Shown piece after piece: positions 1-64,000 of a DNA stretch of 64,000 nucleotides. The notes under the pieces were generated by a model that saw nothing but the letters and a program-made list of their open reading frames with translations, made no database searches and was not told the DNA's origin. A program made the position numbers and the translations under genes. Each line of letters opens with the position of its first letter. Positions within the stretch are counted from its first letter, which is position 1. The stretch comes from Bacteroidota bacterium (GTDB taxonomy: Bacteria > Bacteroidota > Bacteroidia > Chitinophagales > LD1). The DNA lies in contig JAPLES010000009.1 in assembly GCA_026391075.1 (NCBI GenBank), forward strand, positions 96,828-160,827. Direction: 5' to 3'.

Positions 1-14
1 CAAAAAAATAAATC

Positions 15-917
15 ATGCCCTACATACCGCTCTTCATTCTCAAATCATTTTTACGCAGGGTTAAAAAGCGTGGCGATGTCTCAGACCACCATCGCGCGCG
101 TAAAGGTTTTGAAAAATTAATTGGAAAACGGAATAAGCCGATGAGCGGGTTTGATTATCACCCCGAAATTGCAAATGATGTTTCTGGTGAGTGGATTTTC
201 CCTCACGGTTGCGACAAAACAAAAGTGTTGCTCTACTTTCATGGTGGTGGATATTTTGTAGGCAGCACGAATACACATCGCGCATTGGTTTCTAAATTGG
301 CGAAGAACGCGGGCATTAGTGCTCTGAGTATAAATTACCGTTTAGCACCCGAGCATCCATATCCCGCAGCTATCGAAGATTGCGCGAAAGTTTACGAATG
401 GCTGCTCACAAAAAACTTTACTCCAAATCAAATTTGTTTTGGTGGCGATAGTGCCGGTGGCGGTTGCACTATTGGAACGTTGTGTTTTTTGCGCGATAAA
501 AATATTGCGCTCCCTAAATGTGCCATTGCACTTTCTCCCTGGCTCGACCACACTTTAACCAGCGAAAGTTTTATCTCCAAAGAACACATTGACCCGCTTT
601 TATCGGCCAAAGAATTTCCAACGGTGGTTCAATATTATATGAACGGTGCCGATACAAAATCACCCTATGCTTCCCCCATTTTTCATTCTTTAAAAAACCT
701 TCCACCTGTATTTGTTCAAGTGGGCGAAGAAGAAATTCTATTGAGCGATTCTCTAACGTTCGCTGAGAAAGCGAAAGCAGACGGGGTAAACGTTCGTTTG
801 GAAGTTTATCCCAAAATGTTTCACGTGTTTAATGCGTTTTGGAAAATTTTGCCGAAGGCAAGAGAGGCAAATAAAAAACTGGGAGAGTTTATGCGCACGC
901 AACTTAGCACCTCTTAA
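15..917 (+). CDS. Alpha/beta hydrolase, HSL-type esterase/lipase
   Basis: A 300-residue cytoplasmic esterase of the hormone-sensitive-lipase type, expected to hydrolyse short-chain carboxylic esters; the natural substrate cannot be read from sequence. The oxyanion-hole motif HGGG is at residues 76-79 and the nucleophile elbow GDSAG at 144-148 (Ser146). The acid is probably in the GEEEILLSDS stretch near 240-246, and His270 (KMFHVF) completes the triad. No signal peptide is seen. Length is normal for the family. It starts near the window edge, so the upstream context is unknown; the next gene is on the same strand 26 bases downstream but appears unrelated. Confidence 0.88.
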   Translation: MPYIPLFILKSFLRRVKKRGDVSDHHRARKGFEKLIGKRNKPMSGFDYHPEIANDVSGEWIFPHGCDKTKVLLYFHGGGYFVGSTNTHRALVSKLAKNAGISALSINYRLAPEHPYPAAIEDCAKVYEWLLTKNFTPNQICFGGDSAGGGCTIGTLCFLRDKNIALPKCAIALSPWLDHTLTSESFISKEHIDPLLSAKEFPTVVQYYMNGADTKSPYASPIFHSLKNLPPVFVQVGEEEILLSDSLTFAEKAKADGVNVRLEVYPKMFHVFNAFWKILPKAREANKKLGEFMRTQLSTS

Positions 918-943
918 TTTCCTCTTTATTTAAATTTCGTACC

Positions 944-1329
944 ATGAAAAAATTTATGCTCTGCAGTTTTGCCTTTATGTTTTTTGTTTCTGCTTGTAAA
1001 AAGGAAAGCGAAACTTCTTTAAATAATGGCACAACAAATTCTACTTCTAAAACATACAAAGTAAAGTACACCATGGTTTGTACCGATTGCGAAGTGATTT
1101 ATGTTTCCGATACGATAGGCACCCAGTCCACCGTATTTCACCAAAACAGTAGTTGGACATATAGCTTCAACAAAAGAAAAATCAGGAGCTTTTGTTCCTG
1201 GCTTATAATACTTCTTCCACGCCTCAAGGCGTAACCGCAACTATTTTTTTGAATGATACACTGCTTATTACTCGAACTAATTACTGTCCCATTTCAGGAT
1301 ACTCGTTTTGTGTGGACACCGTTCGTTAA
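944..1329 (+). pseudogene. Small lipoprotein gene with one frameshift
   Basis: The first frame starts with a lipoprotein signal peptide (MKKFMLCSFAFMFFVSAC, lipobox Cys18) and reads sensibly to about residue 75 (SWTYSFNK). It then turns into Arg/Leu-rich nonsense and stops at 1234. The -1 frame takes over near 1170-1180 and reads KNQELLFLAYNTSSTPQGV and on to a stop at 1327-1329, which resembles the beta-rich C-terminus of small Bacteroidota lipoproteins. One extra A in the A-rich run near 1170-1178 would join the two frames. It may be a true mutation, a base-calling error or slippage. Function is unknown. The 120 bases after it also contain a short open stretch ending at 1440 that could be further degraded tail. 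Confidence 0.6.
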
Positions 1330-1449
1330 TTTATCTCTTCCTAAATCCTGCACACGATTTTACTTGAAGTTGAAAATTTTCCATCTAAGTTTTCTGTTTC
1401 TATCAATTCAAAAAGCAATTTCGGTTATCGCTATAATTGAAATTGAAAA

Positions 1450-2628
1450 ATGCCTAGAGTTCTAAGAATAATCAATCGTTTAAATTTGGGAGGGCCTACC
1501 TACAATGCGGCTTACCTTACTAAATACCTTGCACCAGAGTTTGAAACGCTTTTGGTTTCAGGCATGAAAGATGAGGCCGAAGAGAGTTCTGAATTTATTG
1601 TAAATAATCTAGATCTGCATCCGGTTTATATGCCGGAAATGTATCGCGAGCTGAATCCTTTTCGCGATTACAAATCGTATTACAAGTTGCGTAAACTCAT
1701 TGAAGAATTTAAACCCGACATAGTTCATACCCATGCGGCAAAGGCAGGCGCTGTGGGTAGATTAGCTGCTGCGCATAGTGGCGTTCCAGTTATCGTTCAC
1801 ACTTTTCATGGCCATGTTTTTCATTCTTATTTTGGAAAAACAAAAACCAGACTATTTCTGGAAATTGAACGGTACTTAGCCAAGCGCACTACCGGAATTG
1901 TAACATTGAGCGAAATTCAAAAAACAGAATTGGTCGAGGAATTTAAAATTGCTCCAGCCGAAAAGTTTGAAATCATTCCTTTGGGTTTTGATTTAGATCG
2001 CTTTGCAAATAATGTTATCGAGAAAAGAAAATTTTTTAGAACAGAATACAATATTGATGACGATGAAATCGCGATTGGTATTGTAGGTCGTTTGGTTCCT
2101 GTTAAAAACCATTCTTTGTTTTTAAAAGCATTGAAAATTGTTTCGGGCAAAACCTCTAAAAAAATAAGAGCCTTTATAATTGGCGATGGCGAAGAACGGC
2201 ATAGGATTGAGCAAACCGCCACAGTGCTTGGTTTAAAATTCAACAACAATAATTTGAGGGAGAAAAATATTTTGACATTCACCAGCTGGATAAAGGACAT
2301 AGACGTGTCGAATGCAGGCATGGATATTATTGCGCTTACTTCACACAACGAAGGCACTCCGGTTAGTTTAATTGAAGCACAGGCTTCCTCTAAACCCATT
2401 GTATCAACCAATGTAGGTGGTATAGAAAACATAGTTTCAAAAAATGAAACAGCATTGCTTTCAGCCAGCGGAGACGAGCAACAGTTTGCCGAAAATTTAT
2501 TGCGATTAGTAGAAGATGACAATCTTCGGCAAAAACTTTCTTCTTCAAGTATGCAAATGGTCATCAACAAGTTCAGTTACCAGCGCTTGTGTACTGATAT
2601 GGCGTCATTCTACCATAGACTTTTGTAA
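1450..2628 (+). CDS. GT4-family glycosyltransferase
   Basis: A 392-residue GT-B-fold sugar transferase, probably building the repeat unit of the exopolysaccharide exported by the neighbouring genes. The N-terminal acceptor domain starts RVLRIINRLNLGGPTYNAAYLT and contains PDIVHTHAAKAGAVGRLAA. The C-terminal donor domain has GRLVPVKNHSLFLKAL and the retaining E-x7-E motif in EGTPVSLIEAQ, near residue 300. No membrane segment is seen. The start ATG at 1450 begins the conserved first strand. It lies 67 bases before the wza-like gene on the same strand. Donor and acceptor sugars cannot be inferred. Confidence 0.9.
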   Translation: MPRVLRIINRLNLGGPTYNAAYLTKYLAPEFETLLVSGMKDEAEESSEFIVNNLDLHPVYMPEMYRELNPFRDYKSYYKLRKLIEEFKPDIVHTHAAKAGAVGRLAAAHSGVPVIVHTFHGHVFHSYFGKTKTRLFLEIERYLAKRTTGIVTLSEIQKTELVEEFKIAPAEKFEIIPLGFDLDRFANNVIEKRKFFRTEYNIDDDEIAIGIVGRLVPVKNHSLFLKALKIVSGKTSKKIRAFIIGDGEERHRIEQTATVLGLKFNNNNLREKNILTFTSWIKDIDVSNAGMDIIALTSHNEGTPVSLIEAQASSKPIVSTNVGGIENIVSKNETALLSASGDEQQFAENLLRLVEDDNLRQKLSSSSMQMVINKFSYQRLCTDMASFYHRLL

Positions 2629-2670
2629 AACTCTTGATGATGCTAAAGCTAGTTGCCTTGTTTTTTTTCA

Positions 2671-2678
2671 TAGGTTTG
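2671..2678 (+). promoter_or_regulatory. Candidate -7 element for the export genes
   Basis: TAGGTTTG matches the Bacteroidota -7 consensus TAnnTTTG exactly. Transcription would start near 2685, about ten bases before the wza-like start codon. The -33 region is weak (TTG only), so this is a moderate call. Confidence 0.4.
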
Positions 2679-2695
2679 TGCCACTTCGTTAATAC

Positions 2696-3460
2696 ATGAA
2701 ACAACTTTTTAGATACCTGTTTTTTTCAACCCTTCTCTACCTGATTCCCGGTTGCCGCACGCTCAACCCCAGCCAAATGTTTCAGCAAAAGGACTATCAA
2801 TATTTTCAACTGGCCCAAAAAAAATTGGAACAATATACCATCTCACCAGGCGATGAGATAACTATTCAAGTGTTTTCAAGAGATGGTTTTAAGATGGTTG
2901 ATGTAATGGGAAATTTGGAGAACACGGCTTCTAATCTCGTTAACAACGGAAGTAACCTGTTCATTGTGGATAATGAAGGTTTCGCAAAAATTCCAATTCT
3001 TGGGCAATTCTATGTAAAGGGTTACTCTGAGGCAGAATTAGAAAAAGTTTTAGCCGAAAGATATGCTGGTCTTTTTGTTGACCCCTATGTTATCATCAGA
3101 ATTAGTAATAGACGTGCCATAGTTTTTGAAGGAGAACACGCTGTTATTGTGCCTTTGAATAATTCGCCAACTAACCTAGTTGAAGTGCTTGCTAAAGCAG
3201 GCGGTTTAGACCTTTATGGTAAAGCTTACCGAATAAAAGTTATTCGAGGAGATTTGAAAAATCCGGTAGTGAATATGATTGATCTTTCTACCATTGAAGG
3301 GATGCGCAAAGCAGATCTATTCATAGAGAACAATGATATAATTTACGTGGAGAAAAAAGCAAACTACCCGAGGGAGTTGCTTAAAGATTTAACGCCCGTT
3401 CTCTCCCTTATTACTTCAGTAACTACTTTAATAATTTTAGCTTTAAGACTTGGAAAGTAA
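2696..3460 (+). CDS. wza: Polysaccharide export lipoprotein, Wza-like (Poly_export/SLBB)
   Basis: A 254-residue outer-membrane polysaccharide export protein. A lipoprotein signal peptide ends at LIPGC (Cys20). The Poly_export domain starts at YTISPGDEITIQVFSRDG, near residue 52, followed by an SLBB-type segment (EHAVIVPLNNSPTNLVEVLAKAGGL, about 150-180). It ends in a hydrophobic stretch VLSLITSVTTLIILALRL that is likely a membrane anchor, as is common in the short Bacteroidota versions. It overlaps the Wzc-like gene by 11 bases, so the two should be translationally coupled. Wza and Wzc together form the trans-envelope capsule/EPS channel. Confidence 0.88.
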   Translation: MKQLFRYLFFSTLLYLIPGCRTLNPSQMFQQKDYQYFQLAQKKLEQYTISPGDEITIQVFSRDGFKMVDVMGNLENTASNLVNNGSNLFIVDNEGFAKIPILGQFYVKGYSEAELEKVLAERYAGLFVDPYVIIRISNRRAIVFEGEHAVIVPLNNSPTNLVEVLAKAGGLDLYGKAYRIKVIRGDLKNPVVNMIDLSTIEGMRKADLFIENNDIIYVEKKANYPRELLKDLTPVLSLITSVTTLIILALRLGK

Positions 3461-5903
3461 CAATTCGGAACAAGAGAATACACTGCAGTCATCTTTCAAT
3501 CCGGTAGATGATTTTAACCTAGGGCTGTTGATATACATCGTAAACAAATCGGTGGTATGGCTCGTATTCATTGTTATTATTTGTGTTGCCCTTTCTATAA
3601 TCTATCTACGCTACGCGCCTAGAATTTACGAATCGTCTACGACCTTAATGCTTAAGACTGAGAAAACGAGTCAAATTCTTGGTGTTCAAAATATAGTAGT
3701 GGAGCAAGACGAAACAGAGATAAGCCGCGAAATGCGCTTGCTTAAATCAAAGTTTTTAATCGAACGAACCATTGGGGATTTACCATTGCAAGTTGGGTAC
3801 TATAAAGAAGGAAAGACAAAATTTATTTTTACCGAACTATACACTACCTCCCCGTTTGAAGTTGTTGGAAAAGTAAAGGACAAAGGTATAATCAACACTC
3901 CTATTTATGTAAAAATATACGGCCAAAACAAAGTTTACATGGGGTTCTCCTTTAACGGTAAGGAGTTTGAATACTCAAAAGATACCGGTAAGGTAGTTAC
4001 CAATCCATATTTCAGTGCTTCTATTCACTTGCGGAGAAATGTGAATGAGGATGATTACTCAGGGATATACTATTTTAAATTTCAGGATAAAACGGATTTG
4101 ATTGAAGATATTGCGAACAAACTTGAGGTCCTCCCTATCGATCCGAAAACAAAAACTATAGGATTAGTTTACAAGGATAGAAATCCAATAAGAGCGCACG
4201 ATATTGTTTCCTCCGTTGCTCAACAGTTTATCGCATTTGATATTGAAAGAAAAAAGGAAAGCATTCTTAATATTCTTGATTTTATTCAAAACCAAATAGA
4301 CACTTTTGGTTATGCGTATGATAAATATCAAGACTCTGTTTCCACCTTGCGCATTAGTGATGGATATATTGATAAAGGCGATTCGTATTTAAGCCAATTA
4401 TCAGATAGGTTGGTTGAGTACGAACAAAAATTTCGCGATTACGAGTATGACATTGCCATTTTGCTAACCTTTAAAGTTTTGCTTGCCACGAATAAAGAGT
4501 ATGGTAACCTACCAAGTTTAAAATTCAAAATTGCTCCGCAAGATTTTTCGCCAGCCGTAAACACGATTAATCTATTACAAAGAAGCCGCGATCTCATGCT
4601 GTTAGACGCCACCGCTCAGCACCCGAACGTGAGAATGACCGATCGGCAAATTGACGATGCAAAAATCAAACTCAATAAAGATGTTGACAATACTGTAAAA
4701 GGCTTACAGACTAGTTTAGCCTTGTTGCGTGAAGAGTACCGTAAATATCTAGCTGAAATTATGCGCATTCCAGGTTTGCAAAATAAGTTTGCGCGCCTAG
4801 ATAAAATGGCGGAAGTAAAAAATGATTTCATTCTCAATTTGTATGAACAGCTGTCCAACTATCTAATTGCGAGTGCAGGTATTGTATCAGACTATGTGAT
4901 TCTTGAAAAAGCGAATTTGTCGGTAACACCGGTTTCTCCAAAAGAAACATTCGTAAAAATTGCCGGATTTGCGGTAGGGCTCTTACTTGGTTTGGTGCTC
5001 ATCATTGTTAGGTATTTATTGCACAATACCATCATTTCAATTGAAGATGTAGAGCGAAAAACCAGAGCTCCGCTTTTGGGAGTTATTCCTCGACACAAAG
5101 AAGAAATGTTGCGCTCACAAATAGTGGTAACACAAGACCCTAAGGCAACGATCACCGAAGCATTCAGAGCAGTTCGCGCTAATCTTCAGTTTATTTCGAG
5201 CACTCCAGGACCAAAAATTGTTTCTACTACCTCAACAATTCCAGGTGAAGGCAAAACATTTGTATCACTTAACATTGCCGCTATTCTTAGTTTGCTGAAT
5301 AAGAAAGTTATCATTCTTGACTTTGACATGCGCAAACCTAGATTGGATAAAATTTTTGAAGTTGATAGCCATCGTGGGGTTAGTACTATTTTGAGTGGGC
5401 AAACTCCTATTGCCGATTGTATTATGGAATCTGGTATTCCTAACCTTCATTTTATTACTTCGGGGCCGGTACCACCAAACCCATCGGAACTAATTTTGCT
5501 TCCAAGATTAAAGGAGATGGTGAAAGAACTTAAGGAGAATTACGACTACATTGTTATTGATACACCGCCTATTGGATTGGTAACAGATGCCCTTGAAATT
5601 TTAAAGCTGTCCGACTATCCTATTTATATTCTTCGTGCTGCTTACTCTAACAGAAACTTTGTACACGGTATCAATCGAATTATGACCGAGAGTAAAATCA
5701 AAAACCTTTCAACAGTCATTAACGATTACGGAAGAGGAGCATCGGGTTATGGCTATAGCTACGGATACAATTACGGTTACGGCTATGGTTACGGCTATGG
5801 TTACGGCTATGGTTACGGCTATTATGGCAAAAAATATGGGGAGGGTTATTATACCACGGAAAGCAAACCGAAAACATCTTGGTTGAAAAAATTGTTTGAA
5901 TAG
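3450..5903 (+). CDS. wzc: Wzc-like chain-length regulator and tyrosine autokinase
   Basis: An 817-residue inner-membrane co-polymerase with a cytoplasmic BY-kinase. A Wzz-type N-terminal domain with one membrane helix (WLVFIVIICVALSIIYL, about 37-53) is followed by a long coiled periplasmic region, a second helix near residue 505-525 (FAVGLLLGLVLIIVRYLL) and the kinase: Walker A STIPGEGKTF, Walker A' VIILDFDMRKPR, Walker B YIVIDTPPIG. The extreme C-terminus is a Tyr cluster with GYGY repeats, the autophosphorylation tail, unusually regular here. The reading frame opens with TTG at 3450 inside the wza stop region; no ATG lies nearby, so the start is plausible but not certain. Confidence 0.9.
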   Translation: MESNNSEQENTLQSSFNPVDDFNLGLLIYIVNKSVVWLVFIVIICVALSIIYLRYAPRIYESSTTLMLKTEKTSQILGVQNIVVEQDETEISREMRLLKSKFLIERTIGDLPLQVGYYKEGKTKFIFTELYTTSPFEVVGKVKDKGIINTPIYVKIYGQNKVYMGFSFNGKEFEYSKDTGKVVTNPYFSASIHLRRNVNEDDYSGIYYFKFQDKTDLIEDIANKLEVLPIDPKTKTIGLVYKDRNPIRAHDIVSSVAQQFIAFDIERKKESILNILDFIQNQIDTFGYAYDKYQDSVSTLRISDGYIDKGDSYLSQLSDRLVEYEQKFRDYEYDIAILLTFKVLLATNKEYGNLPSLKFKIAPQDFSPAVNTINLLQRSRDLMLLDATAQHPNVRMTDRQIDDAKIKLNKDVDNTVKGLQTSLALLREEYRKYLAEIMRIPGLQNKFARLDKMAEVKNDFILNLYEQLSNYLIASAGIVSDYVILEKANLSVTPVSPKETFVKIAGFAVGLLLGLVLIIVRYLLHNTIISIEDVERKTRAPLLGVIPRHKEEMLRSQIVVTQDPKATITEAFRAVRANLQFISSTPGPKIVSTTSTIPGEGKTFVSLNIAAILSLLNKKVIILDFDMRKPRLDKIFEVDSHRGVSTILSGQTPIADCIMESGIPNLHFITSGPVPPNPSELILLPRLKEMVKELKENYDYIVIDTPPIGLVTDALEILKLSDYPIYILRAAYSNRNFVHGINRIMTESKIKNLSTVINDYGRGASGYGYSYGYNYGYGYGYGYGYGYGYGYYGKKYGEGYYTTESKPKTSWLKKLFE
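5775..5822 (+). repeat. 12-bp tandem repeat, 4 copies, in wzc tail
   Basis: Four exact copies of GGTTACGGCTAT encode Gly-Tyr-Gly-Tyr units in the kinase tail. Similar imperfect units precede it from about 5746. The unit is a multiple of three, so copy-number change alters tail length without a frameshift. Confidence 0.95.
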
Positions 5904-5918
5904 AAAAATACACGGGTT

Positions 5919-7031
5919 ATGATTATGGACAATCAATACATGATTGCGTTTCTGGCTTCGTTCTTACTAATAAGTGCGTTGTTTTCCTTTCTTATCAACT
6001 GGTTGTTTCTAAAGTTTTCGTTCAATCTTGGAGCGCGCGACAAAAACGATATCACCCAACAGGTTCGTTGGGCAAGCAATGTAAAACCTGCAATAGGAGG
6101 TATTTCATTTTTCATTGTGTTTTTGGTTTCTATTTCCGTTATTGGTACGTTGCCCCGTGTATCGAGTTCTATGCTCGACAAACATCTCATCGGTATTATC
6201 GCCTCTTCCTGCCTTGGTTTTATTCTTGGCTTGGCCGATGATGCATACAATACAAATCCACTCGCAAAATTTATCATTCAGCTTTCTTGCGCTTTCATTC
6301 TTATCATATCCGATGTATATATCCGCGTTACCGGAAATCCAGCTTTTGATTTTATGCTTACCACCATTTGGGTTATCGGATTGATGAATTCAGTTAATAT
6401 GCTCGACAATATGGATGCAATTACAACAACTATTTCTATGTCTATCATTATCGGACTTATATCTGTAGTAGCCATCAGTGGAAATGAATTGGGAACATTT
6501 TACCTCGTAATGTTGGTAGGTGTGTTTGGTGCGTTGTGTGGCTTTTTGTACTTCAACTGGAATCCTTCGAGGGTTTATATGGGCGATACTGGTAGTCAGT
6601 TTCTCGGAGTTTTTCTTGCATCTACCAGCATCATGTTTTTCTGGGATTTTAGAGATGAAGGTTCACTTGAATTTATTCAAATGAAACAGTTTGTAGTGCC
6701 TATGTTATTCTTCATTGTGCCAATCATCGATACAACAACGGTTACCATCCGAAGATTAATGCGTAAACAATCGCCATTTGTTGGAGGCAAGGACCACATC
6801 ACTCATCATCTTGCTTACCTAGGTTTGTCGGACAATATGGTTGCTTTGATTTTAATTTCTATCTCCCTTCTTTCGCTCCCTTTTGTATCACTCATTATTA
6901 CCAATATTATTCCATGGACTTGGCATATCACGTTAGCTTCCTTCGTTTATTTTTTCGTAATTTTTATCATCATGCAAGTAGTTTACAACGCAGGTAACAA
7001 GAAGCATGAAGAGAAATTGAAACAAAAGTAA
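5919..7031 (+). CDS. Undecaprenyl-phosphate sugar-1-phosphate transferase (WecA/MraY family)
   Basis: A 370-residue polytopic membrane enzyme that loads a sugar-1-phosphate (usually GlcNAc-1-P) onto undecaprenyl phosphate, the first step of a polysaccharide repeat unit. Family motifs are visible: GLADDAYNTNPLAKFIIQL near residue 105, SVNMLDNMDA (about 158-167), YMGDTGSQFLG (about 219-229) and the HIP-like GGKDHITHHLAYLG (about 289-302). About ten or eleven hydrophobic helices are present. It follows wzc by 15 bases and should be in the same transcript. A murF is present elsewhere, but the context (EPS genes) favours a WecA role over MraY. Confidence 0.88.
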   Translation: MIMDNQYMIAFLASFLLISALFSFLINWLFLKFSFNLGARDKNDITQQVRWASNVKPAIGGISFFIVFLVSISVIGTLPRVSSSMLDKHLIGIIASSCLGFILGLADDAYNTNPLAKFIIQLSCAFILIISDVYIRVTGNPAFDFMLTTIWVIGLMNSVNMLDNMDAITTTISMSIIIGLISVVAISGNELGTFYLVMLVGVFGALCGFLYFNWNPSRVYMGDTGSQFLGVFLASTSIMFFWDFRDEGSLEFIQMKQFVVPMLFFIVPIIDTTTVTIRRLMRKQSPFVGGKDHITHHLAYLGLSDNMVALILISISLLSLPFVSLIITNIIPWTWHITLASFVYFFVIFIIMQVVYNAGNKKHEEKLKQK

Positions 7032-7034
7032 AAA

Positions 7035-7361
7035 TTACTTCAGCTTTTCATTTTGCTGATGCCGATCGGCATCGCGCTTGTTTTTCTTTTCTAAATTTTT
7101 TTGAAGAGCTTCGGTAAGGTTTACGCCTGTTTGATTTGCAAGGCAAATTAGAACCCAAAGCACATCGGCCATTTCATCGGCTAAATCAACTTGCTTATCG
7201 CTTTCTTTAAAACTTTGTTCTCCGTATTTGCGTGCAACAACACGTGCTACCTCTCCTACTTCTTCGGTAAGACAAGCCATATTGGTTAACTCACTGAAAT
7301 ATTTTACGCCTGTTGACTTTATCCATTCATCAATAGTATCCTGCGCTTGTTGTATTGTCAT
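7035..7361 (-). CDS. MazG-like nucleotide pyrophosphohydrolase
   Basis: A 108-residue all-alpha NTP pyrophosphohydrolase of the MazG-like/EAR family, which hydrolyses nucleoside triphosphates to monophosphates and pyrophosphate for nucleotide house-cleaning. The Mg-binding pattern is clear: ACLTEEVGEVARVVARKYG (E-E-x-x-E) and VDLADEMADVLWVLICLANQTGVNL (E-x-x-D), with a Lys/Arg-rich tail. The length fits the short single-domain form. It lies 30 bases downstream of the PaiB-like gene and ends four bases from the convergent wecA-like gene. Confidence 0.85.
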   Translation of the reverse strand: MTIQQAQDTIDEWIKSTGVKYFSELTNMACLTEEVGEVARVVARKYGEQSFKESDKQVDLADEMADVLWVLICLANQTGVNLTEALQKNLEKKNKRDADRHQQNEKLK

Positions 7362-7391
7362 AAATGAAATTTTATTTGGCTGGTTAGTTGC

Positions 7392-8012
7392 CTACTTCTT
7401 TCTCTTCTCCATTTCCTGGGCAATTCTTTTTGAATCGTATGCTTCGGATTTTTTTAATTGCTCAATTATGTTCGCATGACTTTCCGCATCTCTGTTTTGT
7501 GATAGTTTGCTTGCAGCTTCAATTCGTTCTACTTTAATTTCGAAACCAACCAAGGCACGCAAATCCATTTCTAAAATTTTGGCAGGTGTTTCATCATAGC
7601 TCTGCGGCTTTTCGGCATGAGCCGTTTCGTATCGTGCCATTAGACCGCGAAGCATCAACTCTAATTTTTCTCCTTCAATCAATTCAATTTTACCATAAGC
7701 ATGAACCGCGCGATAATTCCAGGTGGGAACATTGCGATGATTATACCACGATGGCGAAACATAAGCATGTGGTCCCATAAAAATTGCTAGCACATCTTTA
7801 TTCGCTTCAAAATTTTTCCATTGCTCATTAGCCCGAGCCATGTGCCCCTGCAAAATCCAATTCTCGTTTTCGTCCGTAAGTAATTGCAAAGGAATGTGCG
7901 TGGCTATTGGCAAACTATCTTTCACCGAAATCAAAAGCGCAAAACCAAATTCGCGCACCAGTGCTTCAATTTCCTTTTGGTCGGTTTCTTTAAAATGTGG
8001 TGGTATGTACAT
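7392..8012 (-). CDS. PaiB-family FMN-binding protein
   Basis: A 206-residue protein of the PaiB (FMN-binding split barrel) family. It begins MYIPPHFKETDQKEIEALVREFGFALLIS and contains the conserved HIPLQL, GHMARANEQW, IFMGPHAYVSPSWY and VPTWNYRAVHAYG segments. PaiB in Bacillus is described as a negative regulator of sporulation and protease genes, but most members look like flavin-binding enzymes; a regulatory role here is not shown by the sequence. It is probably co-transcribed with the MazG-like gene. Confidence 0.88.
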   Translation of the reverse strand: MYIPPHFKETDQKEIEALVREFGFALLISVKDSLPIATHIPLQLLTDENENWILQGHMARANEQWKNFEANKDVLAIFMGPHAYVSPSWYNHRNVPTWNYRAVHAYGKIELIEGEKLELMLRGLMARYETAHAEKPQSYDETPAKILEMDLRALVGFEIKVERIEAASKLSQNRDAESHANIIEQLKKSEAYDSKRIAQEMEKRKK

Positions 8013-8056
8013 GTAAGGTATTTACTTTGTGGTCGTCTTAATTCAAAACTAATATT

Positions 8057-9031
8057 ATGCGCAAGAATTTTTCTCTCTTCTTCTCTTTGCTTTTAACCAC
8101 ACAAATTTTTGCTCAATCGCCACGCACCGTTTTGATTGAACACTTCACCAATACACGTTGCAGTATTTGTGCTTCTAAAAATCCCGCCTTCTATTCAACA
8201 CTCGCCAATTATCCGCAGGTGTTGCATATAGCCTTTCATCCAAGTGCACCTTACTCGCTTTGTTATTTTTCGCAACAAAATCCTATTGAGAATGATGAAC
8301 GAACAACTTATTATGGAATTTATGGCTCTACTCCTCAAATAGTTTTGAATGGGAAAATTTTAGGAAGCCCTTCTCCGCTTATTAATAACACCACTCTTGA
8401 TACAGCACTGGGACAAACTTCGCCTATTGAAATCTCTGCCACAGAGGAATTAGTTGGAACAGATTCCGTGAAAGTAAAGGTAACGGTAAAAACGACCGGA
8501 GTAACTTCATCATTACTGTTGAAACTGTTTGCAGGCGTTGCGGAGAACCCCATCAACTACAATGCATGGAATGGCGAAACTGTTCATCATGATGTTTTTA
8601 GAAAAGCTTTGACAGGCGCCCCGGGAAATCTTTTTGCATTGCCCGCCTTGAATGATAGTTCGGTGTATGAATTTACTTATGCTGTTGGAAATGGATGGGA
8701 TGTAAATAATATTTACACCATCGCTTTTGTTCAACGCCATAACACAAAAGAAATTCTAAATGCAACAAAATCATATCGGGTAACTGCGCCATCCTCAGTT
8801 GATGATATTACAAACGAAATGTTTTCGTTGTTCCCGAATCCAAGCAGTGAAAAATTATTTCTCGCGAATTTCAAATTGAACAGCAACCAGCGTTATTCTG
8901 TGCTTGATGTGGCGGGAAGAAAAGTGATGGAAAGTAAATTGGAACAAAATGAAATTGATGTAACAGAATTATCACGCGGAATCTATTTTTTGAAGTTGAA
9001 TAACTCGCTTCGAAGATTTGTGAAACAGTAA
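8057..9031 (+). CDS. Omp28-like secreted protein with T9SS type A sorting domain
   Basis: A 324-residue exported protein. The signal peptide is MRKNFSLFFSLLLTTQIFAQ. The Omp28-related, thioredoxin-like domain opens with VLIEHFTNTRCSICASKNPAFY, carrying a C-x2-C pair (CSIC) and then HIAFHPSAPYS. A beta-rich middle follows. The C-terminal 75 residues form a T9SS type A domain (SLFPNPSSEKLFL, YSVLDVAGRKV, LSRGIYFLKLNN), so it should cross the outer membrane by T9SS. The CxxC suggests a thiol redox or disulfide role, but Omp28 function is unsettled. The downstream gene is convergent, eight bases away. Confidence 0.82.
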   Translation: MRKNFSLFFSLLLTTQIFAQSPRTVLIEHFTNTRCSICASKNPAFYSTLANYPQVLHIAFHPSAPYSLCYFSQQNPIENDERTTYYGIYGSTPQIVLNGKILGSPSPLINNTTLDTALGQTSPIEISATEELVGTDSVKVKVTVKTTGVTSSLLLKLFAGVAENPINYNAWNGETVHHDVFRKALTGAPGNLFALPALNDSSVYEFTYAVGNGWDVNNIYTIAFVQRHNTKEILNATKSYRVTAPSSVDDITNEMFSLFPNPSSEKLFLANFKLNSNQRYSVLDVAGRKVMESKLEQNEIDVTELSRGIYFLKLNNSLRRFVKQ

Positions 9032-9039
9032 TCGGTCTT

Positions 9040-10275
9040 TTATTTCACCACAAGAATTTTCCATGTGGTAGAGTTTTCATTGGTGCGCATTTGCAATAAA
9101 TAAGTTCCCGCATTTAAATCGCGAATAGAAATTATCTGCTGATTGTTTGAAGCAAAATTATTCAGCGTTCGTACCGCTCTTCCATTTACATCGTACAACG
9201 AAGCAGAAATTTCATCTGCATTTTTTGCATTCACTGAAATAATCAAAATATCGTTTGCTGGATTCGGATAAGCCGAAAATGAAATTTCATCATTCAGTTT
9301 TGAAATTCCTGTAGTGTAATCGCTCACGGTTTCCGAAATAACATTGAAGCCGCTGTTAGGTCCAAGGTTGCCGGGTTGAACCGTTCCGTAATAAGTTGGT
9401 CCTAATACGTACGGATAAACCGGTTCATAATTATCATCAATAGTTACGAAGTAAGCATACGTGCCCGCAGGATATTCAGGTGTAACACAAAAGCGACCGT
9501 TATGAATATCCAAATCGCCAAGCCCCGGCACAAATTCAAAATTTTCAATGTAAGCACCCAATTGATATTGGCTCAACAGCGGTCCATAATGCAAAGCATC
9601 AAGCAAAGTTCCATCGGGAAGAATAGTTCTGTCAGTAATCGAACGCAGACGATAACTCGTACGCATACGTGTAATTGCACCTGTGCCATTGGTATCCTGA
9701 TATGCATAAGCGCCATAAATAGGATAACCATCAAAAGCAAAACCAATGATGGGCGAGTGAACGGTGTCGTTGTATTTATCGTAAAGACATTGCGGATTTA
9801 CGTGCGTGTGATATTCATGCAAACCATTCGGGTGCCCGAGGCAATTATCGAATGTGTTGTTCTCAAAGTAAAAAGCATTTTGAAACCACACCGATGAATC
9901 GAGATAGCTCTTCGCGTCTTTGGGATTATAAATAGAAACGCCATTCTTCCACAACGCAATGTGTCCGTAAGGACATTTAATTAATGGTCCATTGTTTTTT
10001 TGCGGATGCAAAGTTATTTTGAAAGTGAAATTCATACTGTCAGGAAACCACGGATTGTTAGGCCAATCATAACCAACAGGAATCCAATCGGGAATATCAG
10101 TCGTGTGCACATACACATTGTTCGAAGAATATTTCACCCATTGCACATTCGTTGGAATGGTGTCAAACCCGGTATGATTGGTTGTGTTTATTACCCACGA
10201 AGTAACTGCAGGAGATAATTGAGCAGTGACAAAAAATTGGCAAAAAATAAAACAGAGGGTTATAATTTTTTTCAT
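9040..10275 (-). CDS. YHYH-domain secreted protein with T9SS type A sorting domain
   Basis: A 411-residue exported protein with a signal peptide ending near FFVTAQ. The central YHYH domain is recognisable by GLHEYHTHVNPQCLYD, PIIGFAFDGYPIYGAY and the preceding ALWKNGVSIYNPKDAKSY. The family is widespread in marine and aquatic bacteria, often near metal or phosphorus genes, but its reaction is unknown; the HxxHTH cluster suggests metal binding (inference). The C-terminal 75 residues are a T9SS sorting domain (FSAYPNPANDILIISV, ASLYDVNGRAVR, LNAGTYLLQMRT). It is apparently a single-gene unit. Confidence 0.85.
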   Translation of the reverse strand: MKKIITLCFIFCQFFVTAQLSPAVTSWVINTTNHTGFDTIPTNVQWVKYSSNNVYVHTTDIPDWIPVGYDWPNNPWFPDSMNFTFKITLHPQKNNGPLIKCPYGHIALWKNGVSIYNPKDAKSYLDSSVWFQNAFYFENNTFDNCLGHPNGLHEYHTHVNPQCLYDKYNDTVHSPIIGFAFDGYPIYGAYAYQDTNGTGAITRMRTSYRLRSITDRTILPDGTLLDALHYGPLLSQYQLGAYIENFEFVPGLGDLDIHNGRFCVTPEYPAGTYAYFVTIDDNYEPVYPYVLGPTYYGTVQPGNLGPNSGFNVISETVSDYTTGISKLNDEISFSAYPNPANDILIISVNAKNADEISASLYDVNGRAVRTLNNFASNNQQIISIRDLNAGTYLLQMRTNENSTTWKILVVK

Positions 10276-10329
10276 GCAGAAATTTGAGGTGAAAGACTTC
10301 GGAAGTTTATGGAAGTTTAAAGCAACGAA

Positions 10330-11619
10330 TTACAAAGCATCTAAATGCCGGGCAAGAATGCTTGTTTGATTTCTGCGGCTGTAAACCTGATGCTTGTTAT
10401 CGCTGTATTTGAAAACCGTTCTTGTTTGCTCAAAATAACTCAACGTGGAAACCAATTGCTTTTGTGTTTCATCCGCATCGTTATAAGTAATCATTTTTTT
10501 CCTTCCTGTAGCGTTCAGAATTTCAGCCGCATTTCCATGAACGGGTCCAAACGAAATCATTTCTGTAGTTGAAGCGAGGTACTCAAACAATTTTCCCGTA
10601 AGAATTACTTCATTGTCTTTTACATCGGGAATTGCAAACAGCAACATACTCGCTTCCTGCATTAATTGAATTGCCTTTCGATGGTCAACAAAATCGAGAT
10701 AACTCACTATCGAATCCAATCCGTTTTCTGAAATGCTTTTTTTAACTGCATCATCAACTCTGCCTATGAATTCCAACCGGAGTGACGAGTGACGAGTGAC
10801 AAGTGACGAAACAGCCCGCCACAGATTTTCTAAATTTTGACTTGCCATTAAATTCCCTACATAGCGAATCGTGAATTTGTCTATTGTCTGTTGTCTATTG
10901 TCTATTGTCTGAAAGTCTTCCTCATCATAACCATTACTCACTACTTCAATTTTCTTCGCTCTACTTTCAAATTCCTTTTTCATGCCCGGGCTTATAACAG
11001 TAACCAAATCGGCTGTTTGAAGAACTTTTGTTTCGAGTGCTTTATCTTTTTGTTTGGTTGATTCAGTACGAGGCAAAAAGTTATTGTAGAAAATCCCTGT
11101 CCACGGGTCTCGGAAATCAGCGAGCCATTTTACATTGAATTTTTCTTTGAGTTGTAAACCGATTAAATGCGCGGAGTGTGGCGGACCAGTAGTAATAATC
11201 GCATCCACTTTTTCGTTCTTCAAAATTTCTTCTGCTTGTTTTACAGCATAACTCACCCAACCTTTGCGTGCATCGGGAATAAAAAAATTAGCGCGCACAT
11301 ATTCTGAAACGGTTTGAAAAAAAGACTTCTTGTTGTGTGAACCAACAGAAACCACCGGTAGCGATTTGCCTTTTTTTCCTCTCAGCAAATTGTAAAACTC
11401 AAAGGGCTCAAAAGTTTTTGTACGGTAAACGCGAAGCGATGGAGATATTTCTTTCACCAAACTTTCATCAAGGTAAGGATAGCTTCCGTTGTCAACTGTA
11501 ATGATGATTGGCTCCCAGCCAAACTCGGGAAGAAATTTTGAGAACTTGAGAAAACGCTGCACTGCCACACCACCCGCAGGAGGCCAGTAATAAGTGAAGA
11601 TGATTACTTTCTTACTCAC
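10330..11619 (-). CDS. Glycosyltransferase, GT4-like
   Basis: A 429-residue GT-B glycosyltransferase. The N-terminus KVIIFTYYWPPAGGVAVQRFLKF is typical of the WbuB/GT4-like group, followed by ADFRDPWTGIFY. The donor domain contains TIRYVGNLMASQNLENLWRAV and LFEYLASTTEMISFGPVHGNAAEIL. The ATG overlaps the stop codon of the upstream yfhO-like gene by four bases, so the pair is coupled; both may serve cell-surface glycan or lipid-linked sugar metabolism. Two short 7-bp tandem repeats lie in frame inside it (10781-10808 and 10879-10911); they add SSLVTRHSSL- and QTIDNRQQTIDK-like peptides without breaking the frame. Confidence 0.87.
   Translation of the reverse strand: MSKKVIIFTYYWPPAGGVAVQRFLKFSKFLPEFGWEPIIITVDNGSYPYLDESLVKEISPSLRVYRTKTFEPFEFYNLLRGKKGKSLPVVSVGSHNKKSFFQTVSEYVRANFFIPDARKGWVSYAVKQAEEILKNEKVDAIITTGPPHSAHLIGLQLKEKFNVKWLADFRDPWTGIFYNNFLPRTESTKQKDKALETKVLQTADLVTVISPGMKKEFESRAKKIEVVSNGYDEEDFQTIDNRQQTIDKFTIRYVGNLMASQNLENLWRAVSSLVTRHSSLRLEFIGRVDDAVKKSISENGLDSIVSYLDFVDHRKAIQLMQEASMLLFAIPDVKDNEVILTGKLFEYLASTTEMISFGPVHGNAAEILNATGRKKMITYNDADETQKQLVSTLSYFEQTRTVFKYSDNKHQVYSRRNQTSILARHLDAL
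10781..10808. repeat. 7-bp tandem repeat (AGTGACG), 4 units, intragenic
   Basis: Four heptamers (AGTGACG with one variant AGTGACA) lie inside the glycosyltransferase gene. On the coding minus strand they read VTRHSSL-like peptide. The run is in frame although 7 is not a multiple of three, because the total length fits and no stop arises. Confidence 0.9.
10879..10911. repeat. 7-bp tandem repeat (GTCTATT), 4-5 units, intragenic
   Basis: Units GTCTATT, GTCTGTT, GTCTATT, GTCTATT and a partial GTCTG lie in the same glycosyltransferase gene 70 bases from the AGTGACG array. They encode QTIDNRQQTIDK on the minus strand, between the two domains of the enzyme. Confidence 0.9.
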
Positions 11620-14114
11620 TTCTTTTTTGTTGGCTTGTGTGGTTGCTTTGTTTCTGTTTTTACTTCGGGCTTTGGCTCCGCTTCTATTTCCTGTAATTTT
11701 TTGCGACCAACAAAACCAAGTGTGCCAAACACAAATGCAAACAACAGGAACGAACCCGCATAAGCAATTTTGTTTCCTGCAACAATGCTCTTCGGTTCAA
11801 ACTTGAATTCAATTTTGTGAGACCCCGCAGGCACAACCATTCCACGTAAAACATAGTTGCAACGGAAATGAGCCACAGGATTTCCATCTAAGTAAGCATG
11901 CCATCCTTTGCCTTCGTTGTAATAAATTTCGGAGAACACTGCGAGTTGACTGTTTGTTGAATTGGAACTATAAGAAAGTTTATTTGGTGAATAGCTATCC
12001 TCCTTAATACTTGCGCTGCTGTCAACTGTCAACTGCCAACCGCCAACTGCTGCTTTGTATCTCTCATCAATCACAACCGTTTGTTTCGGATTGAAATTGT
12101 CAAGTGCTTTCATTTCTTCATCAGCATTCTTTGCCCATTTAATTTCCTGAACAAACCAAACATTGCCGCAAGAGTTTGGATTAGGTTGCGCCATTGGTTC
12201 TTTTGTTTGCTGATTTTGTCCGATGATATATTTCGTGTTCAACATGTTCAACACGTTGATATTATTTTTCGAAATCTGGTTCTCAATCAAATCCTGATAG
12301 CGAATCAATTTTGCTGCGTGATAACCGCCAACCGATTTGTGATAGTAAGAAGTCATAGCATCGTTGAACGGGTCGCGGGTGACGTTGAACACGCGATAAT
12401 TCGGGTCGGTATCTTTTCTGATTTCCATATCCGCTTGTGTCTCAATATGGCTACTCTCCGTTGCTTCTTTAAAATTATCGCTGTTTAAATATCGTTTGTC
12501 AACTAACCAACCATCGAGCAAAAACACGCCAACAAGCGCACCCAACAAAATCTGTTTCGATAATTTTTTCTGAATGTAAAACCAAATCAATCCGAACGTA
12601 GCGGCAATAAACACCAACGAACGAAACGCATCGGCACGCAACAAACTCGCTCTGTCTATTTTGATGGCATCAATCAACCAGCCATTTCCGTTATCGTAAT
12701 ATTGTTTGTCGGCTTCGGCAGAAAAACTAAAAAACATTCCACCAAGAAAGCCGAACAGAATCACTAAACCAGCAGTAATTCCTCCTGCTATTTTTAATTT
12801 CTTAAGCAATTCATCATTCGAATTTTTTCCAGTCAATATTTCGTTCAATCCAAGAATTGCAATGAGCGGCACTGCTAATTCAGCAATCACCAAAGCCATA
12901 GATGGATTTCGGAATTTGTTGAAGAAGGGAAGAAGATTAAACATCCATTTAAAGAATGGTGTGTTGTGTCCAAACGCCAACAACATGGAAAATATAGTAA
13001 GCCCAAGCAACACCCATTTCAAATTGTTGCGCACAATGAACATGGAAAACACAAACAGAAAAATAATTGCCGCACCAAAATAAACAGGACCCGAAGTAAA
13101 CGGCTGACCTCCCCAATACAATGGCATTTGTTTCAAATATTGCTGCGCAGTATTTTCAGCAACACCTTTGCTCATCATTGCCTGATAGGTTTCTGAACTC
13201 TCACTTAAACTTCCACCGCTTGCACCACCTTTAATGTTTGGAATAAGCAGTGAAAGAATTTCTCCATCACCCAATCCATAACTCCACCGCGAAGCGTAAT
13301 CAAAATCTAAACCGCCATCGGTCGTTGCTTTTTTCTGCGTAAGTTCCGAAGCACCACCGCGAATAGTTTCTTTCGCATATTCTTCGGTGCCCCAAATGTT
13401 AGCGATATTCGGCAGCAGTGCCAACACAGCGGCTACAATCAGTAAGCCTGTGGCTTTCGCAAAATGAACCAATCGTTTTTCAAGAATACTTGTAACCAGA
13501 TAATATCCGCCAACAGCAACTACTATTAGAATGAGATAGTAGGCTACTTGAAAGTGATTGGCATTAATTGCCAACGAAAGAAAAAAGGCGGTGATAGCCG
13601 CGCCCACTAAAATATTTTTTCGGTAAGCAAGAATTACTCCACCCAACACAGGCGCCATCAACGCCATTGCCTGCACTTTCGTATTGTGCCCCGCTTCAAT
13701 AGAAATGAGAATGAAACTCGAAAGCCCATACGCCACCGCGCCCGCTAAACTAAGCCACGGGTCAACTTCCAAACACAAAAGCAAAATGTAAAAACCCAGA
13801 AACATCATAAACAACAACACGGTGGCATCAGGAAAAATAACCTGCAACGCACGCACCACCTTGTCAACAAAATTGCCGGGATACAACAACGAAATTTGCA
13901 CCGCGGGCATTCCGCCAAACAAACGATTCGTCCACAACGCAGGCTCTTCGGGATGCGCTTTGTTCCAGTCAACAATTTCTTTGCTCATTCCTTCCCACTG
14001 GGTAACATCGCCCTGACTGAGAGTTTTGCCCTGATAAGCGGGAATGAAATAAACAATGGTAAGCAGCGCAAACGTGAGCACTGCTACAAGGTGAGGCAAA
14101 ATTCTTTTTTGCAT
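11616..14114 (-). CDS. YfhO-family membrane protein
   Basis: An 832-residue polytopic inner-membrane protein of the YfhO family (GT-C-like fold). The N-terminal half has about ten to twelve helices, beginning LVAVLTFALLTIVYFIPAY, with the early-loop motif LFGGMPAVQISLLYPGNF. A large extracytoplasmic domain follows (YRVFNVTRDPFNDAMTSYYHKSVGGYHAAKL, near residues 580-610), and a final helix and Lys-rich tail close it. YfhO is implicated in glycosylation of lipoteichoic acid in Bacillus; in Bacteroidota its substrate is not established. It is coupled to the downstream glycosyltransferase. A 7-bp repeat sits in the C-terminal domain at 12021-12048. Confidence 0.88.
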   Translation of the reverse strand: MQKRILPHLVAVLTFALLTIVYFIPAYQGKTLSQGDVTQWEGMSKEIVDWNKAHPEEPALWTNRLFGGMPAVQISLLYPGNFVDKVVRALQVIFPDATVLLFMMFLGFYILLLCLEVDPWLSLAGAVAYGLSSFILISIEAGHNTKVQAMALMAPVLGGVILAYRKNILVGAAITAFFLSLAINANHFQVAYYLILIVVAVGGYYLVTSILEKRLVHFAKATGLLIVAAVLALLPNIANIWGTEEYAKETIRGGASELTQKKATTDGGLDFDYASRWSYGLGDGEILSLLIPNIKGGASGGSLSESSETYQAMMSKGVAENTAQQYLKQMPLYWGGQPFTSGPVYFGAAIIFLFVFSMFIVRNNLKWVLLGLTIFSMLLAFGHNTPFFKWMFNLLPFFNKFRNPSMALVIAELAVPLIAILGLNEILTGKNSNDELLKKLKIAGGITAGLVILFGFLGGMFFSFSAEADKQYYDNGNGWLIDAIKIDRASLLRADAFRSLVFIAATFGLIWFYIQKKLSKQILLGALVGVFLLDGWLVDKRYLNSDNFKEATESSHIETQADMEIRKDTDPNYRVFNVTRDPFNDAMTSYYHKSVGGYHAAKLIRYQDLIENQISKNNINVLNMLNTKYIIGQNQQTKEPMAQPNPNSCGNVWFVQEIKWAKNADEEMKALDNFNPKQTVVIDERYKAAVGGWQLTVDSSASIKEDSYSPNKLSYSSNSTNSQLAVFSEIYYNEGKGWHAYLDGNPVAHFRCNYVLRGMVVPAGSHKIEFKFEPKSIVAGNKIAYAGSFLLFAFVFGTLGFVGRKKLQEIEAEPKPEVKTETKQPHKPTKKK
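12021..12048. repeat. 7-bp tandem repeat (GTCAACT), 4 units, intragenic
   Basis: Units GTCAACT (twice), GCCAACC and GCCAACT lie in the C-terminal soluble domain of the yfhO-like gene. They encode GGWQLTVDS on the minus strand, just after AAV. Confidence 0.88.
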
Positions 14115-14132
14115 GAAGTAGTTTTGAGTGGC

Positions 14133-14164
14133 GTGAAAATATGAAAATGTGTTGATGTGCCGAG
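14133..14164. repeat. 8-bp periodic repeat in intergenic DNA
   Basis: Four degenerate octamers (GTGAAAAT, ATGAAAAT, GTGTTGAT, GTGCCGAG) fill the 71-base gap between the yfhO-like start and the sialidase-like pseudogene. The period is clear in the first two units and weaker after. Confidence 0.55.
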
Positions 14165-14185
14165 AGAGGATATGCTACTGAAATA

Positions 14186-15321
14186 TCATTTCTCGAACTT
14201 CAACTTCGTCCAATAGATATACGTTTTGCCGAGCTGTCCGCGTATCCAATTCTTTTTCTTCTTGTGAATATTACTCGAGTAATTCATCAGCACATAATTA
14301 TCGTTATCTAGTTGAACAATTCCGGGGAAAGAATTATCGCCTGTGCTTGGAAAATCTGTCACCAACGTTAAACTCAAATCATCTTTGTTCAACTTAAACA
14401 ATGAAGTCACTTTTCGCGTAATGGAATATTGAATCAGATTGCGCGCGCGTCCTTGCGTTTCGCTTTTGCGGTGTTTTACTTTGTCAATCTCTCCATCCAA
14501 ATTTCTTCGCGATACCAAATAGATATTATCGTTATGGGCAAATAGCAAAGCGCTATCGTATTTGGTTTTGACACGAATTTTTTCCAGTCGTAAATGCAGG
14601 CCTTATCGGCTTTGCAAACCAGCGCGCCAGTTCCTTCCAAGCGAACAGTCGAATAAAGATTTCCGGTGCTATCGAAAATAAACTCGCCTTCTTCTGCAGA
14701 AAATGTATTCACCTGCGGCTCTTTTGAAATCGGATGCCAGTCAACTGCATTAGTGCTTTGAAACAAACGCAGGTTACTGGTCTTGTGATGATTTTGATAA
14801 AGTCCTTTGCCGTAATAGGCAGAAAGATAAAGCGTGTCTTTTCGTTCACGAATCCGCCATGGCACAAAACCATCGAGGTGAGCAGATGAAAGCGAAGTCC
14901 ATTTTCTGTTGCCAATAGTTCGCGTTTGTAAAATTTCGCGCGGGTCAAATTTGAACATGCTCTTGCTGCCGGTGAAACAATATAGATTGAGCGTGTCGTG
15001 ATAGACCGCAAACTTAGGTTCCCGCAAATCGCAATGAAGATTTATCTCTGTTTCAAAATTCCAGTTTTCTAAATCGGTAGAGCTAACCACATACATCACC
15101 GCTTTCCCCGATGGAAAATGGGTAGGCGCTGTGCGAAACGCCAGATAGAATTTGTCTTTGAAAGTCGCAAAATCCAGATTGTTATTGCTTGCCTGAATTT
15201 TGCACTGGGCAGGAAGTTTGCCTGATGTAGTCAAGTTTTTCCATTCATCATATTTTACTGTTTGTGAGAACGAGTTTGAAATTTGGATGCAGAGAAGAAG
15301 GAGGATTAATTTTTGTAGCAC
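14186..15321 (-). pseudogene. Sialidase-like beta-propeller protein, one frameshift
   Basis: Two overlapping frames make one protein. The first (15321 down to about 14580) has a signal peptide (MLQKLILLLLCIQISNSFSQ) and reads as a five-bladed-propeller, glycosidase-like secreted protein: VVSSTDLENWNFET, GFVPWRIRERKDTLYLSAYYG, SAEEGEFIFDSTGNLYSTVR. At DWKK, in a run of six A on the coding strand near 14578-14584, the sense switches to the next frame: IRVKTKYDSALLFAHNDNIYLVSRR to a stop at 14186. One more A in the run restores a protein of about 377 residues. The catalytic role is not demonstrable. As at 1170, the apparent lesion is a missing A in an A-run. Confidence 0.7.
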
Positions 15322-15392
15322 AATTGGTTTTTGTTTTTAAAAAGCGCTTAAAAGTAAAAAGCGGTCAACCATTTTTGTCCTTCGCCAAGCGT

Positions 15393-15422
15393 TTTGTCCC
15401 TTGTTCTGAATAATTACTTTTG
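15393..15422 (+). promoter_or_regulatory. Bacteroidota-type promoter for manC
   Basis: TTTG at 15393-15396, an 18-base spacer, then TACTTTTG at 15415-15422, matching -33 TTTG and -7 TAnnTTTG. Start of transcription would be near 15429, 26 bases before the manC ATG. Confidence 0.65.
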
Positions 15423-15454
15423 CGCTCCTTTTTAAAAGCACACTTCATTCAGTA

Positions 15455-16534
15455 ATGAGCCATACTTATGTTGCTATCATGGCGGGAGGAATCGGAAGCC
15501 GGTTCTGGCCGCAAAGCAGAACAGCCAAACCCAAGCAGTTTCTCGATATTCTGAATACAGGTAAAACCCTTATTCAGTTGACTTACGAGCGTTATCTAAA
15601 ACTCGTTCCCCAGGAGAATATTTACGTGGTTATTAACGATGACTACGAAACGCTGACGAAGGAGCAATTGCCCGGCTTAAACGATGCGCAAATTTTGAAA
15701 GAACCGATGCGCAGAAATACAGCTCCGTGTATTACATACGCCTGCGATAAAATTTATGCGCGCGACAAAGATGCTACCATAATTATTGCTGCCAGCGATC
15801 ATTTGATTTTAGAAGAAGCGAAATTTCAAGAGGTGATTAAGCAGTGTATTGAGTTTGTAAGCAACAATACTTACCTCGTTACCATCGGTATTAAACCAAC
15901 CAAGCCCGCCACCGGTTACGGGTACATTCAGTTTGAAGATGAAAATGGTGAAGACAATTTTTACAAGGTGAAAACCTTTACCGAAAAGCCGAGCACCGAA
16001 ATCGCAAAAACTTTTTTGAAGAGCGGAGATTTTTTATGGAACAGCGGCATGTTTGTTTGGAAAGCAAAAACTTTGCTTCGTGCAGTGGTAAAATATTTAC
16101 CTGAAGTAGCGGAAGCTTTTCGGGAAGGCAATAAACATTACGACACACCAACTGAAAAGAAATTTATTCAGGAAGCCTATTCGCAATGCACTAACATTTC
16201 GATTGATTACGGAGTGATGGAAAAAGCGGAAAACGTTTACACCCTTCCTGCTGAATTTGGCTGGAGTGATATCGGCTCATGGGATTCGTTGTATGAAATT
16301 TATGAGCACGATTATTTAGGCAATGCTGTATCGGGAAAGAAGGTGAAGATCTATGATGCCTCTCATAATATGGTGATGGTGCCGAATGATAAATTGGTAG
16401 TGTTGCAAGGTTTAGATGGCTATTGCGTGATTGACACAGGTGATGTGCTGCTCATTTGTCAAAGAGAAAAAGAACAGGAAATAAAACAGATAACCGTTGA
16501 CTTGAAAGTGGCGAACCTCGATAAATACCTTTAA
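15455..16534 (+). CDS. manC: Mannose-1-phosphate guanylyltransferase
   Basis: A 359-residue enzyme making GDP-mannose from mannose-1-phosphate and GTP, feeding EPS and glycan synthesis. The nucleotidyltransferase signature is at the N-terminus (AIMAGGIGSRFWPQSRTAKPKQFL, about 7-31), followed by EPMRRNTAPCITYACDKI, FTEKPSTEIAKTFL (the EKP motif), WNSGMFVWKA and GWSDIGSWDSLYE. The C-terminal part is the short left-handed helix only; the fused phosphomannose isomerase domain of enterobacterial ManC is absent, which is normal for this length. It is apparently transcribed alone or with the aminotransferase that follows. Confidence 0.93.
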   Translation: MSHTYVAIMAGGIGSRFWPQSRTAKPKQFLDILNTGKTLIQLTYERYLKLVPQENIYVVINDDYETLTKEQLPGLNDAQILKEPMRRNTAPCITYACDKIYARDKDATIIIAASDHLILEEAKFQEVIKQCIEFVSNNTYLVTIGIKPTKPATGYGYIQFEDENGEDNFYKVKTFTEKPSTEIAKTFLKSGDFLWNSGMFVWKAKTLLRAVVKYLPEVAEAFREGNKHYDTPTEKKFIQEAYSQCTNISIDYGVMEKAENVYTLPAEFGWSDIGSWDSLYEIYEHDYLGNAVSGKKVKIYDASHNMVMVPNDKLVVLQGLDGYCVIDTGDVLLICQREKEQEIKQITVDLKVANLDKYL

Positions 16535-16539
16535 TGAGT

Positions 16540-16610
16540 AAATTCGGAAATTCGAAAATGTGTAAATGAGTTTTGCCTTTTCATTCTCGAATTTTCAAAT
16601 TCCCGAATTC
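16540..16610. repeat. Inverted repeat, two 29-base arms
   Basis: Left arm 16540-16568 and right arm 16582-16610 are reverse complements at 22 of 29 positions, with a 13-base loop. Each arm is built of AAATTCG-like units of 7-8 bases. The element fills the gap between manC and the aminotransferase and supplies an in-frame upstream ATG (16566) that is probably not the true start. Confidence 0.75.
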
Positions 16611-16613
16611 CCT

Positions 16614-17768
16614 ATGAACTTTCCTTCCTCGATAAATTCTAAATTACCTAATGTAGGCACCACCATTTTTACGGTGATGAGTGCGCTGGCGAAGGAGCAT
16701 AACGCCATTAATCTATCGCAGGGCTTTCCTGATTTTAACCCACATCCGGTTTTAATTGAAGAAGTTGAAAAAGCTATGCGCAGCAATTTTAATCAGTATG
16801 CACCTATGGCGGGTTACCTTCCCTTGCGTGAACGGATAGCCGAAAAAGCAGAAACACTTTATGGTGCAAAGGTGGAAGCCGATTCCGAAATTACGATTAC
16901 TGCCGGAGGAACACAGGCAATTTTCACGGCTATCCTTTCTGTAATACGCGAGGATGATGAAGTAATTTTGTTTGCTCCTGCTTATGATTCTTATGCGCCC
17001 GCAGTTGAACTTGCAGGCGGCAAAGCAATCTTCTACGACCTTGATGCACCCGATTATAAAGTGGATTGGCAGAAAGTAAAGCGATTGATAAATCAGCGCA
17101 CGCGTATGATTATTATCAATACGCCTCACAATCCGTCAGGAACAATTTTGCGTGAAGCGGATATGAAAGAGTTGGAGAAACTGGTGCAGCGCAGCGACAT
17201 TGTTTTACTCAGCGATGAAGTGTACGAACACATTGTGTTCGACAAATTGCAACACGAAAGCGTATTACGCTATCCGAAATTGGCAGAGCGTTCATTTGTG
17301 GTTTCTTCCTTCGGAAAAACATTTCATACTACGGGTTGGAAAGTGGGTTATTGCATAGCCCCTAAAAACCTGATGGCAGAGTTCAGAAAGGTTCATCAGT
17401 TCAATGTGTTCAGTGTAAACTCTGTTGCACAAATTGCTTTTGCTGAAATACTGAAACGAAAAGAACTTTACTTAGAACTCAATAGTTTCTATCAGGGCAA
17501 AAGAGATTTCTTTCAACGCGCTATTCAATCATCAAGGTTCAACTTGCTGAAATGCGAAGGCACTTATTTTCAATTGGCAAGTTACAGCCGCATAAGCGAT
17601 GAGCGCGATATTGAGTTTGTGCGCAGAATGACAAAGGATATGGGCGTTGCCGCTATTCCCGTTTCGGTTTTCCACCGCAGCCTTAGTGATAACAGCATTA
17701 TCCGTTTCTGCTTTGCCAAAGAAGAAGAAACGTTGAAACGTGCAGCTGAATTGCTCGCCAAGATTTAA
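16614..17768 (+). CDS. PLP-dependent aminotransferase, glutamine/methionine transaminase type
   Basis: A class I/II aminotransferase (YbdL/glutamine transaminase K group). Seen: INLSQGFPDFNPHP, ITAGGTQAIFTAIL, IINTPHNPSGTIL, LSDEVYEHIVFD and the PLP-lysine motif SSFGKTFHTTGWKVGY. The frame extends to an ATG at 16566, but those 16 residues (MSFAFSFSNFQIPEFP) come from the inverted repeat, so I choose ATG 16614, giving MNFPSSINSKLPNVG, the usual family start. Nineteen bases downstream lies an omega-amidase-like nitrilase, the known partner: the transaminase uses glutamine to re-aminate ketomethiobutyrate and the amidase hydrolyses the resulting alpha-ketoglutaramate. Confidence 0.9.
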   Translation: MNFPSSINSKLPNVGTTIFTVMSALAKEHNAINLSQGFPDFNPHPVLIEEVEKAMRSNFNQYAPMAGYLPLRERIAEKAETLYGAKVEADSEITITAGGTQAIFTAILSVIREDDEVILFAPAYDSYAPAVELAGGKAIFYDLDAPDYKVDWQKVKRLINQRTRMIIINTPHNPSGTILREADMKELEKLVQRSDIVLLSDEVYEHIVFDKLQHESVLRYPKLAERSFVVSSFGKTFHTTGWKVGYCIAPKNLMAEFRKVHQFNVFSVNSVAQIAFAEILKRKELYLELNSFYQGKRDFFQRAIQSSRFNLLKCEGTYFQLASYSRISDERDIEFVRRMTKDMGVAAIPVSVFHRSLSDNSIIRFCFAKEEETLKRAAELLAKI

Positions 17769-17786
17769 TTCTTCAACTTCGCTGCG

Positions 17787-18584
17787 ATGAAAAATCTTCG
17801 CGTTACGCTTATTCAATCCATTCTTCATTGGGAAAATATTTCAGCCAACCTCGAAATGTTTTCAGAAAAAATTTCTTCTGTTGGCGAAACAGACTTAATT
17901 GTTTTGCCTGAAACATTCACAACAGGATTTAGCATGAATCCAAAATTTGCAGAGAGCATGAGCGGTAGTGCGGTGAAGTGGATGAAGAAACTTGCGCTGG
18001 AAAAAGACTGTGTTGTCTGCGGAAGTCTGATGATTCAAGAAGACAGGAAATTCTACAACAGATTGGTTTGGATGCCACCTGACGGAGAATTTCAGACTTA
18101 CGACAAACGACATTTGTTTTGCCTAAGCGATGAGCCGAAATTTTTTACTGCCAGCAACGAAAGATTAATCGTTGAATTGAATGGGTGGAAAATTTGCCCT
18201 TTGATTTGTTACGATTTGCGTTTCCCGGTTTGGGCACGCAACACTTTTGAAAACGGGTACGATGTTTTGCTTTATGTTGCCAATTGGCCGGAGCGTAGAA
18301 ATGTAGCATGGAAGACTTTGTTACTCGCCCGCGCTATCGAAAACCAAGCGTATGTTATAGGAGCAAACCGTGTAGGTGTTGATGAAAAAAATATTTCGCA
18401 TAGCGGTGATTCAATGGTGATAGATGCTTTAGGAAAAATACTTTATCACAAAGAACAGGAGGAAGATATTTTCACCATTGATTTGAATTATGAAGAGCTA
18501 AAGAAAGTTCGCGAGCAGCTTCCGTTTTTAAAAGATGCCGATGAGTTTGTGTTGAATCCTAAATCAAAAATTAAAAGTCACTGA
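17787..18584 (+). CDS. Omega-amidase-like nitrilase-superfamily hydrolase (YafV type)
   Basis: A 265-residue carbon-nitrogen hydrolase. The catalytic triad is visible: Glu in VLPETFTTGF (about residue 42), Lys in TYDKRHLF (about 109) and Cys in CPLICYDLRFPVWARN (about 143). The short length and the DLRFPVWARN signature fit YafV/Nit2-type omega-amidases. It follows the transaminase by 18 bases and overlaps the next ATG by one base, so the three genes are one unit. Expected reaction: alpha-ketoglutaramate to alpha-ketoglutarate plus ammonia. The last ten codons (NPKSKIKSH) fall in a weak 7-bp periodic stretch, 18561-18581. Confidence 0.9.
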   Translation: MKNLRVTLIQSILHWENISANLEMFSEKISSVGETDLIVLPETFTTGFSMNPKFAESMSGSAVKWMKKLALEKDCVVCGSLMIQEDRKFYNRLVWMPPDGEFQTYDKRHLFCLSDEPKFFTASNERLIVELNGWKICPLICYDLRFPVWARNTFENGYDVLLYVANWPERRNVAWKTLLLARAIENQAYVIGANRVGVDEKNISHSGDSMVIDALGKILYHKEQEEDIFTIDLNYEELKKVREQLPFLKDADEFVLNPKSKIKSH

Positions 18585-18946
18585 TGCCCCTGCTCAATCA
18601 AAATAAAAGTGAAGAAGAAAAGAGTTTTGCGCTACGCTGGTACGAAGTGCGCAACCGCGTAAAAAATGAATTTGGTCAGCGACCCGATATTAATGTGATG
18701 CTGTTTCTCATTGGTATGAATGAAGTAGGTATCGTAAAAGAAAAATGGGAGAAAGAAGAGAAGCAGGATTTAATGCACGTGGCAGTTTGCAAACTTTTTG
18801 AAAGCGAAGGATATTTCACCTTGGAAGGAACAGATGATGACGGCTGGCCTCACTACGAAGCCAACAAAAACATTCCCAAATTAGTTTTGAAAGAGCAGGA
18901 TGAACTGCTCAAAAGAAAAATTGTAGAGTATTTCGAAAGCCTTTAA
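18584..18946 (+). CDS. Conserved hypothetical protein
   Basis: A 120-residue, charged, mostly helical soluble protein with no signal peptide. I do not recognise a named family, though the sequence (FALRWYEVRNRVKNEFGQRPDINVMLFLIGMNEVG, DLMHVAVCKLFESEGYF, DGWPHYEANKNIP) looks like an ordinary conserved Bacteroidota housekeeping protein. Its ATG overlaps the stop of the omega-amidase gene by one base, implying co-translation. It ends six bases from the convergent kup gene. Function unknown. Confidence 0.75.
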   Translation: MPLLNQNKSEEEKSFALRWYEVRNRVKNEFGQRPDINVMLFLIGMNEVGIVKEKWEKEEKQDLMHVAVCKLFESEGYFTLEGTDDDGWPHYEANKNIPKLVLKEQDELLKRKIVEYFESL

Positions 18947-18952
18947 CGCGCC

Positions 18953-20905
18953 TTACTTAACGCGCTGCAACTCAATCTTAGTAGAAGGCGCAATACGAAT
19001 AGGCACCGTTTCTTCTTCCACGTTCGTTAACTCCAAACCAAAATCTTCGGCAGTAGAAAGCGAAACGCTTTTGATAAAACGGTAACCTTTTACAATAAAC
19101 TGGTCGAAAGGCGAAAGTGCATCGTCAATAGCCACCCGACTATTGAGAATAATAAATTTGAAATCGGCCGGCATATTGTATTTGCGTAGCGAAGGATAAT
19201 GCGATAGTTCATCCACCTCTCCGTTCTTCACCATTTCTTCTACAATCTTGTTGAACATCAAATTCACTTTGTGTTCCACTTTAAAACCGAATGATAAACG
19301 GATAAAGAAAACTCTTCGAGGCGCTACTGATTCTACTGCATAGGTTGCACCAAATGGGTCGTTCGAAATATCTACATGCACAAACCAATAGATATCTGCA
19401 CGCTTCGGTCGCTTTCGAAAAATTGAATAGATGATGTTCGAATCAATATGGCTCTTGTCGTTTGCCATAGCCAGGTAAACTAAGTTGTTCGCTTCTTTGG
19501 GAATGGTATCATCTTGCATCAAGTCTTTAAGCGGAGCGATGTAATCTTTGATTTCTACAAACTCAATATGCTTTTTGCGAAGTTGGCGAGCCTGATAAAA
19601 AATCCACATACCGAAAAATATAAGGGCAGCTATGAGTACGGTAAACCAGCCACCGTTTTTAAACTTCAATAAATTAGAAACAAAAAACGCTCCCTCAATT
19701 GTCAAAAACAATTGCGATAAGCCCCAGGTAATAAGCGTTGGTCTGCGTTGCGTATACATTAAATACGTAAGCAGCGCGGTAGTCATGAGCATGTTAATGA
19801 CAATTGCCAAACCATAGGCGGCTTCCATATTTGCTGAGTCGCGGAATAAAAGGACAACGGCAATACATCCCAAAAACAAAAACCAATTGATGCCGGGTAT
19901 ATAAATTTGCCCTTGATGCGTAGTTGGATAAATAACTTTTAGGTTTGGCCACAAACGAAGTTTCATGGCTTCATTTACCAATGTAAAACAACCGGTAATG
20001 AGTGCCTGTGAAGCAATAATAGTAGCAAGTGTTGCAATGGTAATTCCTATTGGCAAAAACCAATCGGGCATCATGGTATAAAAAGTTGATTTACCTTCGG
20101 GCCAGTGTTGTCCCTCAAAAACGCGAAGCAACATGGCACTTTGTCCAAAGTAATTCAAGAGCAACATTGTGATTACAAAAATCCAACTCATTCTAATGTT
20201 TTGCTTGCCGCAATGTCCAAGGTCTGAATACAAAGCTTCTCCTCCGGTGGTGCAAAGAAATACAGCACCTAATAACCAAAATCCTCCGGGATACGCCACC
20301 AATAAATGAATGGCATGTTTCGGATTGATTGCTTGCAGTACTACAGGATTAAGAAGAATTTCTTTCGCCCCTAAAAAGCCAATCATCGCGAACCAAATCA
20401 ACATGACGGGTCCAAAAATTCCTCCTACTATTTTTGTTCCGAACTGTTGAAATACAAACAAACAAACCAGAATTCCAATAACAATAGGCACTGTCGGAAT
20501 ATCGGGATTCAACAATTTTAATCCTTCTACTGCCGATGAAATGGAAATAGGCGGAGTAATAAAACCATCGGCAATCAACGAAGCGCAACCAATGATGGCA
20601 GGGAAAATCAACCACTGAACCTTGTATCTGCGCACTAGAGCATAGAGCGCAAAAATTCCTCCTTCGCCTCTATTATCGGCATTCAATGCTAAGTAAACAT
20701 ATTTGAAAGTGGTGATGATGAGTAAGGTCCAAAAAACACAAGACAGACCACCTAAGATTAATTCGGGAGAAATAATATGACTGCTTACGATGGCGTTCAA
20801 CACATAAATAGGGGAGGTACCTATGTCACCAAAAATAATTCCCAATGTTATAAGCACTCCGGCAGTAGACAACTTGTGTCCATGATCGCGGTAACTATTA
20901 CTCAT
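18953..20905 (-). CDS. kup: Kup-type potassium/proton symporter
   Basis: A 650-residue KUP/HAK/KT family potassium uptake protein of the inner membrane. About twelve helices fill residues 15-430. Diagnostic segments are GIIFGDIGTSPIYVLNAI, NRGEGGIFALYALVRRY, ADGFITPPISISSAVEGL and TGGEALYSDLGHCGKQNIRMSW. A cytoplasmic C-terminal domain of about 200 residues follows (VYLAMANDKSHIDSNIIYSIFRKRPKRADIYWF). The length is normal. It is monocistronic and convergent with the preceding gene. A 346-base gap separates its start from arsR. Confidence 0.93.
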   Translation of the reverse strand: MSNSYRDHGHKLSTAGVLITLGIIFGDIGTSPIYVLNAIVSSHIISPELILGGLSCVFWTLLIITTFKYVYLALNADNRGEGGIFALYALVRRYKVQWLIFPAIIGCASLIADGFITPPISISSAVEGLKLLNPDIPTVPIVIGILVCLFVFQQFGTKIVGGIFGPVMLIWFAMIGFLGAKEILLNPVVLQAINPKHAIHLLVAYPGGFWLLGAVFLCTTGGEALYSDLGHCGKQNIRMSWIFVITMLLLNYFGQSAMLLRVFEGQHWPEGKSTFYTMMPDWFLPIGITIATLATIIASQALITGCFTLVNEAMKLRLWPNLKVIYPTTHQGQIYIPGINWFLFLGCIAVVLLFRDSANMEAAYGLAIVINMLMTTALLTYLMYTQRRPTLITWGLSQLFLTIEGAFFVSNLLKFKNGGWFTVLIAALIFFGMWIFYQARQLRKKHIEFVEIKDYIAPLKDLMQDDTIPKEANNLVYLAMANDKSHIDSNIIYSIFRKRPKRADIYWFVHVDISNDPFGATYAVESVAPRRVFFIRLSFGFKVEHKVNLMFNKIVEEMVKNGEVDELSHYPSLRKYNMPADFKFIILNSRVAIDDALSPFDQFIVKGYRFIKSVSLSTAEDFGLELTNVEEETVPIRIAPSTKIELQRVK

Positions 20906-21205
20906 TATAGCGACAGGTTAAAATGTGAAGGTGAAAAAGGAGAGAAAGAAACTGACAATCGCTTTCGCGTGAAGATTTCATAGATTGATTAACGAGGCAC
21001 AAACCAAGACAAAGTTTTTCATATCGCATAACTAAAATAAAACTTTGACGAAGGTTCTCTGTGTCCGTTGTTAAATAACATAGCTACAGAAAATGTATAA
21101 AAGTTTAGAGTTCCGTATTTAAGGTCTCATCCACTCCCCCAACAAGTAATAATGTGGCTAAACACGAAGCGTTTCAAATCCCGAATGAAAAAACAGGCTA
21201 TAAAT
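20906..21205. other. Gap between kup and arsR
   Basis: About 300 bases without a convincing gene between divergent kup and arsR. The only structure I see is an inverted repeat with exact 9-base arms (CAAAGTTTT 21010-21018 and AAAACTTTG 21039-21047) around a 20-base loop. No clear kup promoter is visible. Confidence 0.5.
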
Positions 21206-21239
21206 TTTGTTGCTTATTTATTTATCGTATATTTGCGAT
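21206..21239 (+). promoter_or_regulatory. arsR promoter overlapped by an ArsR-type operator
   Basis: TTTG 21206-21209, an 18-base spacer and TATATTTG 21228-21235 form a good Bacteroidota promoter. The -7 box sits inside the interrupted palindrome ATCGTATATTTGCGAT (21224-21239), with ATCG/CGAT ends, typical of ArsR/SmtB operators. Repressor binding there would occlude RNA polymerase, so autoregulation by arsR is likely. Confidence 0.65.
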
Positions 21240-21251
21240 AACAAATGAACT

Positions 21252-21581
21252 ATGATAGACAAAAGAGAACTATTTAAGAAAGAAGAAACAGAGTTGGCTG
21301 AATTTGCGTGGGCTCTATCGCACCCGGCACGCCTTGCCATTTTAAAAATGCTGGCGGCTAAAAATCAGTGCGTTTGTGGCGAAATTGTAGAAGTACTGCC
21401 ACTGGCGCAGGCCACCGTATCGCAACATTTGAAGGAACTTAAAAAAGCCGGATTAATAAGTGGCACCGTTGTCGGAGCCAAATCGTGTTATTGTATTAAC
21501 TGGAAAAAATTGAACGCCTGTATAAAAGACATCAACAAACTTTTCTGCAACATGGAAAAAGCAAAAGCCAAGTGCTGCTGA
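21252..21581 (+). CDS. arsR: ArsR-family metalloid-responsive repressor
   Basis: A 109-residue winged-helix repressor: [17 protein letters not shown], then the recognition helix [19 protein letters not shown] and wing [14 protein letters not shown]. Cys40-Val-Cys42 (NQCVCGEIV) sits just before the DNA-binding helices, where As(III)-sensing ArsR proteins carry their CVC site. Further cysteines are 79, 81, 90, 99 and a C-terminal 108-109 pair, eight in all, so the sensing site may be extended. An operator overlaps its own promoter. The next gene is a Cys-rich micro-ORF 26 bases on, followed by aquaporin and arsC genes, which support arsenite as inducer. Confidence 0.9.
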
Positions 21582-21607
21582 TTATTTCTTCACTAAAACC
21601 AAGTATT

Positions 21608-21697
21608 ATGAAAACAGAAAACGAGGAGACCAAAACATGCTGCTGCAAATGCGAAACCTGCACTTGTGAGAACTGCACTTGCTGTAACTGCTGTTAA
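21608..21697 (+). CDS. 29-residue Cys-rich, metallothionein-like peptide
   Basis: A micro-ORF of 29 codons plus TAA. Residues 1-10 are hydrophilic (MKTENEETKT); residues 11-29 hold 11 cysteines, at positions 11, 12, 13, 15, 18, 20, 23, 25, 26, 28 and 29, with only Lys, Glu, Thr and Asn between them. CxC and CxxC spacings recur, as in metallothioneins. Only one stop-free frame gives this, and a strong terminator begins eight bases after its stop, so the frame is exactly bounded by arsR and the terminator. It should be co-transcribed with arsR. Inference: a soluble thiol chelator of As(III) or another soft metal, or a metallochaperone. No named family known to me matches it. Confidence 0.75.
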   Translation: MKTENEETKTCCCKCETCTCENCTCCNCC

Positions 21698-21704
21698 GCA
21701 AACG

Positions 21705-21737
21705 CCCCGATGAAATTCATCGGGGTTTTTATTTTTT
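21705..21737 (+). terminator. Rho-independent terminator after the Cys-rich peptide
   Basis: Perfect 10-base stem CCCCGATGAA / TTCATCGGGG with a one-base centre, followed by TTTTTATTTTTT. It ends the arsR-peptide transcript and separates it from the aquaporin gene. Confidence 0.9.
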
Positions 21738-21770
21738 AGAAGTTCCACTTCTTCAAGAAGTGGAACTTCT
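21738..21770. repeat. Perfect palindrome, 16-base arms
   Basis: AGAAGTTCCACTTCTT (21738-21753), one base, and its exact reverse complement (21755-21770). It directly follows the terminator T-run. It has no T-run of its own on the plus strand, so it is more likely a small mobile or repeated palindrome than a terminator. Confidence 0.85.
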
Positions 21771-21823
21771 GCTTTCTCAATTCATGATTTCCGTTACATT
21801 TATTTCAACAAAAAATATTCCAC

Positions 21824-22474
21824 ATGAAAAAATACACAGCAGAATTCATTGGCACTTTCATTTTAATTTTTGCAGGAACAGGATGCGTGGTCGTAAATGA
21901 ACAACTAGGCGGACATTTAGGTTTAACCGGCATTGCTATGGTTTGGGGCTTTGCCATTATTGCACTCATTTATGCCTTTGGCGATATTTCAGGAACGCAT
22001 TTGAACCCCGCAGTTACCGTTTCGTTTGCTGTAGATAAACGATTTGAATGGAAAGAAGTGCCTCCTTATTTAATAGCGCAATTCGCAGGAGCGTTAAGCG
22101 CGAGTTTACTATTGCATTTTCTTTTTCCTGAAAATAAAACGCTCGGTATTACGCAGCCATCGGGCAGCGAAACGCAGGCGTTTATAATGGAAGCGGTGAT
22201 GACTTTTATTTTAATGCTCGTGATTTTACGCGTGAGCGTGGGGGCTAAAGAAAAAGGAATTACTGCAGGTATTGCCATTGGCGGAACAGTTTGGGTTTTG
22301 GTTTTGTTTGGTGGACCGGTTTGTGGCACAGGATTAAATCCTACACGCTCTATAGCTCCCGCTATTGTAGCAGGAAACTTTCAATCGCTATGGTTATATA
22401 TCGTTGCTCCGTTTGCAGGAGCGTTAACGGCAGTGTTCGTGCATAAATTTTTGCATACGCCTGAGAATAATTAA
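21824..22474 (+). CDS. MIP-family channel, AqpS-like aquaglyceroporin
   Basis: A 216-residue major intrinsic protein with six helices. The first NPA box is canonical (GTHLNPAVTVSFA); the second reads GTGLNPTRSIAP, Thr replacing Ala. In helix 5, the residue aligned with the selectivity-filter His of water channels is Val (AIGGTVWVLVLF), which predicts a wider, less water-selective pore; Arg of the filter is kept. Placed between arsR and arsC without an Acr3 or ArsB pump, it matches the Sinorhizobium arsR-aqpS-arsC logic: arsenite made by ArsC leaves downhill through the channel. It could instead be a general polyol or water channel. The context is strong, the substrate inferred. Confidence 0.85.
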   Translation: MKKYTAEFIGTFILIFAGTGCVVVNEQLGGHLGLTGIAMVWGFAIIALIYAFGDISGTHLNPAVTVSFAVDKRFEWKEVPPYLIAQFAGALSASLLLHFLFPENKTLGITQPSGSETQAFIMEAVMTFILMLVILRVSVGAKEKGITAGIAIGGTVWVLVLFGGPVCGTGLNPTRSIAPAIVAGNFQSLWLYIVAPFAGALTAVFVHKFLHTPENN

Positions 22475-22484
22475 AAAAACATCC

Positions 22485-22553
22485 TTACACAAAGACGCAA
22501 AGACACTAAGGTTTAGCTAATGAAATTCTTTGCGCCTTCGCGCCTTGGTGTAA
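22485..22553. repeat. Inverted repeat with 8-bp internal period
   Basis: Arms 22485-22510 and 22528-22553 are reverse complements at 20 of 26 positions. The left arm is ACACAAAG, ACGCAAAG, ACACTAAG; the right arm is its complement-like series. It fills the gap between the aquaporin and arsC genes. ArsC could be on the same transcript. Confidence 0.8.
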
Positions 22554-22563
22554 ACTTTATTTT

Positions 22564-22986
22564 ATGAAAAACATTCTCGTTCTCTGCACAGGCAACTCCT
22601 GTCGAAGTCAAATAGCGCAAGCATATCTGCAAAAGTTTTGTGGCGATAAAGCACAAGTCTATAGCGCGGGAATTGAAACGCATGGCGTTAATCCACGCGC
22701 CATTGAAACCATGCGCGAAGACGGCATTGATATTTCGCACCACACGAGTAACCATATAGACGAATACACGCACCTTGTTTTCCATTTCATTATTACCGTT
22801 TGCGATAACGCTAAAGAAAACTGTCCTTACTTTCCCGGCAATGCCAAACGTTTTCATCATAATTTCACCGACCCTGCCAAAGCAAAAGGAAGCGAAGAAG
22901 AAATCAGGAATGCGTTTAGAAAAGTGAGAGAAGAAATAAGAGCGTATTGTGAGAATTGGGTGAAGGAAGAGTTGAAGTATGCATAG
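22564..22986 (+). CDS. arsC: Arsenate reductase, thioredoxin-coupled LMW-phosphatase type
   Basis: A 140-residue enzyme reducing arsenate to arsenite. The P-loop CTGNSCRSQIA (Cys8-x5-Arg14) opens the protein; Cys8 attacks arsenate. A second pair lies in VCDNAKENCPYFPG (about residues 80 and 87), the redox cysteines of the Staphylococcus pI258-type enzyme that pass the disulfide to thioredoxin. FTDPAKAKGSEEEIRNAFRKVREEI follows, as in the family. No export pump gene follows; the arsenite presumably exits by the adjacent channel. Its downstream neighbour is convergent, four bases away. Confidence 0.93.
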   Translation: MKNILVLCTGNSCRSQIAQAYLQKFCGDKAQVYSAGIETHGVNPRAIETMREDGIDISHHTSNHIDEYTHLVFHFIITVCDNAKENCPYFPGNAKRFHHNFTDPAKAKGSEEEIRNAFRKVREEIRAYCENWVKEELKYA

Positions 22987-22990
22987 CGGG

Positions 22991-24751
22991 TTATTCTATT
23001 ACCAACTTCTCTTTCCACTCCCCATCTTTGTTTTTTACACTGATGAAATACATTCCGTGTTCAAATGAACTTGTTTCGAGTTGAGTGTTACGGGTTACGA
23101 GTTGAACAGCCAACACCAATCTACCTGTTACATCAGTTATTTTAAGCTCACTACCAAGTACGCTTTTATCAACAACCACATTTACAAAATCATGAGCAGG
23201 GTTGGGCATTATTTGTATTCTGTCTTTCATTCCCCCTTCGGGGGTTAGGGGGCTGGCTGTAGGATTGCAATTATTTGTAACCTCCACGCTCACCGTATCC
23301 CACCGCTCCGTGCAGCTATAAGTAGGGTGTGTGCAGGTATCTTGTATATGCAATATGTAAGTAGCGGTTTGTGAGGGGTGCACAATTATTTGTGCTTGTG
23401 TGCTGCCACCAAAGCTTAAATCGTTTGGGCTGCTCCAGCTATACACCACACTATCTGCTGCGGGTTTACCAAGGGTAATACCTACACTTAAATTTAGTAA
23501 GCTATCACATACTGTAGTATCTCTGCCTGCATCTGCGGCATAAGCCGCGCAGGTAGGCGTTCGATAGTGAGGAAAACAGGGCATACCATTCGTGGTATTA
23601 CCACTCACTGTAAAATAGCCATTTAAAAGGTAGCTTACACCAACATACGTTGCAGAATAGGAGGTAAGGTCAACAGGGTTATCAAAATCAGGCGAAATAA
23701 TTTCGGTGATGTTCTGCGGGTCTTGGTTTTCACAGCAAGGTATAATGTTGACATTAAAGTCTACAGAGGCGGTGCAACCGTTACCATCGGTAACTACCAA
23801 GTTGTAAATTCCCGTTACTGCATTTGCCGGAGAAAAAGTAAATGGACTACTGTTGCCTCCACTGCTTGTTAGCGGAGAAATACCAAATGGTGTGGCATCT
23901 GCCGCAGGCACGCTCCATTGGTAATTGTAGTTGGCAATACCACCATCAATGTTTGCTGTTAACGTTTCATCGGGGTGGCTGCTGCAATCCATAAAGTTTT
24001 TAGGGTCGAGAGTAATGGAGAGCGGTGCACCTACGGTAATTTGCAGTGTTGCAGTAGCAGGTGTGCAGGATGCAGGCACATTAGCCACTGTTACAGTAAC
24101 CGTATAAGTACCGGGCGCGCAAGTGTGACAAACAGGTGAAACATCCAAACTGTAGTCCGTTGGGCTGTCACCAAAATTGATAGTTGCATCTTGGTCGGGA
24201 GCATTTACTGATGTGTTGAAGCAATACTCACCAGTGGTACAATCGAAATGATCGAGCGTGAGTGTTGCAGTTGGATTTACATTGAAGCAATAGGTATCTT
24301 GGTTATCATCCAAACAACCAAGCTCTGTGTAATTGCCATTATCAGGTTCACCATCTTCAGGGCTATAGTCATCTACTCTTTGAACAACTACGCAATAATG
24401 CCCGGCAGGCAGCGAGTTGATAGTAAAAGTGTAATCGCAAATTACTGTAGAGCCGTCACACTGTAGCCAGCCCGAAGTGGATATTTCAGTTCCAAGGCTG
24501 TTTAAAAGTCTGTAACGAATTAAAGCCCCATTAAAATCCGGATAACCTGGAGTTGGACTGCCTCCCCAAATATAAATACGAAGCTCATCGCCATTGCAAA
24601 AATAATCTTCAGGATACACATCAACACTACCAACGCCTGTTATTTGCTGGGCGTAAACAGCACCGCAATCGGTCGAGTATACTTTCTGTGGTAATACAAA
24701 AGACAAAATTGCCATAAAAGAAAACAATAAAATTTTCGTTTTCATAATCAT
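22991..24751 (-). CDS. Secreted beta-rich protein with T9SS type A sorting domain
   Basis: A 586-residue exported protein: signal peptide MIMKTKILLFSFMAILSFVLPQKVYS, then several Ig/PKD-like and SprB-like stretches (YNYQWSVPAADATPFGISPLTSS, GIYNLVVTDGNGCTASVDFNV) and a C-terminal T9SS domain (IQIMPNPAHDFVNVVV, LKITDVTGRLVL, FEHGMYFISVKNKDG). No enzymatic motif is visible; it is probably a surface or matrix protein. Two small repeats interrupt the C-terminal part: a G/C-rich hairpin in the linker (PLTPEGGMKD, 23232-23252) and a 7-bp array inside the sorting domain (VTRNTQLETS, 23077-23104). Both keep the frame open. Confidence 0.82.
   Translation of the reverse strand: MIMKTKILLFSFMAILSFVLPQKVYSTDCGAVYAQQITGVGSVDVYPEDYFCNGDELRIYIWGGSPTPGYPDFNGALIRYRLLNSLGTEISTSGWLQCDGSTVICDYTFTINSLPAGHYCVVVQRVDDYSPEDGEPDNGNYTELGCLDDNQDTYCFNVNPTATLTLDHFDCTTGEYCFNTSVNAPDQDATINFGDSPTDYSLDVSPVCHTCAPGTYTVTVTVANVPASCTPATATLQITVGAPLSITLDPKNFMDCSSHPDETLTANIDGGIANYNYQWSVPAADATPFGISPLTSSGGNSSPFTFSPANAVTGIYNLVVTDGNGCTASVDFNVNIIPCCENQDPQNITEIISPDFDNPVDLTSYSATYVGVSYLLNGYFTVSGNTTNGMPCFPHYRTPTCAAYAADAGRDTTVCDSLLNLSVGITLGKPAADSVVYSWSSPNDLSFGGSTQAQIIVHPSQTATYILHIQDTCTHPTYSCTERWDTVSVEVTNNCNPTASPLTPEGGMKDRIQIMPNPAHDFVNVVVDKSVLGSELKITDVTGRLVLAVQLVTRNTQLETSSFEHGMYFISVKNKDGEWKEKLVIE
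23077..23104. repeat. 7-bp periodic repeat inside a T9SS sorting domain
   Basis: Four heptamers, CGAGTTG, AGTGTTA, CGGGTTA, CGAGTTG, lie in the coding sequence and encode VTRNTQLETS on the minus strand, between two beta strands of the sorting domain. Confidence 0.75.
23232..23252. repeat. G/C-tract hairpin inserted in a linker
   Basis: Five C, TTC, five G, TTA, then five G: a small hairpin with a third tract. It encodes PLTPEGG on the minus strand, in the linker just before the T9SS sorting domain. My recollection is that similar tracts recur in Bacteroidota genomes; I cannot verify it here. Confidence 0.6.
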
Positions 24752-24857
24752 AGTATTTAGAATTCACTCTGCTGTTTACCGACAGCAGATAAAAACGGCA
24801 ATAACTCTGATAAAGAGAGAGTTGTTGAAGAGAATCTTTGAGCGCGGCATTAGTGCA

Positions 24858-24887
24858 TTGCGGTGCTCGGGTGTTATTTTATTTTTG
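24858..24887 (+). promoter_or_regulatory. Candidate promoter of a small RNA
   Basis: TTG at 24858-24860, a 19-base spacer and TATTTTTG at 24880-24887 (a TAnnTTTG match). Transcription would start near 24894, leading only to the hairpins and terminator that follow, with no ORF between. Confidence 0.5.
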
Positions 24888-24893
24888 CGCGGC

Positions 24894-24980
24894 TTTTAAA
24901 TTTTTTCTCAGTAGCAAGTCCGGTTACCTGCGCAAAGGTGTCGGATGTTTGTGCCCCGCTGTTTCCGCAGCGGGGTTTTT
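24894..24980 (+). ncRNA. Candidate small RNA, about 85 nt
   Basis: Between a plausible promoter and a strong terminator there is no open frame, but a well-formed hairpin: TCCG (24919-24922), ACCT (24926-24929), loop GCGCAA, AGGT (24936-24939), CGGA (24942-24945). The terminator hairpin follows. No plus-strand gene ends near here (the nearest, arsC, stops at 22986), so the terminator has no other client. It may instead be a leader of the FN3 locus 740 bases on. I do not recognise a named RNA family. Confidence 0.5.
24954..24980 (+). terminator. Rho-independent terminator
   Basis: Exact 8-base stem CCCCGCTG (24954-24961) / CAGCGGGG (24968-24975), six-base loop, then TTTTT. It is oriented for the plus strand, where no protein gene precedes it for nearly 2 kb. 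Confidence 0.88.
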
Positions 24981-25026
24981 AATTTCTTAATGCGGCAAAT
25001 CTCCAGCATAGAAACCGAAATAAAAA

Positions 25027-25061
25027 GCGTATTTCTACGCAAAAACTGCGTATAAATACGC
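25027..25061. repeat. Two tandem palindromes, centres 21 bp apart
   Basis: GCGTATTTCTACGC (25027-25040) and GCGTATAAATACGC (25048-25061) are each palindromic (5- and 6-base arms) and match each other at 12 of 14 positions directly and 13 of 14 in inverted orientation. Seven bases separate them, so the centres are 21 bp apart, two helical turns. This looks like a double operator or a small structured repeat upstream of the minisatellite. Confidence 0.7.
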
Positions 25062-25164
25062 AATCTGCTGTGCCAGAAACGCCTTTTTTGAAAGTTCGCG
25101 GCTTTTGAAAACTGCTTTAAACAAAAAATTATTTTTAATAATACATTGAGTTTCAAAAACAGAT

Positions 25165-25479
25165 ACAGTGCTAATCTGCATCGTTGCAGTTCTAATTAGA
25201 TTCAGCGCAGTTCTAATCTACTTCACACCTTTTCTAATTAGAATCACACTAATTCTCATTAGCATCGTTGCAGTTCTAATCTGCATCGCACCAGTTCGAA
25301 TTAGATTCGTTCCGATTTTTGTTAGCATCACTGCTGTTCTAATTAGATTCAGTGCAGTTCTAATCTACTTCGCTCCTTTTCTAATTAGATTCACTGCTGT
25401 TCTTGTTAGAACCATTGCCGTTTTAATTAGATTTAGTGCAGTTCTAATCATCTCCGTTGCAGTTCTTGTTATCTCGGCT
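25165..25479. repeat. 21-bp minisatellite, 15 contiguous units
   Basis: Fifteen units of exactly 21 bases with no indels. The core is TTCTAATTAGATTC (palindrome TCTAATTAGA) or the variant TTCTAATCTGCATC/TTCTAATCTACTTC, flanked by GCAG. Units 2-4 (25186-25248) recur as units 9-11 (25333-25395), offset 147 bases, so the array grew in part by a seven-unit block duplication. One plus-strand frame stays open through the array (GTG 25168 to 25551) and would give a hydrophobic 7-residue repeat (VLIRFSA type); as the period is a multiple of three this needs no selection. About 85 bases before and 240 after carry no gene. Confidence 0.93.
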
Positions 25480-25591
25480 TTTTATTGCAATGCAAAAATT
25501 TTTTCTGCGTTGTTTTTAAATTTTGAATTTTTCTTTCGTCTGCGCAAATAGGTTGCGCCCTGCTACCCCATATTTGTATTTGTAAATACAG

Positions 25592-25613
25592 CCTGCCTAT
25601 ATATAAAGGCAGG
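25592..25613. repeat. Small palindrome CCTGCCT / AGGCAGG
   Basis: Seven-base arms (25592-25598 and 25607-25613) around an AT loop, 106 bases before the FN3 gene. The arm sequence is shared with the intragenic palindrome at 60993-61015. Confidence 0.6.
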
Positions 25614-25718
25614 TGAAGCAGTAAACAAAGTGCACTTGTTTGCTGAATAACCCACCTTGTTGCGCAACGGCAGGCGGTATTTGCACTATTTATTTTTTTA
25701 TTTTTAAATCTATCCATT

Positions 25719-26339
25719 ATGAGTCGCGTAAAAATTGACTTCGACAAAAAACCGGTTCCTCAACAGGTAGCCGAAAGCCGTGATAAGCAAACTAAAATCA
25801 CGGGTAACCCTAATTTCGTAACTCCGATACCTTCGCTAGCTGATATAAAAGCAGCTACTGATGCTTTGGAAAATGCTTACACCGATGCGCTGAATGGCGA
25901 CAGAGCCAAAAAAGCTACCATGCGCATTACGCGTAAAGCATTAAAAGAACTGATTGTGAAACTGGCAGACTATGTACAGATTATCAGCGATGGTGATGAA
26001 ACAAAAATTCTGAGCAGCGGATTTGGTGTGCGCAAACAACGCACACCTGCAACTGTGCCTGATGTGCCTATAGATGTAAAGGTAAGCTCTACAGAATTTG
26101 ATGGTGCATTAGACATTAGCTTTAAACCTGTAAAAGGTGCTAAGAGTTATGTGTTTGAAATCTGTGCCGACCCATTGGCCGAGAAAAATTTTACTCCGGT
26201 TGAAATCAGCACCAGGTCCAGCATTCGGGTAAAGGATTTAGCACCGGGAACCAAATACTGGTTTCGTGTACTGGCTGTAAACGCAGCAGGTAAAAGCGGT
26301 TGGAGTGTTCCGCAGAGCGGTAGAACTACTCAGTTCTAG
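25719..26339 (+). CDS. Fibronectin type III domain protein
   Basis: A 206-residue protein without a signal peptide. Residues about 40-105 form a helical region (LADIKAATDALENAYTDALNGDRAKKATMRITRKALKELIVKLADYVQ). Residues about 118-206 are a fibronectin type III domain (PDVPIDVKVSSTEFDGALDISFKP, YVFEICADP, VKDLAPGTKYWFRVLAVNAAGKSGWS). This two-part arrangement is common in Bacteroidota proteins of unknown function. It sits alone after the 970-base repeat-rich stretch, with its own terminator. The lack of an export signal is odd for an FN3 protein. Role unknown. Confidence 0.82.
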   Translation: MSRVKIDFDKKPVPQQVAESRDKQTKITGNPNFVTPIPSLADIKAATDALENAYTDALNGDRAKKATMRITRKALKELIVKLADYVQIISDGDETKILSSGFGVRKQRTPATVPDVPIDVKVSSTEFDGALDISFKPVKGAKSYVFEICADPLAEKNFTPVEISTRSSIRVKDLAPGTKYWFRVLAVNAAGKSGWSVPQSGRTTQF

Positions 26340-26365
26340 AATTCAGGTTTTTGTGTTTAGTTACT

Positions 26366-26396
26366 AAAGCTCTCCCGGAAGGGGGAGCTTTTTTTG
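26366..26396 (+). terminator. Terminator of the FN3 gene
   Basis: AAGCTCTCCC / GGGGGAGCTT hairpin (one G-T pair) with a run of seven T, 26 bases after the FN3 stop codon. Confidence 0.85.
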
Positions 26397-26492
26397 TTTA
26401 TGCAAATCACCCTTCTACTCTTCTTTCAACTCCCACCCACTTAATTATCTTCGCCCGCGCAATATTTTAAATCAATAGCTGTTTACTTAACT

Positions 26493-27530
26493 GTGCTTAA
26501 TCAATTTTATAAAAGGTGCTTTGCACCATTTTTTTTCTTCCTAAGTTTTACTGCATCGGCTCAGGATGTAGTGATGAGTCAGTATTTTTCAGCACCGCTT
26601 TATCTTAATCCTGCATTGGCGGGTATTTCTTATGGTCCTCGCGCCACTTTAAATTACCGCAACCAGTGGAGCTCGCTGGGCGATGGATTTAATGGCGGCT
26701 ATACTACTTATATGGCGGGTTGCGATATGCATATTGATAAAATACGCGCAGGTATAGGCGTGCAGTTTGTAGGCGATTTAATTGCGAATGGACTTTACGG
26801 AAGTTACAAAGCCAGTTTAATGTATTCGCAGCAAATAAAGTTCAACCGCAAAATGGCTATGAAAATTGGCATTGAGGGAACTTATATTCACAAGCAAATT
26901 CGCTGGAACGATTTAACCTGGAGCGATATGATAAACCCTTATACAGGTTTTTATAACAATGTAGATATTCGAAATCCTACGAATGAACCTGTACCAGGAA
27001 AAACATCGACCGACCAGGGCGATATGGGAGCGGGTTTGGTTTTTTTTACCGAGAAGTTATATGTGGGTTTTGCTGCCAGTAATTTATTGATGCGCAAACA
27101 ATCGGTAACAGGAAACAGCAGCGATGCCGTGCCTCCGCGTTTTGTTTTTCACTTTGGTGCTAATCTCAATATTAAACACCGTCACGATAACCAATACAAT
27201 ATTTGGATATCACCTAACGTTTTATTTGTGAACCAGGGAAAAGCTTTGCAGGTACAAGGAAGTTTGTTGGCAGGAATCAGTTTTATGTATTTCGGCTTGG
27301 GATATAGAAATGTGATTTATAATTCAGATGCCGTTATAGGTTATGTAGGATTTAAGAAAGGGAAATTCAGAGTAGGTTACAGTTATGATTATACGATTTC
27401 GAAGTTGATGAATAAAACAGGTGGAACGCATGAGCTTTCGTTTACGTTTAACTGGACAGGTGACGATAATTCGCTGAATCCGAAAAAGAATAAGGGCTAT
27501 GTTCCTTGTCCTGATATTCTTAATTTTTAA
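26493..27530 (+). CDS. porP: PorP/SprF-family outer-membrane protein (T9SS)
   Basis: A 345-residue beta-barrel protein. The signal peptide ends at SFTASA, and the mature protein opens QDVVMSQYFSAPLYLNPALAG, the hallmark of PorP/SprF. Repeating amphipathic strands run to the end (GIGVQFVGDLIANGLYGSYKASLMYSQQI, FRVGYSYDYTISKLMNKTGGTHELSF). Members are T9SS outer-membrane components or dedicated anchors for large type-B-CTD adhesins such as SprB; the giant adhesin at 33695-41881 is a possible client. Start GTG at 26493 gives a good signal peptide. It precedes gldJ by 234 bases. Confidence 0.9.
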   Translation: MLNQFYKRCFAPFFFFLSFTASAQDVVMSQYFSAPLYLNPALAGISYGPRATLNYRNQWSSLGDGFNGGYTTYMAGCDMHIDKIRAGIGVQFVGDLIANGLYGSYKASLMYSQQIKFNRKMAMKIGIEGTYIHKQIRWNDLTWSDMINPYTGFYNNVDIRNPTNEPVPGKTSTDQGDMGAGLVFFTEKLYVGFAASNLLMRKQSVTGNSSDAVPPRFVFHFGANLNIKHRHDNQYNIWISPNVLFVNQGKALQVQGSLLAGISFMYFGLGYRNVIYNSDAVIGYVGFKKGKFRVGYSYDYTISKLMNKTGGTHELSFTFNWTGDDNSLNPKKNKGYVPCPDILNF

Positions 27531-27687
27531 TTGGAGAAAGACGAAACGTTTTACGCGCGTGGCGCGCAGCTGATGAGAAGAAGAGAAAACGGGAGCGCCA
27601 AATGATTTTAGTTATCGGATTTTTTTAGAAAAAGCGATAGCGACAAATTTGTTAAATACCGCAGACAAAATTTATTAAGAAAACCTT

Positions 27688-27716
27688 TTTGACTTTACAG
27701 AGAAATTATACTTTAG
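27688..27716 (+). promoter_or_regulatory. Candidate gldJ promoter
   Basis: TTTG 27688-27691, 17-base spacer, TACTTTAG 27709-27716 (seven of eight to TAnnTTTG counting the final positions loosely). Start of transcription would be near 27723, 42 bases before gldJ. Confidence 0.4.
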
Positions 27717-27764
27717 CAACCTTATAAAAAAGAACCCTTTTAAAACTAAACTTAAAAACAAACC

Positions 27765-29258
27765 ATGAAGCTTAGCAAATTGTATCCGCTTCTCGCTCTT
27801 CTGCTTTTGATTGCATCGTGCGGAAAAGAAAAATCTTCAGTAACCGGATGGAACTACAACGACACCAAAAATGGTGGATTTGAAGTGACTAAATACCAAG
27901 GACAGGAAACTGGTCCAGGCTTGGTTTACGTACAAGGGGGCACTTTTATTATGGGTAATACCGAACAGGATGTGATGTATGAATTTCACAACGTTGCGCG
28001 TAGAGCCACTGTTTCTTCTTACTACATGGATGAAACCGAAGTTGCCAATGTTCACTATCGTGAATATTTATACTGGATGAACCGTGTGTTCGGAACTGAT
28101 TTTCCGGATGTGGTGCGTAAGGCATTGCCTGATACATTGGTTTGGAGAGATGAGTTAGCTTATAACGAACCTTACGTGGAGTATTACTTCCGTCACCCGG
28201 CTTATGATTTTTATCCGGTAGTTGGAATTAACTGGTTACAGGCAAATGATTTTGCATCATGGCGTTCGGACCGTGTGAATGAGAGAATTTTAATTACGAA
28301 AGGTGTATTAGCTGAAAACCCATCGCAGGTAGGAAGCGATAACTTCAATACCGAATCTTATTTAGTAGGTCAATATGAAGGTGCTGCCGGAAAAAGACCA
28401 ATGAAGGATTTGAACCCTACAGGAACTGGAACGCGTCACGTGCGTTTGGAAGATGGTGTTATGTTACCAAAATACCGTTTACCTACAGAAGCTGAATGGG
28501 AATATGCAGCATTGGCTTTAATTGGAAATCAACCGGCAGGAACAGAGGAAAGAATTACTGACCGAAGAATTTATCCTTGGAATGGAACTTCAACTCGTTA
28601 TCCTAAGTCGGGTATGTGGCAAGGTACTTTTCTTGCAAACTTTAAAAGAGGTCGTGGAGATAACATGGGTATTTCAGGAAACTTAAATGACAATGCAGAT
28701 ATTACTGCTCCTGTAAAATCTTTCATTCCGAACGATTTTGGTTTGTATAATATGGCAGGAAACGTGAATGAGTGGGTGATGGATGTTTACCGCCCTATGA
28801 CAACTGTTGATGCTAATGATTTCAAAACTTTCCGTGGAAATCAATTCAAAACAAAGGTGTTGGATGCTGATGGAAACCCTGTTGAAAAAGACAGTTTAGG
28901 AAAAGTTCAGTATCGCGATGTAACTCAAGAGGAAAGTGCTAACCGCAGAAACTACCGCAAAGGTGATGTAAGAAATTACACTGATGGTGATGAGAACTCT
29001 AATGTGGATTACAAGTTTGGTCAGTCTAGTTTGATTGATGAAAATGTTCGTGTTTACAAAGGCGGAAGCTGGAAAGACAGGGCGTATTTTCTTTCACCGG
29101 GAACAAGAAGATATTTAGACCAGGCATTGGCTACCGATGATTTAGGTTTCCGTTGTGCGATGGACAGAGTAGGTTCTCCATCAGGCAATATCATGAAAGG
29201 CGGAAAGGGTGGAAATAATTTTCCGAAAGAAAAAGGAAAGAGAAAGATGAAGGGATAA
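27765..29258 (+). CDS. gldJ: Gliding/T9SS lipoprotein GldJ
   Basis: A 497-residue outer-membrane lipoprotein with a formylglycine-generating-enzyme (SUMF1) fold that is structural, not catalytic, in this family. The signal peptide ends LLLIASC (Cys19). SVTGWNYNDTKNGGFEV and GPGLVYVQGGTFIMG mark the GldJ rather than the GldK branch. Further FGE segments are YYMDETEVANVHYREYL, YRLPTEAEWEYAALAL, NMAGNVNEWVMDVYRPM and RVYKGGSWKDRAYF. GldJ stabilises GldK and the T9SS ring/motor connection. Proximity to murF, as I recall from flavobacteria, agrees. A terminator follows. Confidence 0.88.
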   Translation: MKLSKLYPLLALLLLIASCGKEKSSVTGWNYNDTKNGGFEVTKYQGQETGPGLVYVQGGTFIMGNTEQDVMYEFHNVARRATVSSYYMDETEVANVHYREYLYWMNRVFGTDFPDVVRKALPDTLVWRDELAYNEPYVEYYFRHPAYDFYPVVGINWLQANDFASWRSDRVNERILITKGVLAENPSQVGSDNFNTESYLVGQYEGAAGKRPMKDLNPTGTGTRHVRLEDGVMLPKYRLPTEAEWEYAALALIGNQPAGTEERITDRRIYPWNGTSTRYPKSGMWQGTFLANFKRGRGDNMGISGNLNDNADITAPVKSFIPNDFGLYNMAGNVNEWVMDVYRPMTTVDANDFKTFRGNQFKTKVLDADGNPVEKDSLGKVQYRDVTQEESANRRNYRKGDVRNYTDGDENSNVDYKFGQSSLIDENVRVYKGGSWKDRAYFLSPGTRRYLDQALATDDLGFRCAMDRVGSPSGNIMKGGKGGNNFPKEKGKRKMKG

Positions 29259-29280
29259 GAGAATCCTTCACTATAAATAA

Positions 29281-29311
29281 AAAAGCCTTCCGATTTTCGG
29301 GAGGCTTTTTT
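29281..29311 (+). terminator. gldJ terminator
   Basis: AAAAGCCTTCC / GGGAGGCTTTTTT hairpin with loop GATTTTC, 22 bases after the gldJ stop. Confidence 0.88.
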
Positions 29312-29370
29312 GTTACCAAAACCATAAGTTCATTGTTTGCTATTATTGCACTGTTACACAAAAAATCAAC

Positions 29371-30114
29371 ATGAGTTTGTCACTTACTTTTAAACGGAAA
29401 TTCAAAACCATTTTTCTTCGTTTCAATCTGCATAAGATAACCGAGCCATTTACGGGAGCGTTGTTGAACCTTGCCTATATTTCGAAGTTCAGCGCATGGC
29501 GCGCGCAAAACAGCAATCCTGCTTACAACGATTTCTATCTGGCAGATTGGGATTACAACAAACGCTACAAACTCTATGAATTTATTCTCGGTCACGAAAA
29601 ATTAGACCAGCCCATTAATTATTTAGAGTTCGGAGTTTGTGAAGGTCATTCGTTTCGCTGGTGGTTGAAGAATAACAAAGTTGCTTCATCGCGTTTTTAT
29701 GGCTTTGATACTTTTACAGGATTGCCCGAACAATGGGACCAGTTTAAAGCAGGCGACATGAGCACCAACGGAAATTTGCCCGATGTAAGTGGAGACACAC
29801 GCGTTGAATTTTTGAAAGGACTTTTTCAGGAAACGCTTCCAGGGTTTTTAAAACAGTTTGACAACTCGCGTAGAAAAATAATTCATCTTGATGCCGATTT
29901 GTATTCGTCAACCCTTTACACACTGGCAAGTTTAGAGCCGCATTTGAAGGAAGGGGATATTTTAATTTTTGATGAGTTCGGTGTTCCTACTCACGAGTTT
30001 CTTGCATTGATGAATTACCAATCGGCATTCAGAAGAGAAGTGGAATTGATAGCCGCAGCCAATAATTATTTTTTCACTGCGTTTAAGGTGAAAGGATTGA
30101 AGAAGGGATTTTAA
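29371..30114 (+). CDS. TylF/macrocin-type O-methyltransferase-like protein
   Basis: A 247-residue class I SAM-dependent methyltransferase-like protein. The SAM motif I is YLEFGVCEGHSFRWW, followed by YGFDTFTGLPEQWD, an ordered strand SRRKIIHLDADLYSSTLYTL and DILIFDEFGVPTHEF, which fit the TylF/MycF family in which Asp residues bind a metal and the sugar hydroxyl. The probable role is methylation of a glycan or small molecule, but the acceptor is unknown. It lies between gldJ and murF on the same strand and is separated from murF by an inverted repeat. Confidence 0.82.
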   Translation: MSLSLTFKRKFKTIFLRFNLHKITEPFTGALLNLAYISKFSAWRAQNSNPAYNDFYLADWDYNKRYKLYEFILGHEKLDQPINYLEFGVCEGHSFRWWLKNNKVASSRFYGFDTFTGLPEQWDQFKAGDMSTNGNLPDVSGDTRVEFLKGLFQETLPGFLKQFDNSRRKIIHLDADLYSSTLYTLASLEPHLKEGDILIFDEFGVPTHEFLALMNYQSAFRREVELIAAANNYFFTAFKVKGLKKGF

Positions 30115-30128
30115 GAAGAAAGATAGTG

Positions 30129-30184
30129 CCACGAATGCACGAATAAAGGCAAATACATTTTTTGGATTATTCGTGCATTCGTGG
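30129..30184. repeat. Perfect inverted repeat, 18-base arms, 8-bp period
   Basis: Arms 30129-30146 and 30167-30184 are exact reverse complements with a 20-base loop. Each arm is CCACGAAT plus GCACGAAT, two octamers. It fills the gap before murF and creates an apparent GTG start at 30181. Confidence 0.9.
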
Positions 30185-30210
30185 TATTGAAGGTTTTAAA
30201 AAGAACAGTG

Positions 30211-31530
30211 ATGTCTCAAGAACTGATAGAAAAACTCTACTCACTTTATCTCGCTTCGAGCGGTGTAACTACCGACACCCGCAACATCAACCAAGGGAAT
30301 ATTTTTTTTGCACTGAAAGGCGAAAATTTCAACGCCAATCTTTTTGCAGAGGAGGCATTGACAAAAGGTGCTGCTTATGTAGTTGTAGATGAAATTTCAA
30401 ATCCTGAATGGGAAACTAAGTTTGGTGAGAGACTGATTTTAGTTGATGCTGTTTTGAAAACGCTTCAACGATTAGCCGGGCATCATCGCGCACAATTAAA
30501 TTGTCCAGTTCTTGCCATTACAGGCAGCAATGGAAAAACAACTACAAAGGAATTGATTGCCGCTGTTCTTTCGAAAAAATTTAAAACCTACGCCACTAAA
30601 GGAAATCTAAATAATCACATCGGGATTCCGCTTACACTGCTTTCGATAAAAAGTGATGTTGAGTTTGCCGTGATTGAGATGGGCGCAAACCATCAGGGAG
30701 AAATTGCTTCGTACTGCGAATACGTAAAGCCCGATTATGGTTTAATTACCAATGTTGGTTTGGCACATATTGAAGGTTTCGGTGGATTTGAAGGTGTGGT
30801 GAAAGGCAAAACAGAGTTGTATAAAGATATTGCTTTAAGAGGTGGAAAGGTTTTTATAAACTGCGATACACAATTACTAATTGACGAATTACAAATTACT
30901 AATTATCCTCCTCATGATATTATAAGTTATGGAACCAATGCAAATGCTTTTTGCAAAGGGGAAGTTGGTGGAAGCAAAGAATTTCTTTCGGTGCTTATAG
31001 AAGGAGAAGCGATTCAAGCCAATTTGGTAGGCGAATACAATTTCGAAAATGTAATGAGCGCGGTATGTGTCGGGAAATATTTTGGAGTTGAAACGACACA
31101 GATTAAAGAAGCCATTGAAAATTATAAACCGACTAATAATCGCTCGCAAAAAATTTCATTGGGTTCTAACACAATTTTTCTTGATGCATACAATGCAAAC
31201 CCTTCGAGTATGCTTGAAGCGTTGAAAAATTTCGAGAAGATTGAGGCGAAGAACAAAGTTGTAGTGTTAGGCCAAATGATGGAGTTAGGAAAATATTCTG
31301 AAGAGGAACATCAGAAAATTGTGGCAGCACTAAGCAGTAGCCGTTGGCAGAAAGTGAAAAAAGTTTTTGTAGGAAAAGAATTTAAATTTTTGAAAACAGA
31401 TTCTTCGGTTTTATGGTTTGAAAAAACAGAGGAAGTAAAAGATTGGTTCAAACAACAACAGTTTGAAAACAGCTACGTATTGATCAAGGGGTCACGTAAA
31501 AATGAACTTGAAAAAATTTTGAAAGATTAA
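30211..31530 (+). CDS. murF: UDP-MurNAc-tripeptide-D-alanyl-D-alanine ligase
   Basis: The ligase adding D-Ala-D-Ala to the peptidoglycan precursor in the cytoplasm. Seen: SGVTTDTRNINQGNIFFALKGE at the N-terminus, the ATP loop ITGSNGKTTTKELIA, IEMGANHQGEIASY, NEIGF-like NVGLAHIEGFGGFEGV, and FLDAYNANPSSMLEALKNF in the C-terminal domain. The frame extends upstream to GTG 30181, but that codon lies in the inverted repeat; ATG 30211 gives MSQELIEKLYSLYLAS, a better start, and about 439 residues. Residues near 221-232 (TQLLIDELQITN) are encoded by a 7-bp array. Confidence 0.93.
   Translation: MSQELIEKLYSLYLASSGVTTDTRNINQGNIFFALKGENFNANLFAEEALTKGAAYVVVDEISNPEWETKFGERLILVDAVLKTLQRLAGHHRAQLNCPVLAITGSNGKTTTKELIAAVLSKKFKTYATKGNLNNHIGIPLTLLSIKSDVEFAVIEMGANHQGEIASYCEYVKPDYGLITNVGLAHIEGFGGFEGVVKGKTELYKDIALRGGKVFINCDTQLLIDELQITNYPPHDIISYGTNANAFCKGEVGGSKEFLSVLIEGEAIQANLVGEYNFENVMSAVCVGKYFGVETTQIKEAIENYKPTNNRSQKISLGSNTIFLDAYNANPSSMLEALKNFEKIEAKNKVVVLGQMMELGKYSEEEHQKIVAALSSSRWQKVKKVFVGKEFKFLKTDSSVLWFEKTEEVKDWFKQQQFENSYVLIKGSRKNELEKILKD
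30871..30905. repeat. 7-bp periodic repeat inside murF
   Basis: Five heptamers: CAATTAC, TAATTGA, CGAATTA, CAAATTA, CTAATTA. They are in frame and encode QLLIDELQITN on the plus strand, in a loop of the MurF central domain. Confidence 0.75.
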
Positions 31531-31535
31531 GTTTT

Positions 31536-33569
31536 CTACCTATCACCAAATTTTTCTTTCAATAATTTTTGCTGCCGTTGCATTTCATCGCGCAGCTTTG
31601 CAGCTGTTAAAAAATCGGTATCACGTGAAGCTTCCAACATTTTTTTTCGGGTTGATTCAATGGCTTTGTGCAATTGCTGAACGTTCATGTATTCTGTTTC
31701 GGGCTCTGCCACCATGGCAAATTCTTCTTCCATTTGAACATAGCCGCCCGGTGAAGTTTTTCGAAAATCAAGCACTGAAGTTTGCTGCATAATTTCTTCT
31801 TTGCTTTTTAGAATCGTCATTGGCGTAATATTGTTGTCAGCATTATGCTTCAATTGCTTTTCTCTTCTGCGATTAGTTTCATCAATAGTCAATTGCATGC
31901 TGTTGGTTATTTTATCGGCATACATAATCACCTTGCCGTTTACATTTCGCGCGGCACGCCCGCTCACTTGAATCAAACTTCTGCGATTGCGCAAAAATCC
32001 TTCCTTGTCAGCGTCAAGAATAGCTACGAGCGAAACTTCGGGTAAGTCCAACCCTTCGCGCAAAAGATTAACGCCAATCAACACATCAAATTTTCCAAGA
32101 CGCAAATCGCGAATGATTTCAATTCTATCGAGCGTGTGCACTTCGCTATGAATGTAACGACACTTGATGTTGATGCGCGCCATGTATTTGTTCAACTCTT
32201 CAGCCATTCGCTTAGTAAGTGTTGTCACTAAAACGCGTTCGTGTTTTTTTACACACTCATCAATTTCTTCGAGCAAATCATCAATTTGATTTAGGCTTGG
32301 TCGAACTTCTATTGGCGGGTCGAGCAATCCTGTAGGACGAACAACTTGTTCAATAAACGAACCGCCTGTTTTTTCTAATTCATAATCACCTGGAGTTGCA
32401 CTCACATAAACAGCTTGTTTCACTGCGGCTTCAAATTCAGGAAAATTGAGCGGGCGATTATCCAATGCCGATGGCAAACGGAAACCGTATTCCACCAAAT
32501 TCATTTTGCGACTACGGTCACCACCAAACATGCCGCCTATTTGCGGAATGCTTACGTGGCTTTCATCTACCACCAGCAAAAAATCATCAGGAAAATAATC
32601 GAGCAAGCAATATGGACGTGTTCCTTTTGCTCTTCTATCCAAAAAGCGCGAATAGTTTTCAATGCCCGAACAGTAACCGAGTTCGCGCATCATTTCCATA
32701 TCAAACTCCACGCGCTCTTTTATACGAGCAGCTTCGGCAGGTCTTCCTACTTCTTTAAAATATTGAATTTGCGCATCGAGCTCCAAACGAATTTCATCTA
32801 AGATTTGCAACAATGAATCTTTAGAAGTAACATAAAGATTAGCAGGGAAAATTGAAGCCGTATCCGTTTTGCCAATGGAACGACCCGTAACCGGATCAAA
32901 ATTTTCTATCTCTTCAACTTCATCGCCAAAAAAAGTAATGCGGTACGCATAGTCCACATAAGGCAAAGCAATTTCCACCACATCACCTTTTACGCGGAAA
33001 GTACCGCGTTGCAATTCCTCGCCCCGCGAATACAAACTATCGACAAGGCTATGCAGAAATTTATTGCGTGCAATGATTTGGCTTTTGTGAACGCGCACAA
33101 TTCCGTTTTCAATTTCAACAGGATTTCCTAAACCGTAAATACAACTCACCGAAGCCACCACAATAATATCGCGCCTACCGGAAAGCAAAGAAGCGGTTGT
33201 ACTCAATCGCAATTTCTCAATTTCTTCATTGACCGCTAAATCTTTTTCAATGTAAGTTCCCGATGAAACGATGTAAGCTTCGGGTTGGTAGTAGTCGTAG
33301 TACGAAACAAAATATTCCACAGCATTGTCAGGGAAAAATTGTTTGAACTCGCCATAAAGTTGCGAGACCAGCGTTTTGTTATGCGTTAGAATAAGCGTTG
33401 GCTTTTGCACTTGCTGAATCACATTCGCCATAGTGAATGTTTTTCCAGAGCCGGTAACGCCCAACAAAACCTGATGCTTTTCGTTTTCACGAATGCCATG
33501 AACTATTTGTTTAATGGCATCAGGCTGATCGCCCGCAGGTTTGTATTTTGTTATGAGATTGAATTCCAT
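31536..33569 (-). CDS. uvrB: Excinuclease ABC subunit B
   Basis: A 677-residue damage-recognition helicase of nucleotide excision repair. Walker A is LLGVTGSGKTFTMANVI near residue 38, the beta-hairpin region is YYDYYQPEAYIVSSGTYIEKD, DESHV-type Walker B LLVVDESHVSIPQIGGMFGGDRSRK, motif V/VI VLIGVNLLREGLDLPEVSLVAILDADKEGFLRNRRSLIQVSGRAARN, and a UvrC-binding UVR motif near the C-terminus (KLRDEMQRQQKLLKEKF). It is convergent with murF (five bases apart). A 7-bp repeat lies in its upstream gap. Confidence 0.96.
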   Translation of the reverse strand: MEFNLITKYKPAGDQPDAIKQIVHGIRENEKHQVLLGVTGSGKTFTMANVIQQVQKPTLILTHNKTLVSQLYGEFKQFFPDNAVEYFVSYYDYYQPEAYIVSSGTYIEKDLAVNEEIEKLRLSTTASLLSGRRDIIVVASVSCIYGLGNPVEIENGIVRVHKSQIIARNKFLHSLVDSLYSRGEELQRGTFRVKGDVVEIALPYVDYAYRITFFGDEVEEIENFDPVTGRSIGKTDTASIFPANLYVTSKDSLLQILDEIRLELDAQIQYFKEVGRPAEAARIKERVEFDMEMMRELGYCSGIENYSRFLDRRAKGTRPYCLLDYFPDDFLLVVDESHVSIPQIGGMFGGDRSRKMNLVEYGFRLPSALDNRPLNFPEFEAAVKQAVYVSATPGDYELEKTGGSFIEQVVRPTGLLDPPIEVRPSLNQIDDLLEEIDECVKKHERVLVTTLTKRMAEELNKYMARINIKCRYIHSEVHTLDRIEIIRDLRLGKFDVLIGVNLLREGLDLPEVSLVAILDADKEGFLRNRRSLIQVSGRAARNVNGKVIMYADKITNSMQLTIDETNRRREKQLKHNADNNITPMTILKSKEEIMQQTSVLDFRKTSPGGYVQMEEEFAMVAEPETEYMNVQQLHKAIESTRKKMLEASRDTDFLTAAKLRDEMQRQQKLLKEKFGDR

Positions 33570-33582
33570 TTTTTTGCAACCG

Positions 33583-33617
33583 CAAGTTTACTCTTTCAAA
33601 TTTCAAGTTTCAAGTTT
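33583..33617. repeat. 7-bp tandem repeat (CAAGTTT) upstream of uvrB
   Basis: Units CAAGTTT, ACTCTTT (degenerate), CAAATTT, CAAGTTT, CAAGTTT. It lies 14 bases upstream of the uvrB ATG on the minus-strand side, so in its leader. Confidence 0.8.
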
Positions 33618-33636
33618 ATCTGCACTTCCACAAAAT

Positions 33637-33672
33637 AAAAAGCGCTCCGTAAAAAATTACGAAGCGCATTTT
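33637..33672 (-). terminator. Terminator of the giant adhesin gene
   Basis: Read on the minus strand: GCGCTTCGTAA / TTACGGAGCGC-type stem (33642-33667) followed by TTTTTATTTTG. It lies 23 bases past the adhesin stop. Confidence 0.8.
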
Positions 33673-33694
33673 TGTAAGAGTTGTTACTGTCGTT

Positions 33695-36600
33695 TTACTT
33701 CATCAACACCACTGTTCCTGTAAAGTCTGTAACGGTATCATCCCAATACGAAACTTTCATTTGATAAACGTAAGTGTCGAATGGAGCCAACTTACCATTT
33801 GCCATTCCATCCCAACCATTTCGTCCTGTAATTTTATTTTCCTGCGAAGGATTTGAATACACTTTGCTTCCCCAACGAGTGAAAATGGCAATGTCAATAT
33901 TTTTTGCCCCCAGAATATCAAATTCAAAACGGTCGTTTAATCCATCATTGTTTGGCGTAAACGCTGTAGGAATAAATGCCGATGGCTGACGAAGAACTTG
34001 CACAGTAACGGTATCAGAAGCATAACATGAATCGCTACTCATCACGGTTACCATGAATGTTGTTGTGGTTCTTGGTGCTACGAACGGCTTGTTACAATTT
34101 GTTGCATCCACACAATCGCGGAAATCAAATACTGAAGTATCGGGCTCCCAGTAATAATGCAGCACAGTCGAGTTGGAGTCGGTGGTAGTGGTGGCAATCA
34201 ATTGCGTTTCCATGCCAGTAAGAATTACTTGTTCCACCGAAACTGCATGAACAGAAATTTGCCCCGGAGTAGCCACCGTGAAATTTGAATTGCCTTGACA
34301 ACCGTTTACGTCAGTTACTAATACCAAATAATTCCCCGGCATTAATCCTGTAAATGTTCCGCTGTCTTGCGCCACACCATTCAACAAAAAAGTGTAAGGC
34401 GAAGTTCCTCCGGTAATATTCGTTACTACACTTCCTGTGGCGGTATTGAAACACTTGGATGCGTTGGCATTAGTAGTTACATCAATAATAGCGGGGTCAA
34501 CTAAAGTTGCTGAATCGCTTACACTACAATTGGCTGCATCGGTAACCGTGAGCGAATAGCCACCTGCATGCAATGCACCAATAGCCACTGAACTTTGCGC
34601 ATTACTCCACGCATAACTATATGGTTGCACACCGCCACTCACAATAGCAGTAATGGAACCCGTGCTTCCACCATGACAAATCGGATTGAGCGCGGCTAAC
34701 GAAGGAGTAATTTTTACACCTTGCGTAAGCGTGAACGAATTTGTTTTGGCGCAAGAATTAGCATCGGTAATTGTTGCTGTATAAGAGCCTGCACTAACCG
34801 CAGTTAAATCTTGGTTAGCGGTTCCGTTTGACCATGCAAAAGTATAGCCCGGTATTCCTCCGCTAACAGTAAGCGTTACTCCGCCTGTACTATCACCGAA
34901 ACAAATTACGTTACTCGTAATTCCGGTAACTAAAATTTCGGTTGGTTGATTCACATTGGTACTATCGTATAAGAAACATCCGTTGGTATCTATTACTTGC
35001 ACCACATAATGTCCCGCTGCGATTCCAAGTTGGAACGAATCCACTGCAAAATTATTCCACAGATAATGATAAGGACGAACTCCGCCTAACACTACCGCTT
35101 TAATGGAGCCTGTGCTTGTTCCAAAACAAGTAGCATCCACTACATCAATGTGCGAAGTAAGTTGAGCCGGATCAATTAAAATATAATTGCTTACCGCATA
35201 GCAACCGTTGGCATCGGTAGTGGTTACATAATAATTACCGCCCGATAAATTATCAATGAACGGCCCGTTCGAAACATTTAAACCACTTACACTATCCACC
35301 CAGTAATAAGAATAAGGTGTTGTTCCGCCATAAGCAGAAGTAAGTACACTTCCGTTATTGTAGCCATGACAAGTGATATTCTTTTTAATTCCCGAAACTA
35401 AAAACGGAGCAGGGTCAACAATGGTTCTGGAATCAGTAACGGTGCATCCTTTCGAATCCGTAATGGTTACTGAATAAACTCCGGAAGCGAGTCCTGAAAT
35501 ATCTTCAGTAGTTGCGGAGTTGCTCCAGTTGAACGAGTAGCCCGGAACTCCACCGGTTGGAATCAAATCTATAGAACCGTTTGCATCACCAAAACACAAA
35601 GGATTATTCGCCACAAAATTAGCAGTGATAGCCGAAGGATTTACAATGGTAATGGATGTTGTAACTGTGCAATTATGCGCATCAATAACCGTAACTGCAT
35701 ATACTCCATTTGCCAGTGAAGCCAATGAGTCGGCATGTGAATTATCGCTCCAATTGTAAACATACGGTGGTGTTCCTCCGCTTACAAAAACATGAACGGC
35801 TCCATCATTTGCGTTGTAGCAAGAAATGTCTTGGGTAAGCACCGAATCAAATTGCAAGGCTAGTGGTTCAGCAATTAAAGCAGAATCTCTTTTCTCGCAG
35901 CCATTAGCATCTGTAATTACCACATAGTATAAACCGCCATGCAAACCTGTTACATTTTGTGAAGCCAAAAAGTTTGACCAAAAGAAGGTGTAAGGCGAAG
36001 TGCCACCGCTCACCGTTAAACTTGCAGTAGCATCATCTGCACCATGGCACGAAACATCAGTGTGCGTAGTCGAAGAAACAATTTCCGAAGGTTCATTGAT
36101 GGTGTAAGAAGTAGTAAGCGTGCAACTGTTGGCATCGGTGATAGTAACATCATAAGTGCCTCCGCTAATGTTGTGGAGGTCTTCGGTAGTTGCGGAGTTG
36201 CTCCAATTATAAGTGTAAGCAAACACGCCACCATAAACCGTAATATCAATAGAGCCGTTGCTGCCACCGGCACATCCTACATCGGTAGTTGTAGCACTCA
36301 CCACTAAACCGGCTGGCTGCGAAACCACAAATGAAGTACTCGCGCTACAACTGTTTACATCGCTCACGGTTACCGAATAATTTCCAGCAGAAATATTATT
36401 GAGGTCAGCTGAAGTTGCTGAGTTGCTCCAGCCATAAGTGTAAGTAGGAATTCCACCGCTCACGGTTGTTACAATGGCACCTGTTGAACCGCCATTACAT
36501 AAAACATTGGTAACTGTTCCTGAAATGGTCAATGGCAACCCTTCGTTAATCGTAATTGAGTTTGCTGCTGTGCAATTATTTAAATCAGTAATGATAACCG

Positions 36601-39600
36601 TGTAAGTTCCACCGGTAACATTCGAAAGGTCTTCGCTTGTTGCACCATTGCTCCACAAATAAGTGTATGGAGAAACACCACCACTCACCGTTAAATCTGC
36701 ACTTCCGTTCGAAGCACCCGGACAAGTAACATCTGTTTTTGTCAATGAAGAAGTAATGGCTGTTGGCTCAGAAATAGATGTAGTGAAAGTTGCGGTGCAG
36801 GCATTAGCATCAGTAACTGTTACCGAGTAAGTTCCAATGGTAAGCCCGTTCAAATCTTCATTCGTTGCTCCGTTAGTCCATGCATAAATATACAGCGGAG
36901 TACCGCCAAATACATTGATATCAATTGAACCGTTGTTGCCACCATTGCAACTAACATCGGCATGCCCTGCAAGCACCACTACAAGCGGAGCGGGTTGTGA
37001 GATTGTAACACCTGTAGAAGTTGAACATCCTTTCGAATCGGTAACAGCAACGTTGTAAGTGCCGGCACCAATTCCTGTTATGTCTTCTGTAGTTAATCCA
37101 TTGCTCCATACAAAACTGTTTCCTCCATTGCCACCTGTAACAGTAATGTAGATAGCTCCTGTTGTATCTCCATTGCATAAAATGTTGTGCGTAGAATCAA
37201 CAAATGCCTGCAATAAATTTGGTTGAATGATGGTTACGTTTGCAAAATCGGTACATCCTTTTGAATCGCGAAGAGTAACTAAATAATTACCTGAAGCCAA
37301 ACCTGTGAAGGTTGGTGATGAAACAAATTGCACCCCATTTATAGAATAAGAATACGGAGGCAAACCACCAACGAGTTGAACGGTGATAGTTCCATCTACT
37401 CCACCGAAACACGAAACATCTGTTTGCGAAACAATACTTGCAGTTACCGCATAAGCCGTATCAATGGCCACATGCGTAGTATCTGTACAGCCATTGAAAT
37501 CAACTACCAACACAGTATAATTTCCAGCTAATAATCCGCTGAAAACATTTCCTAATTGTGTAGGTCCGCCATTTAATGAATAGGAATATGGAGTTGTTCC
37601 TCCTGTTGTATTCACAGTTATACTACCGTCAAAAACATTATCGCAACTTGCATTTTGCACTACGTTAGTGTGGTCCAGCACTTGCGGTTCGGTTACTTGA
37701 ACTCCATTTGAAGCAAGCGAAACACAATTCAACGCATCGCTTACCAATGGAAAATAAGTGCCGGCAGTTAATCCACTAAATGAGTTTAAGGTTTGATAAT
37801 TGGCTCCGTTATCAATTGAATAATTAAACGAAGGCGTTCCGCTTGATGCAGTTAAAGTAATTGAACCCGTGTTTCCACCATTGCACAAAACATTGCTAAT
37901 TGAAATATTGCTGATAACCGGAAGCGGTGCAACTGTAATTGTTGCAGCACCTAAAAATCCGCTTGAGCGAATACATCCGTTAGCATCTGTAATTTGTTGA
38001 ATTGAATAAGTTGTAGTTGAAGCTGCTAATTCACGAATGGTATCGCCATCGTTTACTCCAGTTTTGGTAAACACGTTTGTTCCATCGGTATAAACCACAT
38101 CGAATGGTGCTGTGCCTACGGCAAAATTGAACGTGAGCACCGTGTCTACTCCGGCACAAACTTGTGTGCTTCCGCTTAGGCTACCGTTAGGTAAAGGATT
38201 GACCGTTAAAGTAAATGAAGTGCAAATCGTAGTGTTGCATAAACCTTCGGCACGTACAAAATAAGTAGTGGTAATTGCGGGACTAACATTCGATAGTACT
38301 CCGCCTGTACCTACAGGTGTTCCTCCGCATGAACTGGTATACCATTCCCAGGTAGCAGAGGTTCCTAAACTTCCGCCTACTACAGCTAGATTGGTGGAAC
38401 TTCCAATACAAATAGCAAGCGGTGCCGAAATACTTGCAGCAGGTATTGAAGTGTCTTGAACAGTTACCGTTGTAAATGCACACGAAGTAGTGTTGCAAGT
38501 TCCTTCTGCCCTAACAAAATAATCGGTGGTTGAAGAAGGACTAACCGTTATAGAATTTCCTGTGCCCTCTGCCGTTCCTCCGCAACTTGCACTATACCAA
38601 TTCCAAGCTCCGCCAGTTCCTAATGAACCACCAACTACTGTAAGCGTAGTTGAAATTCCATTGCAAATTGTGGTAACACCAGAAACAGAAGTTGGAGCAA
38701 CTGAAGGTTGATTAACGGTAACTGTTAATTGCACACAAACAGTATTGTTGCATGTTCCTTCGGCTCTTACAAAATAAGTAGTTGTTGTAGTTGGCGAAAC
38801 AGAAACGGATGTTCCGTTTCCAACCGATGTTCCTCCGCAACTTCCGCTATACCATTGCCAGTTTGCACCGGTACCTAGTAAACCACCCACCACCGAAAGT
38901 GTAGTGTTATCGCTATTGCAAATAACACTTGTTCCACTAATTGAAGATGCCGCAGTTGATAATTGATTTACAGTAACAGAAGTTGAAACACAATTTGAAT
39001 TATTACAAGTTCCTTCGGCTCTTACATAATAAGTTGTTGTAGTACCTGGTGAAACTGTAAGCGATGAACCCGTTCCTGCAACTGTTCCTCCGCAACTTCC
39101 AGTGTACCAATTCCAGCTTGCACCGGTTCCTAATGAGCCACCCACTACTGAAAGTGTGGTTAATGTTCCGTTGCAAATAGTTGTAGTTCCTGAAATAGAG
39201 AATGGATCTGTGGAAGGTTGATTTACCGTGATGGTTGTTGAAACGCAACCAGTAGTGTTGCAAGTTCCTTCTGCTCGCACATAATAAGTTGTTGTAGAAA
39301 TTGGACTAACGGTTATTGAATTTCCCGAACCTACAGGAGTTCCTCCACAACTACTGCTGTACCATTGCCAGTTTGCCCCTGTTCCTAATGAACCACCAAC
39401 AATAGTAAGATTTGAAGAACTGCCGTTGCAAATTACTGCTGGTGATGAAGTAATACTTGCAGCTGCTGTTGAAAGTTGATTGACTGTTACTTGTAAATTT
39501 ACGCAAGCTGTAGTGTTGCAAGTGCCCACTGCACGCACATAATAAGTAGTTGTAGTTGTTGGGCTTACTGTTATGGAAGCACCGGCACCGGCACTCGTTC

Positions 39601-41881
39601 CACCGCAACTTGCAGTATACCATTGCCATGTAGCTCCGCTTCCCAATGAACCACCACTTACTGTAAGCGTAGTGTTTTGTCCGTTGCAAATTATACTGGT
39701 TCCGGTAATGGCTCCAGGTGCAGTTGATAAGGAATTAATTGTTACCGTTACCGATGCACAGCCTGTAGTGTTACAAGTTCCTTGTGCGCGCACATAGTAA
39801 GTTGTATTTACCAGTGGCGAAACCGTGATTGAGGCACCACTGCCTATAAAAGTTCCACCACAACTTGCAGTATACCAATTGTAAACCGCACCTGTTCCAA
39901 GTGTGCCACCCACTTGAGTTAAGGTGGTACTTGTTCCTGAACAAATTACAGCGGTTCCACTAATGCTTGTTGGAGCAACTGATAAACTTTGAACGGTTAC
40001 TGTTACCGAAACACATGCTGTGTTTCCGCAAGTTCCTTCGCCACGCAAGTAATAGGTAGTTGCTACTAATGGCGACACTGTAATATTATCACCTGAACCA
40101 ACTAAAGTTCCACCGCAACTTCCGGTGTACCATCTCCATGCGCCACCGCCTCCGGTAGTACCTCCTACACGACTAAGCGTAGAAGAAGTTCCTGAACAAA
40201 TAATTGTAGTACCTGAAATACTTGTAGCCGCTACATAAGGAGCTTCATGTGTAATCACCAACTGTGGACGATTCGTGTTGCTGTACCCTCTAAAGTCAAT
40301 CCATTCATCATTATTTGGCACGCAGAAACAACCAAAGTCAAAAGCCGGGTCAGAGTGACTGTTGTTGAATTTATCGAGTGAGAATGCTACAAAATTATAA
40401 GTGAGCGCTGCAGTAACACGAGCGCCTACGTTATCAGGAAAGTTCTTCCACTGATTAGGCGTTTCATCAAAATCAGTACATGCTCCACCGCAATTACCCC
40501 ACACATTGTACCTTCTGTAAACAGTTCCTGTGGCATCTATATCAGCATAATTTTGGTCACAAGTTAAAGTTACCGGGCTGGTACCAATAGGGTCATACGC
40601 CTGAAAATAAAAGTCGAGTTGGTTATCATCATTACGCGCGTTGTTCCAATTGTATTCATAAAAACTTACGTAAGCACTTTGAATACAATTTACATCGGGA
40701 ATGCTGCTGATATCGTAGTTCGCATAGCACTGGTAATAATCGTTATCAAATGTACCATCATCAAAACCCACACGCATATTATCATCAGCATCATTGTCGG
40801 CAGCATAATCGCAACCGGCATCTTCTTCCACAGTGAAAGTCCAAGCAAAAGCAATTTGCGGAGTAACGGTAACAACTGGGTCAATCACCAATGGGAAATG
40901 ATGTTTTACATCGGTCAACCAAGTTACAGGAACCAAAACGTTCAAATAAATTTTTGCATTTTTTTCTTCAATAAAATAATTTCCGTTTATGCGCGATTCA
41001 CTATTGAATGCATCGTTTTTTTCGTAGAAAACAGGTAGCTTGTATTGCAATAAAATTCTGCCCGCGTTATTTTGAATGCGAATGCCTTTGTTGTCTTCGG
41101 CAACTACGGCATGATAACCAGTAGGCACTGACACACCTTCGCGAAACGAAACGAATTCTGTTCCGGATGGAATTTGAATAGAAGAAAGATTCTGCAATTC
41201 ATAATTCAATTCATAACCTGCAGCATTGTGTTCAATAACTGCATTAACACCATTGTATAAATTTTGATAGCCAATAAAATTTTCTTGTGCGTGTTGAACC
41301 GTTCCCGAAAACAAGCCTGCGTTTCCTGTTTCGTGAAAATTTTTGTCGAGGTAAACGATACCGGCATCTTGCATCAAATTCAATTCTTCGTTTTGCTCAG
41401 TCAAGATTTTAATTCCGCCTTGCAACGTGTTGCCATAAAAAGTTTGAAAGCGGTTGTATGTATTGGCCAATCCAAAACCTGCGAATTGATTGTTAGGCTC
41501 CACATCATTCAAAATAGTATTCCATAAGCCATTCTTTTTGTAATGCACCGGACCGGCCGATGCAATGGAGATAGTTTTATTGTCGATGGTTTGAAAATGC
41601 TTAGTAGTCAAATCGCGCTTGTCTAAAATTTCGGCTGCTGGGTTGATGTAATCAAAAGGACCACCGCTCTCAAATAATTTTCTGAATTCAGCACCGCTCT
41701 CAAATCCTCTTGGATAAACCGTGCTGGTAGCAGGTTTTGCTTGTGTAGTTTGAATCATCAACAACGGGTCGCGTGCACTCCCTTGCGAAACTTTTTGAGC
41801 TACCGTTTTTTCTTGTGCAAAAACAAAAACCGTGTTCAGGCAAAACAAAGCGCAGCAGATAAGCGTAAATGCTTTTTTCAT
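33695..41881 (-). CDS. Giant SprB-type adhesin with type B sorting domain
   Basis: A 2728-residue secreted surface protein. Signal peptide MKKAFTLICCALFCLNTVFVFAQ; residues about 60-545 a unique N-terminal region with a calcium- or carbohydrate-binding look (DYAADNDADDNMRVGFDDGTF); about 549-1227 eight Ig-like repeats of roughly 85 residues, each with SCGGT and TCN..C; about 1330-2480 sixteen SprB repeats (D/N-x-x-C-x-G...G-S-I, then YSW-N and GxYxVTVTDxxGC); about 2635-2728 a gliding-type, type B CTD (FIPTAFTPNNDGLNDRFEF, WDGMANGKLAPFDTYVYQM). This is a gliding/adhesion protein exported by T9SS with a PorP/SprF partner. Confidence 0.9.
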   Translation of the reverse strand: MKKAFTLICCALFCLNTVFVFAQEKTVAQKVSQGSARDPLLMIQTTQAKPATSTVYPRGFESGAEFRKLFESGGPFDYINPAAEILDKRDLTTKHFQTIDNKTISIASAGPVHYKKNGLWNTILNDVEPNNQFAGFGLANTYNRFQTFYGNTLQGGIKILTEQNEELNLMQDAGIVYLDKNFHETGNAGLFSGTVQHAQENFIGYQNLYNGVNAVIEHNAAGYELNYELQNLSSIQIPSGTEFVSFREGVSVPTGYHAVVAEDNKGIRIQNNAGRILLQYKLPVFYEKNDAFNSESRINGNYFIEEKNAKIYLNVLVPVTWLTDVKHHFPLVIDPVVTVTPQIAFAWTFTVEEDAGCDYAADNDADDNMRVGFDDGTFDNDYYQCYANYDISSIPDVNCIQSAYVSFYEYNWNNARNDDNQLDFYFQAYDPIGTSPVTLTCDQNYADIDATGTVYRRYNVWGNCGGACTDFDETPNQWKNFPDNVGARVTAALTYNFVAFSLDKFNNSHSDPAFDFGCFCVPNNDEWIDFRGYSNTNRPQLVITHEAPYVAATSISGTTIICSGTSSTLSRVGGTTGGGGAWRWYTGSCGGTLVGSGDNITVSPLVATTYYLRGEGTCGNTACVSVTVTVQSLSVAPTSISGTAVICSGTSTTLTQVGGTLGTGAVYNWYTASCGGTFIGSGASITVSPLVNTTYYVRAQGTCNTTGCASVTVTINSLSTAPGAITGTSIICNGQNTTLTVSGGSLGSGATWQWYTASCGGTSAGAGASITVSPTTTTTYYVRAVGTCNTTACVNLQVTVNQLSTAAASITSSPAVICNGSSSNLTIVGGSLGTGANWQWYSSSCGGTPVGSGNSITVSPISTTTYYVRAEGTCNTTGCVSTTITVNQPSTDPFSISGTTTICNGTLTTLSVVGGSLGTGASWNWYTGSCGGTVAGTGSSLTVSPGTTTTYYVRAEGTCNNSNCVSTSVTVNQLSTAASSISGTSVICNSDNTTLSVVGGLLGTGANWQWYSGSCGGTSVGNGTSVSVSPTTTTTYFVRAEGTCNNTVCVQLTVTVNQPSVAPTSVSGVTTICNGISTTLTVVGGSLGTGGAWNWYSASCGGTAEGTGNSITVSPSSTTDYFVRAEGTCNTTSCAFTTVTVQDTSIPAASISAPLAICIGSSTNLAVVGGSLGTSATWEWYTSSCGGTPVGTGGVLSNVSPAITTTYFVRAEGLCNTTICTSFTLTVNPLPNGSLSGSTQVCAGVDTVLTFNFAVGTAPFDVVYTDGTNVFTKTGVNDGDTIRELAASTTTYSIQQITDANGCIRSSGFLGAATITVAPLPVISNISISNVLCNGGNTGSITLTASSGTPSFNYSIDNGANYQTLNSFSGLTAGTYFPLVSDALNCVSLASNGVQVTEPQVLDHTNVVQNASCDNVFDGSITVNTTGGTTPYSYSLNGGPTQLGNVFSGLLAGNYTVLVVDFNGCTDTTHVAIDTAYAVTASIVSQTDVSCFGGVDGTITVQLVGGLPPYSYSINGVQFVSSPTFTGLASGNYLVTLRDSKGCTDFANVTIIQPNLLQAFVDSTHNILCNGDTTGAIYITVTGGNGGNSFVWSNGLTTEDITGIGAGTYNVAVTDSKGCSTSTGVTISQPAPLVVVLAGHADVSCNGGNNGSIDINVFGGTPLYIYAWTNGATNEDLNGLTIGTYSVTVTDANACTATFTTSISEPTAITSSLTKTDVTCPGASNGSADLTVSGGVSPYTYLWSNGATSEDLSNVTGGTYTVIITDLNNCTAANSITINEGLPLTISGTVTNVLCNGGSTGAIVTTVSGGIPTYTYGWSNSATSADLNNISAGNYSVTVSDVNSCSASTSFVVSQPAGLVVSATTTDVGCAGGSNGSIDITVYGGVFAYTYNWSNSATTEDLHNISGGTYDVTITDANSCTLTTSYTINEPSEIVSSTTHTDVSCHGADDATASLTVSGGTSPYTFFWSNFLASQNVTGLHGGLYYVVITDANGCEKRDSALIAEPLALQFDSVLTQDISCYNANDGAVHVFVSGGTPPYVYNWSDNSHADSLASLANGVYAVTVIDAHNCTVTTSITIVNPSAITANFVANNPLCFGDANGSIDLIPTGGVPGYSFNWSNSATTEDISGLASGVYSVTITDSKGCTVTDSRTIVDPAPFLVSGIKKNITCHGYNNGSVLTSAYGGTTPYSYYWVDSVSGLNVSNGPFIDNLSGGNYYVTTTDANGCYAVSNYILIDPAQLTSHIDVVDATCFGTSTGSIKAVVLGGVRPYHYLWNNFAVDSFQLGIAAGHYVVQVIDTNGCFLYDSTNVNQPTEILVTGITSNVICFGDSTGGVTLTVSGGIPGYTFAWSNGTANQDLTAVSAGSYTATITDANSCAKTNSFTLTQGVKITPSLAALNPICHGGSTGSITAIVSGGVQPYSYAWSNAQSSVAIGALHAGGYSLTVTDAANCSVSDSATLVDPAIIDVTTNANASKCFNTATGSVVTNITGGTSPYTFLLNGVAQDSGTFTGLMPGNYLVLVTDVNGCQGNSNFTVATPGQISVHAVSVEQVILTGMETQLIATTTTDSNSTVLHYYWEPDTSVFDFRDCVDATNCNKPFVAPRTTTTFMVTVMSSDSCYASDTVTVQVLRQPSAFIPTAFTPNNDGLNDRFEFDILGAKNIDIAIFTRWGSKVYSNPSQENKITGRNGWDGMANGKLAPFDTYVYQMKVSYWDDTVTDFTGTVVLMK
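34400..37910 (-). repeat. SprB repeats, 16 copies of about 75-80 codons
   Basis: Each copy begins with a Cys-containing turn such as DVSCNGGNNGSI and ends with TVTDANACT-like sequence. DNA identity between copies is moderate, so they are old and diverged compared with the Ig-like block. Confidence 0.85.
38200..40240 (-). repeat. Ig-like repeats, 8 copies of about 250 bases
   Basis: Eight copies with SISGTTTICNG, VVGGSLGTGA.W.WYT.SCGGT, TVSP.TTTTYYVRAEGTCN and C.S.TVTVNQ. They are more similar to one another than the SprB block, so this part is likely to recombine or misassemble. Confidence 0.85.
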
Positions 41882-41923
41882 ACAATAGAAATTTGATTAG
41901 AGATTGTGTGTTTATAAAGACGG

Positions 41924-41931
41924 CAAAGATA
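41924..41931 (-). promoter_or_regulatory. -7 element of the giant adhesin
   Basis: On the minus strand TATCTTTG matches TAnnTTTG exactly; transcription would start near 41917, 36 bases before the ATG. No convincing -33 at the expected spacing. Confidence 0.4.
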
Positions 41932-42037
41932 GATTTAAGCCTCAAATAAAAAGCCATAGACCCGCAACCAATTCTACAAATCTCTCTTCTTAATATCATT
42001 TATCTTTTCACCTTCACACAGACAAATTTTAGATGGC

Positions 42038-44452
42038 ATGAAAAAAATAGCACTCCTTCTTTCCTTATTAATCTCAGCGACTGTTTTTTCTTATGCCGCT
42101 TGCGGAGGCGGCCAGTCGGAAATAATGATAACTATCATCCAGGATAATTATCCGCTAGAAACACATTGGAGTTTGCACGATGGCGTTACGAATGCGCTCA
42201 TTGATACCGGCAATGTGATTGGCGATACCTTATGCGTAGCCTCAAATAATTGTTTGCGGTTTACCATTTTTGATCAGGCAGGTGATGGTTTATGTTGCGG
42301 CTATGGCAATGGTTCTTATTCGGTAAAAGTAAATGGCGTAATAGTAGCAAGTGGAGGACATTTTGGTGCCAATGAAACCAGTTATTTTAATTGCCCTCCT
42401 GGCCAAAACTGTGGCAGTGCACTCACAGCAGTCAAGGATACGATGACCGCTCTCAATCCCGAAACATGGTATGTATTTACAGCCGATTCGAGCGGCACTT
42501 ATGAAATAAGTACTTGCGCTTTAGGTAACACTTGCGATACAAAAATTTACGTTTATGATCACTGCGCAGGTATAACCATCAGCGAAGGAAATACAGGAAC
42601 AACTTTTTATGACGATGATGGCTGCGGAGTCAATTTGCAATCGCGAATTGTTGGAGCATTAGCTGCGGGAAGCACGTACTATATCCGCATTGGTGATTAT
42701 GATACTAGTTGCCGAAACCATACAATCAACTGGCAAATTAAATTCAACGGACCAATAGTTGGTTGCACCGATATGGCTTCATGCAATTACAATCAGCTGG
42801 CAACTATTAGCGATAGCAGTTGTGTTTATCCACCTAGCCCACTTTGCGCAGGACCTGACTTAACGGTTGATGGAAATGAATTGGAAACTTCCATGTATGT
42901 AGATAATCTAACCGTGGGTCAAACCAATTGTTATATCAGTGAAGGATGTTTATCTGGGTATGGCGTGCGAAGGTTGATTCGCTTTACTACGCACATTCGT
43001 AATATTGGCAATCAGGATTATTTTATAGGTGCGCCTGATACTTCGGGCGGACAATTTGTTTTTGATGCTTGCCACGGTCACTGGCACTATTCGGGATATG
43101 CCGAGTATTTAGTTTACGACCAATTCAATCAACCGCTTCAACAAGGATTTAAAAATGGATTTTGTGTGCTTGATTTAGAATGCAGTGGTGGCGGGCAAGC
43201 AAAATTCGGTTGCGGTAACATGGGTATTTCTGTTGGCTGCGGAGATATTTACAGCAGCGGTTTAGATTGTCAGTGGATTGATGTTACTGATATTGATACC
43301 GGAAATTATACGCTTGTAGTGCGTGTAAATTGGGATCAATCGCCTGATAAATTAGGGCACTACGAAAAAACGTACACCAATAACTGGTCACAGGTTTGTT
43401 TCAATTTGTTTTATGATGGTGGTGGTAATAAAATATTCAGCATTCTGCCTAACTGTATTCCGTATGTAGATTGTGCTGGCGATACTTTTGGCAACGCCTC
43501 GCGTGATTGCAATTTGGTTTGTAATGGTTCGGGCAAACGTGGTGATGTAGATATTAATAGTGTAGTCAACACCGATGACATGAATCTTTATCTCAACGGA
43601 ATTAAAGAAGATACACTTACCTATTCGCCATGCGATGATTTGAATGGCGATAGTATGATGACGGTAACAGATGCCGCGCGACTCAATGGATGTTTGCTTT
43701 TTAATACGAATCAACATCACCATCCTGGCGGCACACAAAACACACATAAACACTGTGAGTTTCCGTTCAATATTTACAATCCGTTCGACAGTATTATGTT
43801 CAGCATTGCCGATACAGATTTGGAACATCACTTTATTGATTTGAGCGTTTACAATCCAAATTGTTTGATGTTGGCCTATGAATTTAAACTACATGGTTTG
43901 GTGGTTGACTCCATAAAAAATTTAGCCGTAGGAAATTACGGTCCAGATATTCGTTGGTCATCTACCGGACATGTGGTAGGAATTTCGAACGATGAGAATT
44001 CTCTCTTCAAACAATTAGCTCCTTTAAATTTCTTACGCGTGTATTTCAGTTCACTTACCGATTCGCAAATTTGTATTTCAACTATTGTAGCTGTGCTGAA
44101 TGCCGATTATGAAGAAGTGCCAGGAAAGATAACCAATGGTTGTATTAAAATTGAACAGCCACATCAGGATACAGTTATTAGCCATACAGATTTTATTTCT
44201 CCAGAAAATTTACGGGTTATTCCAAATCCATCTACCGGAATATTTGAAATTTATTTGGAAGGAAAATCTTTATCGGGGGCCGAAATAAAAGTGTTTGATG
44301 AACTGGGACAGATCGTTCTTCAACACAAAAATGAAACACTTACCAATCATACCACACTCGATTTAACTACACACGAAAGGGGCATGTATTTGCTTCAAAT
44401 CAACTTGAACGGAAGAATAATTTCGAAGAGGTTGATGTTGATGAAGAGGTAA
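42038..44452 (+). CDS. Secreted lysyl-oxidase-like protein, T9SS type A
   Basis: An 804-residue exported protein. After a signal peptide (MKKIALLLSLLISATVFSYA) come a CUB-like domain (FTIFDQAGDGLCCGYGNGSYSVKVNG), a PPC-like domain (about 145-235) and a GCTDMASCNYN motif. Residues about 275-465 match the lysyl oxidase catalytic domain: copper motif ACHGHWHYSGY (His346, 348, 350), the cofactor-forming Lys372 (GFKNGFCVLD) and Tyr405 (GCGDIYSSGLDCQWIDVTD), then GNYTLVVRVN and YTNNWSQVCF. A dockerin-like EF-hand pair (about 510-560) and a T9SS domain follow. Likely a copper amine oxidase acting outside the cell; the substrate is unknown. Confidence 0.85.
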   Translation: MKKIALLLSLLISATVFSYAACGGGQSEIMITIIQDNYPLETHWSLHDGVTNALIDTGNVIGDTLCVASNNCLRFTIFDQAGDGLCCGYGNGSYSVKVNGVIVASGGHFGANETSYFNCPPGQNCGSALTAVKDTMTALNPETWYVFTADSSGTYEISTCALGNTCDTKIYVYDHCAGITISEGNTGTTFYDDDGCGVNLQSRIVGALAAGSTYYIRIGDYDTSCRNHTINWQIKFNGPIVGCTDMASCNYNQLATISDSSCVYPPSPLCAGPDLTVDGNELETSMYVDNLTVGQTNCYISEGCLSGYGVRRLIRFTTHIRNIGNQDYFIGAPDTSGGQFVFDACHGHWHYSGYAEYLVYDQFNQPLQQGFKNGFCVLDLECSGGGQAKFGCGNMGISVGCGDIYSSGLDCQWIDVTDIDTGNYTLVVRVNWDQSPDKLGHYEKTYTNNWSQVCFNLFYDGGGNKIFSILPNCIPYVDCAGDTFGNASRDCNLVCNGSGKRGDVDINSVVNTDDMNLYLNGIKEDTLTYSPCDDLNGDSMMTVTDAARLNGCLLFNTNQHHHPGGTQNTHKHCEFPFNIYNPFDSIMFSIADTDLEHHFIDLSVYNPNCLMLAYEFKLHGLVVDSIKNLAVGNYGPDIRWSSTGHVVGISNDENSLFKQLAPLNFLRVYFSSLTDSQICISTIVAVLNADYEEVPGKITNGCIKIEQPHQDTVISHTDFISPENLRVIPNPSTGIFEIYLEGKSLSGAEIKVFDELGQIVLQHKNETLTNHTTLDLTTHERGMYLLQINLNGRIISKRLMLMKR

Positions 44453-44460
44453 AAAGAGTT

Positions 44461-45786
44461 TTACGTTCTCGCAAAAATCCACCTACCCATTTCCTTCAGC
44501 GTAATCTTTTTGCCATACATCAAAATGCCCACGCGGTAAATGCGCGCAGCTATATAAGTGGTTAGAACAAAACCGCCAATCAGCAGTAAAATAGAAAGTG
44601 CAATTTGCCACCACACCGGGCGAAATGGCAACAATGCACTCATCACAACAGGAGAAGTGAACGGAATAATAGAACCCCAAAATCCAAGTGAGCTATCGGG
44701 ATTGTTGATGACATTGATGGCAATGAAAATGGAAATGATAATAGGAACAGTGATAGGAATCATGAGCGATTGCTGGTCGCCATCTTCGCCCATGGCTGCG
44801 CCTACTGCAGCAAACAAAGAACCATACAACAAGAACCCACCAAGAAAATAAAGAGGGAACAGCAACGCTATTTGGGTGAATGGAAGTGATGAAAGGTTTT
44901 TCATCAGCAACTGTATATCATCTGCATCTAATCCCCCGCTTTGCATATTGCCCATATTTGGCGTGTGCGAATGAATAGCTGCACCAAAAATTATTCCCGC
45001 CACCAAGTTCACTACTGCCATTAATACAATCCACAAAATAAATTGTGTAAGACCAACGGCACCTACGCCAATAATTTTCCCCATTAGTAATTGAAAAGGT
45101 TTTACTGATGACGTGAGCACTTCCACAATGCGATTTGTTTTTTCTTCCATTACACCCTTCATAATCATAGTGCCGTAAAAGAATAGCGAAATGTAAATGG
45201 CAAAACCCATCACCATGCCTGCAATGCCGGCAGCTTCGGTGTACCCTTTTTTCTCACTTTGGTTATCGAGCGAAGAATAATCAAGTTGAAATTTTTTCTC
45301 CATTTGCTGCTGTACCTCTTCATTGATGTTCAGCATTTTCATGCGCAGTTTTGCAACAGCATCGTTCATGCGGTCGCTTATAAATTGCTTTTTCATCATG
45401 CCCGGTCGCTCTACATAACGATAAGAAATTACAGGATTGTTTGGATTGTTGATGTTGAAGTTGGCAGGTATGTAAAGTATAGCCTGATACTTTCTTTTCT
45501 CCTTTTCAGCCTTCGGAAGTTCAGCGGAAAACTCATCCACCTTTCCGGATACTCTGTGAAAATAAACGGTTTGGTCATCGGCATCAGGAAGGGGAACGTC
45601 TTTAAACAAACCACTGTCATCAATAACTGCCACATCGGTTCTGCCCTGCGAAAAAGTACTGATTAAAACGGAGCCGCTAATGAGCGCAAAAAAACCAAGT
45701 GGCGCAAGCAGCGTAGTGATGATAAAACTTTTGCGTTTTACCCGCGTGACGTATTCGCGCTGAATGATGATGAGTATTTTTTTCAT
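44461..45786 (-). CDS. ABC-2 type exporter permease (NatB-like)
   Basis: A 441-residue permease: first helix SFIITTLLAPLGFFALISGSVLIS (about 20-43), a large extracytoplasmic loop (about 50-190), then five more helices from about 190 to 430 (AGIAGMVMGFAIYISLFFYG, GAVGLTQFILWIVLMAVVNLVAG, ALLFPLYFLGGFLLYGSLFAAVGAAMG, IPITVPIIISIFIAINVI, ILLLIGGFVLTTYIAARIY). The two-helix-plus-loop layout is NatB-like; sodium or drug export is a family inference. The ATPase gene is immediately upstream (45787) on the same strand, separated by no bases. Confidence 0.85.
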   Translation of the reverse strand: MKKILIIIQREYVTRVKRKSFIITTLLAPLGFFALISGSVLISTFSQGRTDVAVIDDSGLFKDVPLPDADDQTVYFHRVSGKVDEFSAELPKAEKEKRKYQAILYIPANFNINNPNNPVISYRYVERPGMMKKQFISDRMNDAVAKLRMKMLNINEEVQQQMEKKFQLDYSSLDNQSEKKGYTEAAGIAGMVMGFAIYISLFFYGTMIMKGVMEEKTNRIVEVLTSSVKPFQLLMGKIIGVGAVGLTQFILWIVLMAVVNLVAGIIFGAAIHSHTPNMGNMQSGGLDADDIQLLMKNLSSLPFTQIALLFPLYFLGGFLLYGSLFAAVGAAMGEDGDQQSLMIPITVPIIISIFIAINVINNPDSSLGFWGSIIPFTSPVVMSALLPFRPVWWQIALSILLLIGGFVLTTYIAARIYRVGILMYGKKITLKEMGRWIFART

Positions 45787-46683
45787 TTAGTTGGTTTCTA
45801 CCTGACGAATAAAAATTTCATTGACACTCGGCAGCAATTCATTAAACGAAGAAACTTCCATGCCGTGCTCTACAAACAGTTTAAGCAGTTCGTTACCGCG
45901 ATGTTCTTCGTTGTATTTTACGGTTACTTCTCCTGCGCTCTGTTCTACTACATTCAAATTATTGAGCAAGCCATTTTTAATTTCTCCATTAAACTGGATA
46001 TTGAATTTATTTTCCTTGAAGCGTTGCTTTAGTTCCTTCACTCCGCCTTCCAGAATTTTTTTGCCCTTGTTAACCAAAACAATTTCATCGCAAATTTCTT
46101 CGACCTGTTCCATGCGGTGTGTAGAAAAAATAATAGTCTTGCCTTTAAGGCTCATGTCGCGAATTTCTTGTTCAATCAGTTTTGAATTGATAGGGTCAAG
46201 GCCACTAAACGGCTCATCCAAAATCAGTAAATCGGGATTGTGAAGCACGGTGGCTATGAACTGCACTTTCTGACTCATGCCTTTCGAAAGCTCTTCAATA
46301 TTTTTGTTGAACCATGTTTCAATTTGAAACTTTTTAAGCCAGTCATTTACATTTTCTTTTGCCTGTGTTTGCGAAAGTCCTTTCAACCTTCCGAGGTAAA
46401 TTAAATGCTCGCCTACTTTCATTTTTTTATACAGACCGCGTTCTTCGGGCATGTAACCAATGTTCTCTGTGTGCTTATCGCTGAGTTGTTCGCCATTGAA
46501 TAAAATATTTCCGGCATCGGGATAAAGAATGCGGGTAATCATTCTTATCAAGGTTGTTTTGCCCGCCCCGTTAGGACCCAGCAAACCAAAAATTTTTCCT
46601 TTAGGAATTTCGAAACTCACATCATCGCTGGCGCGATAATTACCGTATTGCTTTACGATATGTTGAAGCGATAATAAAGACAT
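45787..46683 (-). CDS. ABC exporter ATPase (NatA-like)
   Basis: The ATPase partner of the permease just downstream. Walker A GLLGPNGAGKTTLIRMI, Q-loop YMPEERGLYKKMKVGEHL, signature ELSKGMSQKVQFI, Walker B DLLILDEPFSGLDP, H-loop IIFSTHRMEQ. The open frame runs to 46770, but the extra 29 residues lie across a terminator hairpin of the upstream gene; ATG 46683 gives MSLLSLQHIVKQYGNYRASDDVS, the normal family start, 298 residues. The two genes should form one transcript. Confidence 0.9.
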   Translation of the reverse strand: MSLLSLQHIVKQYGNYRASDDVSFEIPKGKIFGLLGPNGAGKTTLIRMITRILYPDAGNILFNGEQLSDKHTENIGYMPEERGLYKKMKVGEHLIYLGRLKGLSQTQAKENVNDWLKKFQIETWFNKNIEELSKGMSQKVQFIATVLHNPDLLILDEPFSGLDPINSKLIEQEIRDMSLKGKTIIFSTHRMEQVEEICDEIVLVNKGKKILEGGVKELKQRFKENKFNIQFNGEIKNGLLNNLNVVEQSAGEVTVKYNEEHRGNELLKLFVEHGMEVSSFNELLPSVNEIFIRQVETN

Positions 46684-46714
46684 GGACGCGAATGTAAGTG
46701 CTATGTTGAGAAAC

Positions 46715-46747
46715 AAAAAAGCCTTCTGCATTTCAGCAGAAGGCTTT
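46715..46747 (-). terminator. Terminator of the DUF4290 gene
   Basis: Minus-strand hairpin AGCCTTCTGC / GCAGAAGGCT followed by TTTTTTGTTT, 20 bases past the DUF4290 stop and just before the ATPase start, which argues for ATG 46683 as the ATPase start. Confidence 0.85.
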
Positions 46748-46766
46748 GCAAAAAAAGTTGACAGGA

Positions 46767-47453
46767 TCAATATTTTTTCTTCTTAAAATTCTTGTTGCGA
46801 TTTTGTCCGCCACCGCCACCACTACCATGACGGAACTTTCCACCGCCACCACCTTTGTGTCGTCCGCCTTCGCCACGTCCATCACTTCTAACGGCTTTCA
46901 CTTTATTGGCGCGTGCAAGCGAGTTGATATCCTGGTCATCGGTGAGTTGTAATTTTCCTTTTGAAAGAATTTTTATATCGGCTTTAATGGTTTCATCATT
47001 CACGTTATCGTTGCTGAAACTCTGGTAAGCCAACTTCATAAAGTTGCCGATGCATTGTGTAAACAGCGCATTTTTTTCAGGGTCTTCAGTAGCAATGGCT
47101 TTCACCACGAGCGACTCCACATTTTTTCCATAATGCTTAAAGCGAATGCGCGATTGCGGATAAGGCAAACGCTTTGGCTTGGCTTCAATTTCTGCACGGT
47201 CTTTAATGGGATATGGCGATTCTACTTTCAATTGATAATCGCTCATGATGAAGAGATGATCCCACAACTTGTGGCGAAAATCTTCGATGTTGCGAAGGTG
47301 CGGATTCAATTGCCCCATCAACTCAATAATTTCCTTAGCAAACTGATTTCGTCTTTCGGGGTCTTTTTCTCTCATGCAGCTTTCTACAATGAGCTGCACA
47401 TGACGACCATATTCTTTCAATACTAATTTACTTCTGCTTGAGTTATACTCCAT
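46767..47453 (-). CDS. DUF4290 protein with a Gly/Lys-rich tail
   Basis: A 228-residue protein. Residues 1-180 are the DUF4290 domain found in Bacteroidota (YNSSRSKLVLKEYGRHVQLIVESCMREKDPERRN, GQLNPHLRNIEDFRHKLWDHLFIMSDY, RLPYPQSRIRFKHYGKNVESL). From about residue 185 the tail becomes GRGEGGRHKGGGGGKFRHGSGGGGGQNRNKNFKKKKY: low-complexity, basic and RG/KG rich, a typical RNA-binding style. No enzymatic motif is seen. Its function is unknown; it is monocistronic. Confidence 0.82.
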   Translation of the reverse strand: MEYNSSRSKLVLKEYGRHVQLIVESCMREKDPERRNQFAKEIIELMGQLNPHLRNIEDFRHKLWDHLFIMSDYQLKVESPYPIKDRAEIEAKPKRLPYPQSRIRFKHYGKNVESLVVKAIATEDPEKNALFTQCIGNFMKLAYQSFSNDNVNDETIKADIKILSKGKLQLTDDQDINSLARANKVKAVRSDGRGEGGRHKGGGGGKFRHGSGGGGGQNRNKNFKKKKY

Positions 47454-47626
47454 AGCTTTTGGTTTTTATAAAATGATTTTATCAGAAAAAATTCTGTAAA
47501 CGATATTGCTGTTTTTGAAGATTGCTGAACGAATTGAAAGGATGGATTATCAACGCTCAAATATCAAAACTGCTTTGTGAGGACGATGTAAACATGAAGA
47601 AAAGATTCTGCATTGCCAAACTGCGG

Positions 47627-49933
47627 TTAATTGCCGCCACTCAAAATTTTGACCTTGGCAAATTTGAGCATGATTTTTTTGACACCATAAGCACTGAAAA
47701 AAATACTCGCAATTTTATTCGCACCGTTGCCTTCGATACTCACCACTTTGCCTTCACCAAATTTTTCATGTAGCACTTCCATTCCTGTTTGCAAAGTGTT
47801 TGCATCATCAGGAATAAACGGTTCGGAACTGTCGTGAACTTTTGAAGTATTTGACGACTCCGAAGCAGTTGGTGTATACTTTGGCGGAGAAACAATTCTT
47901 GAAAAAGTAGAAACAGGCTGGTGCTGTTGATGCACTTTCGGTTTCTTCAAATCACCATGATAAGAAATAAGTTCTTCAGGAACTTCCTGTAAGAAACGGC
48001 TCGCTTCGCAGTAATTCAGTTGCCCGAATTTATAACGGGTGTTTGCATAAGTCAAAAACAATCTGGCTTCGGCACGCGTGATGGCTACGTAAAACAATCT
48101 GCGCTCCTCTTCTAAATCTTCCATGCTATAAAGCGATTGCGCCCCCGGAAATAAATTTTCTTCCATGCCCACCACATATACCGCTTTAAACTCCAGACCT
48201 TTTGCCGAGTGAATGGTCATCATTTTTACGCTGTCAATATTCTCGGTGCTTTTTTCATCACCCGTAAGTAAGGTTACTGTTTGAAGAAAAGAACCAAGTG
48301 ATTTATCGTTTGCCAAACCCGCTGCATCTTCTGCGCTGATGGTTTCGTTTACTTCATCATCTTCCACAAACTCTTTAATGGAGTTCAATAACTCCTGAAT
48401 GTTTTCGTAGCGACTGATGCCTTCAACCGTTTTGTCATTGTAAAGTTCGGCAATGAGTTTGGTCGTTTTGCCAATGTGAGCCGCTAAATCGTAGGCTGTC
48501 ATTTTCAATTGCTGTGCGGCAAAACTTTTAATCATCATCGCAAATTCTTCAATCGCATTTTTGGTGCGTGCAGGAAAATCGTAGATGAAAATATTTTCGA
48601 GTACATCCCAAACCCTGCGATTTTCATTGGTGGCTTGAATCGAAATTTTATCAAGCGTTGTTTGACCAATGCCGCGTGCAGGATAATTGATTACACGTTT
48701 CAGCGCTTCTTCATCGTAATGATTCACCGAGAGTTTCATGTAAGCCAGCAAATCTTTGATTTCTCTGCGCTGATAAAAACTCATGCCTCCGTATATCTTA
48801 TACGGAATATTAAATCTGCGCAAGGCTTCCTCAAATGCACGGCTCTGCGCATTGGTGCGATACAAAATAGCGAAGTCGTTGTTGTGATAATGCTCGCGCA
48901 TTTTCAATTCCTGAATGGAGTCTGCCACCCATCTTCCTTCTTCATTATCGCTTGGTGTGCGCACAATTTTTATCGCTTCACCTTTTACATTCTCTGTCCA
49001 GATTTCTTTTTTGAGTTGATTCTTATTGCGATGAATTAACTCGTTGGCAGCTTTCACAATGTTTTGTGTGCTACGGTAATTCTGTTCGAGTTTATAAACT
49101 TTCAGTTCAGGAAAATCTTTTTCAAAATTCAGAATATTGTCAATGGTAGCACCGCGAAAGGCATAGATACTTTGCGCATCATCACCAACCACCGTTATGT
49201 TTTGAAACACATCGGCTATTCTTCTTACAATAGAATATTGAAGTGTGTTCGTATCCTGAAACTCATCAATAAGTACATAACGAAACTTGTGCTGATACTT
49301 ATGAAGTGCATCGGGAAATTTTTCGAGAATGGTGTGCGTGTGCAATAGCAAATCATCAAAGTCCATCGCTCCACTTTTAAAACAACGCTCGCAATAAATC
49401 TGATAGAGTTTACCAAGTGCAGGTCGTCTCGCATTGCGGTCTTCATCTAAAAGCTCACCATCATTTACATAAGCTTGCGGAGTAATGAGGTCATTTTTTG
49501 CCGATGAAATTCTGTTGTAAACTAAATTTGGTTTGTAGATTTTATCGTCAAGATTCTGCTCTTTAATAATTGTTTTAATCAGCGACTTCGAATCTTCGGC
49601 ATCGTAAATAGTGAAGTTGGAAGGAAAGCCAAGGCGTGGTGCTTCTACTCTCAAGATGCGCGCAAACACCGAGTGAAACGTACCCATATATAAACTGCGC
49701 GCATTGTTGCCCGAAATTTTTTCGATACGACTACGCATGGCTTCCGCTGCTTTGTTAGTGAAAGTAAGCGCGAGAATTCCAAAAGGGTCAACACCATTAT
49801 TTAATAAGTGAGCAATGCGATAAGTGAGCACACGAGTTTTGCCTGAGCCCGGACCTGCTACAATGAGTGTAGGTCCATCGCTATTGATTACAGCTTCGCG
49901 CTGGGCATCATTTAATTCTTCCAAATAATTCAT
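47627..49933 (-). CDS. pcrA: UvrD/PcrA-type DNA helicase
   Basis: A 768-residue superfamily 1A 3'-5' helicase for repair and replication restart. Walker A LIVAGPGSGKTRVLTYRI (about 27-44), motif II VLIDEFQDTNTLQY, motif III VVGDDAQSIYAFRGA, motif IV VYKLEQNYRST, motif V MTIHSAKGLEFKAVYVVGM and motif VI RRLFYVAITRAEARLFL. The C-terminal segment with DANTLQTGMEVLHEKFGEGKVVSIEG is the usual Tudor-like PcrA/UvrD tail. Length is typical. It is apparently a single-gene unit. Confidence 0.93.
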   Translation of the reverse strand: MNYLEELNDAQREAVINSDGPTLIVAGPGSGKTRVLTYRIAHLLNNGVDPFGILALTFTNKAAEAMRSRIEKISGNNARSLYMGTFHSVFARILRVEAPRLGFPSNFTIYDAEDSKSLIKTIIKEQNLDDKIYKPNLVYNRISSAKNDLITPQAYVNDGELLDEDRNARRPALGKLYQIYCERCFKSGAMDFDDLLLHTHTILEKFPDALHKYQHKFRYVLIDEFQDTNTLQYSIVRRIADVFQNITVVGDDAQSIYAFRGATIDNILNFEKDFPELKVYKLEQNYRSTQNIVKAANELIHRNKNQLKKEIWTENVKGEAIKIVRTPSDNEEGRWVADSIQELKMREHYHNNDFAILYRTNAQSRAFEEALRRFNIPYKIYGGMSFYQRREIKDLLAYMKLSVNHYDEEALKRVINYPARGIGQTTLDKISIQATNENRRVWDVLENIFIYDFPARTKNAIEEFAMMIKSFAAQQLKMTAYDLAAHIGKTTKLIAELYNDKTVEGISRYENIQELLNSIKEFVEDDEVNETISAEDAAGLANDKSLGSFLQTVTLLTGDEKSTENIDSVKMMTIHSAKGLEFKAVYVVGMEENLFPGAQSLYSMEDLEEERRLFYVAITRAEARLFLTYANTRYKFGQLNYCEASRFLQEVPEELISYHGDLKKPKVHQQHQPVSTFSRIVSPPKYTPTASESSNTSKVHDSSEPFIPDDANTLQTGMEVLHEKFGEGKVVSIEGNGANKIASIFFSAYGVKKIMLKFAKVKILSGGN

Positions 49934-50046
49934 GCGGTGAAAATAGAACTTGACAAATCTTTGTAAGAAACATTTTTGAACAATAGAAATGTTTCTGTTT
50001 CTCTTTTACATTCGCTCCCGTTTTTGCTCATTAAAAAATTACAAAA

Positions 50047-51036
50047 ATGAAAGTAGCCGTAATAGGTGCCACCGGTTTAGTAGGCACAAAAATGTTGCAG
50101 GTTTTGGCAGAAAGAAATTTTCCCGTTACAGAATTAATTCCTGTAGCAAGCGAAAAGAGCATTGGAAAGAAGGTGTCATTTAAGGGAAAGGAATGTGAAA
50201 TCGTGGGTTTTCAAACGGCTTTGGATATGAAACCAAACGTGGCGATTTTCAGTGCCGGTGGTTCTACTTCAAAAGAACTCGCGCCAAAGTTTGCAGCTAT
50301 CGGCTGCACAGTGATTGATAATTCTTCAGCATGGAGAATGGAGCCGGGAGTTCCGCTTGTGGTGCCGGAAGTGAATGCTCATGTGCTTACGGCTAACGAT
50401 AAAATTATTGCGAATCCGAATTGCTCAACTATACAAATGGTGGTAGTGCTGAAACCGCTGCACGATAAATACAAAATCAAACGCGTGGTTGTTTCTACTT
50501 ATCAAAGTGTAACAGGAACAGGAAAAAAAGCTGTTGACCAAATGATGAATGAACGCGCGGGAATTAAAGGCGAGATGGCTTACGCATATCAAATTGATAT
50601 GAACGCGCTGCCACATATTGATGTGTTTCTCGAGAACGGTTATACCAAGGAGGAAATGAAAATGGTGCACGAAACCAAAAAGATAATGGGCGATGATTCT
50701 ATTCGTGTTACTGCTACTACCGTGCGCATTCCAACTATTGGCGGACACAGCGAAAGTGTAAATATTGAATTTGAAAATGATTTTGATGTAGATGAATTGC
50801 GCACGCTTTTATCGAACTCACCTGGAGTGGAGGTGGTAGATGATGTCAAAAACCTGAAATACCCTATGCCTATTCATGCGCATGATAAAGACGATACTTT
50901 TGTGGGAAGAATTCGTAGAGATGAGTCTCAAGCGAATACGCTTAACTGTTGGATAGTTTCCGATAATCTTCGCAAAGGTGCAGCTACTAATGCTGTGCAA
51001 ATTGCAGAATATCTATTGGAGAAAGGATTGCTGTAA
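50047..51036 (+). CDS. asd: Aspartate-semialdehyde dehydrogenase
   Basis: A 329-residue enzyme reducing aspartyl phosphate to aspartate semialdehyde with NADPH, at the branch to lysine, threonine, methionine and diaminopimelate. N-terminal GATGLVGTKML binds NADP; the catalytic cysteine is in NPNCSTIQMVV (about residue 122); TYQSVTGTGKKAVDQM, RVTATTVRIPTIGGHSESV and the catalytic-His region follow. It is convergent with rlmN and separated by five bases. Monocistronic. Confidence 0.95.
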   Translation: MKVAVIGATGLVGTKMLQVLAERNFPVTELIPVASEKSIGKKVSFKGKECEIVGFQTALDMKPNVAIFSAGGSTSKELAPKFAAIGCTVIDNSSAWRMEPGVPLVVPEVNAHVLTANDKIIANPNCSTIQMVVVLKPLHDKYKIKRVVVSTYQSVTGTGKKAVDQMMNERAGIKGEMAYAYQIDMNALPHIDVFLENGYTKEEMKMVHETKKIMGDDSIRVTATTVRIPTIGGHSESVNIEFENDFDVDELRTLLSNSPGVEVVDDVKNLKYPMPIHAHDKDDTFVGRIRRDESQANTLNCWIVSDNLRKGAATNAVQIAEYLLEKGLL

Positions 51037-51041
51037 ATATC

Positions 51042-52082
51042 TCAACCGTTCTTATTCGCCAACTGTCCGCAGGCAGCATCAATATCTTTTCCGCGACTTC
51101 TTCGAATGGCAACGTTCACTTCTTTATTGCGCAAATACTCAACAAAGGCATCTCTGTATTCGCGTTTTGCTTTTCGCAAATCAACACCCGTTACATTGTT
51201 GAACTCAATGATATTTACAAAAGAAGGAACCTGGTCGGTGAGATAATATAGACGATCAGCGTCTTCAATGGAATCGTTGAACTTATCGAACAAAATATAT
51301 TCAAAGGTGATTTTGTTTCCTGTTTTTTCATAGAAATAATTGAGTGCATCCATTACTTCCTCCAACGGATTCGACTCATTGATGGCCATAATTTTATTTC
51401 GCTTTTCATTGGTTGGAGCATGAAGCGAAAGTGCCAGATTGAATTTCATTCCTTCATCTGCCAATCTTTTTATTCCGCGAACTATGCCTGAAGTAGAAAC
51501 TGTGATTCGCTTTTGCGCCATATTCAAACCATGTGGTGAAGTGATGTAACGAATGCTTTGCATCACGTTATCGTAATTGAGCAAAGGCTCCCCCATACCC
51601 ATGTAAACAATATTGGTGAGTTGCTTTCCACTGTGTTCAATGGCGTGTTTGTTTAGCAAAACAACCTGGTCGTAAATTTCTCCCGCTTCTAAATTTCGTT
51701 CGCGCTTTAAAAAACCAGTCGCACAAAAAGTGCAACTCAACGTGCAGCCAACCTGAGAAGAAACACAGGCGGTATTCCGTTCATCATCGGGAATCATTAC
51801 TCCTTCCACTAAACGGTCATCGTGCAATTTCATTCCCAGCTTTACCGTTCCATCCGAACTTTTCTGAACAATGTTTTCGGTAACAGAATAGAAAGAAAAT
51901 TGTTCTGAAAGTTTTGTTCGAAGGTCTTTTGAAAGATTCGTCATCTCTTCAAAATTTCTTGCCGATTTTTTCCATAGCCATTCATGCACCTGCTTGGCGC
52001 GAAACTTTGGTTCGCTCATTTTTTCAAATTCAGCAATCATTTCTTCCGAAGAAAATTTTCGTATGTCGGGTTTCAAATTCAT
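51042..52082 (-). CDS. rlmN: 23S rRNA (adenine-2503-C2) methyltransferase
   Basis: A radical-SAM dual-specificity methyltransferase for A2503 of 23S rRNA and A37 of some tRNAs. The Fe-S motif is CTLSCTFCATG (C-x3-C-x2-C), preceded by the RlmN start region LWKKSARNFEEMTNLSKDLR and followed by NIVYMGMGEPLLNYDNV, RITVSTSGIVRGIKRLAD and NLALSLHAPTNEKR. The open frame extends to 52169, but those residues overlap the terminator of the upstream gene; ATG 52082 (MNLKPDIRKFSSEEM) is the right start, 346 residues. Confidence 0.94.
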   Translation of the reverse strand: MNLKPDIRKFSSEEMIAEFEKMSEPKFRAKQVHEWLWKKSARNFEEMTNLSKDLRTKLSEQFSFYSVTENIVQKSSDGTVKLGMKLHDDRLVEGVMIPDDERNTACVSSQVGCTLSCTFCATGFLKRERNLEAGEIYDQVVLLNKHAIEHSGKQLTNIVYMGMGEPLLNYDNVMQSIRYITSPHGLNMAQKRITVSTSGIVRGIKRLADEGMKFNLALSLHAPTNEKRNKIMAINESNPLEEVMDALNYFYEKTGNKITFEYILFDKFNDSIEDADRLYYLTDQVPSFVNIIEFNNVTGVDLRKAKREYRDAFVEYLRNKEVNVAIRRSRGKDIDAACGQLANKNG

Positions 52083-52123
52083 GGAGGTGCGAATGTAAAA
52101 TAATGAACTCGGCTTCTTTAAAA

Positions 52124-52158
52124 ACAAAACGGGTTCCGAAAGTTTTCGGAACCCGTTT
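52124..52158 (-). terminator. Terminator of the DUF1573 gene
   Basis: Minus-strand hairpin AACGGGTTCCGAAA / TTTTCGGAACCCGTT with a following TTTGTTTTT stretch, 23 bases past the DUF1573 stop. Confidence 0.88.
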
Positions 52159-52180
52159 GTAAATTTCAATACACTAATTA

Positions 52181-52690
52181 CTAGTGAGGTTGATTTTGAG
52201 TTGGAGTAACTGTAGGTGTTGCACTTGGCGTTGGAGCCGGATTAGGGTCGTTTACAGTTCCTGTAATTTTCAAAGTTTCGTTTGGATTCTTTGCGTTAGA
52301 AGTAACGGTTACAGTTTTTGTAAAAGGACCTACACGGTTGATATCGTAGTGAACCGAAATACTTCCTCCTTTACCTGGAAGAATTGGTTCAGTAGGACAA
52401 GTAGGAACAGTGCATCCACAACTTCCGCGACAACTAGAAATAATAAGTGGAGACTTACCAATGTTCGTGAATTTGAATTCGCGTTTCGAATTGGACTCAT
52501 CTGCCTTGGTAACCGTACCATAATCAATGGTCGTGTTATCCCATTTGAAATCAGCAGCGTTTGGATCCGGTGCAGGTGCCGGTGTAGTGGCTTGTGGTTG
52601 CGCAGCAGCTGGAGTTGTCTCCTTTTTCTCCTGTGCTACAGCTAATATTGCTGTCCCACCAAAACATAACATCAGAAATAATTTTTTCAT
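52181..52690 (-). CDS. DUF1573-domain secreted protein
   Basis: A signal peptide (MKKLFLMLCFGGTAILAVAQ) and an Ala/Thr/Pro-rich spacer (about 20-40) lead to a DUF1573 domain: FKWDNTTIDYGTVTKADESNSKREFKFTN, GKSPLIISSCRGSCGCTVPTCPTEPILPGKGG and VTVTSNAKNPNETLKITGTV; the tail is PTPSATPTVTPTQNQ. An upstream ATG at 52741 adds 17 residues of Lys/Gln-rich sequence with no signal character, so ATG 52690 is preferred. The CxSCGC cysteines are family features. Role unknown; it may be a periplasmic beta-sandwich protein. Confidence 0.88.
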   Translation of the reverse strand: MKKLFLMLCFGGTAILAVAQEKKETTPAAAQPQATTPAPAPDPNAADFKWDNTTIDYGTVTKADESNSKREFKFTNIGKSPLIISSCRGSCGCTVPTCPTEPILPGKGGSISVHYDINRVGPFTKTVTVTSNAKNPNETLKITGTVNDPNPAPTPSATPTVTPTQNQPH

Positions 52691-52738
52691 CGTTGTTGTT
52701 GTTTTTAGTTTAAAAAATTGTTGTCGTTTGATACAAAT

Positions 52739-52768
52739 CAAATGTAATGCCTTTTGTCATTTGCACAA
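52739..52768 (-). promoter_or_regulatory. Promoter of the DUF1573 gene
   Basis: On the minus strand TTG (52766-52768), a 19-base spacer and TACATTTG (52739-52746) match the Bacteroidota consensus; the start of transcription would be near 52732, 42 bases from the ATG. Confidence 0.6.
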
Positions 52769-52945
52769 TACTGGAACTAGGTTGCTTTAACGTTTTTTAC
52801 AGTTAATTTTCTTTTGTGAAACAGAAACAAATTTGGATTTAGTTTCTTTTAAAAACAACTTCTTATTGGTTTTGTTATAAATTTTATTCACCGAATTTCC
52901 ACAATTCTGTTCTTACTTTCGATTCCATATTTAAAAGAAAAAAAG

Positions 52946-53440
52946 ATGAGTAGCCAACCAGTTATATTTTTTCGCTTCTGCCTTAGTTTGGTAGTTACGA
53001 TTCTGCTAGGTTCTTGTAAATCAAGCAATGTAAATACGGGTAAAACTAACGACACTATAATTTGTTCTTTGCAAAGAACGCCCTGTTTTGGTCGCTGTCC
53101 TGTCTATGAAATAAAAATTTTTGAAAGCGGGCTGCTTTTATATAAGGGACAAAGAAATGTGGATGATACTTTATGCCACTTCAGGCAAATCAATGGGAAA
53201 GAATTGAAGAAGCTTAAGGATACATTTGCAAAGGCGGAATTTTTTGCCTTGAACTCGACTTATCCTTTTGATGAACGTGCCCCGGTTGACCTTCCATCGT
53301 GTATCATCTTTTTCAAGAACAATAACCAGGAAAAAACTGTTGTAGACCATCACTGGAAAACACCTGAAAAACTGAGTTTTCTAGAGCGGAAAATAGATTC
53401 TTTAGCTAGTCCTAAATTTTTACAATTCTGTGACAAATAA
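52946..53440 (+). CDS. DUF6438-type lipoprotein
   Basis: A 164-residue lipoprotein with a lipobox at VTILLGSCKSSN (Cys24), an early low-complexity spacer, then SLQRTPCFGRCPVYEIKIFESGLLLYKGQRNVD, the CPVYEIKIF signature of DUF6438. No catalytic residues are apparent. A putative -7-like element near 52913 is weak, and no terminator is seen between it and the next gene 83 bases on. It is likely periplasmic-facing; function unknown. Confidence 0.78.
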   Translation: MSSQPVIFFRFCLSLVVTILLGSCKSSNVNTGKTNDTIICSLQRTPCFGRCPVYEIKIFESGLLLYKGQRNVDDTLCHFRQINGKELKKLKDTFAKAEFFALNSTYPFDERAPVDLPSCIIFFKNNNQEKTVVDHHWKTPEKLSFLERKIDSLASPKFLQFCDK

Positions 53441-53475
53441 TTTTAGCCACCTATCGGTTGAGTAAAAAATTCGGT

Positions 53476-53483
53476 TACTTTTG
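53476..53483 (+). promoter_or_regulatory. -7 element upstream of the secreted PKD protein
   Basis: TACTTTTG at 53476-53483 matches TAnnTTTG; the start of transcription near 53490 would leave a 34-base leader. The -33 box is short of consensus spacing. Confidence 0.45.
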
Positions 53484-53523
53484 TCATTCTTAAATTTTAT
53501 TACACAAAAAAACCGCTAACAAA

Positions 53524-56031
53524 ATGAAAAAGTTTTTACTTAGTTTGATGGTAACCGTAGTGACTTTGGCCGCAGGTGCTCAAGGCAAGCATATGGCGCC
53601 AAATCCATACAAAACAGGTTACAAAGAACAACCGGTAGTTCTTACCCATAATTCAACGTATTCTCCGGTAACACATCAACAACGTGATTCAAGAAGCGGA
53701 GCTATTTCTTCTTCTGTACTTCATGCTGAACAAATTGGAACAGCTGGTAACCTCCTAACAATTATTGAAGGAACTTGTAACCAAATTGATGTGGATGACC
53801 AATTGAATTTGGTAACTTTTATTCACCGTAATGACAACTCTGTTTTTGGCGGAAACCTGGCTCAATACAGATTTGATGTTTCTCACGACAGGGGCGGTTC
53901 TTGGACTTCTGATTTAGGAACTCTAAATAATGATGTTTCTATTGATAATTCTGCAACTTCACCTCAATGTCGTTTTCCGCAGGCAGGAATTTTTAATCCT
54001 GCAGGCAATACAAATCCTGATAGTGCGTATTTGATTTATTCAGGCACTTATCATAATGGAACAAACTGGATAGGGCAAGCGCGTGGAAGAGGACTTATAT
54101 CGGGTGATACTTCTACTTTTAATGTTCACCTCGATCCTATAACTAGTCCTACTCATAATGCTATTGCAACTGGTTTTTGCCACGGTGCTCAAGGAGTATT
54201 TTGGAATTTGAACCGCCAATACAATGGCGGATTTAATGCAGGAGACCCACAGGTAACAACGGGTTTTATTGTTGAAAAGGGAGTTTGGAATTCAACAACT
54301 AAAGATGTTGACTGGACACAACAAACAATTCCTCAAAATTTTGTTCATGCTTTATCTGGAACAACAGATTTTACGGTTGTTTATAGCACAAACATTGCGT
54401 TTGACCCTACGGGACAATACGGATGGATTGTTGCTTTAGCAGATATTACTCCAGATTTGGATAGTGTGCTGGATCCTATCTTTTGGAAATCTACTGATTT
54501 TGGTGCCACATGGAGTTCAGCTATACGAGTTGATTTAGATAGCTTACCTGAAGTAATGGCTGAATTAAGTTTAGTGAACGAAGTAAGCGGAGGTGCCTCA
54601 TCTGGAGTTCCTACAGGATGGGGAGATGATGGCGATTTAGTAGTTGATGCTTGGGGAAATCCTCACTTCTTAACGTTGGTTGGAGCAGGTACTGGATATG
54701 GAATTGAATTTGCCGGCTTCGATATGTGGGATCTTACATACAATGCAAACAATCCTTCTTGTCAAGGTGGATGGAATGGATGGCACGGAATTTATTTAGA
54801 CAGCCTTCATAGCCTGCAAGGTGATATGACTAGTGATGCCACGCCTTTCACAGAGTCTAATCGACCTTTGGCTTCTACTACCCTTGATGGCAAAAGATTA
54901 TTTTTCTTTTGGACAGAATCGGATGTAGCTTGGGTTGGATCAAACGATAACCTTTTGCCAAACTTGTTTGGAAAAGGCCTTGACCCCGAACATTTTTTGA
55001 CTACTAAAACAGTAAATTTTACAGAGGGAGATGCACTTTTTGGAGGAGAAACTTCTAACACGGCTGGAGGAACTTATGGAGGAGCTAAATACGCCACCGC
55101 TTCTCCACGAGCACTGGTAAATGGCGATACTTATAATGTTCCTTTAGTGTTGACTCAGATTGATTACAATTTTGATCTTACAACTGGCTTAGGAGCTTCA
55201 GATCAGCCGGCTGCTTTTTGGTATGTAAATAATATCAATTTTGCTAAATGCGATTTTACTGAAGGCCGTTCTGCCGATGTTGAAATTAATGGCTTGGCTT
55301 CTGTTACCATTAACGCAGGAGACTCTTATACCGAAGATGGAGCGACACTTACTTATCTTGACACTGCATGCTACCATAGCGGTTTATTGCATTTAGTAAT
55401 TGACACTGGTAACTTGAACACTACTGTTCCTGGAACTTACCACATTTGCTATTATGCAGAAGATGCTAACGGAAATATTTATGCAGCTGATTCAAGAACT
55501 GTAGTTGTAGGTGCTATTCCAACGGCCGAGTTTTCTTGGACATTCCCTAACTTCCCTTACAAACCACAGTTCCAAGATCAATCAACCAATGGACCTACTT
55601 CATGGGTTTGGAACTTTGGAGATGGTACTGGATCAAACGTTCAGAATCCGCTTAAAACTTTTACATCAAACGGTACGTTTCATGTTTGTTTAACGGTGAG
55701 CAATAGTTTTGGAACTTCACAAACTGTTTGTCACGACATTGTAATTACTGGTACTGCCATCAATGAAACAGCGTTCTCTCAACAAGTTTCTATGTTCCCT
55801 AACCCGTCAAGCGGAAAGGTTATGCTTAACATGAACGGAAATGTTTCTCCTGAATTTACAGTTACTGTTTATAATTCAATTGGCGAAACAGTATTGAACT
55901 CGACAAAGTATAAAGCGGGAACTACTAGTGTAGAGCTTGACTTAACAAACGCTGCAAGTGGTTTGTATCTAGTTAAAATACTAAGCAAGGAAGGCACAGC
56001 GGTGAAACATCTCACTATTGAGCAGAAATAA
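53524..56031 (+). CDS. Large secreted protein with PKD domain, T9SS type A
   Basis: An 835-residue exported protein. A signal peptide MKKFLLSLMVTVVTLAAGA is followed by a beta-propeller-like body (about 75-560; TFIHRNDNSVFGGNLAQYRFDVSHDRGGSWTSDLG, WKSTDFGATWSS), then an HYR/DUF5011-like Ig domain (about 575-660; VTINAGDSYTEDGATLTY), a PKD domain (about 663-745; FSWTFPNFPYKPQFQDQSTNGPTSWVWNFGDGTG) and a T9SS CTD (about 755-835). No catalytic motif is obvious; the propeller could bind glycans. A terminator follows; the GC and codon use look like the neighbours. Confidence 0.85.
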   Translation: MKKFLLSLMVTVVTLAAGAQGKHMAPNPYKTGYKEQPVVLTHNSTYSPVTHQQRDSRSGAISSSVLHAEQIGTAGNLLTIIEGTCNQIDVDDQLNLVTFIHRNDNSVFGGNLAQYRFDVSHDRGGSWTSDLGTLNNDVSIDNSATSPQCRFPQAGIFNPAGNTNPDSAYLIYSGTYHNGTNWIGQARGRGLISGDTSTFNVHLDPITSPTHNAIATGFCHGAQGVFWNLNRQYNGGFNAGDPQVTTGFIVEKGVWNSTTKDVDWTQQTIPQNFVHALSGTTDFTVVYSTNIAFDPTGQYGWIVALADITPDLDSVLDPIFWKSTDFGATWSSAIRVDLDSLPEVMAELSLVNEVSGGASSGVPTGWGDDGDLVVDAWGNPHFLTLVGAGTGYGIEFAGFDMWDLTYNANNPSCQGGWNGWHGIYLDSLHSLQGDMTSDATPFTESNRPLASTTLDGKRLFFFWTESDVAWVGSNDNLLPNLFGKGLDPEHFLTTKTVNFTEGDALFGGETSNTAGGTYGGAKYATASPRALVNGDTYNVPLVLTQIDYNFDLTTGLGASDQPAAFWYVNNINFAKCDFTEGRSADVEINGLASVTINAGDSYTEDGATLTYLDTACYHSGLLHLVIDTGNLNTTVPGTYHICYYAEDANGNIYAADSRTVVVGAIPTAEFSWTFPNFPYKPQFQDQSTNGPTSWVWNFGDGTGSNVQNPLKTFTSNGTFHVCLTVSNSFGTSQTVCHDIVITGTAINETAFSQQVSMFPNPSSGKVMLNMNGNVSPEFTVTVYNSIGETVLNSTKYKAGTTSVELDLTNAASGLYLVKILSKEGTAVKHLTIEQK

Positions 56032-56054
56032 TATTTCTCTTCTTTACAAAAATG

Positions 56055-56086
56055 AATCCCTCTGAATTTTCAGGGGGATTTTTTTT
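56055..56086 (+). terminator. Terminator of the PKD-protein gene
   Basis: AATCCCTCTGAA / TTTTCAGGGGGATT-type hairpin followed by TTTTTT, 23 bases past the stop. Confidence 0.85.
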
Positions 56087-56167
56087 GTTACTACTCAACG
56101 CAAAAAAATGTAAATGACAATTCAATGACTTCTCTCCGTCAGCTATTCGGTTATTTTTGACGCTGTC

Positions 56168-56899
56168 ATGTTTGCAATTTTCAAAAAAGAAATTCAGCAG
56201 TTTTTTAGTTCGTTGATTGGCTATATGGCTATCATTGTTTTTCTCTTGGTGCTTGGTCTTTTCATCTGGGTTTTTCCCGACACCAATATTTTCGATTACG
56301 GTTACGCCACGCTCGATTCCTTCTTCAATATTGCTCCTTACATTTTCATCTTTCTCATTCCTGCTATTACCATGCGCTCGTTTGCGGAGGAAATAAATAC
56401 AGGCACCATTGAATTGCTTTCAACTCGCCCGGTTACCGAAATGCAAATTATACTCGGAAAATATTTCGCAGCGTTACTTTTAGTGTTCATTGCAATACTT
56501 CCAACCTTCATTTATTTCGTCACTGTTTATTTGCTCGCATCGCCAGTTGGTAATGTTGACACTGGCGGAATTCTCGGTTCTTACTTCGGCTTATTATTTC
56601 TTGCAGCTGTTTTCATAGCTATCGGAATTTTTTGTTCGTCAGTTACGTCCAATCAAATTGTGGCGTTTATCGTTGGCGTGTTTTTATGTTTCTTCATTTA
56701 TCTCGCCTTTGGTTACATCGCGCAATTCGGAATTTTCATTGGTAAAAACGATTACCTGGTTGAATCGCTTGGATTGAGTGCACACTTTGATGCCATGGGA
56801 AAAGGAGTAATTGATACGCGCGATGTGGTTTATTTCCTCAGTGTTATTTCTGTATTTATTGTTTTCACCCGAACCGCATTAGCCAGCAGAAGATGGTAA
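56168..56899 (+). CDS. gldF: Gliding-associated ABC permease GldF
   Basis: A 243-residue ABC-2-type permease with six helices, starting MFAIFKKEIQQFFSSLIGYMAIIVFLLVLGLFIWVF, with ITMRSFAEEINTGTIELLSTRPVTEMQIILGKYFAALLLV as in GldF. With GldA (not in this window) and GldG it forms the gliding-associated ABC transporter. Its stop overlaps gldG by seven bases, so translation is coupled. The substrate is not known. Confidence 0.9.
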   Translation: MFAIFKKEIQQFFSSLIGYMAIIVFLLVLGLFIWVFPDTNIFDYGYATLDSFFNIAPYIFIFLIPAITMRSFAEEINTGTIELLSTRPVTEMQIILGKYFAALLLVFIAILPTFIYFVTVYLLASPVGNVDTGGILGSYFGLLFLAAVFIAIGIFCSSVTSNQIVAFIVGVFLCFFIYLAFGYIAQFGIFIGKNDYLVESLGLSAHFDAMGKGVIDTRDVVYFLSVISVFIVFTRTALASRRW

Positions 56900-58617
56900 A
56901 GAAGTTGAAAAAGAGTTCGTTGAATCGGAGAGATTCTGCCATTCGCTTAGTGCTGATGGTGGCAATTATTCTTTTGGTGAACGTGGTAAGCCGCCTGTAT
57001 TATCTGCGCTTCGACTTAACAGCTGAAAAGCGGTACTCTATTTCTTCGCCCACCAAAAACATGGTGAAGAATTTGAAAGATGTGGTTACGGTGAAAGTTT
57101 ATCTAGGTGGCGATTTGAACGCGGGGTTCACCAGATTAAAGGAATCAACTAAAAATTTATTGGCAGAATTTCGTGCGTATGGCGGCAAAAACATCGAGTA
57201 TGAATTTATTGACCCTATGGCAATTGAAAATTTAGATGAGCGCAAAGCGGTAATGAGCGATTTGATGCAGCGCGGACTTGCACCCACTAACCTTACTACA
57301 AAAAGTAAAACAGAAAGCAAACAACAACTGGTTTTCCCTGTTGCTCTGGTCACTTATGCCGGAAGAGAAATGCCTGTTCAATTACTCGAAAACCAAATGG
57401 GCTATTCGCCACAAGAAATTCTGAACAACTCGGTAATTTCTCTTGAATACAAATTTGCCAATGCAATAAAAAAACTGATTCAGTATCGCGCGCCTCGAGT
57501 TGCATTTATTAAAGGCAACGGTGAATTGAGTTCGGTTGAATTGGCAGACATTGAAGCAACCCTCAAAGGATTACAATATCAAGTGAGCGAAGTGGTGTTG
57601 CAAAACAGCTATCACATTTCTTCTGAAATAGATGCTATTGTAATTGCAAAACCGCGTTTGGCATTTGACGAAAAAGATAAGTTTAAGATAGACCAATACA
57701 TCATGCACGGTGGCAAAGTGTTGTGGCTCGTAGATGGAACAAATGCGGAGATGGATAGCTTAAAAGTGAACAGAGGAATCCAGTCTATTAATTCAAACGA
57801 CCTGAACTTAGACGACATGCTTTTTAAATATGGCGTTCGCGTAAACAATGATGTGGTGCAGGACATCAATCTTAACAATCCAATTCCATTGGTGGTGGGG
57901 CAAATGGGCAATGCACCGCAAACTCAAATGTTTCCTTGGTATTATTTCCCGTTGCTGGTTTCTGAAAACTCACACCCCATAGGGAAAAATTTAGACCCTG
58001 TTGCCGCATTTTTTGCGAGCACTATTGATACAGTTGGCAATGATGGAGTGCGCAAAACAATTTTACTACGCACTACAGACAATGCAAAGGCGCAACTCGC
58101 TCCTACACGAATTCACTTCGGCATTTTGCAGAGCAAGCCAAATCCCGCTTACTACAATCAACCAAAATTGCCAGTAGCCGTTTTGCTCGAGGGCGAATTT
58201 GAAAGCGTTTATAAAAACCGTTTGTCGCCCGAATTTTTGGCGGCAAGTGATACGATTGAAAATTTAAAGTTCGTTGATAAAAGCAAACCGAGCAAAATGA
58301 TTGTGATTGGAGACGGAGATATCATTCGCAGTGAAGTGCGAAACGACAGCAGCGCTTATCCGCTTGGTTATTACATGTACACGAAACAAACTTTCGCCAA
58401 CAAAGATTTTATTTTGAATTGTATTGAATACCTGATTGACGACAGCGGCATTCTCGAAACCCGAAACAAAGAAGTGAAGTTGCGTTTGCTTAACAGCGTG
58501 AAAGTGGAAGATGAAAAACTGAAATGGCAACTTATCAATATTGCACTTCCAATCTCTATTATCATTTTATTAGGTGTAGTATTCGGCTTCTATCGCAGAA
58601 AAAAATACGCTTCTTAA
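56893..58617 (+). CDS. gldG: Gliding-associated protein GldG
   Basis: A 574-residue membrane protein of the GldG family: N-terminal helix IRLVLMVAIILLVNVVSRLYYL, then LTAEKRYSISSPTKNMVKNLKDVVTVKVYLGG, a large extracytoplasmic domain with IAKPRLAFDEKDKFKIDQYIMHGGKVLWLVDG, and a C-terminal helix (INIALPISIIILLGVVFGFYRRKK). It is coupled to gldF by a seven-base overlap. With GldF it completes the exporter; the role in gliding is established for flavobacteria, and in non-gliders the pair may serve another export. Confidence 0.9.
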   Translation: MVKKLKKSSLNRRDSAIRLVLMVAIILLVNVVSRLYYLRFDLTAEKRYSISSPTKNMVKNLKDVVTVKVYLGGDLNAGFTRLKESTKNLLAEFRAYGGKNIEYEFIDPMAIENLDERKAVMSDLMQRGLAPTNLTTKSKTESKQQLVFPVALVTYAGREMPVQLLENQMGYSPQEILNNSVISLEYKFANAIKKLIQYRAPRVAFIKGNGELSSVELADIEATLKGLQYQVSEVVLQNSYHISSEIDAIVIAKPRLAFDEKDKFKIDQYIMHGGKVLWLVDGTNAEMDSLKVNRGIQSINSNDLNLDDMLFKYGVRVNNDVVQDINLNNPIPLVVGQMGNAPQTQMFPWYYFPLLVSENSHPIGKNLDPVAAFFASTIDTVGNDGVRKTILLRTTDNAKAQLAPTRIHFGILQSKPNPAYYNQPKLPVAVLLEGEFESVYKNRLSPEFLAASDTIENLKFVDKSKPSKMIVIGDGDIIRSEVRNDSSAYPLGYYMYTKQTFANKDFILNCIEYLIDDSGILETRNKEVKLRLLNSVKVEDEKLKWQLINIALPISIIILLGVVFGFYRRKKYAS

Positions 58618-58678
58618 AATGACAATTCTGTGACAATGGATTGCAGAAAATTCTTCTTCTTCGTTACAGCTTATACTT

Positions 58679-59719
58679 ATGAAAAAATTCTTCCCATACA
58701 TCGTTGTTATTATTGTGCTTGCAGTTGCAGTAGTTTGGTTTATCAAAAACCAATCGAAGGGAACTATTAACGAGCGCGAAGGAAATTTTGCTGTAAAAGA
58801 CAAAAACGAAATTTCAAAAATCATTCTTACTGAAACCGATAAACAAGCTATTGAAATTTCAAACGCAAATGGTTTGTGGATGGTGAACGGAAAGTATGCC
58901 GCGCGTGAAGACATGGTTGAAAGTCTGCTTATGGTTGCTACACGAGTTACATCACTTTGTCCTGTTCCTGCGGCTGCTCACGATAATGTTATTCGCGAAT
59001 TGATGACACATCATGTACGCGTTGAAGTTTTTGACAAAAACAATACATTACTAAAATCTTATTGGGTGGGTGGACCAACTACCGATGGACAAAACACCTA
59101 CATGCTTTTAGAAAATGATGGGCAACCCGCGAGTAGACCACACCTAACTTACATTCCAGGTTTTAAAGGATTTCTTACACCACGTTTTAATGCCGATGAA
59201 GAAACGTGGAGAACACGCGCGGTGTTTAATTATAGGGAGGAAGAAGTTAAATCGCTTCGTGTGGATTACACCACAGATGAAAAAAAATCTTTTTCGATTA
59301 CAAAAATTTCAGCCGATTCGTTTATCGTTTCACCAGCTAATGAAAAATTTCGCATCAACGATTCGTATCAGCAAAAATATATTCGGCAATACCTGCGTTT
59401 CTATTCTTCCATTTATTTAGAAGCGTTTGCAAACGATTTGCCTAATCGCGATTCAATTATTAAAACAACTCCCTACTGTACCATTACAATTACCGAAGCA
59501 GATAGTACAGTAAATACGGTGAAATTATTTCGCATGCCTGTGAACAAGCGAAGTAAAATGCAGTTTGATGCTAACGGTAATCCAATGGCTTACGACATTG
59601 ATCATTTTTTTGCTTCACTACATCATGATAAAGATTTAGCTCTTGTTCAGTATTATACTTTTGGAACCCTGTTGCGCGACTACAAAGATTTTTTCTTCAA
59701 GACCTCAGTAACCAAGTAA
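58679..59719 (+). CDS. DUF4340 protein linked to gldFG
   Basis: A 346-residue protein anchored by an N-terminal helix (FFPYIVVIIVLAVAVVWFI), mostly extracytoplasmic. It starts KGTINEREGNFAVKDKNEISKIILTETDK, followed by beta-rich sequence typical of DUF4340 (LWMVNGKYAAREDMVESLLMVATRVTSLCPVPA), and lies 61 bases after gldG on the same strand. DUF4340 proteins are regular companions of GldG-type ABC-2 systems and are thought to act with them; no reaction is known. Confidence 0.85.
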   Translation: MKKFFPYIVVIIVLAVAVVWFIKNQSKGTINEREGNFAVKDKNEISKIILTETDKQAIEISNANGLWMVNGKYAAREDMVESLLMVATRVTSLCPVPAAAHDNVIRELMTHHVRVEVFDKNNTLLKSYWVGGPTTDGQNTYMLLENDGQPASRPHLTYIPGFKGFLTPRFNADEETWRTRAVFNYREEEVKSLRVDYTTDEKKSFSITKISADSFIVSPANEKFRINDSYQQKYIRQYLRFYSSIYLEAFANDLPNRDSIIKTTPYCTITITEADSTVNTVKLFRMPVNKRSKMQFDANGNPMAYDIDHFFASLHHDKDLALVQYYTFGTLLRDYKDFFFKTSVTK

Positions 59720-59738
59720 TTTTTCACTTTCGTTTTGA

Positions 59739-60671
59739 ATGAAAAATTTTCGCGCGCATATTTTTCTTTTTATTGTCAACCTCTTTTACGGAGCAGGTTT
59801 TACGGTAAGTAAAATGGTAATGCCCGAATTCATTAAACCATTCAGCTTTATTTTCATACGCGTGTCAACGGTTACTACTTTATTTTTTCTGCTGCATTAT
59901 TTCTGGCAGAGAGAAAAAGTGGAGCGCAAAGATTTTTTTCTGTTGGCAATTTGCGGGCTCTTTGGAGTGGTAATAAATCAGGAAATGTTTTTTCTGGGCT
60001 TAAGCATTACTACTCCTATAAATGCTTCGCTCATCATGATTATGACGCCCATTCTTGTTTTCGTGATTTCATTTTTTCTGGCGCATGAGAAAGTAACCTG
60101 GCAAAAAATACTGGGCATTGTGTTAGGTGCGCTTGGTGCTTTTGTCATCATTAGCGGCAAAGGATTTAATTTTTCGGGCAACACAGTAATGGGCGATTTG
60201 TTCATTCTCATCAATGCCACTTCGTATGCCGTGTATCTGGTTATTGTTCGTCCGCTGATGAAAAAGTATCATCCGCTTACGGTGGTGAAGTGGGTATTTT
60301 TCTTTGGTTTGTTTCCTGTTACCATTTTCGGAATTCAACAATTTGCATCGGTGCAATGGCACACATTTACTTTTCAAACGTGGTTAGCGGTCGCCTTCAT
60401 AGTTATCTGTACAACCTTTCTTGCTTATTTGCTCAACATGCTAGCGCTTCGCGAAGTGCATTCGAGTGTAGTAGGTGCTTACATTTATTTGCAACCAATT
60501 CTTTCAACTGTTATCTCAATACTGGTGGGCAAAGATGAATTGAGTTTTGAAAAAATAATTTCAGCTGTTTTGATTTTTAGTGGAGTTTACCTCGTTTCAT
60601 TTTCAGGAGTAATTAAAAATTTCGGTAAGCCCAAAGAAGAACCTGGTACAGATGATATGCTTATGGAATAA
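59739..60671 (+). CDS. EamA-family (DMT) transporter
   Basis: A 310-residue inner-membrane protein with ten helices in two EamA repeats: first half FLFIVNLFYGAGFTVSKMVM to FVIISGKGFN; second half from GNTVMGDLFILINATSYAVYLVIVRPLMKKYHPLTVVKWVFFFG. The C-terminal repeat keeps LREVHSSVVGAYIYLQPILSTVISILVGKDEL. It may export a metabolite or drug; the substrate cannot be told. It follows the DUF4340 gene by 20 bases, so may be co-transcribed. Confidence 0.88.
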   Translation: MKNFRAHIFLFIVNLFYGAGFTVSKMVMPEFIKPFSFIFIRVSTVTTLFFLLHYFWQREKVERKDFFLLAICGLFGVVINQEMFFLGLSITTPINASLIMIMTPILVFVISFFLAHEKVTWQKILGIVLGALGAFVIISGKGFNFSGNTVMGDLFILINATSYAVYLVIVRPLMKKYHPLTVVKWVFFFGLFPVTIFGIQQFASVQWHTFTFQTWLAVAFIVICTTFLAYLLNMLALREVHSSVVGAYIYLQPILSTVISILVGKDELSFEKIISAVLIFSGVYLVSFSGVIKNFGKPKEEPGTDDMLME

Positions 60672-60677
60672 AGCCTG

Positions 60678-61163
60678 TTATTTCTTCCCGAAAAGCTTCG
60701 ATAAATTTTTGTGGCGGTTTCCGAAAACCACTTTGTAAACAGGAAGAAGCGAGTAGCCAAGAAATGAAATTCGTGGAGCAAAGTGGAGTTCATCTTTTAC
60801 AAAAACTTTTCCGTTGCGTTCAGAAATTGTGCGCGTATGTTTCCAGTAATGATGTTGCAGCGAATAAGAGTTCTCGTAGAACGCTGTTCCGAAATCAATT
60901 TTATCTAAGCGCAGATAGTGCAGGTCAATCGGGAGAAATCCGAAAAGCAGAATCACACTTTTAAAAAGGACTTGCTGCAATGGCACTTCTTTACCTGCCT
61001 GTCCAGCAGGCAGGTTTCCAATTTCACTCATCTCTTTGGGGTAAGTCATTTTTGCAAAAGGAGACAGTTCAGCATTTACGTTTTTCATTTGCGTAATGTG
61101 ACGCCACAAAATTTTTGGGGTGGAATTTATTTCCGATTCAAGGGTGAAAGCGAAGTCTTGCAT
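60678..61163 (-). CDS. SRPBCC-like hypothetical protein
   Basis: A 161-residue protein with a START/SRPBCC look: an early helix-strand (EINSTPKILWRHITQMKNVNAELSPFAKMTYP), GFLPIDLHYLRLDKI, LQHHYWKHTRTISERNGKVFVKDELHFAPRISFLGYSLLPVYKVVFGNRHKNLSKLFG. No signal peptide. It probably binds a hydrophobic ligand; substrate unknown. Its ATG overlaps the metH stop codon, so it is coupled to metH. A palindromic insert encodes NLPAGQAGKEV near residues 50-58, disrupting the first loop. Confidence 0.7.
   Translation of the reverse strand: MQDFAFTLESEINSTPKILWRHITQMKNVNAELSPFAKMTYPKEMSEIGNLPAGQAGKEVPLQQVLFKSVILLFGFLPIDLHYLRLDKIDFGTAFYENSYSLQHHYWKHTRTISERNGKVFVKDELHFAPRISFLGYSLLPVYKVVFGNRHKNLSKLFGKK
60993..61015. 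repeat. Palindrome inserted in a coding sequence (PAGQAG peptide)
   Basis: Exact 9-base arms ACCTGCCTG (60993-61001) and CAGGCAGGT (61007-61015) with loop TCCAG. It reads LPAGQAG in frame on the minus strand. The arm core is shared with 25592-25613. Confidence 0.85.
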
Positions 61164-64000
61164 TAGTAAGCTAAATTAGGAGAGAGCCATCTTTCCATTT
61201 CTTCAATTGCAATTCCTTTTGCTTTCGCTAATGATTCCACCTGGTCTTTCTGAATTTTTCCTACACCAAAATATTTTGAATGCGGAGACGCAAAGTAAAA
61301 TCCGCTTACGCTTGATGCAGGATACATGGCATTGCTCTCGGTCAGTTTAATTCCTGTGTTCTTTTCTACATCCAATAAATTCCAAATGATTGGTTTCTCT
61401 GTATGGTCAGGACAAGCGGGGTAACCCGGTGCCGGACGAATGCCTTGATATTTTTCGTAAATCAAATCTTCGTTCGAAAGTGTTTCATCAGCAGCATAGC
61501 CCCAGAATTCTTTGCGAACACGCTCGTGCATTCTTTCTGCAAATGCTTCGGCTAATCTATCAGCAAGTGCTTTGAGCATAATACTGTTGTAATCGTCATG
61601 GTCTTTTTCAAATTTCTCAATCCACTTTTCAATTCCTAAGCCGGTGGTAACTGCAAATGCTCCGATGTAATCATTCTGCGGAGCAACATAATCTGCAAGG
61701 CACAAATTCGATGGACCATTTTGCTTTTTAGTTTGTTGGCGCATTTGATGGAAAGGGGTGAGTTGTTTACCTTCCCCGTTAAATACGTTGATGAATTCAT
61801 CCTGCGATGAAGCAGGAAAAATTCCGATTACGGCTTTGGCAGTAATCCATTTTTCGGCAATCACCTTTTTCAGGAGCGCTTGTGCATCATCAAAAAGTTT
61901 CTTGGCTTCAACTCCATACTTTGCGTTTTCAAAAATGCGCGGATATGCTCCGTTCATTTCCCAGGTAGAGAAGAATGGTGACCAGTCAATATATTTTGAA
62001 AGCTCTTCTAAATCATAATCATCAAATACTTTTACGCCAACAAAATTCGGCTTCTTTATTTCTTCTTTGCTCCAGTCAATCTGATATTTGTTTTTGCGCG
62101 CTTCGGCAAGTGTTACATATTCTACATCGCTTTTTCTGTTGGCGTGCAGTTCTCTCATTTCTGCATATTCACTCTTCACCGATGCAACAAAACTTTCACT
62201 TTCATCTTTGCTCAATAATTTACTGGCAACTGTTACCGCTTTAGAAGCATCGAGCACATGCACTACATTTCCTGAAAATACCGGAGCTACTTTTACAGCC
62301 GTGTGCAACTTAGAAGTAGTAGCTCCGCCAATCAACAAGGGTTGTTTCATACCGAGGCGTTCCATTTCTTTTGCTACGTGTACCATTTCATCTAACGAAG
62401 GAGTGATCAATCCGCTTAAGCCAATGATTTGCGCATTCTCTTCGCGTGCACGTTCAAGAATCTTATCCGCTGGAACCATTACACCCATGTCAATTATCTC
62501 GTAGTTATTGCAAGCCAACACAACGCCCACAATATTTTTCCCAATGTCATGCACATCTCCTTTTACCGTAGCCAGTAGAATCTTGCCGTTGTTCTTAGCT
62601 GTGTTACCCGACTTCTTTTTCTCTTCCTCTAAGTATGGAAGAAGATAGGCCACCGCTTTTTTCATAACCCGCGCGCTCTTTACTACCTGTGGCAAAAACA
62701 TTTTCCCGCTTCCGAATAAATCGCCCACTATATTCATTCCCGCCATTAACGGTCCTTCAATAATTTCCAACGGCTTGTCGTATTTCAATCGTGCTTCTTC
62801 GGTATCCGCATCAATAAATTCAACGATTCCTTTCACCAATGCGTGTGCTAACCTGTCTTCAACAGTTCCGCTGCGCCATTCTTCGTTTACTACTTCTGCT
62901 TTATCTTTCTTCTTTACGGTTTCCGCAAAAGCTAACAGTCGTTCGGTAGCATCTTCTCTTCTATCCAACAAAACATCTTCTACTCTTTCCAATAAATCTT
63001 TCGGAATATCATCATACACCTCAAGCATGGTCGGGTTGACAATGCCCATGTCCATTCCGTTTTTGATTGCGTGATATAAGAATGCCGAGTGCATGGCCTC
63101 ACGCACTGCATTGTTACCACGGAACGAAAAACTTACGTTACTAACCCCTCCGCTAATGTGCGCGTGCGGTAAATTTTCTTTTATCCATTTAGTAGCACGG
63201 AAAAAATCAACTGCGTTTTGACGATGCTCTTCCATACCGGTTGCCACCGGGAAAATATTCGGGTCGAAGATGATGTCCTCGGCAGGGAAATTTAATTGCT
63301 CGGTAAGAATTTTATAGCTGCGTTCGCAAATTTCAATTCTGCGCTCGTAGCTATCGGCTTGTCCTTTCTCATCAAACGCCATTACAATTATTGCAGCACC
63401 GTACCGGTGAATCAATTTTGCCTGCTTAATAAATTCTTCTTCACCTCCTTTCAAAGAAATTGAATTCACAATTCCTTTTCCCTGCAAACATTTCAAGCCT
63501 GCTTCAATGATGTGAAACTTCGAGCTGTCAATCATCACCGGCACTTTCGAAATGTCCGGTTCGCTGGCAGTGAGGTTGAGGAATTTCTTCATCGCCTCTT
63601 CGCCATCGAGCATTCCCTCGTCCATGTTTATGTCAATCACCTGCGCGCCACCCTGCACCTGGTCGAGGGCAACGGCCAAAGCATCTTCATATTTATCTTC
63701 CTTAATCAGCTTTAGGAATTTTGCCGAACCGGTAACGTTGGTGCGCTCACCCACGTTCATGAAATTACTTTCTGCGGTCATGGTAACGGGTTCCAGCCCG
63801 CTTAACTGCATGAAAGGAATGCGCACAGGCTTTTTGCGCGCTGAATATTTTTCTGCCACCCGCGCAAACTCGCGAATGTGGTCAGGAGTTGTTCCGCAAC
63901 ATCCTCCGACAATATTTACAAAGCCGCTCTTGCAGAAATCTTCAATATCACTTGCCATCATCACCGGTGTTTCATCGTAACCGCCAAAGGCATTTGGCAA
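61163..64000 (-). CDS. metH: Cobalamin-dependent methionine synthase (5' part outside the window)
   Basis: The 945 C-terminal residues of MetH; the gene runs off the window, so the N-terminus and promoter are not visible. Present: the end of the homocysteine/zinc domain with the Zn-ligand [15 protein letters not shown], the folate domain ([57 protein letters not shown]), the cobalamin domain with [28 protein letters not shown] (His ligand in DxHxxG), and the AdoMet activation domain ([15 protein letters not shown]). All catalytic modules appear intact. Its stop overlaps the ATG of the SRPBCC-like gene. Confidence 0.94.

Follow-up and report, generated by a model that had tools for sequence, protein, structure and literature searches.

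The 29-codon open reading frame (ORF) found between an arsR repressor gene and an intrinsic terminator is, judging from its conservation and sequence context, very probably a real, unannotated gene. The best explanation for it, to which we assign a probability of roughly 0.55, is that it encodes a cytosolic metallothionein-like thiol buffer for arsenite, As(III), co-induced with ArsR. The features of the window (the whole 64 kb stretch of DNA that was analysed) and of the loci compared with it are listed in Table 1.

The predicted product, MKTENEETKTCCCKCETCTCENCTCCNCC, carries eleven cysteines among its 29 residues, all of them within the last 19, arranged as CCC, CxC, CxxC and CC (the longest run of Cys codons being three) and separated only by K, E, T and N. 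A 29-residue frame with these cysteines and polar spacers had been pointed out in the initial annotation and was confirmed here at the same position. Besides its polar linkers, the peptide shows a flexible acidic N-terminus, contains neither histidine nor aromatic residues, and is devoid of any hydrophobic or structured segment suited to protein contact. The ORF starts 26 nt downstream of arsR and its stop codon lies 6 nt ahead of the terminator stem. Its cysteine density is far above chance expectation in the 64 kb window: 30 dinucleotide shuffles of the window gave at most seven Cys per 19 residues, and the second-densest stretch in the real sequence has six.

Table 1. Location of the genes and regulatory elements discussed in the text and of the comparison loci
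Feature	Location	Strand	Description and basis
Bacteroidota promoter of arsR	21206..21235	+	TTTG-N18-TATATTTG; 10/10 matches to TTTG/TAnnTTTG
Putative ArsR operator	21222..21241	+	TTATCGTATATTTGCGATAA; inverted repeat overlapping the -7 element; repeat match, conservation in G017
arsR	21252..21581	+	ArsR/SmtB-family repressor, CVC motif, terminal KCC; PF01022 50.9 bits, NF033788 66.4 bits, both above cut-off
Translation initiation region	21594..21607	+	A at -3, -6, -12, -13; determinants from PMC6847099
Cys-rich 29-codon gene	21608..21697	+	ATG to TAA; product MKTENEETKTCCCKCETCTCENCTCCNCC; orthologue G017:C21:6938-7027
Intrinsic terminator	21704..21738	+	10-bp stem (21704-21726, 6 GC pairs), then T tract TTTTATTTTT
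Possible weak promoter of the aquaporin gene	21773..21802	+	TTTC-N18-TACATTTA; 8/10 matches, which occur 5.6 per kb and are hence weak evidence; identical in G017
MIP-family channel (aquaporin, aqp)	21824..22474	+	PF00230 179 bits; TIGR00861 above cut-off
arsC	22564..22986	+	Thioredoxin-type arsenate reductase; best model TIGR02691 156 bits, below cut-off 174
14-Cys peptide upstream of SigZ-like sigma factors	L058-L061, L069-L071, L073, L078-L081, L083, L084, L088-L090, L092-L094, L098, L099, L102, L105, L107, L111, L117, L126, L127, L135-L139, L148		
arsR, DUF6428-like gene, arsC, acr3, 14-Cys peptide, sigZ	L060:322-3673; L061:307-3685		One run, one strand

Conservation and coding evidence

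An orthologue of the peptide gene, encoding MKTENEETATCCRCKCETCNCENCTCCNCC, was identified in a congeneric genome (G017, contig C21, 6938-7027), where the gene order arsR-ORF-terminator-aquaporin is identical to that of the window. All eleven cysteines, the ATG and the TAA are kept in this orthologue, and the sole indel is the insertion of one whole codon. The two ORFs differ by nine substitutions, six synonymous and three non-synonymous, an excess of synonymous change for which neutral simulations gave P values of 0.0005-0.014 (transition biases 1 to 8); four of the other five frames showed no such excess, and the remaining one, an antisense frame, showed a weaker excess (P 0.026). The resulting dN/dS of about 0.06 (dN 0.042, dS 0.69), an estimate from one sequence pair consisting of the window and its sole orthologue, is close to the values of arsR (dN 0.039, dS 1.13, dN/dS 0.035) and aqp (dN 0.021, dS 0.50, dN/dS 0.04). 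The adenines ahead of the start codon are the same in both genomes, and adenines at these four positions promote initiation in Flavobacterium johnsoniae (PMC6847099). Because the frame and its cysteines are conserved, synonymous change is in excess, the indel is in frame and the start region is of the Bacteroidota type, we read the ORF as a coding gene; its translation, predicted from the conservation and the start region, is very likely. The proposal of an overlooked coding gene made in the initial annotation is thereby well supported, and the comparison with a close relative that it called for revealed an intact frame and conserved cysteines together with excess synonymous change. Cys-rich genes too short for gene callers can go unnoticed beside metal regulators. 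A 41-aa extension of the ORF from a GTG start was also considered and rejected, as it is not conserved: in the congeneric genome a stop codon behind arsR interrupts that frame, whereas the ATG corresponding to 21608 is kept.

Family searches and distribution

The peptide matched no family in Pfam or NCBIfam at E up to 1, metallothionein and ArsD models included, and no chain among the PDB sequences at E up to 10. No named arsR-linked Cys-rich peptide was found in literature searches either.

Direct protein and profile searches covering 30 genomes from the family and 398 from the order identified the congeneric copy as the only other convincing one, the ORF being absent from 28 other family genomes and from the remainder of the 398 genomes sampled from the order. 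A search of genome contigs with the two-sequence alignment (window and congeneric genome) gave no matches, and the weak matches obtained at class level (L029-L035) were discarded, since they were not near arsR and lay mostly inside unrelated ORFs. At the 53 other arsR loci inspected, which come from the family, the order and two additional genomes, arsR is never followed by a Cys-rich ORF; these arsR genes are mostly followed by arsM, and also by a gene that we take to be DUF6428-like, by arsC or by others. Of the earlier reading, the unannotated coding gene and the lack of a named family (supported by the Pfam and NCBIfam searches) stand, and of the roles it put forward the arsenite-binding metallothionein is the one that we favour as a proposal; the search that it recommended for short Cys-rich ORFs at this position in other Bacteroidota yielded none at these 53 loci. 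The gene is lineage-restricted as far as sampled. It is absent from most sampled genomes and is therefore dispensable for ars function in general.

The ars cluster and its predicted regulation

ArsR carries the motif NQCVCGEIV and its C-terminal end is KCC; the CVC arrangement is typical of As(III) sensors. The perfect form of the operator, TTATCG-N8-CGATAA, has a single occurrence in the whole genome, which is the site upstream of arsR, and this site is unchanged in the congeneric genome, although the kup-arsR intergenic region around it is only 51% identical. The promoter matches in full the consensus reported for Bacteroidota (PMC6847099). Because this promoter is set within the only perfect operator and a terminator lies behind the ORF, arsR and the ORF probably form one ArsR-controlled transcript that ends at the terminator; the layout, with operator and promoter ahead of arsR and terminator behind the ORF, appears to fit ArsR/SmtB-type control. 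The terminator stem is 100% conserved in the congeneric genome, with a T tract that is 3 nt shorter there. The aquaporin gene and arsC are located behind this terminator on the same strand as arsR, and have no ArsR operator of their own. No Rfam RNA was found in the region.

Two further elements were observed downstream. A second, near-perfect hairpin (21738..21770, + strand) follows the terminator and precedes the aquaporin gene, with no T tract behind it; in the congeneric genome it has undergone one C-to-T change, the stem being preserved via a G-U pair. The aqp-arsC intergenic region (22475-22563) is 94% identical between the two genomes, compared to 86-90% for the flanking genes, and because this identity exceeds that of both neighbours, the presence of a regulatory element is suggested.

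ArsB was not found in the genome (98% complete), and the best match to Acr3 scored 44.9 bits, below the cut-off of 282.8. For these reasons the cluster is classed as aquaporin-only, relying on the aquaporin and ArsC without recognisable ArsB or Acr3, and the aquaporin is likely to be the exit channel for As(III). MIP channels are known to serve ars operons as sole transporters, the model being AqpS of Sinorhizobium meliloti (PMC4435449). The window shares with AqpS and other MIP-bearing ars operons the combination of arsR, a MIP channel and arsC in the absence of ArsB and Acr3 (PMC4435449), but unlike in those operons, arsR is separated from the channel gene by a Cys-rich peptide gene and a terminator. 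As a unit, the cluster was not found on any known plasmid.

Proposed role as an As(III) buffer

As(III) that enters the cell, or that arises from arsenate via ArsC, would release ArsR from its operator, and arsR and the peptide gene would then be cotranscribed as far as the terminator. The eleven thiols of the peptide, in CxC, CxxC and CC spacings, may bind As(III), an ion that is typically held by three thiols, and the bound As(III) would be buffered until its exit through the aquaporin. Such a buffer would also restrict the amount of As(III) available to sustain ArsR induction. As(III) moves only downhill through a MIP channel, and a thiol buffer is therefore plausible in this setting. If As(III) is indeed the ligand, the ars operon would contain its own genetically encoded arsenite buffer, the peptide would be one of the smallest metallothionein-like proteins known, and its presence would help to explain how an operon without a recognisable pump copes with the As(III) generated by its own reductase.

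Metallothioneins under the control of ArsR/SmtB-type repressors are well established, as in SmtB/SmtA of Synechococcus and BxmR/BmtA of Oscillatoria (PMC8790569; also PMC12193353). The window resembles these systems in having a small Cys-rich peptide gene beside, and apparently under, a repressor of the ArsR/SmtB family (PMC8790569), and differs from both in its CVC-type repressor and in the aquaporin gene and arsC nearby. The CxC, CxxC and CC motifs in a small protein are those of bacterial metallothioneins of the SmtA/PmtA/MymT type. SmtA itself has 56 aa, eight Cys and two His ligands and binds Zn (PMC12193353), whereas the window peptide has 29 aa and eleven Cys, lacks SmtA-like His ligands and aromatic residues, and matches no metallothionein model. 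The repressor-metallothionein arrangement is thus known; an arsenic-type version with a peptide this short, and unrelated in sequence to the known ones, is new.

Alternative explanations

The main alternative, though an unlikely one, is that the ORF acts as a polycysteine leader, in which translation of the Cys codons would decide whether the polymerase passes the terminator and enters aqp-arsC. Once charged Cys-tRNA or free thiols drop under arsenite, ribosomes would slow down on the last Cys codons or at the stop and mask the 5' arm of the terminator, so that transcription goes on. The Cys codons immediately precede a strong terminator, with the stop just 6 nt away, and the genes behind it, on the same strand, have a weak promoter match alone and no ArsR operator. 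In addition, the terminator stem and the spacer are 100% conserved, compared to the synonymous changes within the ORF. Polycysteine short ORFs of mycobacteria act as cysteine-responsive attenuators (Canestrari et al. 2020, as cited in PMC9031893), and a Cys-codon-rich short ORF upstream of other genes, with a terminator between them, is found here as well; the window ORF departs from the mycobacterial cases in lying behind arsR, in not being leaderless and in having at most three Cys codons in a run. Its position away from the 5' end of the transcript also speaks against a leader, as does the conservation of nine of the first ten residues, since an attenuator has no need for N-terminal residues. 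Folding revealed no stable alternative structure: the 5' arm pairs partly with upstream sequence in truncated transcripts (0-0.65 per base), and the full fold consists of independent hairpins with no antiterminator. Direct blocking by the ribosome is compatible with these folds, which show no stable, mutually exclusive antiterminator. A combination of both roles, in which translation of the Cys codons or the capture of As(III) by the nascent peptide would set read-through on top of ArsR control, making the peptide sensor and buffer at once, we regard as improbable. It would amount to a metalloid-responsive polycysteine attenuator switching aqp and arsC according to thiol or As(III) status, of which no description was found in the searchable literature.

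The sequence by itself does not tell which metal is bound, and Zn, Cu or Cd might take the place of As(III); SmtA, for instance, binds Zn (PMC12193353). That the peptide serves such a metal, or thiol redox buffering, and is present in the arsR transcript by chance seems rather unlikely to us; a separate family of peptides with the same CxCxxCxCxxCxCC spacing (see below) is mostly tied to SigZ-like factors and not to ars genes, but both known copies of the window gene lie within the predicted ArsR-controlled transcript, and the CVC arrangement of the repressor points to As(III). It is quite doubtful that the peptide is a small partner of ArsR, i.e. an As(III) metallochaperone or a competitor tuning derepression. 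The ORF directly adjoins arsR on one predicted transcript, and a thiol peptide competing for As(III) would alter the response of ArsR; nevertheless, the peptide resembles neither ArsD nor any chaperone family in Pfam or NCBIfam (E up to 1) and offers no segment for protein contact. None of the findings speaks for a metallochaperone or for a regulator acting directly on ArsR. Finally, a chance, untranslated ORF is hardly credible: the ORF is very short and known from just two genomes, but the selection on its frame, the conserved cysteines, the whole-codon indel and the start context all argue against such an origin.

Cys-rich peptides linked to SigZ-like sigma factors

A search with the Cys spacing in Bacteroidota, and then in genome contigs, led to a separate family of 37 peptides of 36-43 aa with 14 Cys, nearly all of which carry the pattern CxCxxCxCxxCxCxxCx4CxCxxCxCxxCxCC and which have no match in Pfam, NCBIfam or PDB. 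At 31 loci a SigZ-like ECF sigma factor gene starts 7-263 nt downstream of the peptide, in Arenibacter, Maribacter, Salegentibacter, Aequorivita, Pedobacter, Echinicola and other Bacteroidota. All 31 SigZ-like factors checked contain CC[FL] near residue 92, a motif that may act as a thiol or metal switch in partnership with the 14-Cys peptide. In Zeaxanthinibacter and one relative, the peptide-sigma pair is located directly behind arsR, the DUF6428-like gene, arsC and acr3, which constitutes a direct link of the pair to arsenic genes.

The window peptide is similar to this family in its CxCxxCxCxxCxCC spacing (a strict spacing with a chance probability of 0.0008 when 11 Cys are distributed over 19 positions), its polar linkers and the lack of a family model, and the family differs in its length, in its 14 Cys and in adjoining an ECF sigma factor. 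Homology between the two is not claimed, because 103 of 500 self-shuffles of the window peptide score as high against the 14-Cys profile and because the family was found via that very spacing; moreover, no SigZ above cut-off was found in the window genome, and an aquaporin gene instead of SigZ lies downstream of the ORF. In viral contigs, the spacing pattern followed by a stop was represented, among the matches listed, by TGY microsatellites only. On a Lentisphaeria contig, a different Cys-rich peptide with an acidic N-terminus, CNCDCENCDCENCDCCDCSCC (L072:3781-3933, reverse strand), is encoded 50 nt upstream of a sigma factor that is 29% identical to SigZ.

Follow-up and report, generated by a model that had tools for sequence, protein, structure and literature searches.

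Locus-specific tandem arrays with a 21-bp period upstream of helical-plus-FN3 genes in Bacteroidia

Operator clusters are made of phased, repeated and degenerate dyad sites that lie ahead of promoters and that one regulator binds along a single DNA face; the sites are usually few, with one motif per regulator, and we know of no cluster type in which spacing is conserved across unrelated motifs. Iterons are tandem sites spaced by about two helical turns; each array has a motif of its own, often related to dyad operators. They form the arrays of Rep-binding direct repeats of theta-replicating plasmids (PMC4980987). BrickBuilt, a MITE minisatellite of Porphyromonas gingivalis, is an intergenic tandem array with a 23-nt unit and constant leader and tail ends; its one sequence is present at 19 loci of the genome, near promoters (PMC4596501). 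Repeats of the TAACTGA heptamer, found between genes in Beggiatoaceae, Cyanobacteria and some Bacteroidetes, often precede start codons (PMC4679880).

The array considered here lies in a stretch of 64,000 nt (‘the window’), within a 171-kb contig of a Bacteroidota bacterium of the order Chitinophagales. It occupies positions 25165–25479, has no assigned strand and consists of 15 units of a degenerate dyad-symmetric motif with consensus TTCTAATTAGATTCACTGCAG. As the original prediction had it, every unit is exactly 21 bp long, with no indels; identity at lag 21 in the array region is 0.626, compared with a maximum of 0.39 over lags 10–59 in 1000 dinucleotide shuffles of the same region, and the flanks fall out of the 21-bp register. 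A block duplication, also proposed from the letters of the sequence, was borne out: units 2–4 and units 9–11, offset by 147 bp, match at 57 of 63 positions. The palindromic core proposed to recur along the array held in part. The exact palindrome TCTAATTAGA is present in only four of the 15 units (2, 4, 9 and 11) and four further units have no more than two mismatches to it, but the remaining ones carry other core variants (CTAATCTGC, CTAATCTAC, CTTGTTAG), built from a few recurring sub-blocks. Like iterons, which are tandem repeats of ∼17–22 bp in helix phase, the array has a period of 21 bp and no indels; unlike iterons, arrays of this kind are chromosomal, occur many times per order, precede FN3 genes without a link to a Rep gene, and can reach 18 degenerate units or more. 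Neither a Rep gene nor a replication origin was seen among the neighbours of the window array.

The array ends 240 bp before the start of a plus-strand gene (25719–26339) encoding a 206-aa protein in which a helical bundle forms the N-terminal part and an FN3 domain the C-terminal part. Within this interval, the sequence kept in relatives comprises the inverted repeat CGCAA-N5-TTGCG, followed by an ATTTG-rich block and by a leader. In an alignment of five loci of the family we delimited, on the plus strand, a putative core promoter block at 25541–25583 (inverted repeat GCGCAAATAGGTTGCGC, then CATATTTGTATTTGTAAATAC) and a conserved leader from the putative promoter to the start codon at 25584–25718; the promoter-like block is kept in the relatives while the array is not. 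Judged by its sequence, this conserved region downstream of the array probably is the promoter and leader of the FN3 gene, which is followed by a terminator-like hairpin with a T run (26366–26391, plus strand). The inverted repeat with an ATTTG-like block (25541–25557 in the window) recurs before FN3-family genes and also precedes another gene cluster in the same genome (L002:1527–1541); it is possibly a common promoter type.

The helical-plus-FN3 proteins form a family that is multicopy and occurs throughout the class. Structure comparison of the protein encoded in the window gave matches to the FN3 domain only, and no named relative of the N-terminal helical domain. A viral or phage origin of the gene was considered and rejected, as the search gave no viral or phage relatives; defence families were not found either. 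The array neighbourhood codes for a Por_Secre_tail protein, an FN3 protein, PorP/SprF and an FGE-sulfatase-like protein. Elsewhere in the window (38486–39397), a 255-bp tandem repeat of 3.6 copies lies within a minus-strand open frame of 2728 aa, which looks like an ordinary repeat-domain protein.

We compared the locus with other members of the family in the order, taking 77 distinct genes with at least 600 bp of upstream sequence. An upstream array was present at 43 of the 77 genes and a downstream array at one of 46 (Fisher p 8e-11); since the family genes share ancestry, these counts are only partly independent. When the period was chosen freely between 14 and 35, 39 of the 43 upstream arrays had a period of 21 bp and the other four 22 bp. 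A look for the same array before other FN3 genes had been proposed as a check; its period and place do recur, but the sequence, unexpectedly, is different each time. Arrays at different loci of the order are mutually unrelated; similarity of their consensus sequences is at the null level (0.376 versus 0.374), and no second copy of the window array was found in its own genome. One repeat sequence at many loci, the hallmark of BrickBuilt, is therefore not what we saw: although both are intergenic tandem arrays of Bacteroidota genomes, with units of similar length, several loci per genome and a place near promoters, only the period is common to the arrays described here. The TAACTGA repeats, which are also intergenic and direct and often lie upstream of start codons, differ in having one 7-base sequence, with neither 21-bp phasing nor a tie to the FN3 family.

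The background in the genome carrying the window was assessed in 1.22 Mb out of 3.61 Mb. Only three non-coding arrays with a period of 14–35 were found; all three have period 21 and all lie just upstream of FN3-family genes. Repeats inside genes had periods of 15 or 18, and 0.59 Mb of shuffled control contained no non-coding arrays. For a separate test we drew family loci from class-wide genomes beyond the order, requiring 450 bp or more of upstream sequence. An array was present at 21 of the 25 loci, with periods of 21 or 42 in 18 cases, 22 or 44 in two and 20 in one; the GC content of this class-wide set ranged from 0.19 to 0.70. A seven-row query run against genome contigs matched loci of the same genus only. 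In or near some arrays (L033:609–780, L160, L162, L167) we observed a 7- or 14-bp sub-period of the AAATTGA or CAACTAA type; there, the 21-bp unit may be three heptamers.

The orthologous locus in genome G015 (contig 38) has an array of the same motif in the same place, with 72% identity. Units of the two arrays are about as similar between arrays (0.62) as within each of them (0.65 and 0.64), and they are not colinear. Variable columns are shared (rho 0.48, p 0.03), to which shared unit subtypes may contribute. A paralogue on contig 24 of G015 (L057) codes for an 80% identical protein and keeps the promoter–leader region; its array, ∼305 bp long and in the same place, is also built of 21-bp units, of unrelated sequence. 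As a separate observation, two further loci (L058 in G017 and L059 in G000) have a nearly identical FN3 gene, upstream region and HEAT-like gene, which is unexpected between two species and may reflect either recent transfer or shared assembly contamination.

Dyad symmetry was evaluated against a null in which the columns of the unit are permuted, with period and divergence kept. The window array is dyad-symmetric (z 4.1, p 0.005), as are, at p < 0.05, 44 of 57 FN3-linked arrays and 16 of 21 arrays of the class-wide set; the information content of units peaks near the dyad centre. At the level of the motif, the arrays thus have dyad sites of a kind suited to a dimeric protein, and a period of 21 would align these sites along the same side of the helix, ahead of the likely promoter, as in an operator cluster. 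Static curvature from A/T phasing at 10–11 bp within the unit was rejected, self-similarity at lags 10 and 11 being negative; units do resemble themselves at a three-base step (lags 3 and 6, z 2–3).

Dyad units could also be read as hairpins, with the transcribed array acting as a structured RNA, either as a string of hairpins in a long leader or as a separate RNA. Raw folding scores are indeed strong (z ∼ −5 on both strands), and arrays fold better than arrays with residue-shuffled columns. However, the arms do not covary within units: 7525 paired positions were counted versus 7501 expected (z 0.76, with the same z in the class-wide set), and covariation was not supported when half-units were kept intact in a half-unit swap (t −2.3). 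Both strands fold alike and the order of units has no effect on folding; as half-unit linkage and the unit-order shuffle remove the weight of the folding scores, we discounted them. Hairpin selection, for RNA or cruciform, is therefore not supported, and a dyad whose arms do not covary is what one expects of a binding motif rather than of a hairpin. Furthermore, the conserved putative promoter follows the window array rather than preceding it, and no Rfam family matched it near the gathering score; the RNA reading is improbable. Still less credible is a heptad-repeat protein encoded by the array itself. The open frame with a hydrophobic heptad repeat noted earlier does exist (25168–25551, plus strand, 127 aa) and such frames run through many arrays, including that of the orthologue, in slight excess over expectation (79 versus 63); a heptad repeat, though, follows from the 21-bp period. 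Against coding, arrays with periods of 20 and 22 exist, 16 of the 57 arrays have no open frame, and there was neither synonymous excess (p 0.66) nor a difference in variability between codon positions (p 0.61). We judged the frame in the window a non-gene; negative codon tests and absent arm covariation together make both coding and hairpins unlikely.

The main rival is a neutral one, left as an alternative in the original prediction: satellites born of a process whose built-in quantum is ∼21 bp (e.g. copying or recombination of protein-wound DNA), which land or survive preferentially in certain intergenic regions and have no local function. To our knowledge, no process making 21-bp repeats has been described. 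Lack of sequence relation between loci would be natural for such satellites. As they arise and decay, they would also pass through the range of unit divergence observed, from near-identical units (L168) to ∼53% similarity (L067). The sister genome G014 adds to this side: 392 kb of it contain about 12 non-coding arrays, compared with three in 1.22 Mb of the genome carrying the window, all with period 21 (contigs 5, 9 and 20; L192–L210 in G014), mostly at unrelated, non-FN3 genes and in two cases between convergent genes. On the other hand, the arrays are strongly biased to upstream positions, not only at FN3 genes but also in a second multicopy protein family (‘family 2’; a helical N-domain, with a CarboxypepD_reg-like domain in longer members), where they are directly upstream in ∼15 of 24 loci and downstream in none (e.g. 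L198:11367–12347, L284:940–2148 and L271:937–2178, all on the minus strand; L271, on contig 88, is the one such locus in the genome of the window). The association with FN3 genes is kept across the class, and the FN3-linked units have dyad symmetry. Fixed period and placement upstream of FN3 genes thus disfavour a neutral minisatellite, although neutral birth with a 21-bp quantum still could produce such arrays; we regard this reading as unlikely, if the least unlikely of the alternatives. Mobility has a smaller claim, a little below that of structured RNA: a MITE-like minisatellite or a site of cassette exchange could carry the FN3 gene or insert beside it. In G015 the orthologous array, leader and gene adjoin different neighbour genes, several family copies are near contig ends, and at L069 intervening genes separate the FN3 gene from the nearest array, 4.1 kb upstream. 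Yet the array is single-copy in its genome, the sequence differs at every locus, and an unsystematic look revealed no shared ends.

Between a phased array and a neutral minisatellite, a period fixed in dozens of loci of unrelated sequence and the dyad symmetry of FN3-linked units favour the former, with protein binding as the putative role. We therefore return to the array as a cis-element that lies upstream of the FN3 gene and comprises ∼15 phased degenerate dyad sites that would be bound by protein dimers, a reading which, from the sequence comparisons, we hold to be right with about even probability. Sequences differing by gene, with spacing fixed at two helical turns, point to a control element defined by spacing. 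With one site per two turns, all sites would face the same side of the DNA, just upstream of the promoter-like block and leader; dimers, perhaps of a small helix-turn-helix regulator or a nucleoid-type protein, might bind side by side on that face, probably cooperatively, and so switch or insulate the promoter and affect expression of the FN3 gene. Conservation concerns the architecture (period 21, sometimes 22, upstream position and dyad) and not the sequence; each locus has a private motif, its units probably turning over by in-register recombination. The lack of a common motif, which means that one sequence-specific protein could not act at every array, is a point against the operator reading; the private motif may be set by a regulator specific to each array, or the array may be read via shape.

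Proximity to HTH genes speaks for the operator reading. In G014, arrays occur within 1.5 kb of nine of the 20 HTH_3 loci, where 1.9 would be expected; the array-linked genes code for small Cro/C1-type proteins of 104–151 aa (L296, L298, L307, L309, L311, L318, L320, L323 and L324). Also outside the FN3 family, a small gene with product MRRKL... has four orthologues with four mutually unrelated arrays, of period 21 or 22. Several facts count against the operator reading: 34 of the 77 family genes are array-free within 900 bp; some arrays of G014 lie between convergent genes; only two of ten family-2 arrays are dyadic; and none of the ten HTH loci of the genome carrying the window has a period-21 array nearby.

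With somewhat less confidence than for the window locus, and tentatively, we propose a class-wide bacterial cis-element set by period and not by sequence: phased at two helical turns, carrying private motifs, and kept upstream of the helical-plus-FN3 family. Its reader would be a protein that co-evolves with the arrays or recognises shape, and the element would be the bacterial counterpart of fast-evolving satellites whose repeat length is fixed. The mechanism may be that of ordinary operator clusters with many private regulators. The claim to novelty has two grounds: the statistical pattern itself, and the finding that no paper in the open literature searched describes arrays whose period is conserved while their sequence is not. 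If neutral, the arrays imply a repeat-making process with a 21-bp quantum, which would likewise be new. If functional, they are a regulatory element hidden from alignment and motif search, since conservation is limited to spacing, position and symmetry; they would provide a test case for reading DNA phase without a fixed motif and a way into the function of a protein family that is multicopy, class-wide and still uncharacterised.
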